The position numbers and the translations under genes were made by a program. From IMG/VR virus record IMGVR_UViG_3300025030_000191, positions 1-44,736 of that record: 44,736 nt of DNA. One strand, 5' to 3'. Shown here piece after piece: positions 1 through 44,736 of this stretch. Within the stretch, counting starts at the first letter, position 1. The number at the start of each line of letters is the position of its first letter. The notes under the pieces were generated by a model that did no database searches, was not told the origin of the DNA, and saw nothing but the letters and a program-made list of their open reading frames with translations. The DNA comes from a virus.

Positions 1-1315
1 TACGAGAAATTTTCAACTTGGATTTTACAGTGTAGTAAACATCCCAATGGTATAAATCACCATACCCAGGAAATGGGATATTATAATGCAAAGCTTTTGC
101 ACGCATATATGGAAAATCGAAACCTGTATTATGACATGGATAACCCTCTACAATATAAGTACCTGTAGAAGTTCCTAGACCACAAACCTCCATATTACCT
201 ACAGGAGTAATAGATACTATCTCCGTTTGCTCAACAATCGGCAGTATACCCAGCTTTTCTATGTCCAATTTAAAAAGTTTACTGGGCCTAATCTCCCCAA
301 GAAACTTTAATTTGTCCGCTTTTGAGCCTGTAATTGTAATAACATGCTGATCCCCATGTTGCGGATCATATTTTCTAGTTGTAAATTCATAACCTAAACG
401 TTCAAGTGCCTCACAATAACTATCATAGGTCGCCTTATTAACAACACTATTTTGGGAAGCATTTATCATGAGATTCCACTGTTCCATGTCTCTATCATCA
501 TGCTTAGCAGCTTGTGAAATACTACCCTCTCCATCAAAAAACCCAGAAACGTAACCAGCATCCTTCTCTTTTGACTCTTCCCATACGTCGAATACCTTTG
601 TTAGGGTATTTATTTTATTATTAAAATGCAGCAATTGGCCGGTGGTTCTCCATACCCAAGTCTTGTGACGTTGTACCAACCAGGGATGGTCCTCAGTAGC
701 AATAATGGTTTTTCCGTTTTTAAACTTAATTTCAAAAACAGGTTTTTCAACTGGGATATTGCCCACCACGGTACTTTTTCGAATAAGCCTATTCCGCCGC
801 CCCTCCACAGCTTCCTCATCAAAGCCTACAACCTCATCACCTGGAACAAGTTCTTCAACGTTTCTCCAAGTTAAGTCCGCCATTAGAATCTTATGTCCCG
901 GAGTTACGCAACTATAATATCCGACAATAATATCATAATTACTAAGGGCAGCCACAAACTCTTCAACAAGACGTCGATCCTGCGTACCATTAAACAACTC
1001 TTCTTTAGTAACTACTGCGCAATCATACCTTTTCTCACCCTTTGATTTAATTACCCAGGAAAGTACAGTACCAAAATCCGCGTTCAGGTTATCGGTTTCA
1101 ATATCAAAATAGCCGACCCGAGTGCCGGGAACCTTGTACCAGGGAATACCCGTCTTTTTCTCAAATTGTTTAGCGTCTAAACGCTCACCACCATTCTTGA
1201 TCTTAATAAGACCACGAGCAAAACAACTCTTGTGATCCGGCCAACGATGACGGTGAATACACGTAACATCTCCATAAGTCTCAATTACCTTTTGAATCTC
1301 ACTCTCAGAATACAT
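1..1315 (-). CDS. DEDD-family 3'-5' exonuclease / RNase H-like protein, intein-split, partial at left edge
   Basis: The reading frame starts at ATG 1315, five bases after TAAGGAG (1321-1327), and stays open to base 1 (438 codons). The N-extein (residues 1-135) carries the ExoI motif YFDIET, and removing the intein rebuilds the ExoII motif as VGYYS-TGFDFPYM. These are the first two metal-binding motifs of the DEDD exonuclease superfamily (DnaQ, PolB exonuclease domain, RNase_H_2/YprB group). ExoIII and the C-terminus lie outside the window, so the subtype and any fused polymerase domain cannot be judged. It is the most distal visible gene of the leftward replication operon, one base after the HTH gene. 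It probably trims DNA during replication or recombination; the phage polymerase has its own exonuclease domain. Recognition of the fold is confident; the precise substrate is unknown. Confidence 0.85.
   Translation of the reverse strand, partial: MYSESEIQKVIETYGDVTCIHRHRWPDHKSCFARGLIKIKNGGERLDAKQFEKKTGIPWYKVPGTRVGYFDIETDNLNADFGTVLSWVIKSKGEKRYDCAVVTKEELFNGTQDRRLVEEFVAALSNYDIIVGYYSCVTPGHKILMADLTWRNVEELVPGDEVVGFDEEAVEGRRNRLIRKSTVVGNIPVEKPVFEIKFKNGKTIIATEDHPWLVQRHKTWVWRTTGQLLHFNNKINTLTKVFDVWEESKEKDAGYVSGFFDGEGSISQAAKHDDRDMEQWNLMINASQNSVVNKATYDSYCEALERLGYEFTTRKYDPQHGDQHVITITGSKADKLKFLGEIRPSKLFKLDIEKLGILPIVEQTEIVSITPVGNMEVCGLGTSTGTYIVEGYPCHNTGFDFPYMRAKALHYNIPFPGYGDLYHWDVYYTVKSKLKISR
128..910 (-). 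mobile_element. Intein (261 aa) with LAGLIDADG-type endonuclease motif, inside the exonuclease ExoII motif
   Basis: In frame with the exonuclease, residues 136-396. It begins with Cys1 (TGC at 910-908; block A starts CVTPGHKILM), has a block B T-x-x-H motif (ATEDHPW), and ends with the block F/G signature YIVEGYPCHN followed by Thr as the +1 extein residue. The centre holds one clear LAGLIDADG-type motif, AGYVSGFFDGEGS; I see no second good copy, so the endonuclease may act as a dimer or be degenerate. The insertion separates GYYS from TGFDFPYM, with the catalytic Asp three residues after the junction, so splicing should be required for exonuclease activity. The splicing residues Cys1, block B His, penultimate His, Asn and +1 Thr are all intact. 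Confidence 0.9.
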
Positions 1316-1316
1316 A

Positions 1317-1775
1317 TTATCTCCTTACAACCTTATCCTTTAATGTTGATTGCATGTATTGCCTAGCAATCTCTACTTGTTCATCTGTTAAATTGTGATC
1401 TTCTTGTAGTCTACGAAGAAACTCATCATCACAAAAAATATAACCCGTATAATAAGATATTAAAGCACACAATGCCCTAAAACGAAATACTGCTGTTTTA
1501 TTTACAACTCCTAAACGTTTACCAACTTCTCGAAATGAAAATCCAGCACCAATTAAAGAGAGGAATTCCACATCTTTATTTTTTATTATACCAAGATTTA
1601 CCAATTCCGCTATCTTTTTCTCTATCAAGAGTAGATCATTATAAGAGTCTGAATCCAGATTGAATGCAGATTCATAGCTATCATGATCAGTATCTGCAAT
1701 ACTTTTTTCAGGTGAAGAAACAGCGTTATGAATCTCGTCACTTCTCCTAAGTAGGTACTCTATATACCAAGACAT
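1317..1775 (-). CDS. Helix-turn-helix regulator, sigma region 4-like
   Basis: 152 aa. The N-terminal 55 residues are acidic and low in complexity. Residues about 67-105 (VEFLSLIGAGFSFREVGKRL followed by a VVNKTAV recognition-helix-like stretch) form a helix-turn-helix like region 4 of sigma-70 family proteins or ArpU-type phage late regulators. No region 2 is visible, so it is not a full sigma factor. The start overlaps the stop of the upstream nuclease gene by one base (TAATG), and it ends one base before the exonuclease start. Its place at the distal end of the replication operon would suit a switch to late transcription, but that is inference. DNA binding is likely; the target is unknown. 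Confidence 0.6.
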   Translation of the reverse strand: MSWYIEYLLRRSDEIHNAVSSPEKSIADTDHDSYESAFNLDSDSYNDLLLIEKKIAELVNLGIIKNKDVEFLSLIGAGFSFREVGKRLGVVNKTAVFRFRALCALISYYTGYIFCDDEFLRRLQEDHNLTDEQVEIARQYMQSTLKDKVVRR

Positions 1776-2464
1776 TACTCACCCTCCCGCCTGCACATTT
1801 CATAATGAGCACAATTCTTACAGGCACCACTTATTCTACCAATACCATTATAACCAAATAACCCTTGTCGAATAAAACTTTTTGTTTTAATAATTCTAAT
1901 TACATCCGGAATAATAGAACTAAAAAGCTCTTCTTCTAACTGTTTATCATAATCAAACTTTACAATTCTACCCTTTGTAAGGGAAGCAAACCCTACAAAC
2001 TCAGCCGGAACACTGAACAATCTACGGAATGCATAGTTATAAATAATAAACTGCGGGTCGTTCGCAACAGAAAACGGTGTTGAGGCTGAAGTTTTCCAGT
2101 CTATAACCATTTTATTTTCCACACTTACACGATCCATTTTCCCTACTAAGAAAAGATCTTCTCCAATTTCGAGACGAAAATACTTTTCAACAAGATCATT
2201 TTCATTAAGAAGATAGTAAAAGTTTCCAAAGAAACTCTCTAACATTCTAACACATTTATCCTTCTCTGGACCTTGCAAATTTGTAAGGTTTACATATTCG
2301 TAAGCAGCTCTCTCATCCCGCCAGTAATCCTCGATCACCTTATGGACTACAGAACCTACTAATTGTTCTGTAGTTTGTATAGCTTGTTCCGGATAATTGA
2401 TTCTAAAATCAGCCCGTTTAGAACATACCAGAACATCTTTAATCATGGAAGCACTGATGTTCAT
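1775..2464 (-). CDS. PD-(D/E)XK nuclease, Cas4/RecB-like, with four-cysteine Fe-S signature
   Basis: 229 aa. Visible nuclease motifs are H41 in GSVVHKVIEDYW, D111 in LVGKMDRV, D122-W-K124 in VIDWKTS and a Q-x3-Y helix (QFIIYNY). Cys14 together with Cys215, Cys218 and Cys224 (GACKNCAHYEMC) reproduces the four-cysteine 4Fe-4S arrangement of Cas4, AddB and related phage nucleases. The length matches stand-alone Cas4-like proteins. No cas1, cas2 or CRISPR repeats are nearby, so a role in phage recombination or end processing with RecA and the resolvase is more likely than spacer acquisition. The start overlaps the upstream gene by 4 bp (ATGA). The gene also carries a near-copy of the control-region palindrome at 2270-2299. 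Confidence 0.85.
   Translation of the reverse strand: MNISASMIKDVLVCSKRADFRINYPEQAIQTTEQLVGSVVHKVIEDYWRDERAAYEYVNLTNLQGPEKDKCVRMLESFFGNFYYLLNENDLVEKYFRLEIGEDLFLVGKMDRVSVENKMVIDWKTSASTPFSVANDPQFIIYNYAFRRLFSVPAEFVGFASLTKGRIVKFDYDKQLEEELFSSIIPDVIRIIKTKSFIRQGLFGYNGIGRISGACKNCAHYEMCRREGE
2270..2299 (+). repeat. 30-bp dispersed repeat, copy inside the Cas4-like gene
   Basis: 27 of 30 bases equal 10057-10086. The palindromic core differs by one base (ACCTTG instead of ACCTTA), so the symmetry here is imperfect. It encodes part of residues about 56-65 of the nuclease. Confidence 0.7.
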
Positions 2465-2823
2465 ACCACACTTGCTCTAGCATTTGCACTATCAGTAATA
2501 TAAATATCAATCATCCCACGCATAACCTGGAAACGGAGCTTTGCTCCCTCTAGGGCGGCTTTTACTTCCGCTAATTTCATTCTTTTATCAAAAAGGTTTC
2601 CGTCTAAACCACGAATCTGATAGGTTGATTTTACTAGCTCCATAGACGGAGCCTTACCGTTGACAAAGTAATTTGGGTTGGTTGTGACTTCTGTGGTGGT
2701 CTTAGCCACTTCTTCATCAATCACAGCCTCCATCTTCTCTACCTTCTCATACAACTCACGAATTAAATCAGTAAGTTGCATCATATCATCAAAATCAGGT
2801 GGGGCAAATCGTTTATCTGACAT
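2461..2823 (-). CDS. Hypothetical phage protein
   Basis: 120 aa, not recognised. The N-terminal half is helical and charged (LTDLIRELYEKVEKMEAVID, coiled-coil-like). The middle holds NYFVNGKAPSMELVKSTYQI and the C-terminal half is another basic amphipathic helix (KMKLAEVKAALEGAKLRFQV-type pattern). No cysteine cluster, membrane segment or known catalytic motif is visible. It overlaps the nuclease gene downstream by 4 bp and the gene upstream by 11 bp, so it is translationally coupled within the replication operon, and a DNA-metabolism accessory role is possible. Confidence 0.7.
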   Translation of the reverse strand: MSDKRFAPPDFDDMMQLTDLIRELYEKVEKMEAVIDEEVAKTTTEVTTNPNYFVNGKAPSMELVKSTYQIRGLDGNLFDKRMKLAEVKAALEGAKLRFQVMRGMIDIYITDSANARASVV

Positions 2824-3220
2824 TGCTATTAACTTCCTTTTGTATTTTTTCTAATTCTCGGCAATTTTTATATGCCTGTAAAAATAATTTATTATCCATA
2901 ATAGAACTGATGGTAAAGACTACGGATCGAGTATAAGACATATCTCCACCCAGAGTGCGGTACATCTGCCACATATCCACATCCAATTCCCGCTCCCATC
3001 CTGGGAACGAAAAATATTTCTTTACTACGTCATCTACATACTCTACCTCAGCAGCTATGGTATCTGCAACCATCTGATTAGTTTGCCCGCTTGCTACCCG
3101 TTCAAGGATATCTAATACAGCATACTTTTCAACCACATCAGCCCGGATACCAAAGTTTTTCTGGTAAAGAAAAAGAAAATAATCCCATAAAGTTTCGTAT
3201 TTAGTCATCTTCTTCACCAT
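2813..3220 (-). CDS. Hypothetical protein, possible HTH-type DNA-binding protein
   Basis: 135 aa, not recognised. It is largely alpha-helical and aromatic-rich (YETLWDYFLFLYQKNFG), with a stretch TNQMVADTIAAEVEYVDDVV that could be a helix-turn-helix. It may instead begin at the internal ATG at 3208 (MTKYETLW), which has GGTGAAG just upstream, whereas the 3220 ATG has no clear ribosome binding site. Either start overlaps the resolvase-like gene upstream. Function unknown. Confidence 0.65.
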   Translation of the reverse strand: MVKKMTKYETLWDYFLFLYQKNFGIRADVVEKYAVLDILERVASGQTNQMVADTIAAEVEYVDDVVKKYFSFPGWERELDVDMWQMYRTLGGDMSYTRSVVFTISSIMDNKLFLQAYKNCRELEKIQKEVNSNVR

Positions 3221-3614
3221 TAATCATAGTGATGTAATTCATAATTTCAATAAAATCCTCCAGGGAAAGAACAACAAAATGTTTTACCCCGGATCGAGCA
3301 TCACTAAACTTACAGAATAAAGCCGGAAGAGATTGGGTGTTAGCAGCCTCTTCATGGATTTTATCAATCCACTCCTTTTTTACGGTTAATTGTTTTGATC
3401 CCCCATACCCAACTTTTGCTTCGCCCCGAATCTTTTTAGGGAACCCCGCAATCTTTCCACTAATATCCCCGGTGAGTAGACCTTCTCCCATAATTGTTCC
3501 TATTGCACCACTTCCAGGAATTCTTTTGAATGTAGCTTTATCTAAATGTTTATTTAGAAGATCCACTACGAGATTCTCCCAAGCAGTCCCTTTAACTTTA
3601 GCCCGGTTCACCAT
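3201..3614 (-). CDS. Holliday-junction-resolvase-like PD-(D/E)XK nuclease
   Basis: 137 aa. The layout matches archaeal Hjc-type and phage resolvases: KGTAWENLVVDLL with Glu13 in helix 1, RIPGSGAIG, then LLTGDIS with Asp50, and GEAKVGYG with Glu65-x-Lys67. Together these form the E...D...E-x-K active site of the restriction-endonuclease fold. Length (about 130-150 aa) is normal for the family. It lies directly downstream of the dnaB-like helicase gene and upstream of a Cas4-like nuclease, as expected for an enzyme that resolves branched replication or recombination DNA before packaging. Cleavage specificity cannot be read from sequence. Confidence 0.75.
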   Translation of the reverse strand: MVNRAKVKGTAWENLVVDLLNKHLDKATFKRIPGSGAIGTIMGEGLLTGDISGKIAGFPKKIRGEAKVGYGGSKQLTVKKEWIDKIHEEAANTQSLPALFCKFSDARSGVKHFVVLSLEDFIEIMNYITMINGEEDD

Positions 3615-3617
3615 TCT

Positions 3618-4901
3618 CTAGTCCTCATAAATAATATTACTTTCATCAATGAATTTCAACATAACAGTTCCTACTGGTCCATTACGTTGTTTTCGGATAA
3701 TATTTTCAATGATACCCTTATGCTTACTCTCACGATTATAATACTCATCTCGGTAAAGCATAATCACATTATCCGCATCTTCTTCGAGATTACCACTCTG
3801 ACGTAAATCCGCAAGAGTTGGCCGTTTATCATCCCTGGATTCTAGTGAGCGGTTTAATTGTGATACAACCACACTAGTAATTCCCAACTCATTAGCTAAA
3901 AGCTTTACGCCACGAGAGATCCTCCCCAACTCATGGGTTGCTTCTGTACTACGTTCAGCCATCAACTGAATATAATCAAGGTAGGTAACAGACAGGTCGT
4001 TATTTTTCTTTAGTTTCCTAACAGTAGATGTGTAGTAGTCAATATCGGCGGAGTAGTTTGAGTCTACAACAATCTTTAAATCTCTTAGACGCTTAGTAGC
4101 TTCAAAAATAGCATCTACTTCTTTTTGATTAAGATTGCCAAAACGAATTTTACTAATTGAAATACCAGTCTCTATAGCAAGCATACGTTCGATCAAAACT
4201 TTTTTTGGCATCTCTAGTGAGAAGATCGCAACAGAGCTACCAGCTTTTGCTGTTTTTAATGCCGAGTTGCAAATCCATGCGCTCTTTCCCATCGAGGACC
4301 TTGCGGCGACAATCCAAACCTCGCCTTTTCCAAAACCGCCCGTAGTCAAATCTAAACTCTGAAAACCAGTAGTCAGACCGGGCATTTTTCCACCGGCAGC
4401 AACCCGCTCCTGGATATCTCCATAAGCAGCGGTTAGGATATCACTAAAATCTGTTAGATCTTCTTTACCATGTGCTGTAGCTAAATTATCCAGAGTACGG
4501 CGAATTTGTGACAGTGCTAAATCTACCCCACCAGCTTGTACAGTATTTTGTGCATCTGTAGCAGCTTGGATTAGTGATCTTCCGCGATAAGAATCAATAA
4601 CTAAATTCTCATAGAAACTAATATTATCTTCTGGATAAGAAGCATTATATAAGTAAGTAAGTAATTGTTCTCCACCAACCTGTGGGAGCATCCCCGTACT
4701 TTCCATGTAACTTCTCAAGATCGGAAAAGAAGCTGCATTCCCGTCTGCATTAAGATCTGCTATGGATTGGAAAATCATCTCGTAATTCTTAGTTGCAAAC
4801 ATTCCATGCCGTAACCCAGTAAGTTCATAATACTTACTGGGATTCTTTAGTATAATGCTTAGAACAGCGATTTCAGCGTCGTGATTAAAAAGCTCACTCA
4901 T
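3618..4901 (-). CDS. dnaB: Replicative DNA helicase, DnaB family
   Basis: 427 aa. The N-terminal domain (HDAEIAVLSIILKNP, residues 7-21) is typical of DnaB. The RecA-like motor has Walker A ARSSMGKSAW at about residues 200-209, a FSLEMPKK motif, Walker B LSVTYLDYIQLM at about 305-316, the sensor stretch ITSVVVSQLNRSLE, and DLRQSGNLEEDADNVIMLYR before the C-terminus. It unwinds duplex DNA 5' to 3' at the phage fork. It is slightly shorter than E. coli DnaB (471 aa) but complete. It overlaps the small upstream gene by 8 bp, so the two products are made together. I see no intein here, although DnaB is a common intein host. Confidence 0.97.
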   Translation of the reverse strand: MSELFNHDAEIAVLSIILKNPSKYYELTGLRHGMFATKNYEMIFQSIADLNADGNAASFPILRSYMESTGMLPQVGGEQLLTYLYNASYPEDNISFYENLVIDSYRGRSLIQAATDAQNTVQAGGVDLALSQIRRTLDNLATAHGKEDLTDFSDILTAAYGDIQERVAAGGKMPGLTTGFQSLDLTTGGFGKGEVWIVAARSSMGKSAWICNSALKTAKAGSSVAIFSLEMPKKVLIERMLAIETGISISKIRFGNLNQKEVDAIFEATKRLRDLKIVVDSNYSADIDYYTSTVRKLKKNNDLSVTYLDYIQLMAERSTEATHELGRISRGVKLLANELGITSVVVSQLNRSLESRDDKRPTLADLRQSGNLEEDADNVIMLYRDEYYNRESKHKGIIENIIRKQRNGPVGTVMLKFIDESNIIYED

Positions 4902-5259
4902 CTAAATTCCTCATGAATACCTTTTTATTTTTACCGAGGTCTTTTCTTTGTTTGTTGATAAAATCTTCCAGGGTTTCTTGCGGATATGCTTTCATTTTCT
5001 CTAAGCGTTTCTTAGCAAAGTAAGAAAGAAGCCCTGCTGGATTTCCTGGACGAACATTATCCATATCTGCTACATCTAGCACTGAAAAATAAATTAACCT
5101 AGCTCCATAGATTTTAACTAACTTAGAGAAAATACCCATCAGTTTTCCATCTATGTTTGTATCAGTTAGCTCACCAAACATTCTGGCTAAGTGGGTACCT
5201 GCCCGACTAGGTTCATTCTCAAGTAAATCAGCATATTTAGCTGCGAGTCCATCGTCCAT
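4894..5259 (-). CDS. Hypothetical protein, candidate helicase loader or replication initiator fragment
   Basis: 121 aa, helical, not firmly recognised. The C-terminal half (NPAGLLSYFAKKRLEKMKAY) resembles the NPxGYL-type segments of DnaD-like and phage replisome-organiser proteins, but the likeness is short. It ends 8 bp inside the dnaB gene and its start lies inside the preceding small gene. Phage helicase loaders are commonly encoded next to their helicase, so loader is the best contextual guess; the sequence alone does not prove it. No ATPase motif is visible, so it is not a DnaC/AAA+ type loader. Confidence 0.65.
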   Translation of the reverse strand: MDDGLAAKYADLLENEPSRAGTHLARMFGELTDTNIDGKLMGIFSKLVKIYGARLIYFSVLDVADMDNVRPGNPAGLLSYFAKKRLEKMKAYPQETLEDFINKQRKDLGKNKKVFMRNLDE

Positions 5260-5452
5260 TTGTCCACCATTCTCCGCTATCCCAATAGATTGAAATTAAA
5301 TTTAACTCCGCTTCCCAGTATAATCCAATACTGAATGTTTGTAAATCACCAGTACCTGGATGGAATGACCAAGTAATACAAACAAATGACAACAACCAGA
5401 TACTTTTAAACGGCGATTTAAAATCCGCAGAATATATTTTATACAGGTTCAC
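5237..5452 (-). CDS. Small tryptophan-rich hypothetical protein
   Basis: 71 aa, with seven tryptophans, many in the C-terminal WEAELNLISIYWDSGEWWTN region. The N-terminal third has a hydrophobic run (SIWLLSFVCITWSF) that is too short and polar-flanked to call a membrane segment. It overlaps the gene upstream by 4 bp (ATGA) and the gene downstream by 23 bp; this coupled spacing is the main reason to believe it. Function unknown. Confidence 0.5.
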   Translation of the reverse strand: MNLYKIYSADFKSPFKSIWLLSFVCITWSFHPGTGDLQTFSIGLYWEAELNLISIYWDSGEWWTNGRWTRS

Positions 5453-5712
5453 AACCGAACCCTTACAGAAACGGGCTGCTCTTTTTGTGCTTCCTTCTGT
5501 ATCTCAATAAATGCGGGGTGGTCATATCGCCCTTTTCGAGCAGCATCCCACTCGGAGAAATCACTAACACCTAGATCTGTTAACATCTTAATTAAAACCG
5601 GGATTGCCCAGTAATGGTTTAAAATTGTATGCAGATTGCTCGAGTTGATCTTAACCTTACTTACAGAACCAACCTCAATCACAATTGAGTCATCTTTTAT
5701 AACCGTATTCAT
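5449..5712 (-). CDS. Hypothetical phage protein
   Basis: 87 aa, not recognised. It starts with a beta-rich segment (DDSIVIEVGSVSKVKINSSN), then an amphipathic helix (LNHYWAIPVLIKMLTDLG) and a polar tail. ATG 5712 is preceded by an AGAAGGAT ribosome binding site, and the stop overlaps the next small gene by 4 bp. A 110-bp gap separates it from the ssDNA-binding protein gene, so it starts a new coupled block that runs through dnaB and onward. Confidence 0.6.
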   Translation of the reverse strand: MNTVIKDDSIVIEVGSVSKVKINSSNLHTILNHYWAIPVLIKMLTDLGVSDFSEWDAARKGRYDHPAFIEIQKEAQKEQPVSVRVRL

Positions 5713-5822
5713 GTTTATCCTTCTTTCAAGTATTTCGTGGGGTACTGATTTGCACAGTTTTCTTACTACCTTTCCCGCAGCAGCGGTAGGATACGCCTTT
5801 TACGCTCCCACTTACTTCTTAT

Positions 5823-6641
5823 TTAGCTACCAAACAGATCCGAAATAGCGTCTTGAATGTCAGACTCTACTTCCTTTGATACTTTCTCAACCTTCGGAAG
5901 ATCGCTTTGCTTTTCTTCACGACGGGAGAGGAAGATATCCCGCAACTGAGCACCGTTGACCAGATCACCAAGTTCCTGAGCAGTAAGCCGAATGGTTGCA
6001 GTTTCCAAATCCCACAACTTATACTCACCGTCCAGAATATCCCGATTCGTTGAGGCCATCGGGGTAATGGCAGTCTTGCCATTAGCACTCTTAGTTACCA
6101 GCCAATTTACATCAAAGTTATTGAGACCAATAATATCGTTATTATCATCAAGAGTAGAGTTGTGCAGAGCGAACAAAACGTCTGCATTACTCTGACTGAT
6201 CCCAAGAATCTTAACTTTGTTAGACTTGGTAACAGGAACCTCAGCTACCATAACATTACACTTGTAGCACATCGGGGAGAACTTCCCATCTGCACCACGC
6301 TTTACTTCGGCACCACAGCCCGGGCACACTTTAACCTGAGTACGATCCAAAACATTCATCAAGAAGCGAGTCTGACGAGACATGAATCCCTTCTGCTTAT
6401 TATAGTCATGAGGAAACTCGACCATCAGGCGTTTGTTTGTCTTACAAATCGGGCAATCCTCACCGGGACAAGCAATCGTCAGCTTACGATCAGGGATGTA
6501 GTGAATAAAAACCTTGTGTGGGGTAGCCAACACACGTGTAGTGTGCTGTCCAACCGATAAAGTCAAATACTCCGGTTTTTCAAAAGTTGACCGAGGTTGC
6601 TCTTTCTTCTCAAAAATTGAAACATCAAAATCAGCGCCCAT
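5823..6641 (-). CDS. Single-stranded DNA-binding protein, gp32-like, with two zinc-binding cysteine clusters
   Basis: 272 aa. Early beta-rich segments (YLTLSVGQHTTRVLATPHKV, FIHYIPDRKLTIACPG) fit an OB-fold. A first cysteine group, C58, C63 and C66 (CPGEDCPIC), and a second, C106, C109, C125 and C128 (CPGCG...CYKC), look like zinc sites. The C-terminal 40 residues are acidic and helical (ESDIQDAISDLFGS), like the partner-binding tails of T4 gp32 and bacterial SSB. It should coat ssDNA at the fork and work with the polymerase, RecA and DnaB encoded beside it. Assignment rests on the architecture (OB-like core, zinc, acidic tail) and position. Confidence 0.75.
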   Translation of the reverse strand: MGADFDVSIFEKKEQPRSTFEKPEYLTLSVGQHTTRVLATPHKVFIHYIPDRKLTIACPGEDCPICKTNKRLMVEFPHDYNKQKGFMSRQTRFLMNVLDRTQVKVCPGCGAEVKRGADGKFSPMCYKCNVMVAEVPVTKSNKVKILGISQSNADVLFALHNSTLDDNNDIIGLNNFDVNWLVTKSANGKTAITPMASTNRDILDGEYKLWDLETATIRLTAQELGDLVNGAQLRDIFLSRREEKQSDLPKVEKVSKEVESDIQDAISDLFGS

Positions 6642-6642
6642 A

Positions 6643-6948
6643 TTATTCTTCTCCTGTAGTCTTTAGGTGTCCATTAAGGACTTGTTTTAATTCATCAAAT
6701 GTTTGTACCTTTGATTTTTCCAAAGCAGCGATCACATCTTCTGATGCAAGACCGGCGGTTTGTTTTACCAAAGATATATATCTCTGAAAACTTATCTCGG
6801 TTGTCAGTAACTGCAAATATCGAATTCGATCAATCACTTCTGGATTGAAAGCGATATCTGCGGGAATCTGGGTAATCTCTTCCCCAAATTCTATATTCTT
6901 ATAATCTCCGAGCCAATACAATCTTTTCACTCTTAGTGTTCTCTCCAT
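6643..6948 (-). CDS. Hypothetical phage protein
   Basis: 101 aa, not recognised. It opens with a short beta strand block (RTLRVKRLYWLGDYKNIEFG) followed by helices (EVIDRIRYLQLLTTEISFQR). The last 40 residues look like a small helical domain (LASEDVIAALEKSKVQTFDE). It sits one base upstream of the ssDNA-binding protein gene and has a good AGGAG six bases before ATG 6948. A replication accessory role is possible by context only. Confidence 0.65.
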   Translation of the reverse strand: MERTLRVKRLYWLGDYKNIEFGEEITQIPADIAFNPEVIDRIRYLQLLTTEISFQRYISLVKQTAGLASEDVIAALEKSKVQTFDELKQVLNGHLKTTGEE

Positions 6949-6971
6949 ATCATCTCCTATAGTATAAATTT

Positions 6972-6985
6972 ACCCCATTTGGGGT
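6972..6985. other. Small stem-loop between recA-like gene and the next gene
   Basis: ACCCC-ATTT-GGGGT gives a 5-bp stem with a 4-base loop in the 61-bp gap. A T-rich run (TTTTACTTTATTT) follows only on the plus strand, while transcription here runs leftward, where the stem is followed by AAATTTATACT. It is therefore unlikely to end the leftward transcript. It might protect or process the mRNA, or stop stray plus-strand transcripts. Confidence 0.3.
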
Positions 6986-7009
6986 TTTACTTTATTTATT
7001 ATTCAGTTA

Positions 7010-8038
7010 TTAAAGTTCTTCAGCAACTTCGGGAAGCAAATCTTGCAATTCCTTCGTTCGCTCGTTACGCATAATAGTATAGCATGCTTCTACTACCTTG
7101 TCAAGTACCTCTTTGTTTTGATTAAGAAATTCTAATGTTTTCCCTAACCCCTGACCAATATTCTCTCCTTCAAAACGATAGTAAGCACCTGCTTTATTTA
7201 TGACACCAATAACTTCTGCAAGCTCTACAATGTCCCTAGTCCGATCAATCCCAATGCCCCACAGAATAGGGATAAAGTGGGATTTGAAAGGCCGAGCTAG
7301 TTTATTCTTCTTAATGCTAAATGTAGTCAAGATACCAATTTCTTCATCACCTACAGTAATACGAGTAGCCTTACTTCCTGTAGAGGCGAGAGAAATTCTC
7401 AAACTACACATATGCCGAAGAGCATGTCCACCCGGGCTTTCCAAAGTCGGGACATAAGCTCCGATCTTATCTCGTACTTGATTCACAAACACAAAAGCAG
7501 TTTCTGTGTTCCGAATTGCATGACTATTTCTTCGTAAGAACTTAGCAAGATCTTTAGGGATAACTCCCATTGTATCTTTCTCAAACTCGTTCGCTCGTTC
7601 TCGTTTTGAAACAAGATTAGCCAGAGAATCTAAGAAGATACAACCAAACTCGCCCGAAGCAATTGCTTGCTCAGATGCTGTAAAAGCATCGTCTGAAAGA
7701 TCTGTTTGCAGAAGAATAAAATTCTCCTCAGTCGCCTCCGGAGCAATCATTCGAATATAATTATAATCTAATCCATGCTCGGCGTCAATATACAAAACCT
7801 TCTTACCAGAGAGGATAACATTCCTTGCTATACTCAAGCAAATGGTTGTCTTCCCGACACTTTCTGGACCATAAATTTCTGTGAACTTTCCAATTGGAAT
7901 TCCACCAATTCCTGTACAGTAATCTAAACTAAGTGATCCCGTTGAAATTGCACGAACATCTCCGTACATCTCATCTGTAACAACATAGTCAGAATACTGC
8001 TCAAGAAAACCCTTCAAGAAATCCTTGCTTTTTGCCAT
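7010..8038 (-). CDS. recA: RecA-family recombinase
   Basis: 342 aa. Walker A GPESVGKTT is at residues 57-65, Walker B is FGCIFLDSLANL near 131, the VFVNQVRDK L1/L2-flanking segment and ESPGGHALRH follow, and the core ends with a short acidic tail (LLPEVAEEL). These are the canonical bacterial RecA landmarks, with length close to the bacterial 350 aa. It should form filaments on ssDNA and drive strand exchange between phage genomes. It lies two bases downstream of the DNA polymerase gene, so the two are made from one mRNA. I see no intein, although RecA is a known intein site in other organisms. Confidence 0.95.
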   Translation of the reverse strand: MAKSKDFLKGFLEQYSDYVVTDEMYGDVRAISTGSLSLDYCTGIGGIPIGKFTEIYGPESVGKTTICLSIARNVILSGKKVLYIDAEHGLDYNYIRMIAPEATEENFILLQTDLSDDAFTASEQAIASGEFGCIFLDSLANLVSKRERANEFEKDTMGVIPKDLAKFLRRNSHAIRNTETAFVFVNQVRDKIGAYVPTLESPGGHALRHMCSLRISLASTGSKATRITVGDEEIGILTTFSIKKNKLARPFKSHFIPILWGIGIDRTRDIVELAEVIGVINKAGAYYRFEGENIGQGLGKTLEFLNQNKEVLDKVVEACYTIMRNERTKELQDLLPEVAEEL

Positions 8039-8040
8039 AC

Positions 8041-9921
8041 TTAATCCTTATACCATGAATCAGAAATAAAAACATCTAACACTGCGGGAATTTTTCCCAA
8101 AAACCTCTGTTCAACCTCTTCCATAGTTTTCTTCACAAAAGCGGTTGCCTCCTCTACTATTTCTTCTCGTACTTCAAAAACCAGTTCGTCATGGACCTGA
8201 AGTAAAATTCTAAACTCATCTCCAAACGGCTGTGTTCTGTCCAAAGTAACCATTGATAATTTAACAATGTCTGCACTTCCTCCTTGAATAATATGATTAA
8301 TTCCTTCTCGTTTTATAGCGGACGTAAGTTTCTCATACTCAAAAGCATCCTTATATAAAACCTTCGCTTCAAAATTCCGTCTCCTGCCATAAGGTGTAAC
8401 AGAATAACCTAACTCTAAAATCTTCTTTCCGGCGGCAGGAATAAACCTACCTAAGTTTGGGTATCCGGTGAAATATTTCCGTAGATAATCCCTGCCTGTT
8501 TCAATTGGGAGACCAAAATTGTATAGTAAGCCGTACTCAGTTGTTCCGTACACAACAGCAAAATTCAAAGTCTTCCCATCTTTGCGTTGATCCTTTGTAA
8601 CCTCTTCAACGGGCACACCAAAAAGAAGAGAAGCGGTTTTAATGTGCAAGTCGATTCCATCAATAAAAGCCTGAGACATAACCTCTTCATGACTCACAGC
8701 AGCCAACAATCTCAACTCAGCTTGAGAATAATCTGCTGTAATAATCTTATACCCAGAACGAGCTACAAAAGCCGTCCGGTATTCGTTCTTCTTCGGAATA
8801 TTCTGCATGTTCGGCGTATTTGAAGAAAACCTTCCCGTCTCTGTCCCAAGTTGATTAAGCTCACAATGAATCCTACCATCTACGGGAGAAATATAATCAA
8901 TAAAATTCTCTCCATAAGTATTCATCTTCTTCTCCAAATCACGATGGGTCAGGAGAAGATTAATAAACTCGTATTCAAACCGAAACTTACCAAGTGTCTT
9001 CTTATCAACAGAAGAAAGCCCAGGAATTCCACATAACTGACCAATAATACACCCGATTTGCTTATTTGAGTTAAAATTAACATTAGAACATACTATATGA
9101 GCTATATTCTCAGGAACCGTTGTTTCTGATAATTCCTTCTGGAATTTCTTTGTTCCTACTGGTATAGCAAGAAACTCAAATGCCTCAAGAGCATTAGAAA
9201 ATTCTTTTGTGGCAAACAAAACCCGGAACTCATTATACAAGTCAAACAGCACTTCTTTGTCCTGTTTATCAAGAGTTTCAACCAACCCAAGCCAGGCTTT
9301 TTTATCTAAAAGAAGACCGGAATACTCCATTTTCGCCACGGTTGATACTAACTCATTTTCCAAATCCAGGACCCGCTGTTGGCGTTGCTCTTGCAGAGCG
9401 ACTACCTGTTTTTGATAAATGTCCGGAAGATATTTAACATCCAGAACGGAGTACAGGAGTTGTTCCTGTGTGAAAGAATCAACCTCCGGATTAAATCCTT
9501 CAAAAGTTAAACGGACTTCTTTATCAAGGACAACCCCACAATACTTCTCTACGAGAGAAGCGAGGGAGAAGTATTGAGAAGAAAGCCCCTGATTAATTAA
9601 AACTTCAGCCAGCATTGTATCATGGACACTCCGCATCCATTCGCCTGTTACGCGATAGATGACCTTCAGGTCGTATTTAGCGTTATGCATGATAGAAAGC
9701 TTTCCTGAGTCTATGATTAACTTAATAACATAAGAAGCAAAATTCTTTTGTTTATTAAGATCAATAATAAATAAATCTTCTTCAATGCCAAGTTGAAGAA
9801 GAAGTGGTGTACACTCAATTGGATTCTTTGAAGTAGTCTCCGTGTCAATAGAAACCAAATTACTGCCTATCAATTTTTTCACTAACTTATTTTTATTAGT
9901 GTTATCTACTAAAGTAAACAA
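8041..9921 (-). CDS. polA: DNA polymerase, family A (Pol I-like) with 3'-5' exonuclease domain
   Basis: 626 aa from a TTG start at 9921, chosen because AAAGGA lies about nine bases upstream and no ATG fits. The N-terminal exonuclease domain shows SIDTETTS (D26, E28), SIMHNAKYDLKV and a YSVLDVKYLPDIY third motif. The polymerase domain shows motif A ADYSQAELRLLA (about 396-408), motif B QRKDGKTLNFAVVYG (about 440-455) and motif C VHDELVFEV (about 573-581). It lacks the 5' nuclease domain of E. coli Pol I, as is usual for phage enzymes such as T7 gp5. It is the first gene of the leftward operon, behind the tandem promoters. This is the replicative polymerase of the phage. Confidence 0.97.
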   Translation of the reverse strand: MFTLVDNTNKNKLVKKLIGSNLVSIDTETTSKNPIECTPLLLQLGIEEDLFIIDLNKQKNFASYVIKLIIDSGKLSIMHNAKYDLKVIYRVTGEWMRSVHDTMLAEVLINQGLSSQYFSLASLVEKYCGVVLDKEVRLTFEGFNPEVDSFTQEQLLYSVLDVKYLPDIYQKQVVALQEQRQQRVLDLENELVSTVAKMEYSGLLLDKKAWLGLVETLDKQDKEVLFDLYNEFRVLFATKEFSNALEAFEFLAIPVGTKKFQKELSETTVPENIAHIVCSNVNFNSNKQIGCIIGQLCGIPGLSSVDKKTLGKFRFEYEFINLLLTHRDLEKKMNTYGENFIDYISPVDGRIHCELNQLGTETGRFSSNTPNMQNIPKKNEYRTAFVARSGYKIITADYSQAELRLLAAVSHEEVMSQAFIDGIDLHIKTASLLFGVPVEEVTKDQRKDGKTLNFAVVYGTTEYGLLYNFGLPIETGRDYLRKYFTGYPNLGRFIPAAGKKILELGYSVTPYGRRRNFEAKVLYKDAFEYEKLTSAIKREGINHIIQGGSADIVKLSMVTLDRTQPFGDEFRILLQVHDELVFEVREEIVEEATAFVKKTMEEVEQRFLGKIPAVLDVFISDSWYKD

Positions 9922-10012
9922 TTTATTTTTCCTTTATTTGACTACCAGGTTTTTTCAACCTCTCACTTCCGCAGTGATCGGCGGCTCAATTATTCTGAGC
10001 GTCACTTTATCT
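9922..10012 (-). promoter_or_regulatory. 5' leader of the leftward operon, with possible alternative hairpins
   Basis: Between the predicted P2 start and the polymerase TTG lie about 90 bases containing several short inverted repeats: GCTCA/TGAGC (9984-9988 with 9996-10000), CACT/AGTG (9964-9967 with 9973-9976), CCGC/GCGG (9969-9972 with 9981-9984) and AGGTT/AACCT just before the ribosome binding site. The second and third pairs cannot form together, so an attenuator-like switch is conceivable. The stems are short and no known riboswitch fits. Confidence 0.3.
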
Positions 10013-10018
10013 TTTTAT

Positions 10019-10046
10019 ATTATACACGTTTCGAACGTTTTGTCAA
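10019..10046 (-). promoter_or_regulatory. Leftward promoter P2, consensus sigma-70 type
   Basis: Read on the minus strand: TTGACA (10046-10041), a 16-bp spacer, then TATAAT (10024-10019). Both hexamers match the consensus exactly. The expected start near 10012 gives a leader of about 90 bases before the polymerase gene. The spacer itself holds the inverted repeat at 10026-10038. Confidence 0.8.
10026..10038. promoter_or_regulatory. Inverted repeat inside the P2 spacer, putative operator
   Basis: ACGTT-TCG-AACGT is a perfect 5-bp inverted repeat around a 3-bp centre, placed exactly between the -35 and -10 boxes of P2. A protein bound here would block RNA polymerase, the classical repressor position. 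The binding protein is not identified. Confidence 0.45.
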
Positions 10047-10056
10047 TAGAATTGGT

Positions 10057-10076
10057 ACCTTACAAATTTGTAAGGT
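10057..10076. promoter_or_regulatory. 20-bp perfect palindrome, putative operator
   Basis: ACCTTACAAATTTGTAAGGT reads the same on both strands. It lies 10 bp upstream of the P2 -35 box and about 27-46 bases downstream of the predicted P1 start, so a bound dimer could activate or repress P2 and block P1 elongation; alternatively the P1 transcript could fold it as a hairpin. A near-identical copy lies in the Cas4-like gene. Confidence 0.6.
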
Positions 10077-10086
10077 GTTCATATTC
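10057..10086 (+). repeat. 30-bp dispersed repeat, control-region copy
   Basis: Matches 2270-2299 at 27 of 30 positions in the same orientation. It includes the palindrome and ten flanking bases ending in CATATTC, so the similarity is more than a shared operator core. Confidence 0.7.
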
Positions 10087-10109
10087 AGTTGTTAATGTGC
10101 TAGACTCTT

Positions 10110-10137
10110 ATTATACATAGCAAATTAGTTCTGTCAA
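10110..10137 (-). promoter_or_regulatory. Leftward promoter P1, consensus sigma-70 type
   Basis: Minus strand: TTGACA (10137-10132), 16-bp spacer, TATAAT (10115-10110). Same exact hexamers and spacer length as P2, 91 bp further upstream, so the operon has tandem strong promoters. Expected start near 10103. Confidence 0.8.
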
Positions 10138-10152
10138 GAAGCAAATTGCCTA

Positions 10153-10180
10153 TTGACAAATATATTATTCCTGATATACT
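10153..10180 (+). promoter_or_regulatory. Rightward promoter PR, sigma-70 type
   Basis: TTGACA (10153-10158), 16-bp spacer, TATACT (10175-10180). It stands back to back with P1: the two -35 boxes are 15 bp apart, with a small GCAA-A-TTGC inverted repeat (10141-10149) between them. Transcription would start near 10187, giving a very short leader that begins with the ribosome binding site AAGGAG at 10188-10193. Confidence 0.8.
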
Positions 10181-10199
10181 TTATCTAAAGGAGAATGCG

Positions 10200-10466
10200 G
10201 TGGCTATAAAAGCAAAAGACAAGTGGGCTTGTTCATACTGTGGTAAGCAGTTCAAGAGATCAATGGATGCGGATCTTTGTAGAGATAACCATGATCTAGT
10301 GTATGTTATGCTTAGTAAAAATGATCTTAATAGGTTAGTTCAGTTTATTTTTCTTCGGGATGAAGAACTATTAACCCCAACCCTAGTAAAAAGTTTACGA
10401 TTTTATCTGAAAGGAAATGATAAGAATGATCTGTCCCCAGTGCCAGAAGATTATGGAAAACTATAA
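10200..10466 (+). CDS. Small C2H2-like zinc-finger protein
   Basis: 88 aa from GTG 10200, chosen because AAGGAG (10188-10193) lies six bases upstream; longer in-frame starts fall inside or upstream of promoter PR and can be excluded. Near the N-terminus ACSYCGKQFKRSMDADLC followed by RDNH gives C-x2-C-x12-C-x3-H, a zinc-finger spacing. The rest is helical (LSKNDLNRLVQFIFLRDEEL). As the first gene from the rightward promoter it could be a regulator or DNA-binding accessory protein, but no target is evident. Confidence 0.7.
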   Translation: MAIKAKDKWACSYCGKQFKRSMDADLCRDNHDLVYVMLSKNDLNRLVQFIFLRDEELLTPTLVKSLRFYLKGNDKNDLSPVPEDYGKL

Positions 10467-10638
10467 ATTAGAATTCCTACTTGGAGTAGATAGACCTTAT
10501 GTGAATATCTATATTCATAAAGAATGCATAAAAATGGTTGGAATTGGGCAATTTGTGGCACAAAACAAAGAAAAACTGTATAATATCTATAGTGAACAGA
10601 TCAAGTCAAAGGGAGTAAAAAGTGCCAGAGGAAACTGA
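10426..10638 (+). CDS. Small zinc-ribbon hypothetical protein
   Basis: 70 aa from ATG 10426, ten bases after AAGGA (10411-10415); an ATG nine bases earlier is too close to that site. It opens with MICPQCQK, and a later HKEC could complete a four-ligand zinc site. The remainder is short helices (NKEKLYNIYSEQIKSKG). It overlaps the previous gene by 41 bp and the next by 17 bp. Function unknown. Confidence 0.6.
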   Translation: MICPQCQKIMENYKLEFLLGVDRPYVNIYIHKECIKMVGIGQFVAQNKEKLYNIYSEQIKSKGVKSARGN

Positions 10639-11335
10639 AAAGCATTACACAGATAAACGATATTCCAAACGGGTCAGAAATCTCAAACAATATAGAGATC
10701 TTTCTGACGTAGAATTTGATGAAAAGATGGCCGAGTATGAAATGAATGCTCAACCGTCTATGACGTTAGAAAGACGGATTGATGCCAAGCTTTCCTCTTT
10801 CACCGAAGACTATGATCTTACTGATCTTAAGATTAATGATCAATTAGTTCTCCGGGCACTTATTCAGGCCATTCTTCAGCTTGAAGATCTCGAGCAAGTT
10901 AACAATAATATTCGTGGTATGGGCGTATCTTTAGATAATATTACCATACTCCGTGAGTTGAATAACATGATGTCTTCTCTACGGAAAGATATTTCCTCCA
11001 TGCAGGAAGATCTTAAAATCACCCGTAGGCACCGTAAAGGTGATAAAGAGCAGAGTGTTATCAACTATCTTGAGGATCTTAAAATCAAGGCAAAAGAGTT
11101 TTACAAATCTCGGATGGCCTACGTTTACTGTCCGGAATGTAAAATGCTTTTAGGTACGGTGTGGTTTAACTACCCAGAAAGTAAGAAGACGGTTTTGAAA
11201 TTTAAATGTGAACACGATCTCCCGTCTTCTGATGGTAAAGTTACTAAGTGTGGTACATACGTTGAAGTTACCCCGGTAGAATTAATGGAAAAAGGTGGAA
11301 CAAATATTACCAATGTCCCAGAAACATTCAAATAA
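10622..11335 (+). CDS. Coiled-coil protein with C-terminal zinc ribbon, hypothetical
   Basis: 237 aa from GTG 10622, preceded by AAAGGGAG. The N-terminus is charged, residues about 65-150 are strongly helical and coiled-coil-like (LRALIQAILQLEDLEQVNNN, LNNMMSSLRKDISSMQEDLK), and the C-terminal domain has CPEC, then CEHD and CGTY cysteines that look like a zinc ribbon. A small terminase subunit is expected somewhere before the large one, and a helical DNA-binding protein of this size would be a candidate, but the glycan cassette intervenes and I see no terminase-specific motif. Confidence 0.6.
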   Translation: MPEETEKHYTDKRYSKRVRNLKQYRDLSDVEFDEKMAEYEMNAQPSMTLERRIDAKLSSFTEDYDLTDLKINDQLVLRALIQAILQLEDLEQVNNNIRGMGVSLDNITILRELNNMMSSLRKDISSMQEDLKITRRHRKGDKEQSVINYLEDLKIKAKEFYKSRMAYVYCPECKMLLGTVWFNYPESKKTVLKFKCEHDLPSSDGKVTKCGTYVEVTPVELMEKGGTNITNVPETFK

Positions 11336-12224
11336 GGTTTTATTCGCTGGTGGGGGGAGAAGGGTTGCCCTGTCTAAAAGATTTCTCTCTTCTGGCTTTT
11401 CCGTAGAAGGATATGAATTAGATCCACGTTGTCCACTAGCTAATGTTGGAACTGTTCATAAAGGCTACGCTTGGGGAGATCCGCGTTTCAGAGTTGACTT
11501 TCTTAATCTCTTGGAAGTTGGTAATTTTGATCTTGTTATCCCACTTCAAGATGCTGCTGTAGCTATGCTCTCTTCTTTTGTCTTACCAAATCTAGTGTGT
11601 TCAGAAGAAGAAGCAGCGGAGACTTGCTTGGATAAAGGGAAGTTTGAAGATTTTATGTTACAGAATTTCCCACACATTTATCCAAAAATAGTTCGAAGTA
11701 GTTTTCCGGTTATTGCAAAACCGATTCGTGGTTTCGCTTCTCAAGACTTGCATAAGGTCTACAACTATGATGATCTACAGCACTTTTCTAAGAACCCGAA
11801 CTATGTTATCCAGAATTTTGTATTTGGTACTGAGTATTCGGTAGATTCTTACTTTAGTCCTTTAGGTGTTTGGTATGGTTCTGTACCTCGTATTCGTAGC
11901 AGGGTTAGTGGTGGAGAAGTAATCTCAAGTGAGACAGTCTCCTTCCCGGAACTTGTTCACCTTACAAAGAGAGTGAGTACGCTTATGGGACTTACTGGAC
12001 CAACTAATACCCAGTTTATTGTTTCCCAAGATGGGGAAATCTTTATGACAGAAATCAATGCTCGATTTGGTGGTGGTTGCACTCTTTCAATGGAGGCGGG
12101 GTTAGATGTCCTATCCTACTTAAAGATGGATTATTTAGATGGGCCCGAGGTTGATCCCATCTTAGGTGGATATAAAGTAGGTTTAAAATTAGAAAGAAGT
12201 CACCGTGACCACTTCTTTAACTAG
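11313..12224 (+). CDS. ATP-grasp family ligase (carbamoyl-phosphate-synthase-like fold)
   Basis: 303 aa from ATG 11313; an upstream GTG at 11295 overlaps the only purine-rich site and is less likely. Pre-ATP-grasp Rossmann-like start VLFAGGGRRVALSKRFLSSG, then DLVIPLQDAAVAML, ATP-binding PVIAKPIRGFAS, YVIQNFVFGTEYSVDSYF, and the metal-binding end MTEINARFGGG. Family members join a carboxylate to an amine or other nucleophile using ATP. Next to a HAD protein, sugar methyltransferases and an aminotransferase, it may add an amide-linked group to a glycan. The substrate cannot be read from the sequence. Confidence 0.85.
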   Translation: MSQKHSNKVLFAGGGRRVALSKRFLSSGFSVEGYELDPRCPLANVGTVHKGYAWGDPRFRVDFLNLLEVGNFDLVIPLQDAAVAMLSSFVLPNLVCSEEEAAETCLDKGKFEDFMLQNFPHIYPKIVRSSFPVIAKPIRGFASQDLHKVYNYDDLQHFSKNPNYVIQNFVFGTEYSVDSYFSPLGVWYGSVPRIRSRVSGGEVISSETVSFPELVHLTKRVSTLMGLTGPTNTQFIVSQDGEIFMTEINARFGGGCTLSMEAGLDVLSYLKMDYLDGPEVDPILGGYKVGLKLERSHRDHFFN

Positions 12225-12594
12225 ACCTCTAAAAATTGCTATAGACCTCGACGGAACTGCTTGGAAACATACTTATTTCTTTTCTGAATTTTGTCAAGCA
12301 ATGGTCAAGCGAGGTCATCAGGTAGGAATTCTAACCGCCCATTCCCCGGACTTTGCAGATTCTGATTATGATCTGTGGAAGAAAAGAGGATTCCCGGAAC
12401 CAAGTTTTTATATCTGTAATTCAGATAAAGAGTGGATCGGGAATTTAAAAAGAAAAGAAATGATTAAAAATCATATTGATGTTTTATTTGATGATTTTGG
12501 TGGGAATAATACCGCTATAGAAGATACCTTCTTCTCTACTGGGGAAATTAATACGGATAAGGTTTTAATTCTAAAGGTTATAGGTAGTGAATAA
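12205..12594 (+). CDS. HAD-superfamily hydrolase
   Basis: 129 aa from GTG 12205. Motif I IAIDLDGTAWKH has the nucleophile Asp and the acid/base Asp of haloacid-dehalogenase phosphatases; motif II is GILTAHSPD, and motif IV VLFDDFGG supplies the metal-binding aspartates. The size suits a cap-less HAD phosphatase. It overlaps the ATP-grasp gene by 20 bp, so the two are translated together and may act on one substrate, for example dephosphorylating a sugar intermediate. Confidence 0.85.
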   Translation: MTTSLTRPLKIAIDLDGTAWKHTYFFSEFCQAMVKRGHQVGILTAHSPDFADSDYDLWKKRGFPEPSFYICNSDKEWIGNLKRKEMIKNHIDVLFDDFGGNNTAIEDTFFSTGEINTDKVLILKVIGSE

Positions 12595-13174
12595 TATTTT
12601 AGATTTCTCAAATGCAGAATCTTTTTATCGGTTTGGAAGGGAACAGCCCCACTTACAGATCTTAGATTACTGTCTTAACAAAGAAAAATTTATGGGGCAA
12701 ATTTTAGAGTTTGGAATTTGGACTGGTATTTCTACTAACCATATTGCTTCAAAGATTAAGCCTAGAATTTTACATGCTTTTGATTCCTTTCGCGGTTTAC
12801 AAGTAGAATGGCGTGGTTTGGAAAAAGATTACTTTGCTCTTAAGGAACAACCAAAATTAGAAAGTAATGTTAGGTTATATAATGGTTATTTTTCAAGCAC
12901 CGTCTGGGATTTTCTAAATAATTTAGACACGACTCCTATTTCTTTTATCAATATTGATTGTGACTTATATAGTTCTACTGTAGATTTCCTATTCCCCCTA
13001 AACGAACTGATTATTCCGGGGACCATCTTATATTTTGATGAGCTGTATGGTTATACTGGGTATAAAGATCAGGAATATAAGGCACTGGTTGAATTCTGTG
13101 ATACATATAAAAGAGAGATTCGGACAATAGCATTTAATGATAGTATGGGCGTGGCCGTGGAGGTTTTAAAGTGA
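12587..13174 (+). CDS. TylF/macrocin-O-methyltransferase-like SAM methyltransferase
   Basis: 195 aa from GTG 12587. The SAM-binding motif I is LEFGIWTGISTNHIA, motif II is LHAFDSFRGL, and FINIDCDLYSSTVDFL followed by GTILYFDELYGY holds the metal-binding acidic residues of the macrocin/mycinamicin O-methyltransferase group. These enzymes methylate sugar hydroxyls in a metal-dependent way. It sits in the sugar cassette with an 8-bp overlap upstream and 4-bp overlap downstream. A sugar O-methylation role is likely. Confidence 0.8.
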   Translation: MNNILDFSNAESFYRFGREQPHLQILDYCLNKEKFMGQILEFGIWTGISTNHIASKIKPRILHAFDSFRGLQVEWRGLEKDYFALKEQPKLESNVRLYNGYFSSTVWDFLNNLDTTPISFINIDCDLYSSTVDFLFPLNELIIPGTILYFDELYGYTGYKDQEYKALVEFCDTYKREIRTIAFNDSMGVAVEVLK

Positions 13175-13482
13175 GTGATACTTTAGGTAGTTTAATTGAT
13201 AAATTAAATACAGTAGACATGAAGATGTTTGCTACACAAGATGAATTCTATGTAATTCGGAAATTAAGTTATGAAGAATTTGTAGAACAATTTGCTAGTG
13301 ACGAAGAAAAACTTAGAAAACTCTATGAAGTATTCCATAGAGGAATTGATTTGAACCTGCAACGCAATAATCTGATCAAGGAAATTGATGAAAAGCTCGT
13401 GGAGATGTTTATGTCCTTCGCACGAGGAGAAGATTTGGATTCTGGCAGATTTATTCAGAGACCGTATAAGACCTATGGATAG
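13171..13482 (+). CDS. Small helical protein of the glycan cassette
   Basis: 103 aa from GTG 13171, fully helical and charged (TLGSLIDKLNTVDMKMFATQ, EEKLRKLYEVFHRGIDLNLQ). Short proteins opening with S-D-T-L-G-x-L-I-D-K-L are often found beside sugar methyltransferases and glycosyltransferases in surface-polysaccharide loci and phages, but I cannot name a biochemical role. It overlaps both neighbours, so it belongs to the cassette; it may be an accessory subunit. Confidence 0.6.
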   Translation: MSDTLGSLIDKLNTVDMKMFATQDEFYVIRKLSYEEFVEQFASDEEKLRKLYEVFHRGIDLNLQRNNLIKEIDEKLVEMFMSFARGEDLDSGRFIQRPYKTYG

Positions 13483-14149
13483 TAGGATGATATATCATGG
13501 GCATGGGGTTCCCCCATTAGATGAGGTGTTATATACCAATTACTTTCATGATATAGTTGGAAGTGAGAACGTAGCTATAGAGTGTGGTGCAGCTAATTTC
13601 GGGATATCTACTTATATATTCGAGAAATACTTTGGCTGGGCGTGCATGAATTTGGAAGCATCTAAGTATGCCTTTAAGCAGCTAGAAGAAAATAGAGTTT
13701 TAGCTTGTAACTATAATATCGCTCTTTCTAATAAGGATGGTACGGCTATTTTTAGAGATATAGTGTCTGCTCCGGGTGGGGGTAATGACAATGGTTCTCT
13801 TACACACACAGAGGCCCACCTAAAGGAGTTAAAAGGGTATGGCTGTGTGTTTGATGAGTATGCCGTTACGACTGTAACCTATAAGACCCTAATCTCGATG
13901 CCTGTTAGATTACTTGTGCTTGATATAGAAGGACATGAATTACAAGCTATATGGGGGATGTCCGGCTCTGCTTTTCTCCCACAGGTCGTGTGTGTAGAGT
14001 ACCCCATAAGTGGTTTTGATAATATATTTAATGCTATGACTTCATTAGGATATAAATATAATTTTACAAGTTGCAATAATGCTTATTACTCATTTATAGA
14101 AAAGGATAGCTGGTTTGGGGCAACAGAAAGAATGAAGGACATACAATGA
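13475..14149 (+). CDS. FkbM-family SAM methyltransferase
   Basis: 224 aa from ATG 13475 (a second in-frame ATG at 13487 is possible; a longer start would overlap the previous gene by almost 100 bp). Motif I is VAIECGAANFGISTYIF, the adenosine-binding strand is CMNLEAS, and LLVLDIEGHELQAIWG is the typical FkbM post-motif. These enzymes usually O-methylate sugars or polyketides. Isoleucine is frequently ATA in this gene, while neighbours mostly use ATT, which hints at separate acquisition. Its job is probably methylation of the glycan built by the adjacent enzymes. Confidence 0.8.
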   Translation: MDSRMIYHGHGVPPLDEVLYTNYFHDIVGSENVAIECGAANFGISTYIFEKYFGWACMNLEASKYAFKQLEENRVLACNYNIALSNKDGTAIFRDIVSAPGGGNDNGSLTHTEAHLKELKGYGCVFDEYAVTTVTYKTLISMPVRLLVLDIEGHELQAIWGMSGSAFLPQVVCVEYPISGFDNIFNAMTSLGYKYNFTSCNNAYYSFIEKDSWFGATERMKDIQ

Positions 14150-15246
14150 TCCCCGTTTATAAACCATACTTTTATGGAAATGAAAAGAAATATGTTACCC
14201 AAGCGATTGAATCCTCTTGGGTTTCTTCCTCTGGGTATTTCCTCGACAAGGCCGAAGAAATTCTCAAAGATTATTTAGGTGTTAAATACCTACTCCTGAC
14301 ATCAAACGGAACCACTGCTATGCACTTGGTTGCCCTTGCTCTCCGCGATAAAACGGGTGCTACTGAAATTATTGCCCCGAATAGCGTTTATGTAGCTGCA
14401 TGGAATAGCTTACGGTTTACTACACCCTTTTTGATGTACGTTACAGATACAGACTTAGATACCTGGAACTACCCAGAAGAAGAACTCCGACAAAATATCT
14501 ACCGAGCAAATGCTTGCTTAGTAGTACATAATCTAGGAAACATAGTCAACGTTCCTGAACTAAAACGAAAGTATCCACATATAACCTTTATTGAGGACAG
14601 TTGTGAAGGCTTTGGGGGAACCTATGAAGGAAAAAAAGCAGGTACGGAATCTCTAGCTTCTGCCTATTCGTGGTATGCAAACAAATCCATTACCTCAGGG
14701 GAGGGTGGAGCATTTGTTACTAATGATGAGAAGTTATACATTTTAGCAAAGAAACGCCGGGGACAGGGCCAGTCTGAGACTCGTTTTGTACATGATATTC
14801 TAGGGTTTAATTACCGCCTTACAAACTTACAGGCTGCTTTATTAGTAGCTCAATTAGAGCAGCTTAGTAAAATCCAGGTACTCAAAGAATCTCGATACTT
14901 AAACTATAAGGATCTTATCGAATCTATTGGTAATCCTAAATTGGTTATTCAGAAAACAGCGGAGAATACTACCCATTCCAATTGGATGTTTGGTATAAGA
15001 GTTATTGGTAACCCAGGTTATCATGTTGCTGAGAAGTTCTTCCTTGACCGGGATATAGAAACAAGACCCTTCTTTTATCCTATAAGCTCTCACAAACACC
15101 TGAGAGGGTCTGCTAATAACTCCCCAAAAGCAAGTCTTCTACAAAAAGAAATTATTATTTTACCGTCCTACCCAGAACTTACTTTTAGGGAACAGCAGTA
15201 TGTAACCTCAGTCTTAGAAGAGTATGTAGATAAACATGTACCGTGA
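14146..15246 (+). CDS. DegT/DnrJ/EryC1 family PLP-dependent sugar aminotransferase
   Basis: 366 aa, a normal length. MIPVYKPYFYGNEKKYV is the family opening, LTSNGTTAMHLVALAL binds the PLP phosphate, FIEDSCEGFGGTYEG contains the cofactor-contacting Asp, and Lys180 in YSWYANKSITSGEGGA is the Schiff-base lysine. LGFNYRLTNLQAALL is also conserved. Such enzymes convert nucleotide-linked keto-sugars to amino sugars such as perosamine or QuiN. The keto-sugar precursor must come from the host or from genes outside the window, as no dehydratase is seen. It overlaps the FkbM gene by 4 bp. Confidence 0.93.
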   Translation: MIPVYKPYFYGNEKKYVTQAIESSWVSSSGYFLDKAEEILKDYLGVKYLLLTSNGTTAMHLVALALRDKTGATEIIAPNSVYVAAWNSLRFTTPFLMYVTDTDLDTWNYPEEELRQNIYRANACLVVHNLGNIVNVPELKRKYPHITFIEDSCEGFGGTYEGKKAGTESLASAYSWYANKSITSGEGGAFVTNDEKLYILAKKRRGQGQSETRFVHDILGFNYRLTNLQAALLVAQLEQLSKIQVLKESRYLNYKDLIESIGNPKLVIQKTAENTTHSNWMFGIRVIGNPGYHVAEKFFLDRDIETRPFFYPISSHKHLRGSANNSPKASLLQKEIIILPSYPELTFREQQYVTSVLEEYVDKHVP

Positions 15247-16099
15247 AATTTGTTTTTATCAGTATTATGGTAACGGTGATTATCATAATTCAAAAGAATT
15301 TGTTCGGGAACTTGTACAAGCTTTTCCAGAAACGGGTTTCTTCTATGCTCATTTACATAGTCCATATTTAACAGAAGACCTGGATAGAATCCGTTATGCA
15401 CAACCACAAGAATGGATAATGGAACCATCAAAAGCCTATGTTAAAGGGCAGGCAAGTGACCTGTATTTTAATACGTGGCTTGGTTTAGATAGTAGAAACA
15501 TCTTACCTGGAATTGGGTTAAGTTTAGAAAACTATAGGAAGTATTATGAATATATACTTAGATCCGCAGGTATCAGTTATAAGTTCTCTGATAATCTTAC
15601 TAAATATATTCCTCGGATTAACTTTAGTAGACTATACCAGAAATCTATTGTGGATGCGTTTGTTGACGGGAGAAAGAATATTGTTCTGGTGGCTACCGGG
15701 GATGTTTTTTCTGGGCAGGCTAGAAATTTTCCGATGTTACCATTAGTAGAGAGATTAGCAGTTCAATTTCCCGATAAAGATTTTGTAGTCACTACTCCAA
15801 TTCAGAATAAATACCCCAATCTTTATAGTACAGTAGATATTTTTGATAGGGCATTTGATCTAAATGCTATTGGGTATCTTAGTACCTACTGTGAAACAAT
15901 TATAGGTAGGGCTTCCGGTCCTTATGTATTTACTCAAATTTATAATAATTTATTTAATCCGGATAAAAAATTCTTAGCAATAACAAACCACCGGAACAGT
16001 TCACAGATAACGATTGGGCTGACAGTACCAGCTATGCAGTTTTGGCAGAGCGATTCCGAAGATCCCTACAAAGAGATGGAGACGGTTGTATCAATATGA
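15236..16099 (+). CDS. Putative GT-B-like glycosyltransferase
   Basis: 287 aa, not securely placed. The second half resembles GT-B folds acting on nucleotide sugars: NIVLVATGDVFSGQARNFPM, DKDFVVTTPIQNKYPN and a late stretch ETIIGRASGPYVFTQIYNN, similar in order to the C-terminal donor domain of GT9-type transferases. The N-terminal part (FPETGFFYAHLHSPYLTEDL) has no clear motif. It overlaps the aminotransferase gene by 11 bp and the GT2 gene by 4 bp, which supports a role in attaching or moving the amino sugar. Confidence 0.5.
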   Translation: MYREICFYQYYGNGDYHNSKEFVRELVQAFPETGFFYAHLHSPYLTEDLDRIRYAQPQEWIMEPSKAYVKGQASDLYFNTWLGLDSRNILPGIGLSLENYRKYYEYILRSAGISYKFSDNLTKYIPRINFSRLYQKSIVDAFVDGRKNIVLVATGDVFSGQARNFPMLPLVERLAVQFPDKDFVVTTPIQNKYPNLYSTVDIFDRAFDLNAIGYLSTYCETIIGRASGPYVFTQIYNNLFNPDKKFLAITNHRNSSQITIGLTVPAMQFWQSDSEDPYKEMETVVSI

Positions 16100-17001
16100 A
16101 AAAGACAGTTATTGGTATTGTTACTTTTGGAAATTTAGAGTTCACACAGTTAGCGGTACAATCAGTTTGGGATACTGTAAAATCTCCGTATAAATTGTGT
16201 ATTATTGTAGGGAAACCTGGGGATGGTGATACCGCTGGTTGGTGTGCTCGAAATGATATTCCTCATATTGTACACAATCAGAACTACGGGTTCCCCTATT
16301 CTTTAAATGATCTTTATGATTTTACTTGGGAACACTGGAAATATGATAATCTAGTAACAATGGGAAACGACGTCATTGCTTACCCATATGCAATTGATTC
16401 CCTAATATCTGTAGAGGAGAAGATAGGCTATGATTGGTTATGTTCACAAGAATATAATGTCAAAGCTTTAGTAAAAGATTTCCCTGAAGTAAGACCTCTT
16501 TTTAATGGGGAAGATCTAAAATTTGCTTCGTGGAAAGAAAAGCCGTGGGAGCGATTTACAGGTTGGAGTGATCAAGTCGGATATGATGTTGGAGGGGGAA
16601 TGAGTGATACACATAACTTAGCGTTATATACTCGATCTTTCTTCGATCAGGTGGGTTATATTGACGTAAATCACTACCCGGCTTATTTTGAAGACAACGA
16701 TTTAGCACGACGGGCAATCCTTGCTGGAACCAAATCTGCAAAAGTTACAAATTCTTATTACTTTCATTTTTGGAGTAGAACTATCAAGCAAGGAAGTGGT
16801 GGATCTAATAATAAATTCTTCAACCTAAACCGGAATTACTATATCCGTAAATGGGGAGGAGATTTTATGAAGGAAAGATTCTCAGTTCCCTTTAATGGGG
16901 CTGAAACGGAGATTGGTGGGGTTCGTTTACCAAACTCATATAAAATTGATAGTCGAGAAGGGGAAGATAAAATCATTGCTTATTGGAGAAGTAAAGCCTA
17001 A
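16096..17001 (+). CDS. GT2-family (GT-A fold) glycosyltransferase
   Basis: 301 aa from ATG 16096, giving a 4-bp ATGA overlap with the previous gene; an earlier in-frame ATG would overlap it by 58 bp. The GT-A start KTVIGIVTFGNLEFTQLAVQ is followed by LCIIVGKPGDGDT, HNQNYGFPYSLND, and a DxD-like NLVTMGNDVIAYP metal site. The later YFEDNDLARRAILAG is the catalytic-base ED region of GT2 enzymes, followed by a FHFWSRT segment. It should transfer a sugar from a nucleotide donor. It touches the terminase gene by one base (TAATG). Confidence 0.85.
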   Translation: MKKTVIGIVTFGNLEFTQLAVQSVWDTVKSPYKLCIIVGKPGDGDTAGWCARNDIPHIVHNQNYGFPYSLNDLYDFTWEHWKYDNLVTMGNDVIAYPYAIDSLISVEEKIGYDWLCSQEYNVKALVKDFPEVRPLFNGEDLKFASWKEKPWERFTGWSDQVGYDVGGGMSDTHNLALYTRSFFDQVGYIDVNHYPAYFEDNDLARRAILAGTKSAKVTNSYYFHFWSRTIKQGSGGSNNKFFNLNRNYYIRKWGGDFMKERFSVPFNGAETEIGGVRLPNSYKIDSREGEDKIIAYWRSKA

Positions 17002-19715
17002 TGGCAATTAAGGAACTAGTATCTCAAGAAGATTTAGTATTCTATGAGATTATGAAAAACCCGGTCTTGTTTGGTGAGTTTGTATATAACATGGACCGGT
17101 TAGATAGAGAAGAGAAATTTGCTTTTACTGTATACCAAAAGGAATTTCTTCTTGATGTTAGTAACTACCAATCATTAGCCTGTGGTAGGGCAGTTGGAAA
17201 GTGCGTCCACGAGTCTGCTATGATTATGAACCCGGACACGGGAGAGTATCTTTCTGCTAAGGAATGGTATGAGTCCACGAGATTGCATAATATATTATCT
17301 ATTAACCAAGATTGGAAGCAGGAAGTAAATGAGTGCTTTGTTGAATATAATGGGACACAAGATTGCTATGAAATTGAAACTGATAAGGGTCTCAAAACAG
17401 TAGTAACCAAAGAACATCCGTTCCTAACAAATAGTGGGTTTGTTAACGCCGATAGGCTAGAGGTAGGTAACTACTTGGCCGTGGCTAAAAATACCCCATA
17501 TTTTGGGGTTGAGTCCGCAGATGATATAGAATATATAACTCTGGCACATTTTATTGCCGAGGGGACATATTACTGCGGATCTATAACTACGACAGAGCCG
17601 GAAGTTTTCGAAGATCTTAAGAAAATCGCGGAGTATTTTGGGTGTAACTTGCGTGTAAAGGATATAACATACTTTATCTCAAAAAAAGACCCGAAAATAA
17701 AAAACCAATACCTTAGCTTCTTATCTACTCATGGACTAAGATCATGTCATTCCTATGATAAGTTTGTACCAGAACTGGTTTTTAAATCAAAAAAAGGAAA
17801 AGTAGCATTATTCCTCAATAGGTTGTTTGGGGATGACGGTTGGTGCACAGCTAATGAGGTGGGCTACTGCTCTACTTCAGAAAGATTAGCACGGGATGTA
17901 CAACATCTTCTATTCAGGTTTGGGGTGTTCGCTTCATTAGCTTATAAAAAGAACCCCTATCTTGGTGCTTGGTGCCTTTCGATAAAAGGTGTGGAGAATG
18001 TTCAACTTTTCCGTGAAAATATTGGTATTTTTACAAAACGAAAATCTAAAAAGTTAGAAGAGCTTTTACAGTGGTATCTTACAGAAAAACCACATAACCA
18101 GGCAAAAGTATACCCAATACTGTCTTATAGAGCTTATAGAAAAACTCGATCACGGTCAACGGGGCACCTTAAATATTTTCCAACGGACGAAACCATTAAT
18201 AAGGTTGTAAATGTTGATGCTGAGCTTTCTAAGTTTATAAACGCTGATATAAACTGGGTGCGGGTAAAAAACATAAGGCTTGTGGAAAAACAAGAAACTT
18301 ATTCTATAACCGTTCCCCATAATAGTACACATCTAATTGATAATATTTGGTCACATAATACGGTCAGCCTATCAACGCTGATGATTTGGTATCTTGTATT
18401 TAATGTATTTCCAAACGATTATATCCTATATACAGTTCCTTCTAAGGTTCATCTGGAACCTGTGTTTACTAATCTTATTCGGTTATTCAGAAGTAATTCT
18501 TTTCTAAAACAATTCATTGAACCTCGGGGTGGTATTAACGGGTCAGATTATACAGTCAAACTGTTGAATCAAGCTACTCTTTTATGTCGTATTGCAGGAC
18601 AAAGTGGAACCGGTGCTAATGTAATTGGTTTACATACCCCGGTTATATTGTTAGATGAGAGTGGCTACTACGCCCACAGAGTTTTTCAGGAATTACAGCC
18701 CTCTTTGAATACTTTTACTCCTGGATTTAAACTTCTAACTTCAGGCGTACCTACTGGCCTACGAGAAGGAAATGTTCTTTACCATACCGATCAAGAAAAC
18801 TCAAGCTACTCTAAGCACAGGGTTTCCGCCCTTCAAAATCCACGTTTTTCTGAAGAAGATAGACAACGTGCTCTTGAACAATATGGTGGGGAAGATTCTG
18901 AAGATTACATTCATTTTGTTCTCGGGTTGCATGGAAAACCTGTATTTTCTCTCTTTGATCGTGGAGCTTTTGAGATTATTAATAACCCGGTTTATAAATT
19001 GGTTATTAATGGGTGGGAAATTTCTGAGAACATTGATGATTATATCACCCGTGCAAACTTAATCCCACAAATCCCAGACAAGTCTTATAAATGCATTATA
19101 GGGATTGACTTAGGTTATACGGAACCAACAGCAATTATTATTCTATATCAAGATGGCTACGGAAGAATTAAATTCCACGCTCGTATTACCCTAAATAAAG
19201 TATCCTACACCATTCAGGATCGGTTTATTGACCTTCTTGATTCTAAGTTTAAACCCTATATTATTGGTATAGATGAGGGTGGTGTTGGTAAGCCGGTTGT
19301 CCAAAGATTGAAAGAATCCTTAGACTATGCCCATAAGGATTATCATAAAAGACTGATACCGATCAATTTCTCTACTGCTATTGTTATGGGAACAAACTCA
19401 GATGGTGAGGAGATTAAAACTAAAACAAAACCCCTAGCTGTTTCAGTATTACAAGAATACGCTAATAACCATAAAGTCGTATTTTCTAGTACAGATTTTG
19501 AAATGGTTACGGAACTTGAGAGAATGACTTATTCTAAAACAGTAACTGGGGAAATTGTTTATAAAACGCTCACCGAGCGAGGAGGTAAGAAAGGCGAAGA
19601 CCACTTCACAGCAGCCCTCCTATGTGCGATACTAGCCTACTATCTAGTCCATGAAACTATGGACTTCACAAAAAAGCGACAGAAGCTAATGAAAAGCTCT
19701 TGGTTCGCAGGATAA
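17001..19715 (+). CDS. terL: Terminase large subunit, split by an intein
   Basis: 904 aa precursor; the joined exteins are 518 aa, the usual size. Walker A is ACGRAVGK (ending Lys67) joined after splicing to T454 VSLSTL. Walker B is VILLDESGYY near 548-557. The nuclease domain has IGIDLGYTEP (about 700), IGIDEGGVGKP (about 755) and GEDHFTAAL (about 865), matching the RNase-H-like active site of large terminases. It cuts and pumps phage DNA into the prohead through the portal encoded next. It starts one base inside the glycosyltransferase stop. The small subunit is not evident beside it. Confidence 0.95.
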   Translation: MAIKELVSQEDLVFYEIMKNPVLFGEFVYNMDRLDREEKFAFTVYQKEFLLDVSNYQSLACGRAVGKCVHESAMIMNPDTGEYLSAKEWYESTRLHNILSINQDWKQEVNECFVEYNGTQDCYEIETDKGLKTVVTKEHPFLTNSGFVNADRLEVGNYLAVAKNTPYFGVESADDIEYITLAHFIAEGTYYCGSITTTEPEVFEDLKKIAEYFGCNLRVKDITYFISKKDPKIKNQYLSFLSTHGLRSCHSYDKFVPELVFKSKKGKVALFLNRLFGDDGWCTANEVGYCSTSERLARDVQHLLFRFGVFASLAYKKNPYLGAWCLSIKGVENVQLFRENIGIFTKRKSKKLEELLQWYLTEKPHNQAKVYPILSYRAYRKTRSRSTGHLKYFPTDETINKVVNVDAELSKFINADINWVRVKNIRLVEKQETYSITVPHNSTHLIDNIWSHNTVSLSTLMIWYLVFNVFPNDYILYTVPSKVHLEPVFTNLIRLFRSNSFLKQFIEPRGGINGSDYTVKLLNQATLLCRIAGQSGTGANVIGLHTPVILLDESGYYAHRVFQELQPSLNTFTPGFKLLTSGVPTGLREGNVLYHTDQENSSYSKHRVSALQNPRFSEEDRQRALEQYGGEDSEDYIHFVLGLHGKPVFSLFDRGAFEIINNPVYKLVINGWEISENIDDYITRANLIPQIPDKSYKCIIGIDLGYTEPTAIIILYQDGYGRIKFHARITLNKVSYTIQDRFIDLLDSKFKPYIIGIDEGGVGKPVVQRLKESLDYAHKDYHKRLIPINFSTAIVMGTNSDGEEIKTKTKPLAVSVLQEYANNHKVVFSSTDFEMVTELERMTYSKTVTGEIVYKTLTERGGKKGEDHFTAALLCAILAYYLVHETMDFTKKRQKLMKSSWFAG
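17202..18359 (+). mobile_element. Intein (386 aa) with two LAGLIDADG motifs, inside the terminase Walker A
   Basis: Residues 68-453 of the terminase precursor. Block A begins with Cys68 (CVHESAMIMNPDTGEYLSA), block B is VVTKEHPFLTNSG, the C-end is THLIDNIWSHN with penultimate His and Asn453, and the +1 residue is Thr454. Two endonuclease motifs are visible, LAHFIAEGTYY and LFLNRLFGDDGW, so a monomeric LAGLIDADG homing endonuclease is likely. It splits the nucleotide-binding GK-T so packaging needs splicing. Isoleucine ATA codons are more frequent here than in the exteins. Confidence 0.95.
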
Positions 19716-19721
19716 CAAATT

Positions 19722-21227
19722 ATGGAACGAATAGAAAAAAGTCAGTTAGCTAAGGCACAATATAGCTTCATGACGTCTCCCAGCTCTACTCCGTGGGGTC
19801 CTCAAGACATAGATAAAATGGATTCGGCTCCGCACAAAAACTACGGAGAGGTAGTAAAGGAGTGCAGGTTCTTTTACAGAAAAGATCCAATTGCTGGTAC
19901 AGTTGTAGATAAACTAATTGAAATTGGTATTACGGATTTGGTCATCAGCAAGGGAAAACTTTCCCCGAATGAACTGAAAATCTTTACGGCTGTAAAGGAT
20001 AAGCTACAAGAGTTTGCTGAGACCTGTGCTGTTGAATATCTTTTAACCGGTTTAGTTTATCCCGAAGTAAAATTTGCAAGCCTTCCAACCTCTGATTTCA
20101 GAGAATACGGGATTAAGAAGATGTCTACCATCTCCGTCCCTGTTTCTATGTGGGTCAGAGACTCTTCGACAATTAAAATCAATTCCCCAGAACAATCAGA
20201 TATGCTGTCCTACTATCTAGTTGTTCCCGATAAGACCATCTTCTTTATTACAAATAAAGGTATGTATCCGGATGGTACTACAGATGTACCTTTGTACGAA
20301 AAATGGTTAAAATACTATCCAGTATTTGTAGCTGAGGTTCGTAAGGGAACTAAAGAATTCAAGCTAGAACCTGAATATACTGTATCTCGAAGAAAACCGC
20401 TGGCAGATAGTAGCTACCCAACGCCCTATCTCCATGCTGCACTTGAGAGTCTAAAACATAAACGAAACCTAAAAAGACTGGACTACTCCCTGGCAGCTAG
20501 GGCGATTGGTGCTATTCAGCAGTTCAAAGTTGGTAGTGATGATTTTCCAGTAACGGAAGACGAGTCGGAAACATTCCAGAGTCTGAAAGATCAGATGACC
20601 TATAGAAATTCTGGTGGACGCGATCTCGAGCGGATTTTCCAGTTGTTCACAAACCATACTGTAGAAATCAAGTGGGTCTATCCCCCATTGGAACCCATCC
20701 TAGATGATAAGAAATATATTGGTGTGAACGAAGATATTTTCTATTCTCTTGGATTTCCTCGGATTCTGACCACTGGCGAATCACAAAGATCTGGTACCTC
20801 AGAACCGGAATATGCTACTCTCTCTCCTGTAAAAACTATGAACAATATGCAGAGAAAGATTTTACAGATTATTAAAGATATTGTCAAAAGAATTGCTACC
20901 GAGAATAATCTTAGTGATTATCCGGAAGTTAGATTCAAACCCATTTCTCTGCATAGCTTTGTAAACTTTATCGAAGGTCTCCGTAATCTCTATGATACTG
21001 GAAACCTGAGCCGCTCGACTTATGTTGATGCTTTCGGCTATGTTTTCGAAGATGAAGCAAAGCAATTGAGTGATGATAAAGATACTATGAAAAGCTACGG
21101 GTTGGATGATTTCGCACCGAAACCATACTCCAATCAACCCGGAGCACCTAAACAACCAGAAACGCCGCAAGATAAGCCAAAAACGGCTGAAAACACTAAT
21201 AAAACGGCTGGAGTGAGCAATGAATAG
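19722..21227 (+). CDS. Portal protein
   Basis: 501 aa, directly after the large terminase and before the protease, the invariant portal position. CRFFYRKDPIAGTVVDKLIE is the portal-type N-terminal clip to stem segment, and YLHAALESLKHKRNLKRLDY with IGAIQQFKVG resembles the stem helices. The C-terminus is proline- and lysine-rich (QPGAPKQPETPQDKPKTAEN), likely flexible. Twelve copies should form the ring that receives the terminase and connects to the tail. It overlaps the protease gene by 8 bp. Confidence 0.85.
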   Translation: MERIEKSQLAKAQYSFMTSPSSTPWGPQDIDKMDSAPHKNYGEVVKECRFFYRKDPIAGTVVDKLIEIGITDLVISKGKLSPNELKIFTAVKDKLQEFAETCAVEYLLTGLVYPEVKFASLPTSDFREYGIKKMSTISVPVSMWVRDSSTIKINSPEQSDMLSYYLVVPDKTIFFITNKGMYPDGTTDVPLYEKWLKYYPVFVAEVRKGTKEFKLEPEYTVSRRKPLADSSYPTPYLHAALESLKHKRNLKRLDYSLAARAIGAIQQFKVGSDDFPVTEDESETFQSLKDQMTYRNSGGRDLERIFQLFTNHTVEIKWVYPPLEPILDDKKYIGVNEDIFYSLGFPRILTTGESQRSGTSEPEYATLSPVKTMNNMQRKILQIIKDIVKRIATENNLSDYPEVRFKPISLHSFVNFIEGLRNLYDTGNLSRSTYVDAFGYVFEDEAKQLSDDKDTMKSYGLDDFAPKPYSNQPGAPKQPETPQDKPKTAENTNKTAGVSNE

Positions 21228-22227
21228 AGCAATTTTTACCACAAAACAGCTAGAATTGGTACAATATAAACTAGAGGGAGAAGAGAGTACAGATGGCGAA
21301 GCTGTCGCCGCTCTGTCTTTGAATCCATCCTATATGTGGGCAAAGTTTATCCTTACGGATGACAAACCCAATGAAAACAAGCAACGGGTTCCTAAAGAGG
21401 AATTCGCCAATTTAATAAAGTCGGGTATCTTTGCACCTGTCAAGATGATGTTTGGACGGATCAATGAGACCCACGATGAGGCCCATCCTCTAGGTGTTAT
21501 TACCCATCTTCGGGACATTGGGGATAAGATTGAAGGGATTGCCGCATTGTGGACTCGAGAACGAGAAGAGGACGTTGCCCTCATCAAAGATCTAGTTGAA
21601 ACCGGACAATACCCGCAACTCTCTTGGGAAATCATGTTTGATAATTCCCAAACCGAGGAAGATGGAATTGAGACTCTAAAAGATACTACCTTGCGTGGTA
21701 TCACACTGGTTTCAATGCCAGCTTATGCAGGAAGAACTCCAATCTTTGCTGCGGCTTCGAAAAATTCTGCTGTGGAGGATATAAGAGTGGAAGAACTAGA
21801 ACTTCTGAAGAAACAGCTAGAAGATACTAATGTAGGTCTAGCTGAAAAAGATGCGAAGGTTTCCGAACTCTCCGCCGCCCTGGAAGTAAAGGATAGTGAG
21901 TTGATCGAACTGCGTGAGTTTAAGGCCAGCGTTGTGAAAGAACGCGAAGAATCTGAAAAACTCGCTGCTATCAAAACTCGCTTTTCTGAAGCTGGTCTGA
22001 ACAAAGACGAGAGCTTCTTCAGTGAGAAGAAATCACTGCTTTTAGGTCTGACGGAGGAAGCGTTGGATTTCATGGTACAAGAGATGATCTCCTTTGCGTC
22101 CGTAACCAAAGAAACAAAAGCGTCTACAAAAATCGAACTGCCTAATCTGAGTAATTTAGAAGATAATGCTCAGTATGACGATCCCAAAGCTTTGGGCCTG
22201 GCTCTTCGAGAAAAATACATCAAGTAA
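21220..22227 (+). CDS. Prohead protease fused to a coiled-coil scaffold
   Basis: 335 aa from ATG 21220, six bases after GGAG. The first 180 residues look like a caudoviral prohead serine protease: histidines at 85 and 89 in NETHDEAHPLGV, Ser135 in QLSWEIMF, and LRGITLVSMPAYAGRTPI closing the domain. Residues about 190-255 are a charged coiled coil (VEELELLKKQLEDTNVGLAE, LEVKDSELIELREFKASVV), typical of a scaffold. The family cleaves scaffold and capsid N-termini during maturation. Placement between portal and capsid fits. Which His and Ser are catalytic is inferred. Confidence 0.75.
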   Translation: MNRAIFTTKQLELVQYKLEGEESTDGEAVAALSLNPSYMWAKFILTDDKPNENKQRVPKEEFANLIKSGIFAPVKMMFGRINETHDEAHPLGVITHLRDIGDKIEGIAALWTREREEDVALIKDLVETGQYPQLSWEIMFDNSQTEEDGIETLKDTTLRGITLVSMPAYAGRTPIFAAASKNSAVEDIRVEELELLKKQLEDTNVGLAEKDAKVSELSAALEVKDSELIELREFKASVVKEREESEKLAAIKTRFSEAGLNKDESFFSEKKSLLLGLTEEALDFMVQEMISFASVTKETKASTKIELPNLSNLEDNAQYDDPKALGLALREKYIK

Positions 22228-22239
22228 GAGGTAGAAACA

Positions 22240-22809
22240 ATGGAAATTAATCATTTTGGTAACACTGTTCTTGGTGTTGTTCCTACTGCCGATGTGGTTG
22301 AAGGTCGCATGGTCGTACTGACCAGCCAAACTTTTAGCTACGATTTTGGTAGTCGCTCTGACCTGCCTGGTTGTAAGGTTCCGGCTACCGCCGCTGAATC
22401 TACCCGGGCTCGTTATTGCGTTACCTGGGCGCAGGACAATCGCCAGACCCCGATTTACCAGCCTGTTCCCTCCTATACCTATGCTTTACGCAATGGATGG
22501 GATCAGACTAGTAACGTTCCGTTTTCCGCGACTGTGTACCTCACCCAGCCCGGTCATCAGGAAGGCTTGACCATTCCAAGTGGTGTGCCTTCTCTGGCTT
22601 TTGGTGAGGGTATCTACACTGTACCGTCTGGTGCCTATGTTTATAGTGCTGAAGTGGAAATTCCTGGCAGCCCCCTGGCTGCTTGTAACACCGCCGAAGA
22701 CGTTGCTGGTACCGAAGGTATGCTGAAGTATTCTTTAACCAATCCTGTTGCTGAAGTTTACCAGTACGAATCTGCGACTGGCAAGCTGACCTTCAAGATT
22801 TTACACTAA
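22240..22809 (+). CDS. Probable capsid decoration (head stabilisation) protein
   Basis: 189 aa, beta-rich, almost no helix (TADVVEGRMVVLTSQTFSYD; LAFGEGIYTVPSGAYVYSAE). It lies just before the major capsid gene in the position of phage lambda gpD-like decoration proteins. Codons are C/G-ending (CTG, GCC, ACC) unlike most of the genome, as in the capsid gene, which suggests very high expression. I do not recognise a specific family; decoration or a minor head protein is the best reading. Confidence 0.6.
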   Translation: MEINHFGNTVLGVVPTADVVEGRMVVLTSQTFSYDFGSRSDLPGCKVPATAAESTRARYCVTWAQDNRQTPIYQPVPSYTYALRNGWDQTSNVPFSATVYLTQPGHQEGLTIPSGVPSLAFGEGIYTVPSGAYVYSAEVEIPGSPLAACNTAEDVAGTEGMLKYSLTNPVAEVYQYESATGKLTFKILH

Positions 22810-22824
22810 TCGGAGGATTCCTCA

Positions 22825-23733
22825 ATGGAAGACACTAAATTAAAGGAAGCTTTTGCAGCGGCTGCTAAGGATCGTAATAAACGGGATGCTTTGGCTGCAA
22901 TTATCACTGAGTTCGTTCAGCCCAACCACATTGCGGTTGACTTTATGAGTATGCTGCTCGACTCTCGCTCTCTGCAACCCGGTGATAGCCTGGTTGTGAA
23001 GCAGCGCAAGGGTATGAAAGTTCGGACGCTTGTCCCCGGTTCCATCCATCTTGGTAGTGAGATTACCGTTACGGAACGTATGAACTATGTTCTGGACGGT
23101 GCTAATATCAAAGTTGGTTGGGGTGCTTGGGATATGGAATCCGGTGAAATTGGTACCCTGTCCGATATTCGTGGAGAAATGGCTGCGAAGATGCGTGATT
23201 ATTTTATGAATAAGATTTTCACTGCTTTGACCACAGTCTGGACTGCTGCGAATACTCCTGACAACTTCACCCAGGTTGCTACCGCCGTCACCGCTACCGC
23301 CCTGGAAGATGCTATTGACAATATCAATCAGACCGCTGGCGGTGTGAAAGCCGTCGTTGGTATCCGTTCTCTGATGACCCCGATCACCAAGTTCGGTGCT
23401 TTCTGGGACAATGGCTCGGGTACTACGGTTGGCGTTGATGGTCAGTTGGCTGAAGTTGTGGCTCGCGGTTCTCTGGGTCGCTATTATGGTGCCCCCTTGA
23501 TTGCTTTGAATCAGCAATGGGATAACCCTGAAGATCATAACACCCTGCTCCCCACGGATAAGATCCTGGTGATCGGTAACAATGTTGGTGACTTCATTAC
23601 CTACGGTGATGTTCGCACCAAGATGTGGGATGATATGGCCCCCACTCCCCCGTACACTTGGCTGGAAATGTATCAGCAGTTCGGTCTGTTGATTTCGAAG
23701 GCTGAGGGTATTCACGTAATCAAGATTGTCTAA
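22825..23733 (+). CDS. Major capsid protein, HK97-like
   Basis: 302 aa, with CGGAGG upstream of ATG 22825. Features that fit an HK97-type capsid: an N-terminal helix region (LAAIITEFVQPNHIAVDFMS), beta-rich P-domain-like parts (KVRTLVPGSIHLGSEITVTE), a long spine helix (EIGTLSDIRGEMAAKMRDYF) and a C-terminal domain with GVDGQLAEVVARGSLGRYYG and a conserved small-protein end (GLLISKAEGIHVIKIV). Codon use is strongly biased to C/G-ending codons. A hairpin terminator follows directly. Position after portal, protease and decoration is canonical. Confidence 0.85.
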   Translation: MEDTKLKEAFAAAAKDRNKRDALAAIITEFVQPNHIAVDFMSMLLDSRSLQPGDSLVVKQRKGMKVRTLVPGSIHLGSEITVTERMNYVLDGANIKVGWGAWDMESGEIGTLSDIRGEMAAKMRDYFMNKIFTALTTVWTAANTPDNFTQVATAVTATALEDAIDNINQTAGGVKAVVGIRSLMTPITKFGAFWDNGSGTTVGVDGQLAEVVARGSLGRYYGAPLIALNQQWDNPEDHNTLLPTDKILVIGNNVGDFITYGDVRTKMWDDMAPTPPYTWLEMYQQFGLLISKAEGIHVIKIV

Positions 23734-23743
23734 GGACTAAGTT

Positions 23744-23779
23744 GGGGGAGGGTTTAGGCCCTCCCCCACTAAAATTTTT
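23744..23779 (+). terminator. Rho-independent terminator after the capsid gene
   Basis: A 9-bp GC stem GGGGGAGGG/CCCTCCCCC (23744-23752 with 23759-23767), six-base loop, then ACTAAAATTTTT. The T-run starts seven bases after the stem, so stopping may be only partial, allowing read-through to the connector and tail genes. Confidence 0.75.
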
Positions 23780-23801
23780 CTTTGAAAGGATATGTAAATT
23801 A

Positions 23802-24299
23802 ATGCAACAGGATATTATTGATTCAGTAGTTTTTTCGAAAATGCAGGTGAATGAACCCTATGCTAGTTACAAGAAAACCACTGTTGGCAAGGTTCATGTT
23901 ATGGTAATCAACCCGTGGTCGAATAAACCTGAAGGACGTATTCTTAAGGGTGATCCTCGTAAACTCGAGGATGATATGATCGTTGATACCTGGTCAGAAC
24001 AACAGGATACTTATTTTACTCGGATGAATCGGCAGCTTTTCAATATCGGTGCAATTATCAAATTCAACCGTCCAACCACGGTTCCTGAACGTAGCCCGAA
24101 TGAGATGACTGACGCAGAAGTTGCAGAAGCCGTAAATTTCCAGTACCTGAAGCTGACCTCCCTGTTGAATAAGATCACCGCCGAAGCTACCGTAAAGCGT
24201 CTTCTGGATACAGCAGAAGCTGAAGGTAAATCAGCAAAAATGCAGAAAGCAATTGAAGCACGGCTTGCAGAGATCCAGCGAGCCGAGTTTGGTGAGTAA
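23802..24299 (+). CDS. Hypothetical head protein
   Basis: 165 aa from ATG 23802, with GAAAGGA 11 bases upstream; any longer start would begin inside the terminator stem. The first half is beta-rich and basic (KTTVGKVHVMVINPWSNKPE), the second half helical (LKLTSLLNKITAEATVKRLL). It overlaps the next gene by one base. The place after the capsid suggests a head-completion or capsid-associated role; the family is not recognised. Confidence 0.65.
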   Translation: MQQDIIDSVVFSKMQVNEPYASYKKTTVGKVHVMVINPWSNKPEGRILKGDPRKLEDDMIVDTWSEQQDTYFTRMNRQLFNIGAIIKFNRPTTVPERSPNEMTDAEVAEAVNFQYLKLTSLLNKITAEATVKRLLDTAEAEGKSAKMQKAIEARLAEIQRAEFGE

Positions 24300-24805
24300 T
24301 GCCAATTTCCGTAGCCACGAACTTAGATTACTTAATTGAAGATTTAAGGGTTCAGCTTGGTGATACCGATTCTACAGCGTATCGCTACTTAGATGAGTGG
24401 CTTAGAACGTCATTAGTTATGGGTGTTAAAGCCCTCCAACGGTGGTGGAATTATAAGTATCTGATTGACGATACTTATAATATTTATAGGAATCCTGGTG
24501 GGACCTATATTTTCCCTAACCCCCCTATTATCGAACCTGGTGATGAAAGACCCATTGTTTTAATGTCCTCAATTGTAACAAAAGAGGGTACATTACAAGG
24601 TAGTGCATGGACTGTTGGTAGCTGGAAGGACGCAGAGATTTCTTACTCTAATATTGAAGCATCAAAATTGCGTCAAGCCTCTTTGGCTAAGGACTGGGAA
24701 GAGTTAACCTCGATTCTAAAAATCCCACAGAAAAAGTTACTAAACAGTTACAAGTCTACTCTTCCAGGATTTAAGGATAACCCATACGAAGTAAATGGGA
24801 AATGA
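24299..24805 (+). CDS. Probable head-tail connector (adaptor) protein
   Basis: 168 aa. It opens with YLIEDLRVQLGDTDSTAYRY and a helical LDEWLRTSLVMGVKALQRWW, similar in layout to gp6-like adaptors that bind under the portal (helix bundle with N-terminal LxxLRxxLGD). A beta segment (NIYRNPGGTYIFPNPPIIEP) follows. Position right after the capsid genes matches this role. The likeness is short but the D-L-R-x-x-L-G-D start is a common connector feature. Confidence 0.65.
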   Translation: MPISVATNLDYLIEDLRVQLGDTDSTAYRYLDEWLRTSLVMGVKALQRWWNYKYLIDDTYNIYRNPGGTYIFPNPPIIEPGDERPIVLMSSIVTKEGTLQGSAWTVGSWKDAEISYSNIEASKLRQASLAKDWEELTSILKIPQKKLLNSYKSTLPGFKDNPYEVNGK

Positions 24806-24817
24806 AAGGAATAGGAA

Positions 24818-25990
24818 GTGAAAAAAGTTTTGATTATTGCGGACAGCCCGTCAACTCCGACAGGCTTTAGTCAAGTTATTCATAATATCTTTAAGAACCT
24901 TACAAATAAATACGAGCTAATTCAGTTGGGTGTGAATTACTTTGGTGATCCACATGAAATTGAATGGCCTATCTACCCAGCCTCTATTCGAGGGGATATC
25001 TGGGGATTTAGTCGGATTCCGGAGCTCGTAGCGAAAAAGCCGGATTTGATTTTTATTTTGAATGATGTTTGGGTTATTGCCAAATATCTGAAGGAAATCA
25101 AGAAGGCATATGATAAACAGATTCTCCCGAACATTGTCGTTTATTTCCCCGTAGACTCGTCAGAATTTGACCCGGAGTGGTTCACCGATTTCGATATTGT
25201 GAATAGGGCGGTTGTTTATACAAAGTTCGGTTACGATGTTGTAAGGACAGCAGTTCCTCAAATGGAACTGGATATCGTTCCTCATGGGATCAATAAAAAG
25301 CACTTCTGCAAGTTGTTTAGAACTCAAGAAGAAAAGCAAGCCCTGAAGAAGATTCTGTACCCAGATCGGGAAGACTTTTACAACTCTTTTATTGTACTGA
25401 ATCGTAACCGAAACCAGCCTAGAAAGAAGATTGATGCTACTATTGAGGGCTTTGCACAATTTGCAAAGAATAAACCTGAGAATGTAAAACTCCATCTTCA
25501 TATGGGACTAAAGGATGCAGGATGGGATATCGCCAAACTTTGTAGACGTTTTGGTGTTGAAGAGCGTCTCATTGTAACAAACGGGACTCGACAAATACAA
25601 ACCGTCCCTGTTGCTAAACTTAACTTAATTGCAAATGCCTCGGACGTGGGTGTTAATACCTCCTTTGGCGAGGGTTGGGGTCTTTGTAATGCTGAAGATG
25701 CCTCCGTTGGGATTCCCCAAATTGTTCCAGATAACAGCGCATCTGCTGAATTGTTTAGAGATATTGGTCTACTGATTCCAATCTCTTTATGGACCCGTCA
25801 ACCGGATACTATGACCCTCGGTGGGTTAGTTTCTGCTGACGGGCTTGCTCAAAATCTTGAGGAACTTTATCAGCAACCGGGGTTATATGCCAATCTGGCA
25901 CTTCTATCAGAAGAGAAGTTTAATAATCCCATCTATGATTGGGAGAATGTCTCAGCTAGATTTGCTACAATTTTCGATGAGGTATTGTGA
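24818..25990 (+). CDS. GT4-family (GT-B fold) glycosyltransferase within the head module
   Basis: 390 aa from GTG 24818. The N-terminal half starts VLIIADSPSTPTGFSQVIHN, the donor domain has VLNRNRNQPRKKIDATIEGF and the late motif FGEGWGLCNAEDASVGIPQI, which contains the E-x7-E pair of GT4 retaining transferases (residues about 285-293). SASAELFRDIGLLIP closes the domain. It is inserted between connector genes, in the structural operon and overlapping the next gene by 4 bp, so it is expressed late. Sugar attachment to a virion protein is an attractive inference, unproven. Confidence 0.9.
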   Translation: MKKVLIIADSPSTPTGFSQVIHNIFKNLTNKYELIQLGVNYFGDPHEIEWPIYPASIRGDIWGFSRIPELVAKKPDLIFILNDVWVIAKYLKEIKKAYDKQILPNIVVYFPVDSSEFDPEWFTDFDIVNRAVVYTKFGYDVVRTAVPQMELDIVPHGINKKHFCKLFRTQEEKQALKKILYPDREDFYNSFIVLNRNRNQPRKKIDATIEGFAQFAKNKPENVKLHLHMGLKDAGWDIAKLCRRFGVEERLIVTNGTRQIQTVPVAKLNLIANASDVGVNTSFGEGWGLCNAEDASVGIPQIVPDNSASAELFRDIGLLIPISLWTRQPDTMTLGGLVSADGLAQNLEELYQQPGLYANLALLSEEKFNNPIYDWENVSARFATIFDEVL

Positions 25991-26433
25991 CCTATATCGT
26001 TTTTCCAAGTAATACTGTAGATATTATCGACTCCATTCGTGGAGCTATTGGGAGAATTGCTACATTCAATGTTGTAGCTTCCTCTGTGGCTTGCACTACT
26101 TGTGGGGTTGACCCCATTACAGGGGATGCGCTCGATGCTTTTTGTCCTACCTGTTCTGGAGAGGGATATATCTATACCTACAGTGGGACAGAAATCTCAG
26201 GACATATTACTTGGGGTGTTTCTGAATTACTTGGATGGGAACGTGGTGGACAAACCGATGTCGGGGATTGTAGAGTTCAAATTAAATATACTGTAGCCAA
26301 TGAAGCAACTGTAAATGATGCGATATCAGTAACAGTTGATAATAGGACTATGGACATTAAATCGAGAATCTTACGCGGTGTACCCGAGATTAATAGGATT
26401 CTCGTGGATTGTGTAGAAAGGGATAAAAACTGA
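25987..26433 (+). CDS. Head-tail joining-like protein with DnaJ-type zinc motif
   Basis: 148 aa from GTG 25987, overlapping the glycosyltransferase stop. Residues about 35-62 hold ACTTCGVDPITGDALDAFCP then TCSGEG; the two C-x2-C pairs, the second as C-x-x-C-x-G-x-G, form a DnaJ-like zinc ribbon seen in some phage neck proteins. The rest is beta-rich (DCRVQIKYTVANEATVNDAI), like neck proteins. Function as a neck component is inferred from location between connector and tail tube. Confidence 0.6.
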   Translation: MTYIVFPSNTVDIIDSIRGAIGRIATFNVVASSVACTTCGVDPITGDALDAFCPTCSGEGYIYTYSGTEISGHITWGVSELLGWERGGQTDVGDCRVQIKYTVANEATVNDAISVTVDNRTMDIKSRILRGVPEINRILVDCVERDKN

Positions 26434-26657
26434 TGAGTAATGGTATAATTATTCAAGGTGTGGATGCAGAAGATATCATAAAATTTATTTCCTCAAAGAA
26501 CAAGAAAATGCAGGCAATTTTCTTAAAACAGCTTGAGGATGCGCTTGGGCCTGAAACCCAAGAATTTAGAGCGGTTAGAAAACTATTTCTTGATTACTCT
26601 AATGGATATAAAAGAGCAGTTCTTTCAGCAGTATTTGGTGATGTAGAGCGAGAATAA
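26433..26657 (+). CDS. Small helical hypothetical protein
   Basis: 74 aa, overlaps the previous stop by one base (TGATG). Mostly helical (EDIIKFISSKNKKMQAIFLK, FRAVRKLFLDYSNGYKRAVL). No motif recognised. It belongs to the neck gene block by position. Confidence 0.55.
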   Translation: MSNGIIIQGVDAEDIIKFISSKNKKMQAIFLKQLEDALGPETQEFRAVRKLFLDYSNGYKRAVLSAVFGDVERE

Positions 26658-26659
26658 AC

Positions 26660-27730
26660 ATGGCTGATGATAAAGTACAATACAGTGTTCCAGATATATT
26701 TGGTACTGTAGATCATTTTTCAGCTGATGATATTTTCAAAGAAGAAGCCAAAATTGTTGAGGATATTGATAGGTCGAGAAGGCTGATTGAGAGTGCCCTA
26801 GATGAGCTTCTTGATGGTACTTCAGACCTATCAGATGGTGATAAAGACCATGCTAGTATCCTAGCTTTTGAACAAGCAGCAAATCTTGTAGATGAGGTAG
26901 GACTGGGGATTCTTCTAAAGCACGTTAGAAAGGCACTTTATACCAGCGGGGAATTTAATTATGCTGCTTTTGTAAATCAAATGGTTGGTGCCTGTACATT
27001 AAAATACCCTGAGATGGTTGATGTTGTTCATGATACTGAGAACAACAAAATCATTACTTCTGTGGATTTTTCTCCTTTAGGTGATATAGAGCTCTATGCT
27101 GCTGCCGTAGAAACAGTTAGAGAACAACTACAGAGTGATAAAGAAATGCAGGTTGTAGCAGACCCGGGTATGAGAAGTCATTTCTGGAAAGAGAAGATCT
27201 ATGGTGCTGGTCGAGAAGGTAGGATGGTACTTCGAAGGAAGTATAACCGGCAAACAAAAGAATATGAAATGGTTGATGTCACTGATAGCTTTGCCGAGAA
27301 ATATGACAGTACAATTGCTGCCCGGTTAAATCTCTTCAACAATGATGAAGCACCATTTTGGCCCCTTTTGGAGTATGGACATTCTGCTTATGGTGCTGGA
27401 GGTGGGGGAACCGCTTACCCGAAGCTAAGGGGACAGCATTTCATCAGTAAAATCGGAAAAGAAATTGATGATGTTTTCAAGAGTGTTTATTACGACCTTC
27501 GTGGAAAACTCCGAGAGAAAATTCTCGACAGAAAACAAGCTCTTCTCCGAGACCTAGAACAACAAGATATGGAACAACCAGCGGGTATCCGTGCGGTAAG
27601 GGATAACTACGTTCTTGTTGATCAGACTGAAAAAGTTTATGTTGAGGTTTACAGGGGTAAACAAAACAAGGACGTTACAAAATTTCGTTCAAAACGAACA
27701 GGACGTTTTACAAAAGAGTCTGGGGATTAA
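26660..27730 (+). CDS. Putative neck / tail-completion protein
   Basis: 356 aa. The N-terminal half is acidic helical (FKEEAKIVEDIDRSRRLIES, HASILAFEQAANLVDEVGLG). The C-terminal half contains PFWPLLEYGHSAYGAGGGGT then YPKLRGQHFISKIGKEID, similar in order to the E-[FY]-G-T/S ... P-F signature of HK97 gp10-like neck proteins, and it ends basic (KFRSKRTGRFTKESGD). The position two genes before the tail tube agrees. The long N-terminal extension is unusual for that family, so the call is tentative. Confidence 0.5.
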   Translation: MADDKVQYSVPDIFGTVDHFSADDIFKEEAKIVEDIDRSRRLIESALDELLDGTSDLSDGDKDHASILAFEQAANLVDEVGLGILLKHVRKALYTSGEFNYAAFVNQMVGACTLKYPEMVDVVHDTENNKIITSVDFSPLGDIELYAAAVETVREQLQSDKEMQVVADPGMRSHFWKEKIYGAGREGRMVLRRKYNRQTKEYEMVDVTDSFAEKYDSTIAARLNLFNNDEAPFWPLLEYGHSAYGAGGGGTAYPKLRGQHFISKIGKEIDDVFKSVYYDLRGKLREKILDRKQALLRDLEQQDMEQPAGIRAVRDNYVLVDQTEKVYVEVYRGKQNKDVTKFRSKRTGRFTKESGD

Positions 27731-27733
27731 CAT

Positions 27734-28180
27734 ATGTACAGAGAACGAAAAGAAGATATGGCGGTCTATTATTGGGCAGAGAGTCTTTTTACAGATGTTA
27801 ATGGAATTACCATTGCAGACGGTTTCCCCGAAACTATTTTGACCCTCCCAACGATTGCTGTAGATAATGATAATCTTTATTTTCAACGTTTTGAACTTGG
27901 TAATAGAGATACTAGTACGACTAGAACTTGGTATATTGAAGTATATGCTAAGAATAAAACCCAAAGAGACGAGTTTGCATACCGAATTGCTCACTCTTTA
28001 AAAGAGTCAATTCCTGTTTATGACTACGACCTGGGTTTCCCCCCAACGGATTTACCGAAACTGGGAAATCTAGTTACTGATAATATTCAGATCAAATTTG
28101 TTAGGATACGTCCCGAACTAACAGAGAAATTATACTGGCGAGCTGAAGTAATGTTCACTGCGACGCTAGATAAACCGTAA
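27734..28180 (+). CDS. Putative tail terminator protein
   Basis: 148 aa, from ATG 27734; an internal ATG at 27758 with GAAAAGAAG upstream is also possible. Alternating beta strands and one long helix (KNKTQRDEFAYRIAHSLKES) fit the lambda gpU fold, and the gene sits directly before the tail tube gene as tail terminators do. No specific motif is visible, so the role comes from position and size. Confidence 0.55.
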   Translation: MYRERKEDMAVYYWAESLFTDVNGITIADGFPETILTLPTIAVDNDNLYFQRFELGNRDTSTTRTWYIEVYAKNKTQRDEFAYRIAHSLKESIPVYDYDLGFPPTDLPKLGNLVTDNIQIKFVRIRPELTEKLYWRAEVMFTATLDKP

Positions 28181-28197
28181 TTGGAGGATACAACTTA

Positions 28198-29388
28198 ATG
28201 GCGAAACGTCTTTCAATTCCTTCTCAGCACGTCGGTCTGCGCTTGATCGGCCCTGCTGACACTTACTTCGCCTCCAGAATTCAGAGAGTCGGTTTAAACA
28301 CGGATATCCCCGCTACGGATATTGATGAGTTGGGAAATCCCAATAAGGTCGGTATCGTGCGTGATACTCCGAATGTTACTGTGACCTTCTCGGCGTATGA
28401 TGTTGGTATTAAACTGTGGGCAGCTCTCACGGGTAATAGTTCCTCTTCTTATCCAGCCTTAGGGGTAGCCCTGGGCTCTTTGGATGAGGCTGATGTTGCT
28501 ATTTACATCCGTGATGAAGATGTCGCAGATTATGCCAAGACTATTCATGGTCGTAGATTACAGGTACGCGATTTCTCATTCAATTATTCTGTTGATGGCG
28601 AAGCAACTGAGGACTATACTCTAATCGGTTCTGAGAAGCGGTTGTTAAAGTTTGACGTTGTGGCTGATCGTTATGTGACCGGCACGACTTCCTTTACTCT
28701 GACTCAGACCCCGTTGCAATTGAAAAATGGTAACTACCTCTTGTCCGTTATTCTCGATGGAGAATATTTGGAAGAGGTTACGGGTACCCCAGCTACTGGT
28801 CAGTATAGTGTCTCTGGCACTACCTTGACCACGTATGATTCCCGTTCAGCACAGTTGATTGCTGTTTACCATGCAAACCCAACCGGAACTAACTGGACGG
28901 ATATTTCCGACGATTCTCTCCCTGTTGCTATTCGTGGCCGGGATAATATTATCAAGATCTCCGCTAACCAGATTGATCGTGTACAGAGCGTTACGATTAA
29001 TGGTTCCCTGAATGTCCAGCCTGTAAAGGAAATGGGCAACCGGGCTATTGTAGGCTATCAAAAACAGGTTCCTAGTGTTGAAGGTACGATTACCGTACTT
29101 GATACTGATACTGAACTTGTTGACCTGTTAGCTACAGGTTCTATCAACTCCGGTGAATACGAGTTCCAGCTTGGTGAAGGCTGTACCGGCAGTGGTTTGA
29201 ACCTTGTGGTGGAGATCCTCGATCCTTGTGATACCACGTCTCCCTACACTGTTCTGAAGACCGTTGTCGTGGCTGGACTGACTGTTGTAGGTGATTCGTT
29301 TACCTCCAACGTTAACAACAATGCGACTCAGACGTTCAACTGGCGTTCTGAGAGTGGTTTGCTGACCGTCTATTCTGGCGCTGTCTAA
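28198..29388 (+). CDS. Major tail tube protein
   Basis: 396 aa, preceded by a strong GGAGG site. It is beta-rich throughout (LRLIGPADTYFASRIQRVGL; SAYDVGIKLWAALTGNSSSS), has threonine/serine-rich Ig-like stretches and a hydrophobic end. Codons favour C/G endings as in the capsid genes. It lies between the tail terminator and the assembly chaperone, the fixed place of the tube gene. It is longer than lambda gpV (246 aa), probably because of an added surface domain. A terminator follows. No sheath gene is nearby. Confidence 0.8.
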   Translation: MAKRLSIPSQHVGLRLIGPADTYFASRIQRVGLNTDIPATDIDELGNPNKVGIVRDTPNVTVTFSAYDVGIKLWAALTGNSSSSYPALGVALGSLDEADVAIYIRDEDVADYAKTIHGRRLQVRDFSFNYSVDGEATEDYTLIGSEKRLLKFDVVADRYVTGTTSFTLTQTPLQLKNGNYLLSVILDGEYLEEVTGTPATGQYSVSGTTLTTYDSRSAQLIAVYHANPTGTNWTDISDDSLPVAIRGRDNIIKISANQIDRVQSVTINGSLNVQPVKEMGNRAIVGYQKQVPSVEGTITVLDTDTELVDLLATGSINSGEYEFQLGEGCTGSGLNLVVEILDPCDTTSPYTVLKTVVVAGLTVVGDSFTSNVNNNATQTFNWRSESGLLTVYSGAV

Positions 29389-29424
29389 TAACCTGTAAAG
29401 GGCATAAGTTAAAGGTTTTCTAGG

Positions 29425-29468
29425 AACAAGGGCCAACTGTTTAAAAAGCGGTAGGCCCTTGTTTTAAT
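29425..29468 (+). terminator. Rho-independent terminator after the tail tube gene
   Basis: AACAAGGGCC (29425-29434) pairs with GGCCCTTGTT (29454-29463), with a further inner ACTG/CGGT pairing, then TTAATTT. Placed just after the tail tube and before the chaperone, it should lower expression of the tape measure and downstream genes. Confidence 0.75.
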
Positions 29469-29487
29469 TTCTCAGAAAGGATAAAAA

Positions 29488-30195
29488 ATGTTACACCCAG
29501 AACGAAATGATGTTAATATTACAAAGCTATTTGCTTGGAGTAAGGAATTTGAAATTGAGAATAGGGAAGGTAGTACAAAATACTGGGCCCGATTGCTTCC
29601 AGATAGTAGTATGAATCAAGCAAGGATTTATTCTTTGCGTAGAGCTACTGAGTTTAGAAAGAAATTGCGAAACCCGGAATCAGATGAATACGTGGCTTTT
29701 ATTCCTGATAAGGGTCTACTTGAAAAAGAAAACCTGGTTGAGTTAGCACTACTGTTAAAATCTAATTCTATTTTAAATAATATCGAAGAAGATTTTGATT
29801 ATCCAATGCCGAAGGAACCAAAAGAAAACGCTACTCAGGAAGAACAAGAACTGTACCAGGCAGAAATTGATGCTTGGGAGGATGGGCGTTCCGCTGCTAT
29901 CCGTAAACAATTACTCAAAGTAATTGGTAAAGAGCGGGAAAAGATTGCAGACCGCCCCTTTGATATTCTCTATGCAGAATACGCTAAAGAAGTCGAAGAC
30001 GATCTTTGTCAGAAAGAATTAATTAGAGCGTTCAGGGATGCTTGTGTATATTTTGGTACTTATACAGATCCAGAATTAACCACTCCATTTTTTCATGCCA
30101 TCGAAGATGTTTTGAATCTTCCTGAAGAAGTTAAAAATACTTTTATTCAGAATTACGTTTCTCTTGAATTATCTACTCAGCAGCTAAAAAAATAG
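29488..30195 (+). CDS. Tail assembly chaperone, short form (gpG-like)
   Basis: 235 aa, from ATG 29488 after AGAAAGGA. Helical and highly acidic (FDYPMPKEPKENATQEEQEL; KEREKIADRPFDILYAEYAK). It ends LSTQQLKK and stops at a run of seven A, the usual site of the programmed frameshift in phage tail chaperones. It lies between tail tube and tape measure. The short form and the frameshifted form should bind the tape measure and guide tube polymerisation, as lambda gpG and gpGT do. Confidence 0.8.
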   Translation: MLHPERNDVNITKLFAWSKEFEIENREGSTKYWARLLPDSSMNQARIYSLRRATEFRKKLRNPESDEYVAFIPDKGLLEKENLVELALLLKSNSILNNIEEDFDYPMPKEPKENATQEEQELYQAEIDAWEDGRSAAIRKQLLKVIGKEREKIADRPFDILYAEYAKEVEDDLCQKELIRAFRDACVYFGTYTDPELTTPFFHAIEDVLNLPEEVKNTFIQNYVSLELSTQQLKK

Positions 30196-30482
30196 CACGG
30201 AGTAATGCTATTGCCGCAGTATGGTCGGTATCTAAAGCATTACATATTCCGCTAGACCCTAAGCTGTCTTCTCTGACAGAAATTCCATACACTATTAGTT
30301 TTGTCATCAGAAAATTACAGCAAGTAGATAATCTCAATGAATTACCAAAAGAAAAGCGTCCGCCCGATAAAATTCTTTGGGATGGTAGTTCAAAAGAACT
30401 TGAGCAGTGGATTGATAAAGTTTTTGATCGTGATAAAGCACCAGACGGAGTTAATATCGTACTAGGTGAGGTAGAACAATAA
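29488..30482 (+). CDS. Tail assembly chaperone, long -1 frameshift form (gpGT-like)
   Basis: If the ribosome slips back one base on A-AAA-AAA (30186-30192), translation continues through a second open frame, starting IARSNAIAAVWSVSKAL and ending VNIVLGEVEQ at the TAA 30480-30482. The product has 331 aa (235 shared plus 96). The extension has no start codon of its own and ends directly before the tape measure ATG at 30483, exactly as expected for gpGT-type extensions. It is the only sensible reading of the 287-bp stretch between the chaperone stop and the tape measure. Confidence 0.8.
30186..30192 (+). other. Programmed -1 ribosomal frameshift site
   Basis: The heptamer A AAA AAA in the zero frame is followed by TAG. 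A 7-bp stem-loop (30191-30197 with 30206-30212) begins at its 3' end and overlaps it, so it is an uncertain stimulator. Confidence 0.75.
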
Positions 30483-33400
30483 ATGTCGAAATTAGATGAT
30501 GCCAATAGAAAACTAGCAGAAATGAAATCCCTTGCCCAAGAAGCGGGAATTTCCCTGAAGCAGCTTGAGGGTGCACTAGAACAAGTAATACGTCGTAGTG
30601 CTTATGGAGGTAGTCCAACCTCAGGTGGTACCGAATCCGCCCTATCTAAAATCATGAGTGGTACACAGCAACGAACTGTCCGAGCCGGTGGTGGGTCGTC
30701 TGTTTTTGTTTCTAAAGCGGTTGGAGACATTAATCGTGAATTAGACAAGATTTTGACGGATGTTGTACAGGCTCGAGTTAATGATTATATGCGTGAAATG
30801 GGGCGGGTAGCGAGAAACTCTCGATACTCCGCTCCCCGTGTTGTTGCCTCTACCTATATTACCCCAGAAGAAGCTAGAATCTTAGGTGTCCCCGCCGGGA
30901 AACCCTACACCGCTCCATCTTCTACTACACGCCATACTCAGCAGCAGGTTAACTGGCAGCAGGCTCCTCAAGGTTTACAACCAACAATTCCTGCTGCTAC
31001 TGTTGCCGCCGCCAATGCTGCTGCTTCTCAAGCCCAGCAGAAAGTACAGCAAGCTGCAAATGCCTTACAACTATGGACTGGAAGGCAGGGACAGGTAGAC
31101 TCTCTTCGTCAGATGATGGATTGGAAAATCCGAAAAGGCGGAACAGGTGCTAAGGGAGCGGTTGAACAAACCCTAAGGGCCGAAACTAGTATTTTAACTT
31201 CGGCAGGATTTAAAGCAGAAAGTATCCAGGGCTTAAGAATTAACGAACTAAAAGACGGGGCCATTAAGGTTAGCGGTAATTTTAAAAACGTAGACAAGGA
31301 GCTAAGGGATTTCGCTTATACTATTAGACAAGTAAATGGTGTCTGGGGTGATTTTGGTCCTTCTCCTAAGAGTGGTCGAGGTACTCCTAGAATTACTCCT
31401 CAGCAGGCGGCAGCCCAACTCCAGGATAAATCAGGCCAAGCCGCAAGACAAGCCGCCATTAAAGCAGGTTTTGATCCGTATGCAATTGAAGAGGCGCTAG
31501 TTAAAGGTGGAGGAAGTACACAACCCTTCGGCCCAAAATCTAATATTACTCGTTATCGTTTTGCACAAGAAGGTCCATCCGGGGAAAGACAGAGCTCTGT
31601 TTTTCATGTAACTAAGAATGGAGAGGTACTAGACTCTTTACAGAAACAATATCGTAGTTTTGGTGAAGCTATTAGACGAGACATCTCTGAAGTTACTAAG
31701 TGGGGTCTTGCCGTTGGTCTTGTTTATGGTACCTTTCAAAAACTTCAGGAACTTGTTACTCAGGCTATTGAAAATGAGAGTAGACTGTTAGATGTTACAA
31801 TTGCTTTAGGTAATGCCCAGAAAAGCACAAATCAGATCTTTTCAGAGGCGGCTAGTGTAGCAAGGGCTACCGGTGAATCTATTGATCAAGTATTAGAGGG
31901 TTATGTTACTGCTTATAGAGCAGCAGGTCAAATTGCTAACCCGGTAGAACGAGCAACCGCTGCAAATAAACTGCTTGCTGATTCCTTAACTTTATCCAAG
32001 CTCGCTGGTATTGAACAAGCAAAGGCTATGGACATTCTTAGTGCTGCTTTGAAACAAACTGCCGGTGAAGAAATGTCTACAACAGAAGCATTATCACGAG
32101 GTAATGAGCTTCTCGACAAGTGGGTTGCACTAACCAAAATTGCTAACGTGGATCTCGAAACCCTTGCTACCACATTTTCTATCGTATCTGAACAAGCGGA
32201 AAATGCTGGTGTTTCTACCGAAGAACTTAATGCTATTATTGCTATTTTATCAGAAAAACTCGGTGGATTAAGCCCAGAAGAAACCGGTAACAAAGTCAGA
32301 GCCGTGTTATCTTCTCTGTATAGTCCGCAAGGGGCAGAGGCACTTCAAAAATTCGGTGTGGCTGTAGAAGATAGCTCAGGCCGGATGAGAAACGCTCTTG
32401 ATATTGTGGATGATATTAATCGAAGGGTAGCTCTTGGGTTGATTAGTGTCGATCAACTAAACAAGCTTACCTACACTGTTGCGGGTGGGGTTCGTAATCA
32501 ATCTGCTTTAATGTCTTTAATTACCGGTTCAGATCAAATACCGGGAATGGTTGCTGGACAGATGGGGTCTGCCGGTATTGCCGGTGCTGCTCTTGAAACT
32601 AAAATGAGTGGTGCCCAGACTGCTATTACCAACCTTAATACCACCTTTGCTCAATTAGCACAGACTATTGGTGATGAAGGCGGTATCTTAACTATCTTTA
32701 AAGACATTACTGTAATTCTCGACTATATGGTTCGTGCTTTAGACGGCGTAACTAAGGCTGCTGGAAGTGCAGGGCCGGCTTTGGCTGCTTCAATCGCGGC
32801 TATGGCTTATTTTAGTGGTACAAACGGCGCTGCAAAATTAGGAAGTCTACAAGCCCAGGTATATACTACTATCGCTGGTAAGCGTGGCACTGTAGGATCT
32901 TTTAGGGATCGTTTGGGGGCAGGAGTTACGCAATATGGTGGTGGTATTGCGGCTACGGCTCTATCAGCTATCCAGCCTTTTCAAGAGGGTGGAATCAAGA
33001 GTCCCGAAGCTTGGGGAACAGTTGCAGGTGGTATTCTAGGCACCGTACTGGGCGGGGGTAATCCGATCTGGGCCGCTGCTGGTGCTGCTTTTGGTAGTGC
33101 CGCTGCTCGTACTCTTAAAATTGAATACAATCCTGAAGACTTTCTACCCCCAGCTCCTCCTGATGAGGGGGATGAGCCTTATCAAAACCCAGATGAAAGA
33201 CTCCGTGCAAATGCCGAGGCTGTTGTAACTTCCGCTGCTTTTAGAAACTTACCTCTAACTGCCATTGCTACATCTAATATACAGGCACTTATTTTCTCAG
33301 TAGCAGAAAATATGGGTTTGGATACAAGTAAAATTACGGGGCAACAGGGGGCCCCAACCGCCGGTCAAATCATGAACCGGTTAGCAGAACGAGAGATGAC

Positions 33401-35066
33401 TCCAGAAGAGCTCGCCATTCGAGAAGCCTACAATAGAAGTATAGTAAGAACACAAGCTGCTGAGTCCGGTCCTGTCGGTGCTATTCCGGTTGAATATCAG
33501 CAATATGCAGAAAAACTAAGGAGAGATGCTCTCTCTCAGCTTCAACGCGGGACAATGAAATCTAAGGGTTATGCAGATGTTCAGGCAAATGTTGGTGGAG
33601 CCTACAGTGGAGCTTATTCAACGAACCAAGTAGTTGGTGATCTATTCGGTTCTACTGTGGGTTTAGAAGAGTCTACAAGTGTTGTCAAAGCTTTAATGGA
33701 TGTCTTTACTCTTGGGAGTATAGAAGCTTCTACCGAAATTACTAAACTAACTTCTGATCTTAATGCTTTAAATGCGGAAATAAATGATGATTTTGTTAAT
33801 CCAGAAGTTACCGGGTTTGGTTTAAAATCCGCAGCCGATGAGGGAACCGAGACTGGTCGAGAAGCTTTGCGTGAACAACGTAATATTTTGGAACAACAGC
33901 TTTTGGGAACACTGGTAAACTCTTATCGAGATGTTCAAAAGAGTAAAATCATTCCGCCCAGTGTTGTTGATATGACAGATCTCTCTGATCCTGAAGCTAA
34001 CATGGTTCTGAAAAGAGCTCAGGAAATGCAGTGGAACACCCTACGTTCCACACTTCCGGATACTTTTAATGACTCAGATATTCAGCAATATATTGAGGCT
34101 TTCGATCCCTTCTTCATCCAACTGCAAACTAGTTTTCAAGAAGTCTTTAAACTTGATCCTAAATATCTTGAACAAGCTAAGAAGGAACTAGAAAAGCTTG
34201 GGAAAATTGCCGCTGCTCAGAATTTAAACTTTGCTAAATATGGTGCAGAGGAATATGCTGCTGCTAAACAATACTACGAGCCGGTTCTACGGCTTTTGGA
34301 ATCAAAGTTTGGTTATAAACGGAATGAACAACCAACCGTAGTTAGAACGGATGATGGTCAATGGGCATTTGAAATGCAAGACAGTAAAGTCATGCAGATG
34401 CTCATGGAAGAGCTTGTAGACCTAAATAGACAACAACTGGATGGTATTTATAACTTACCCGCAAACGGGTCTTTCTATGTTCCTTACTCAGAATCCCTTC
34501 GTGGGGCTTCTCAGGGAGGTGGGGGAGGCGTTGATTATGGTGCTCTGGCAGAGTTTTTAGAGAATTTGCAAAATGCAAAAGGTCGAGATAGAGAGTCTAC
34601 CGTTAATCCTGTAATAGGAACTACAGCCAACCCAATGACTGGTGGGTATTATGATTCTGCTAAATTAAATATGGTGGGCACAACCGCAGCTAGAACTAAC
34701 CAGAACCCGATGGTAGATGGTTACTATAACTCCGCTCGTTTGAATATGCTGGGAACTCTACAACAGCAATCTCTTATGGGTGGAGGTATCGGAGGGGCTG
34801 TTAGTTTAGTAACCAAACCCGGGGGAAGTATTCCGGCGGGATGGGCTGCTGGTATGGCTGGCAAAGATGTTCCTAATTTAGTAACAGGAGATAATTCCCC
34901 AAGTACCTTGAGATCTGTAGATCTTAACCTCAGATTGACTTCATCCACCCAAGTAATTGTTGATGGTAAGGTACTAACAGAAACGTTAAAGACCTACTTC
35001 GCGGATTCTTTAATTAACTACTCAGGTTCCTCCTCAACCGTTACAAAAACGGTTTCAGTGAAATAA
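30483..35066 (+). CDS. Tail tape measure protein
   Basis: 1,527 aa, the longest gene and placed right after the chaperone. It is helical and alanine/glutamine-rich; residues about 430-720 match the TP901-type core (ENESRLLDVTIALGNAQKST, QAENAGVSTEELNAIIAILS). Hydrophobic glycine/alanine segments at about 758-780 and 845-876 (GTVAGGILGTVLGGGNPIWA) could span a membrane during DNA entry. Using the known rule of about 0.15 nm of tail per residue, the tail would be roughly 230 nm. The C-terminal end is beta-rich and probably binds the baseplate. Confidence 0.93.
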   Translation: MSKLDDANRKLAEMKSLAQEAGISLKQLEGALEQVIRRSAYGGSPTSGGTESALSKIMSGTQQRTVRAGGGSSVFVSKAVGDINRELDKILTDVVQARVNDYMREMGRVARNSRYSAPRVVASTYITPEEARILGVPAGKPYTAPSSTTRHTQQQVNWQQAPQGLQPTIPAATVAAANAAASQAQQKVQQAANALQLWTGRQGQVDSLRQMMDWKIRKGGTGAKGAVEQTLRAETSILTSAGFKAESIQGLRINELKDGAIKVSGNFKNVDKELRDFAYTIRQVNGVWGDFGPSPKSGRGTPRITPQQAAAQLQDKSGQAARQAAIKAGFDPYAIEEALVKGGGSTQPFGPKSNITRYRFAQEGPSGERQSSVFHVTKNGEVLDSLQKQYRSFGEAIRRDISEVTKWGLAVGLVYGTFQKLQELVTQAIENESRLLDVTIALGNAQKSTNQIFSEAASVARATGESIDQVLEGYVTAYRAAGQIANPVERATAANKLLADSLTLSKLAGIEQAKAMDILSAALKQTAGEEMSTTEALSRGNELLDKWVALTKIANVDLETLATTFSIVSEQAENAGVSTEELNAIIAILSEKLGGLSPEETGNKVRAVLSSLYSPQGAEALQKFGVAVEDSSGRMRNALDIVDDINRRVALGLISVDQLNKLTYTVAGGVRNQSALMSLITGSDQIPGMVAGQMGSAGIAGAALETKMSGAQTAITNLNTTFAQLAQTIGDEGGILTIFKDITVILDYMVRALDGVTKAAGSAGPALAASIAAMAYFSGTNGAAKLGSLQAQVYTTIAGKRGTVGSFRDRLGAGVTQYGGGIAATALSAIQPFQEGGIKSPEAWGTVAGGILGTVLGGGNPIWAAAGAAFGSAAARTLKIEYNPEDFLPPAPPDEGDEPYQNPDERLRANAEAVVTSAAFRNLPLTAIATSNIQALIFSVAENMGLDTSKITGQQGAPTAGQIMNRLAEREMTPEELAIREAYNRSIVRTQAAESGPVGAIPVEYQQYAEKLRRDALSQLQRGTMKSKGYADVQANVGGAYSGAYSTNQVVGDLFGSTVGLEESTSVVKALMDVFTLGSIEASTEITKLTSDLNALNAEINDDFVNPEVTGFGLKSAADEGTETGREALREQRNILEQQLLGTLVNSYRDVQKSKIIPPSVVDMTDLSDPEANMVLKRAQEMQWNTLRSTLPDTFNDSDIQQYIEAFDPFFIQLQTSFQEVFKLDPKYLEQAKKELEKLGKIAAAQNLNFAKYGAEEYAAAKQYYEPVLRLLESKFGYKRNEQPTVVRTDDGQWAFEMQDSKVMQMLMEELVDLNRQQLDGIYNLPANGSFYVPYSESLRGASQGGGGGVDYGALAEFLENLQNAKGRDRESTVNPVIGTTANPMTGGYYDSAKLNMVGTTAARTNQNPMVDGYYNSARLNMLGTLQQQSLMGGGIGGAVSLVTKPGGSIPAGWAAGMAGKDVPNLVTGDNSPSTLRSVDLNLRLTSSTQVIVDGKVLTETLKTYFADSLINYSGSSSTVTKTVSVK

Positions 35067-35074
35067 GGTGAATT

Positions 35075-35428
35075 ATGTGGACAATTGATGGTATTAGAAT
35101 TTATGTTCAAGATCTGGATAATAATGCTAAGCAGATTATTGCAAGACTAAACCCCCTTCAGGGTGGAACAATTCTGCATATCTTTGGGTATGATGAATCT
35201 GTTCTAACGGTAAATGCAAAAGTAGTCGGTGAAAGTAATAAGGAGGCTTTAGTAGCTCTTACAACCGATCCCACTACCGTTGTATTTTCAGGGGATCAAG
35301 GTGCATTAAATGTCTATGTAAGCTCGGTACGTGCTGGTAGGGATGATAGCTACTGGCAAACTCTTGATATTACTCAAGATTGTACCGCACCCGTTTATAC
35401 TGTAGCCCTTGAGCTTTATCCAGAATAA
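35075..35428 (+). CDS. Small distal-tail protein
   Basis: 117 aa, beta-rich (DGIRIYVQDLDNNAKQIIAR; ESVLTVNAKVVGESNKEALV). It follows the tape measure with an 8-bp gap and precedes the hub proteins, so it is probably a baseplate or tail-tip component of the distal-tail type, which occupy this place. No family is recognised from motifs. Confidence 0.55.
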   Translation: MWTIDGIRIYVQDLDNNAKQIIARLNPLQGGTILHIFGYDESVLTVNAKVVGESNKEALVALTTDPTTVVFSGDQGALNVYVSSVRAGRDDSYWQTLDITQDCTAPVYTVALELYPE

Positions 35429-35430
35429 CT

Positions 35431-36450
35431 ATGAGACAGCTTTACGCAGCAATTCCTGGGGTAACTTCTCCACTTTCAATACGGGTTTCAGAGAGTCACG
35501 GTGCAGCAACTGCCACGATGACTTTTGACTGTGAATCCACAACGCTTGATATTGGAGATACTGTATCTGCTGATCTTGGTTATGTGGATGAACATGAGGT
35601 TGTTTTCAATGGTTATGTAAAACAAATCGAAAGAAAAGCCCCAGATGATATCATCACTGTTACTGCACAAGATGAGCTTGTAAAATTAGCGGATTATTTT
35701 ATTGTTTCCTCAACCCCAGATACAGCATTTAAACGTAGAAACATTATCATGGAGACCTTGATCAGTGACTTAGTTGGGCTAATTGGGTTATCATTGTATG
35801 AGTATACCCCAACAAGTTTTACAATTGGGGTTAGTACGGATATTGAAATTAATATCATTAGTCTTTATGATATTGTGAAACAACTGTCTGATATTATCAC
35901 CTGGTCGATCTGGGCTGATCATAACGGTAGGATTTACTTTAAAAACAGGAAACCTTTTGTTATGAAAGGAACTTCAGGACAGCCTGGGGATGTAGCCGAT
36001 GTAGCAGTAAACGTAGGAAATCCAATTACTGATTTAACAGTTCTGAATATTGCTTACTCCATAGATGAACTTGATCTAAGAAATCGAGTTGTTGTTTATG
36101 GTAGGCAGGGAACAGATGCCGAAGAAAGCTCTTCTCTGTCTTATGATCCAAGATCTGATTCAGATGAGCAGATTCTTCCAGTTGGTTTTTATAAAACTAT
36201 CCTAGCTGCTCTTCCCTATATTGATGAAACCTCCGAAGCCCAAAAAGCAGCCGAGTATAATCTTAATCTATATAATAGATTGACTGATAAGATTAGTATG
36301 ACCATGACCGGAAGCCCCTCCCTTCATGCACGTTCTGTTTTAGAAATTAGTAGTACATTTATGAGTTTAAGCGGAGACTGGTATATCTTTAGCTTAGACC
36401 ATAATTGGACCAAATCTGGGTTTACAACTACGTTGGAATTGAGGCGGTAA
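35431..36450 (+). CDS. Baseplate hub protein, gpD-like (first copy)
   Basis: 339 aa. Beta-barrel-like opening (SIRVSESHGAATATMTFDCE) with EHEVVFNGYVKQIERKAPDD, then domains containing LYDIVKQLSDIITWSIWADH and LDLRNRVVVYGRQG, ending TTTLELRR. This is the layout of T4 gp27 / phage P2 gpD-type hub proteins that connect the tube to the tail tip. It shares DLRNRVVVYG- and TTxLELRR-type ends with the next gene, so the two are tandem relatives. Confidence 0.7.
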   Translation: MRQLYAAIPGVTSPLSIRVSESHGAATATMTFDCESTTLDIGDTVSADLGYVDEHEVVFNGYVKQIERKAPDDIITVTAQDELVKLADYFIVSSTPDTAFKRRNIIMETLISDLVGLIGLSLYEYTPTSFTIGVSTDIEINIISLYDIVKQLSDIITWSIWADHNGRIYFKNRKPFVMKGTSGQPGDVADVAVNVGNPITDLTVLNIAYSIDELDLRNRVVVYGRQGTDAEESSSLSYDPRSDSDEQILPVGFYKTILAALPYIDETSEAQKAAEYNLNLYNRLTDKISMTMTGSPSLHARSVLEISSTFMSLSGDWYIFSLDHNWTKSGFTTTLELRR

Positions 36451-39400
36451 ATGCGAGTTAATTTTCAAGTATTGAAAAGTGGTAATGACATCACAGATAC
36501 AGTTATCTCTTTAACCAGAGAGGCTAGTATCTGTGAGGGTACTGCTAGTATTGAACTAACAGTAGAGTATAAAACTGGTATTACTTTCTCTCCCTGGGAA
36601 GAAGTTCAAGTCTATGAGGACGGTATTAGAAAAGGTATCTTCTACGTAGCTAATGTAGAAAAGAACTCAAATACTGGACAGTTTGTAGTTAATGCCCAAG
36701 ATGGATCAAAGAAAATTGCAGATTACTTTGTATCTGATGTTGTTTCTGTTACCTCAGTTACAACTGCTAGATATTGGATTACACGTTTCCTGAATGAGGC
36801 CACTGTTACTCATGTTTACGATACAGATGACTATGGTGTGTACATTTCTGAAAACACTAGCTTTGGTCCTTCTGGTTTGATGGACATTCTTCTTGGATTG
36901 TTACAACAGTCCGGTTGGTATTTATACTTTGATGCAGATGGTGTTTGTAGGATTGGCACTCTTTCAAAAGACCTTAGCAGCCCTGATCTTGAAATTAATG
37001 ATACTTTTATCAAAACCTATACCCACGATTTTGATGATAATGGGCTTAGAAATAGAGTAGTAGTTTGGGGAAACGGTAATTCCGGGGAGGGGTGGGTATT
37101 TGCAGACCAGTCTATAAAGACTGGTTATGAACGTTCCACTCTGGATAAACGTGCAATCCTACTCGCAAATAGTGGGATCCGAACAAACTCCACTGCTCGA
37201 TCTCTAGCTAATAAGCTTCTTAATGAATACTCCGAAATTAAGCCGGTTAGAACCTTTGAGTTGATCGGATTACAGGACGTAGTTGTCGGTGATGTGGTTC
37301 TTTCTTCCTCAGATTACTTTACGGGAAGTGGTCTGGTTACATCTATTTCTGTAAACATCTCTGGATCTGGTGCTTTAACAACCATTGTCTTAGATTTTCA
37401 GTGCCCAAGACTTTTAGCATATTACGGGTTTATTAGTCATGTTTATACTGGTACTGAGGGTAGTGGCGTTTATAGAAAAGAACTTGCTACCCCCACTTGG
37501 GAAAGCTTTTCTACGGGGCTAGATGAATACAATGTTACCGATCTTATTATTAAGAACAGTTTGTTTGCTTGTATAGCAGGAAATCATTGTTATTTTAATA
37601 GGGGCCACTCTGTTGCCAACTGGCAGAAATTTGAAGTCACTACCCTAACGGCTAACGATGACACTGTTTACACAGATTCTGATGTTAGAGCGGTAGCTTG
37701 TGATATTGATCAAGCCACAAGCTATATTTATATCGGATATAGACTTACAGAAGAGAAAATTTTGGAATTGGGATATGATCTTTCCTGGGTAGTTATTGCT
37801 AAATATAGTAAACAAGTGGTTGATTCTTATCAGGTTACAATCGGTGAATCCTTTGAAGATGTATCTATCACAGACGTAGAAAAATCATCCGGATCTAAAG
37901 TTACAGCGGTAGTTGAGGCTCCCGCATCCCTCGGCGTAAATTCCGACGATTTTTGGGGGAGCAGACGAACTTATGGACACAACACCGGTGATGGGGATTC
38001 AAAAATCATCAGTGTTCTTCCCTCCGAAGATATCTATGAAGATGGTGTAGTTACCGGTTATAGCTATGCCGCCGGGGCACGTGGTAGATTACATACCCTA
38101 AATGAGGGTAGAACTACATATATGCTATCAGACGGAAAATTTGGCTATTGTGCATGGACAGATGATGAACCACAAACTTTTGAAATAGATATAGAATGGC
38201 CCGATCATACAGGAGTAACTGTATTTGATAGAGCCATCTATCGTAAGAAAGGTTTGGATACAGACGGCCAAATCAGGGAGAACGATGAACGTCCCTACGA
38301 GGTTATCGAAGTCTACAAATCTCAAGAAACTGAGCAGGTTTTTGTATCTCACTTTGTCTATTCTGCACTTATTCCCGGAGTACACCCAACCAGAACGACC
38401 TATGCAAGTGCGGCCACAACTGAGAATATAACCCTAAATGGAATCCAAACCGTGGATGGAGTACCACTACAAAGCGGTGATTTAATCCTTGTTAAGGACC
38501 AGGATGACCCGACAGAGAACGGTTTGTACAATGTTTTCTTTTCACAATGGTTTCGAATCACCGCTGATTTAGCATGGGGGCAAGTTACTAGAGTAAAGTA
38601 TGGTACGGTTAATGCAGGAAGAATTTTTCAACTAAGTACAGAAGAAATTACTGTAGGCGTTACTGATATTACTTACGAAGAGGTTCTGGCTTTTTCCTCA
38701 GTAAACATTTTAGGGTTAGATAACGAAAGTAGTTTTTCCATTTTTACCCCTGCAATGCTCGTAAACGGGGTATTCTATTATACCTATTCTGGATATATTG
38801 AAGGAAACTTAGACGGGGCTGGTGATGGTTTTGACACTTTTCACACAAAATCGGTGTCTTATAACCTAGAATCTGGCGCTTACAGAAACGATGATGACTT
38901 TACACTTAGCGTTCCAGTAAGTAGATTTGAACGCAGAATTGTTCAAGTCATGCCAACACCTTTATATATGGCCGGAACAGGTGTATGCTATTTGTTTGGT
39001 ATATACAAAAAATATACACAAGCCACAGAAAATAATAGTTATGATTATCGAGGTAGTGAGATGACCCTGTATTGTATCTACCTCGATGGTGAAACAGCAA
39101 TAGTTACAACCAAAAGTCTGTATTCTTTAGAGGCTCAGGATATCCCCTGTTATGGTGGTCTGTACGCAGGTAGTGGCTCAGATCCAGCAGCAAATAACAG
39201 TATGAACTACCTCCATTGTGGGTATGCGTTAGATGGTATTGCTTATAGGAGCAATATTAGAATTAAGATCTACTATAAACTATATATTAACTGTACTACA
39301 TCAGTACGGGACTGTCGTTGTTTAAATCTAGTTACAAAAACAGATGAGTGGCAGGATGTTTATCTACTTAATCTCCCATACTTAGAGGAGGTTGATAAGG

Positions 39401-40464
39401 TTTCCACACAAAAGATAGTAGTTTGTCTTCCTTATCCAGTTTGTAGTAATACGACTGTTGGGTACATTGACCCAGAGGAAGCTGCATTTAATCCGAGTAG
39501 GCATCCACAGAAGAGTTTTATCAGTAAAAACGGTTTGCAATACTTTCTTTTAGACGGTTACCTACTATATGATGGATCAAAGATTAACTCTAGTATGTCT
39601 ACAAGTGCTATAGCGTCTTTGCCGTCTACCATAAGTACTTCCGTTCTACTTGATGATTTGGATAATTCAATTTATTATCTGGATGGTACTTACCTGGGAA
39701 AAATGATCCCAGTCGGAGGTGCCGGGGATACTATCGCACAAATAGAATTAGATACAAGTAGAACGGGAAATTTTATCTATGCTAACCAACTAATTACGGG
39801 ATTTAGTCGCAGTGATGGTACTAGATCTACGAGTTTTTACGTCGATAAGCTTAAAAATAGTATAATACTAAGTGGAGTAGATTTATCCTACCTACTAGAT
39901 AAAAGAGAAGATGGTTATACCATCCGTGATTTCGACTTCTTTGCTCTTCGAGAAGAAGAATCCCTCCCATACCCAATTACAACCTATACTGTAGGTAGCG
40001 GTTTATTTGTTATGACTATCAACGAGGAAGAAGTTAATATTGCCTCCAATGTTCCTCCACACTTTAAAATCTATAATAACCAGTTTTCTAACGTAACTAT
40101 TAGTGGTATTGTTTCTGACCTAAGGGTTATGAATTTTGGTGGGGACAATACAATTGGTGGGCGGGTAAGTGAGCTAGACTACGGTAAATATGTTACGTGG
40201 TGTGATGATAACAGACTTTTAACCCACACAGCCGATGCCGTATTTAGTCCGAGAACAAACATTGCTGACTTTGTTGGAGCAAATCACATAGAAACCTCTA
40301 ATAGATACTACCCCCAGTATATGTTTGCTACTATTCCGGAATTAGAATCCTACCCACAAACTTTCTGGCAGAAGTTTCCTTACTATACTACTTCTTTTGT
40401 AGATCATTCGGCTGGTATGCCTACGAGTCCTATCACAGTCATCCGTTTAGATGACGGAGTGTAA
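36451..40464 (+). CDS. Hub-like protein fused to a large beta-rich tail-tip region (second copy)
   Basis: 1,337 aa. Residues 1-330 repeat the hub layout of the previous gene: SIELTVEYKTGITFSPWEEV, ARYWITRFLNEATVTHVYDT, then GLRNRVVVWGNG and LTTIVLDFQCPRL. The rest is beta-rich. Around residues 650-715 lies TENITLNGIQTVDGVPLQSG then LILVKDQDDPTENGLYNV, a common tail-fibre domain signature. The tail end (about 760-1337) has repeated blade-like strands. It is probably the receptor-facing tail tip. Its codon use varies between parts, suggesting mosaic assembly. Confidence 0.65.
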   Translation: MRVNFQVLKSGNDITDTVISLTREASICEGTASIELTVEYKTGITFSPWEEVQVYEDGIRKGIFYVANVEKNSNTGQFVVNAQDGSKKIADYFVSDVVSVTSVTTARYWITRFLNEATVTHVYDTDDYGVYISENTSFGPSGLMDILLGLLQQSGWYLYFDADGVCRIGTLSKDLSSPDLEINDTFIKTYTHDFDDNGLRNRVVVWGNGNSGEGWVFADQSIKTGYERSTLDKRAILLANSGIRTNSTARSLANKLLNEYSEIKPVRTFELIGLQDVVVGDVVLSSSDYFTGSGLVTSISVNISGSGALTTIVLDFQCPRLLAYYGFISHVYTGTEGSGVYRKELATPTWESFSTGLDEYNVTDLIIKNSLFACIAGNHCYFNRGHSVANWQKFEVTTLTANDDTVYTDSDVRAVACDIDQATSYIYIGYRLTEEKILELGYDLSWVVIAKYSKQVVDSYQVTIGESFEDVSITDVEKSSGSKVTAVVEAPASLGVNSDDFWGSRRTYGHNTGDGDSKIISVLPSEDIYEDGVVTGYSYAAGARGRLHTLNEGRTTYMLSDGKFGYCAWTDDEPQTFEIDIEWPDHTGVTVFDRAIYRKKGLDTDGQIRENDERPYEVIEVYKSQETEQVFVSHFVYSALIPGVHPTRTTYASAATTENITLNGIQTVDGVPLQSGDLILVKDQDDPTENGLYNVFFSQWFRITADLAWGQVTRVKYGTVNAGRIFQLSTEEITVGVTDITYEEVLAFSSVNILGLDNESSFSIFTPAMLVNGVFYYTYSGYIEGNLDGAGDGFDTFHTKSVSYNLESGAYRNDDDFTLSVPVSRFERRIVQVMPTPLYMAGTGVCYLFGIYKKYTQATENNSYDYRGSEMTLYCIYLDGETAIVTTKSLYSLEAQDIPCYGGLYAGSGSDPAANNSMNYLHCGYALDGIAYRSNIRIKIYYKLYINCTTSVRDCRCLNLVTKTDEWQDVYLLNLPYLEEVDKVSTQKIVVCLPYPVCSNTTVGYIDPEEAAFNPSRHPQKSFISKNGLQYFLLDGYLLYDGSKINSSMSTSAIASLPSTISTSVLLDDLDNSIYYLDGTYLGKMIPVGGAGDTIAQIELDTSRTGNFIYANQLITGFSRSDGTRSTSFYVDKLKNSIILSGVDLSYLLDKREDGYTIRDFDFFALREEESLPYPITTYTVGSGLFVMTINEEEVNIASNVPPHFKIYNNQFSNVTISGIVSDLRVMNFGGDNTIGGRVSELDYGKYVTWCDDNRLLTHTADAVFSPRTNIADFVGANHIETSNRYYPQYMFATIPELESYPQTFWQKFPYYTTSFVDHSAGMPTSPITVIRLDDGV

Positions 40465-40466
40465 TT

Positions 40467-41693
40467 ATGCGCTTTGAGCAGGTTTTCTATACTTCACTGG
40501 ACAATGTTGTCAGATACCTAAAGGCCCAGCCACTAAATCTTGGGGGGTATACTACCTCGTCTGGCAGCGGTGGCGGACCACCGGGTGGTTTCATCGGATA
40601 CCTTCCTCAAACGAGGGTAGCCTATGATGAGGCAGAGCTTTCTTCAGAAGACATACCCGTAAGTGGGGCATCAATCTTAGACAATCTAAATCATATTAGA
40701 TACAGGATTGATGATATCGAAGCTACTGCTAATGGTATAATTGTTGAGAATAACGATGTAATTGTCTCTTCTGGGGTTACGATTCTTGATTTCTCCACAC
40801 AATTTACTATTACAGACGTTGGAGATAGACAAGTTACGATTGGGCTAACAACCTCTTCTGGCACTACTCAATCCGGTGTATTTAATGAGGAGCTTGGTAT
40901 ACAAGTACCCGGAACCAGCTTTACAACGCTAAATGAATTCATCCCGGGTACTTTACAAGTTTATTATAATGGTGTAAGACAAGGTCCAGATAAGTACACA
41001 GAAACCGGAACAACCGCTTTTACCGTACTATTTGATACTTATGAAGGGGATAATTTATTCGTAGATTACGAGGTAACAGCCTCTGGAAGTATTGGTCATA
41101 CTCACAGTGATTACGTTACTTATGAGTACCTTTATTCTGGATATTATACACAAGAGGATACAGACCTCTTACTGGCTTTAAAGAGTAATACTGGACACAC
41201 TCACGTTTTAGCTGATATTGAAGATTACGACTCGGCTAATACTTACTTAAACGGAGTAGCTGTCAGTGGTGTTCCAGAAGACACCCAGGTTTTAGCTTAT
41301 CAAGAATCTAGTAATACCTGGACCCCGAGATATGTAACAGTAAATCAGCAGTATCTTCTCACCATAGAGGGGGCTTACCTTTCTACTAGCCACGCTGGGA
41401 TTAAACCGATCCGAATCTACGCTCACGATGTAACCGGAGCGACTGTTGATGAAATCTTTTGTGCAGTAAATACCGCCCCAGCTACATCACTTGTTAGACT
41501 CGATGTACTTAAGAACGGTGTATCAATTCTCACCTCTTATTTAGATATTGCGGTTGGAGAATATACAGCCTCAACCACGGATATTGCTACGGCAACTTTT
41601 TCAAAAGACGATTATTTTCAGATTCAATTAGTTTCCGGAGATACAGTTGCATCGGATCTTACAGTTCACATTAGATTTTCATGGAAGGCATAA
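40467..41693 (+). CDS. Tail fibre protein with HxH motifs
   Basis: 408 aa. After a glycine/serine/proline linker (residues about 32-44) come beta-rich repeats, two GHTH motifs near residues 209 (GHTHSDYV) and 242 (GHTHVLADI), and a beta-sandwich-like end (YLLTIEGAYLSTSHAGIKPI; FSKDDYFQIQLVSGDTVASD). GHTH pairs resemble the iron-binding HxH of T4 gp37 fibres, where three chains coordinate a metal. The role is host recognition or fibre shaft. Confidence 0.7.
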   Translation: MRFEQVFYTSLDNVVRYLKAQPLNLGGYTTSSGSGGGPPGGFIGYLPQTRVAYDEAELSSEDIPVSGASILDNLNHIRYRIDDIEATANGIIVENNDVIVSSGVTILDFSTQFTITDVGDRQVTIGLTTSSGTTQSGVFNEELGIQVPGTSFTTLNEFIPGTLQVYYNGVRQGPDKYTETGTTAFTVLFDTYEGDNLFVDYEVTASGSIGHTHSDYVTYEYLYSGYYTQEDTDLLLALKSNTGHTHVLADIEDYDSANTYLNGVAVSGVPEDTQVLAYQESSNTWTPRYVTVNQQYLLTIEGAYLSTSHAGIKPIRIYAHDVTGATVDEIFCAVNTAPATSLVRLDVLKNGVSILTSYLDIAVGEYTASTTDIATATFSKDDYFQIQLVSGDTVASDLTVHIRFSWKA

Positions 41694-42701
41694 ATGCTTA
41701 GATTTATAGATTCATTTGATGATAGAGCTACGGCTGCGGTTGGAACAAAATATAATTCCACAACCGGGACATTCAACATCTCCGGTAGTTATGGTAGAAA
41801 TGGTACCTCTGGGATTTTATCCCCAGGTTCTTCGGGCGCAGGCTTGTTTAAAACACTGGATAATCAGTCTGTATGGGTTATTGGTATGGCTTTTTACCCA
41901 ACCAGTTTTTCTACCAGAAATGATCTAATCGTAGCAAAAGATGCTGGAACAGACCAGTATTCTCTTCAGCTAAATACAGACGGGACCTTGTCTGTTTATA
42001 ACGGTTTCGGTACAGGTCAAACTCTTTTAGGAACTACTTCTAATGCTGTAAGTTTGAATACTTGGTACTATATTGAGCTCTATGTTACAGTAAGTGCATC
42101 GGTTGGAACGTGTGAAGTTCGAATTAACGGTGTTTCTGGGTTATCCCTTACCGGAGTTAATACAGCTAAGACCGGGAACAGTTATGCCAATAGTTTTGGT
42201 TTATTTGGTGCACCTGGCTACTATGATGATCTCTATATCTTTGATGGTTCTGGAACAATTAATAAGGACTTTATTGGGGATGCCAGGGTAGAATGTCTTC
42301 GACCTTCTGGTACGGGACTAAAAGCTGAATGGACGCCAGTACCTTCTGGAAGCCAAAACTGGGAAAATGTTGATGATACCACTCCTGATGATGATACTAC
42401 TTATAATCACACTACAATCTCAGGTTATACTGATCTCTATACATTTTCTGATCTAGTTACTACCTCTGGAAGCATTTATGGAACCCAAGTAAATATTTAT
42501 GCAAAGAAAGACGATGCTGGTTCCAGAACCGCCGTTCCCGTTTTCTATGTTGAAACCACAGAATATGATGGGTCTAGTTTTTCTCCTGGAGATACCTATA
42601 CTTTTTCTTGTATCACACAAGAAACAGACCCCTCTACCTCTTCTTGGTGGACAGTTTCTGGTATTAATAATTCTCAATACGGTCTCAAATTGGTGTCTTA
42701 A
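41694..42701 (+). CDS. Tail protein with concanavalin/LamG-like domain
   Basis: 335 aa. Residues about 1-200 look like a jelly-roll lectin/LamG domain (SVWVIGMAFYPTSFSTRNDL; NTWYYIELYVTVSASVGTCE; YYDDLYIFDGSG). The C-terminal half is an additional beta domain. It directly follows the fibre gene and likely helps bind cell-surface glycans. The first base of the next gene overlaps its stop. Confidence 0.65.
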   Translation: MLRFIDSFDDRATAAVGTKYNSTTGTFNISGSYGRNGTSGILSPGSSGAGLFKTLDNQSVWVIGMAFYPTSFSTRNDLIVAKDAGTDQYSLQLNTDGTLSVYNGFGTGQTLLGTTSNAVSLNTWYYIELYVTVSASVGTCEVRINGVSGLSLTGVNTAKTGNSYANSFGLFGAPGYYDDLYIFDGSGTINKDFIGDARVECLRPSGTGLKAEWTPVPSGSQNWENVDDTTPDDDTTYNHTTISGYTDLYTFSDLVTTSGSIYGTQVNIYAKKDDAGSRTAVPVFYVETTEYDGSSFSPGDTYTFSCITQETDPSTSSWWTVSGINNSQYGLKLVS

Positions 42702-42958
42702 TGTCAGTTTTTAATTCTTCTACCTCCATCGAGGCTCTTATAATCCCTGCAACCAGGACAATAAGAAACAGTAGCACCTCATTTGAGGTCTTATCTGTTC
42801 CTGAACCCTCGGCTAGGATTAGTGAGCTTAGTTTTGAGGTTTTATATATCTTAGAGAACTATTCTATTTTACACCTCAGCCAAGAAACCCTTGAGGTGTT
42901 GATACATAATGCAGGGCAGCTTCGTAGAATCTATGGGCCAGCAGCCCAGGCGGTATAG
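42701..42958 (+). CDS. Short tail-associated protein with four S-x-E-x-L repeats
   Basis: 85 aa, built from four imperfect units: STSIEALIIP (7-16), STSFEVLSVP (25-34), ELSFEVLYIL (42-51) and QETLEVLIHN (61-70), spaced 17-19 residues. Many phages carry short tail genes with similar A-R-V-S-x-x-x-x-E-V-L repeats, which this resembles. A tail or baseplate role is inferred from its neighbours; the biochemical role is unknown. Confidence 0.6.
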   Translation: MSVFNSSTSIEALIIPATRTIRNSSTSFEVLSVPEPSARISELSFEVLYILENYSILHLSQETLEVLIHNAGQLRRIYGPAAQAV

Positions 42959-42960
42959 GT

Positions 42961-44736
42961 ATGACAGCAGAGCTAATAAGAGCAAAATATCAAATACTAG
43001 AAGGCAGCATCTCTCCAGCTCTTCTTGAGGTTACAAACAGCCCGGAAGAGGGGTGGGCTGCTATTTATGATGTGGATACGGGGTCTTTCTCTTGGGTATC
43101 GGTTGTTACAGGCAGTGGTTCAATGGCTGGTGGGGGAGTAATAGTCACAGGTGGGTTTACCGGGACGTTGCCAGCAGATGGAACACTTGCACTGCTAGAA
43201 GAAGAAAATATCTTTACCGCCGCTCAAAAAATCAATCTCGCTTCTGTTTCCGCCATGATAATTGAGCAAAGCGGCGTTGTGGACAACGTTTTGGTGGTGG
43301 ACACTATCAACGGGCGAGTGGCGATTAACATAGCGCCCACAGTAGGGGCGTTTGCCGTAAATGGCACAAGCTACTTGGGATCAACCGCTAATGCTACTGC
43401 CGTAGCTGTCACGGGGAAAACATCTTTCTCCGGACAGGTCACTACCTCGTCTGGAGCGAACGCCGTCAATTTCTTTGATGGGTATGCGTACTCAGGTGCT
43501 GGTAGCCAGCACATGAATACGTTTTTTAGAAACTATACTGTTGCTGGTCAATCAACCATACAGGAGTTTGGTTCAATCTACACCGTCCTATATCACTCGG
43601 CTGGATTTACTTTGCCCGAATGGAAGGGAATTGAGACTGGCGCAGCGTATGTAAGTGGAGCGGGTTCGGTAATTGACGAGGCATGGGCCATCGATTGTAG
43701 TTTGCCAGCGTGTAGTGATGGTGGTACTGTCGGTATTGCAGCAGGTGTGCATATTGGTGCTAGGTCGGTAACAGGGATAACCAGCTCGTATGCAATTTAC
43801 TCGTTACTGACTAGACCATCTCTTTTCTCAAGTACAATTCAAATTAATGATGGTGTTGGTGTAGGATTTGATATCTGGCGTGATGGTGGGCAAACCTCAA
43901 ACAGAATAACCGCATATCAAGATTCCGCCACATCGGGAGCAAACACTTATTACAGGTTCGCTAGAGGCTCGTTGGCAACCCCCGCAAGCGTACAATCCAG
44001 TGATGTTATTTATAATAATATCGGATATGGATATATTGATGGGGATTTCAGAGAAATAAGCAACATCAGAGCCAGTATATCTGGTACTCCCTCTGCTACA
44101 AACTACTCATCGGCCTTACTTTTAAGAATTGTAAAAACCAACGAGATTGCGTTATCTACCGTCCTTAGGTTTGACCCGACAGGCAATGCCACATTTGGAT
44201 CATCGGCTGGCACGGGCGACTATAGAATTTATATCAGCGGGATCACAAACGCATCTTCCTACACGGGGACTGGGTCCTTTACCGTCACAACAAACGGGGC
44301 AAAATTCAACTGCTATGAAGACGACGTAGCGACCGCAGACGCCTATTTCAAGTTGACCAATGCCACCGGTGGGGCTGGATTATTTACCCCTCTATTGACA
44401 ACAAAAGGGAATCGAACGGGCAGTGCAGCAAACAACCAGTTCGTAGCCGACAGCAATTCCGACCTGGTAACTGACACTGGCGAGGTGCTGAATATCTCAC
44501 TGCGAGCGGCAAACGTAGCGGTTGCAAACCGCCCCTTGCTAACAATCAGCAACTATACCACGACCCACTTAAGGATGGACGTTGGAGGAAATGTTATTAT
44601 CGGGGGTGGAGCGGCAGCACCGGCAGCAAAGCTACATTCCCTGGCGATTACTGAGCAATTGCGGTTGGGGTATGACGCTGCAAACTACGCCAGTTTTACG
44701 GTGGCAGCAGCGGGTGGGCTGACGATTGCCACAGTT
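42961..44736 (+). CDS. Tail fibre / receptor-binding protein, partial at right edge
   Basis: An uninterrupted frame from ATG 42961 to the last base (592 codons, no stop), so the gene continues beyond the window. The N-terminal 60 residues (TAELIRAKYQILEGSISPAL) match the style of the previous gene and are AT-rich. From about 43130 the coding is richer in G/C, with codons GCG, GGC, GTG and CGA, and contains fibre-like segments (LLEEENIFTAAQKINLAS, glycine/serine/threonine-rich repeats). The C-terminal end reads YASFTVAAAGGLTIATV. A receptor-binding fibre with an exchanged distal part is likely. Confidence 0.75.
   Translation, partial: MTAELIRAKYQILEGSISPALLEVTNSPEEGWAAIYDVDTGSFSWVSVVTGSGSMAGGGVIVTGGFTGTLPADGTLALLEEENIFTAAQKINLASVSAMIIEQSGVVDNVLVVDTINGRVAINIAPTVGAFAVNGTSYLGSTANATAVAVTGKTSFSGQVTTSSGANAVNFFDGYAYSGAGSQHMNTFFRNYTVAGQSTIQEFGSIYTVLYHSAGFTLPEWKGIETGAAYVSGAGSVIDEAWAIDCSLPACSDGGTVGIAAGVHIGARSVTGITSSYAIYSLLTRPSLFSSTIQINDGVGVGFDIWRDGGQTSNRITAYQDSATSGANTYYRFARGSLATPASVQSSDVIYNNIGYGYIDGDFREISNIRASISGTPSATNYSSALLLRIVKTNEIALSTVLRFDPTGNATFGSSAGTGDYRIYISGITNASSYTGTGSFTVTTNGAKFNCYEDDVATADAYFKLTNATGGAGLFTPLLTTKGNRTGSAANNQFVADSNSDLVTDTGEVLNISLRAANVAVANRPLLTISNYTTTHLRMDVGGNVIIGGGAAAPAAKLHSLAITEQLRLGYDAANYASFTVAAAGGLTIATV

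Follow-up and report, generated by a model that had tools for sequence, protein, structure and literature searches.

What is an intein doing three residues ahead of a catalytic aspartate of a phage exonuclease, and does its presence there serve the phage or the element itself? The question is raised by the IMG/VR virus record IMGVR_UViG_3300025030_000191, of which positions 1 to 44,736 are here called the window. At the start of the window an open reading frame on the minus strand (1315..2) remains open across an in-frame element of 261 codons and then runs off the window edge. A preliminary description had identified the element as an intein within a DEDD exonuclease and had suggested that it might act as an on-switch for that enzyme. 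The reading favoured here, to which we assign a probability of about 0.9, is that a class 1 LAGLIDADG homing intein invaded the stand-alone DEDD exonuclease gene of this phage, from whose product it would splice out, and that it would home into intein-free alleles of the same gene.

Anatomy of the intein

The element (128..910, minus strand) begins with CVTPGHKIL, ends with GYPCHN and is followed by a threonine at position +1, and it carries the features expected of a class 1 intein, namely Cys1, a block B TEDH motif, the terminal His260-Asn261 pair and the +1 Thr. The NCBIfam model intein_Nterm (TIGR01445) matches residues 136-213 of the reading frame with 31.1 bits (cutoff 24.5), and the match starts exactly at residue 136, which is Cys1. 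Scores for the Pfam models Intein_splicing (25.5) and LAGLIDADG_3 (18.2) are significant, yet lie under the curated cutoffs. Among 36 relatives that align over the full length, taken from viral and a few bacterial genomes, Cys1, the block B His75 and the terminal HN are invariant; inteins related to this one reside in terminases, portal proteins, family A polymerases, RecA, a cytosine methylase and other proteins. A chance origin of the element was rejected, as these 36 relatives keep the splice residues and a natural empty allele exists. The delimitation given in the preliminary description, a 261-residue in-frame intein with Cys1, TxxH, HN, +1 Thr and a LAGLIDADG motif, is thus borne out by motifs, profile, relatives and empty allele alike.

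The N-terminal part of the splicing domain, with blocks A and B, occupies approximately residues 1-105 (596..910, minus strand), as judged from the TIGR01445 match and the strands of a structural model, and the C-terminal part, with blocks F and G and ending in TSTGTYIVEGYPCHN, spans residues 227-261 (128..232, minus strand), as judged from conservation and the same model. Between them lies the putative homing endonuclease part (residues 116-207; 290..565, minus strand), delimited by LAGLIDADG_3, phrog_5046 and DSSP, which in the model assigns helix 116-128, strands 129-132 and 148-154, helix 159-171, strands 176-180 and 188-193, and helix 197-207. This order corresponds to the alpha-beta-beta-alpha-beta-beta-alpha topology of a single LAGLIDADG half-domain. 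The motif sequence in the intein is GYVSGFFDGEGS, with VSGFFDGEG at residues 121-129 (524..550, minus strand) and Glu128 as the acidic residue; across the 36 relatives D126 and G129 of this motif are invariant, while G127 and E128 are at least 90% conserved. Known inteins with two LAGLIDADG motifs are longer, and a single unit would, by analogy with the LAGLIDADG family, imply a dimer. In the AlphaFold2 model of the intein (mean pLDDT 93.6), strands of the splicing domain lie at the two ends and a single LAGLIDADG unit is present, and a Foldseek search with the model retrieved solved endonuclease-bearing inteins, mini-inteins and hedgehog HINT domains, which points to a predicted HINT fold.

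Position 4 of block F is a cysteine instead of the usual aspartate, and this position varies freely among the 36 relatives. Class 3 inteins are without a nucleophile at position 1 and are marked by a W-C-T triplet; assignment to that class was rejected, given that Cys1 is present, that the block F cysteine is not conserved, and that the residue before the penultimate histidine is Cys, not Thr.

The host exonuclease

The N-extein (911..1315, minus strand) supplies exonuclease residues 1-135, matched by RNase_H_2 and phrog_403; it contains the ExoI motif FDIET, with D71 and E73, and ends in IIVGYYS. The C-extein (1..127, minus strand), cut by the window edge, starts with the +1 Thr of TGFDFPYM and places the ExoII aspartate at +4. 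Its remainder was taken from the near-identical contig G001 (IMGVR 3300025154_000294, locus L002), which is the source of the full-length gene and encodes a complete precursor of 504 amino acids, predicted to become 243 amino acids after splicing. Once the element is removed, RNase_H_2 gives a single unbroken match of 32.8 bits (cutoff 22), compared with 15.3 bits before, and with the exteins rejoined the score of phrog_403 (‘DNA polymerase exonuclease subunit’) is 45.3 bits, up from 24.8. The profile comparison proposed in the preliminary description, of the element and of the rejoined extein, therefore agrees with its assignment of the host to the DEDD exonucleases and with its placement of the intein between GYYS and TGFDFPYM, the catalytic ExoII aspartate being in the C-extein.

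All DEDD positions are present in the spliced sequence, in the motifs FDIET (ExoI), TGFD (ExoII) and HNLGD (ExoIII). The last of these (in the gene at L002:3001-4515) has a histidine in place of the tyrosine of the family's YNxxDV, as is also seen in L028, L088 and L185, and the HxxxD spacing of this sub-lineage is unlike that of the DEDDh enzymes. By sequence, the nearest solved relative is the exonuclease part of the Pyrobaculum family B DNA polymerase. L088, an intein-free homologue (56% identical), gives a model that matches the exonuclease domains of family B polymerases (best match 5mdn, E 1.7e-8). On this model the insertion point falls where the ExoII helix begins, three residues ahead of the catalytic aspartate. 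A tblastn search of phage records with the truncated extein gave no match at 1e-3, and the full 243 residues retrieved distant ‘DNA polymerase exonuclease subunit’ genes. A family A polymerase of the same phage has its own exo1 domain (SIDTET, HNAKYD, YSVLD), which looks intact, and for this reason the stand-alone enzyme is probably an accessory exonuclease, not the sole proofreader.

A natural empty allele and a co-conversion tract

In a second near-identical contig, G002 (IMGVR 3300025117_000213, locus L003), the same exonuclease has GYYS joined directly to TGFDFPYM. When the intein is removed from the window, the two sequences differ at 41 of 25,811 positions, and these differences are concentrated beside the insertion site, where 30 of 452 positions are mismatched (6.6%) versus 11 of 25,359 elsewhere (0.04%; binomial tail 5e-44), so that away from the exonuclease site the two phages are 99.96% identical. 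Of the 30 near-site differences, 28 form an upstream tract (911..1289, minus strand) and the remaining two, at 122 and 125, lie in the C-extein; the downstream side is visible for 52 bases, at which point the G002 contig ends. It stops where the intein-bearing and empty alleles regain identity, as is expected if both alleles were present in one sample. The codon differences in the N-extein comprise 23 synonymous and two non-synonymous changes, which argues for purifying selection on the exonuclease. An assembly artefact, in which intein-bearing reads were mis-joined to give an empty site, was rejected, as G002 and the intein-bearing allele differ in the bases to the left and to the right of the junction (TCT|ACC GGC and AGT|ACA GGT, respectively).

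The local divergence is best viewed as a co-conversion tract, left by recent homing of the intein or, less likely, by a reverse conversion to the empty state. The window and G001, which differ in other regions, have exactly the same intein-bearing allele; with these two contigs identical at the locus, a gain and a loss of the intein would look alike.

Inteins at the ExoII site of other viruses

The preliminary description had named failure of homologues to align across GYYS-TGFDF as the result that would speak against an intein. That result was not obtained: of approximately 80 intein-free viral loci, every one that is aligned over the site continues through it uninterrupted, mostly with the pattern [YH][NY][SGA]|xxFD. 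Besides G001, three more viral contigs carry inteins at this position. One (L028/L183) reads YYG|CLTPGH..SHN|TGFD and another (L185) HYG|CLTPGH..CHN|SDYRFD, while the third (L064/L195) ends inside the intein.

In a tree of 48 intein relatives, the three complete exonuclease-site inteins group together in a single clade with support of 94/77, recovered in 95% of bootstrap trees, although this support is moderate and the bootstrap had not fully settled. In the exonuclease tree, the carriers lie at separate places among intein-free lineages, with three changes. A single intein clade combined with scattered exteins points to a site-specific mobile family, and the exonuclease-site inteins would fit a family that is loyal to one site and mobile between phages.

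Three phage family A polymerases (L178, L179 and L181) have an ExoII motif that reads SHNTGFD without any intein and thereby mimics an intein C-terminus. As a scan of the DNA showed this sequence to be natural in the exonucleases of phage family A polymerases, an HN-TGFD motif proves nothing by itself, and the case made for the window rests on the whole element.

Inteins and other variable regions elsewhere in the phages

The large terminase gene of the window phage (17001-19715, plus strand) contains a second intein (17202..18359, plus strand), inserted in the Walker A motif as GRAVGK|C..HN|T. The G002 terminase is identical to that of the window and has this intein as well. In the G001 terminase (C1:26825-30784) the Walker A site is empty, and two other inteins are found, one following LLDE and the other HFV. 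G001 and the window are more divergent around the terminase intein sites. That four intein sites, one in the exonuclease gene and three in the terminase gene, are variously filled or empty among phages this similar implies recent turnover. Given also the conversion tract at the exonuclease site, it seems reasonably probable that inteins have been caught here in the act of spreading through a wild population of otherwise nearly identical phages, the Walker A intein having been swapped, through gene conversion, for the other two of the terminase.

Two patches in the window diverge from G001: one at 19397-21095, mostly in the portal gene, has 95 differences amid near identity elsewhere, and the other, at the start of a DnaB-like helicase gene (4782-4878), has nine in 97 bases. 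The phage genes of the window are also interspersed with genes for an ATP-grasp enzyme, an aminotransferase and a glycosyltransferase (11295-12224, 14146-15246 and 24818-25990, respectively), perhaps a set for glycan or small-molecule modification.

The proposed homing cycle and its alternatives

If the intein behaves as its sequence suggests, translation would yield the 504-residue precursor, from which the intein would splice itself out in the standard manner: an N-S acyl shift at Cys1, transfer to the +1 Thr, and cyclisation of Asn261. The rejoining of GYYS to TGFDF would restore the ExoII region and yield an active exonuclease of 243 residues. In a cell infected by both kinds of phage, the single LAGLIDADG half-domain, presumably in dimeric form, would make a double-strand break in the uninterrupted ExoII codons of the intein-free genome; repair of this break from a divergent intein-bearing copy would install the intein along with flanking DNA, leaving a co-conversion tract. 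The straightforward reading of the locus would then be a selfish homing intein whose splicing is required for exonuclease function.

That requirement is where the suggestion of an on-switch has its appeal: the intein, sited where the ExoII helix begins, parts the ExoI half of the enzyme from the ExoII aspartate, and an unspliced precursor would probably be inactive, so that conditional splicing could confine exonuclease activity to a certain time or stress of infection. We nevertheless consider such regulation very improbable, and this part of the preliminary description found no support. A phage 99.96% identical away from the site does without the intein, as do most related exonucleases; the distribution and the co-conversion tract match a selfish mobile element; the phage polymerase has its own proofreading domain; and no sensing or regulatory feature was indicated in the present analysis. 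Even less credible is a decaying insertion that no longer splices and leaves this phage with a non-functional exonuclease. The cysteine at block F position 4 might be taken as a sign of decay, splicing being deduced from sequence, but that position is freely variable in the family, every splice-junction residue is kept, the frame is open, and the extein codon changes are almost all synonymous (23 versus 2).

A homing intein might also have lost its endonuclease while still splicing, in which case it would be kept by descent, and the divergence around it would reflect recombination of the kind common in phages, with the empty allele included by chance. The further recombined patches in these genomes (in the helicase and portal genes) lend this idea some substance, yet we regard it as unlikely. 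The LAGLIDADG acidic residues (Asp/Glu) and the predicted fold are intact, the tract lies at the exonuclease site itself in a pair of phages that are otherwise almost identical, and the intein-bearing allele is shared exactly by the window and G001 in spite of their differences elsewhere.

Relation to known inteins

Homing inteins are a well-known type of element, and their occurrence in genes for phage replication and packaging is amply documented (PMC5050341). The ExoII insertion site of a DEDD exonuclease was not found as an intein site in the open-licence papers searched, nor was an exonuclease-borne copy of this intein found among the phage records searched. The preliminary description, which named no earlier intein at this site, is in line with that literature; the three further viral contigs show that the site is nevertheless occupied in other viruses. 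The active site of DEDD exonucleases may thus be added to the places that inteins occupy. Moreover, turnover of inteins is usually inferred from distant relatives, and here it is seen between almost identical wild phages. The most useful feature of the system is the natural pair with and without the intein, which differs in little else and makes homing, the cost of splicing and the effect on the exonuclease directly testable.

The closest parallels are the portal inteins of Gordonia phages (Anamika, MG099935) and the terminase inteins of Mycobacterium C1 phages (LRRHood, GQ303262), which belong to the same single-LAGLIDADG family. Over its full length the window intein is 33.8% identical to the former and 30.5% to the latter, and all three have Cys1, FDGEG or MDGEG, and an end of the form TST.T..G..HN, but the host proteins and insertion sites differ. 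The C1 mycobacteriophages also offer a phage exonuclease gene with an intein, that of a RecB/Cas4-like enzyme (PMC5050341); it is, however, of the unrelated PD-(D/E)XK type and has neither the DEDD fold nor an ExoII motif. The usual intein sites of family B polymerases are polymerase motifs and not ExoII. Such inteins, exemplified by that of Mimivirus (PMC549080), reside in proteins whose exonuclease domain is related to the window's host enzyme, although the latter stands alone. Finally, an archaeal helicase gene with several close intein sites that vary in presence and absence resembles the terminase of these phages; the helicase inteins have been tested in vivo, whereas the terminase case is known from the sequence of three contigs.
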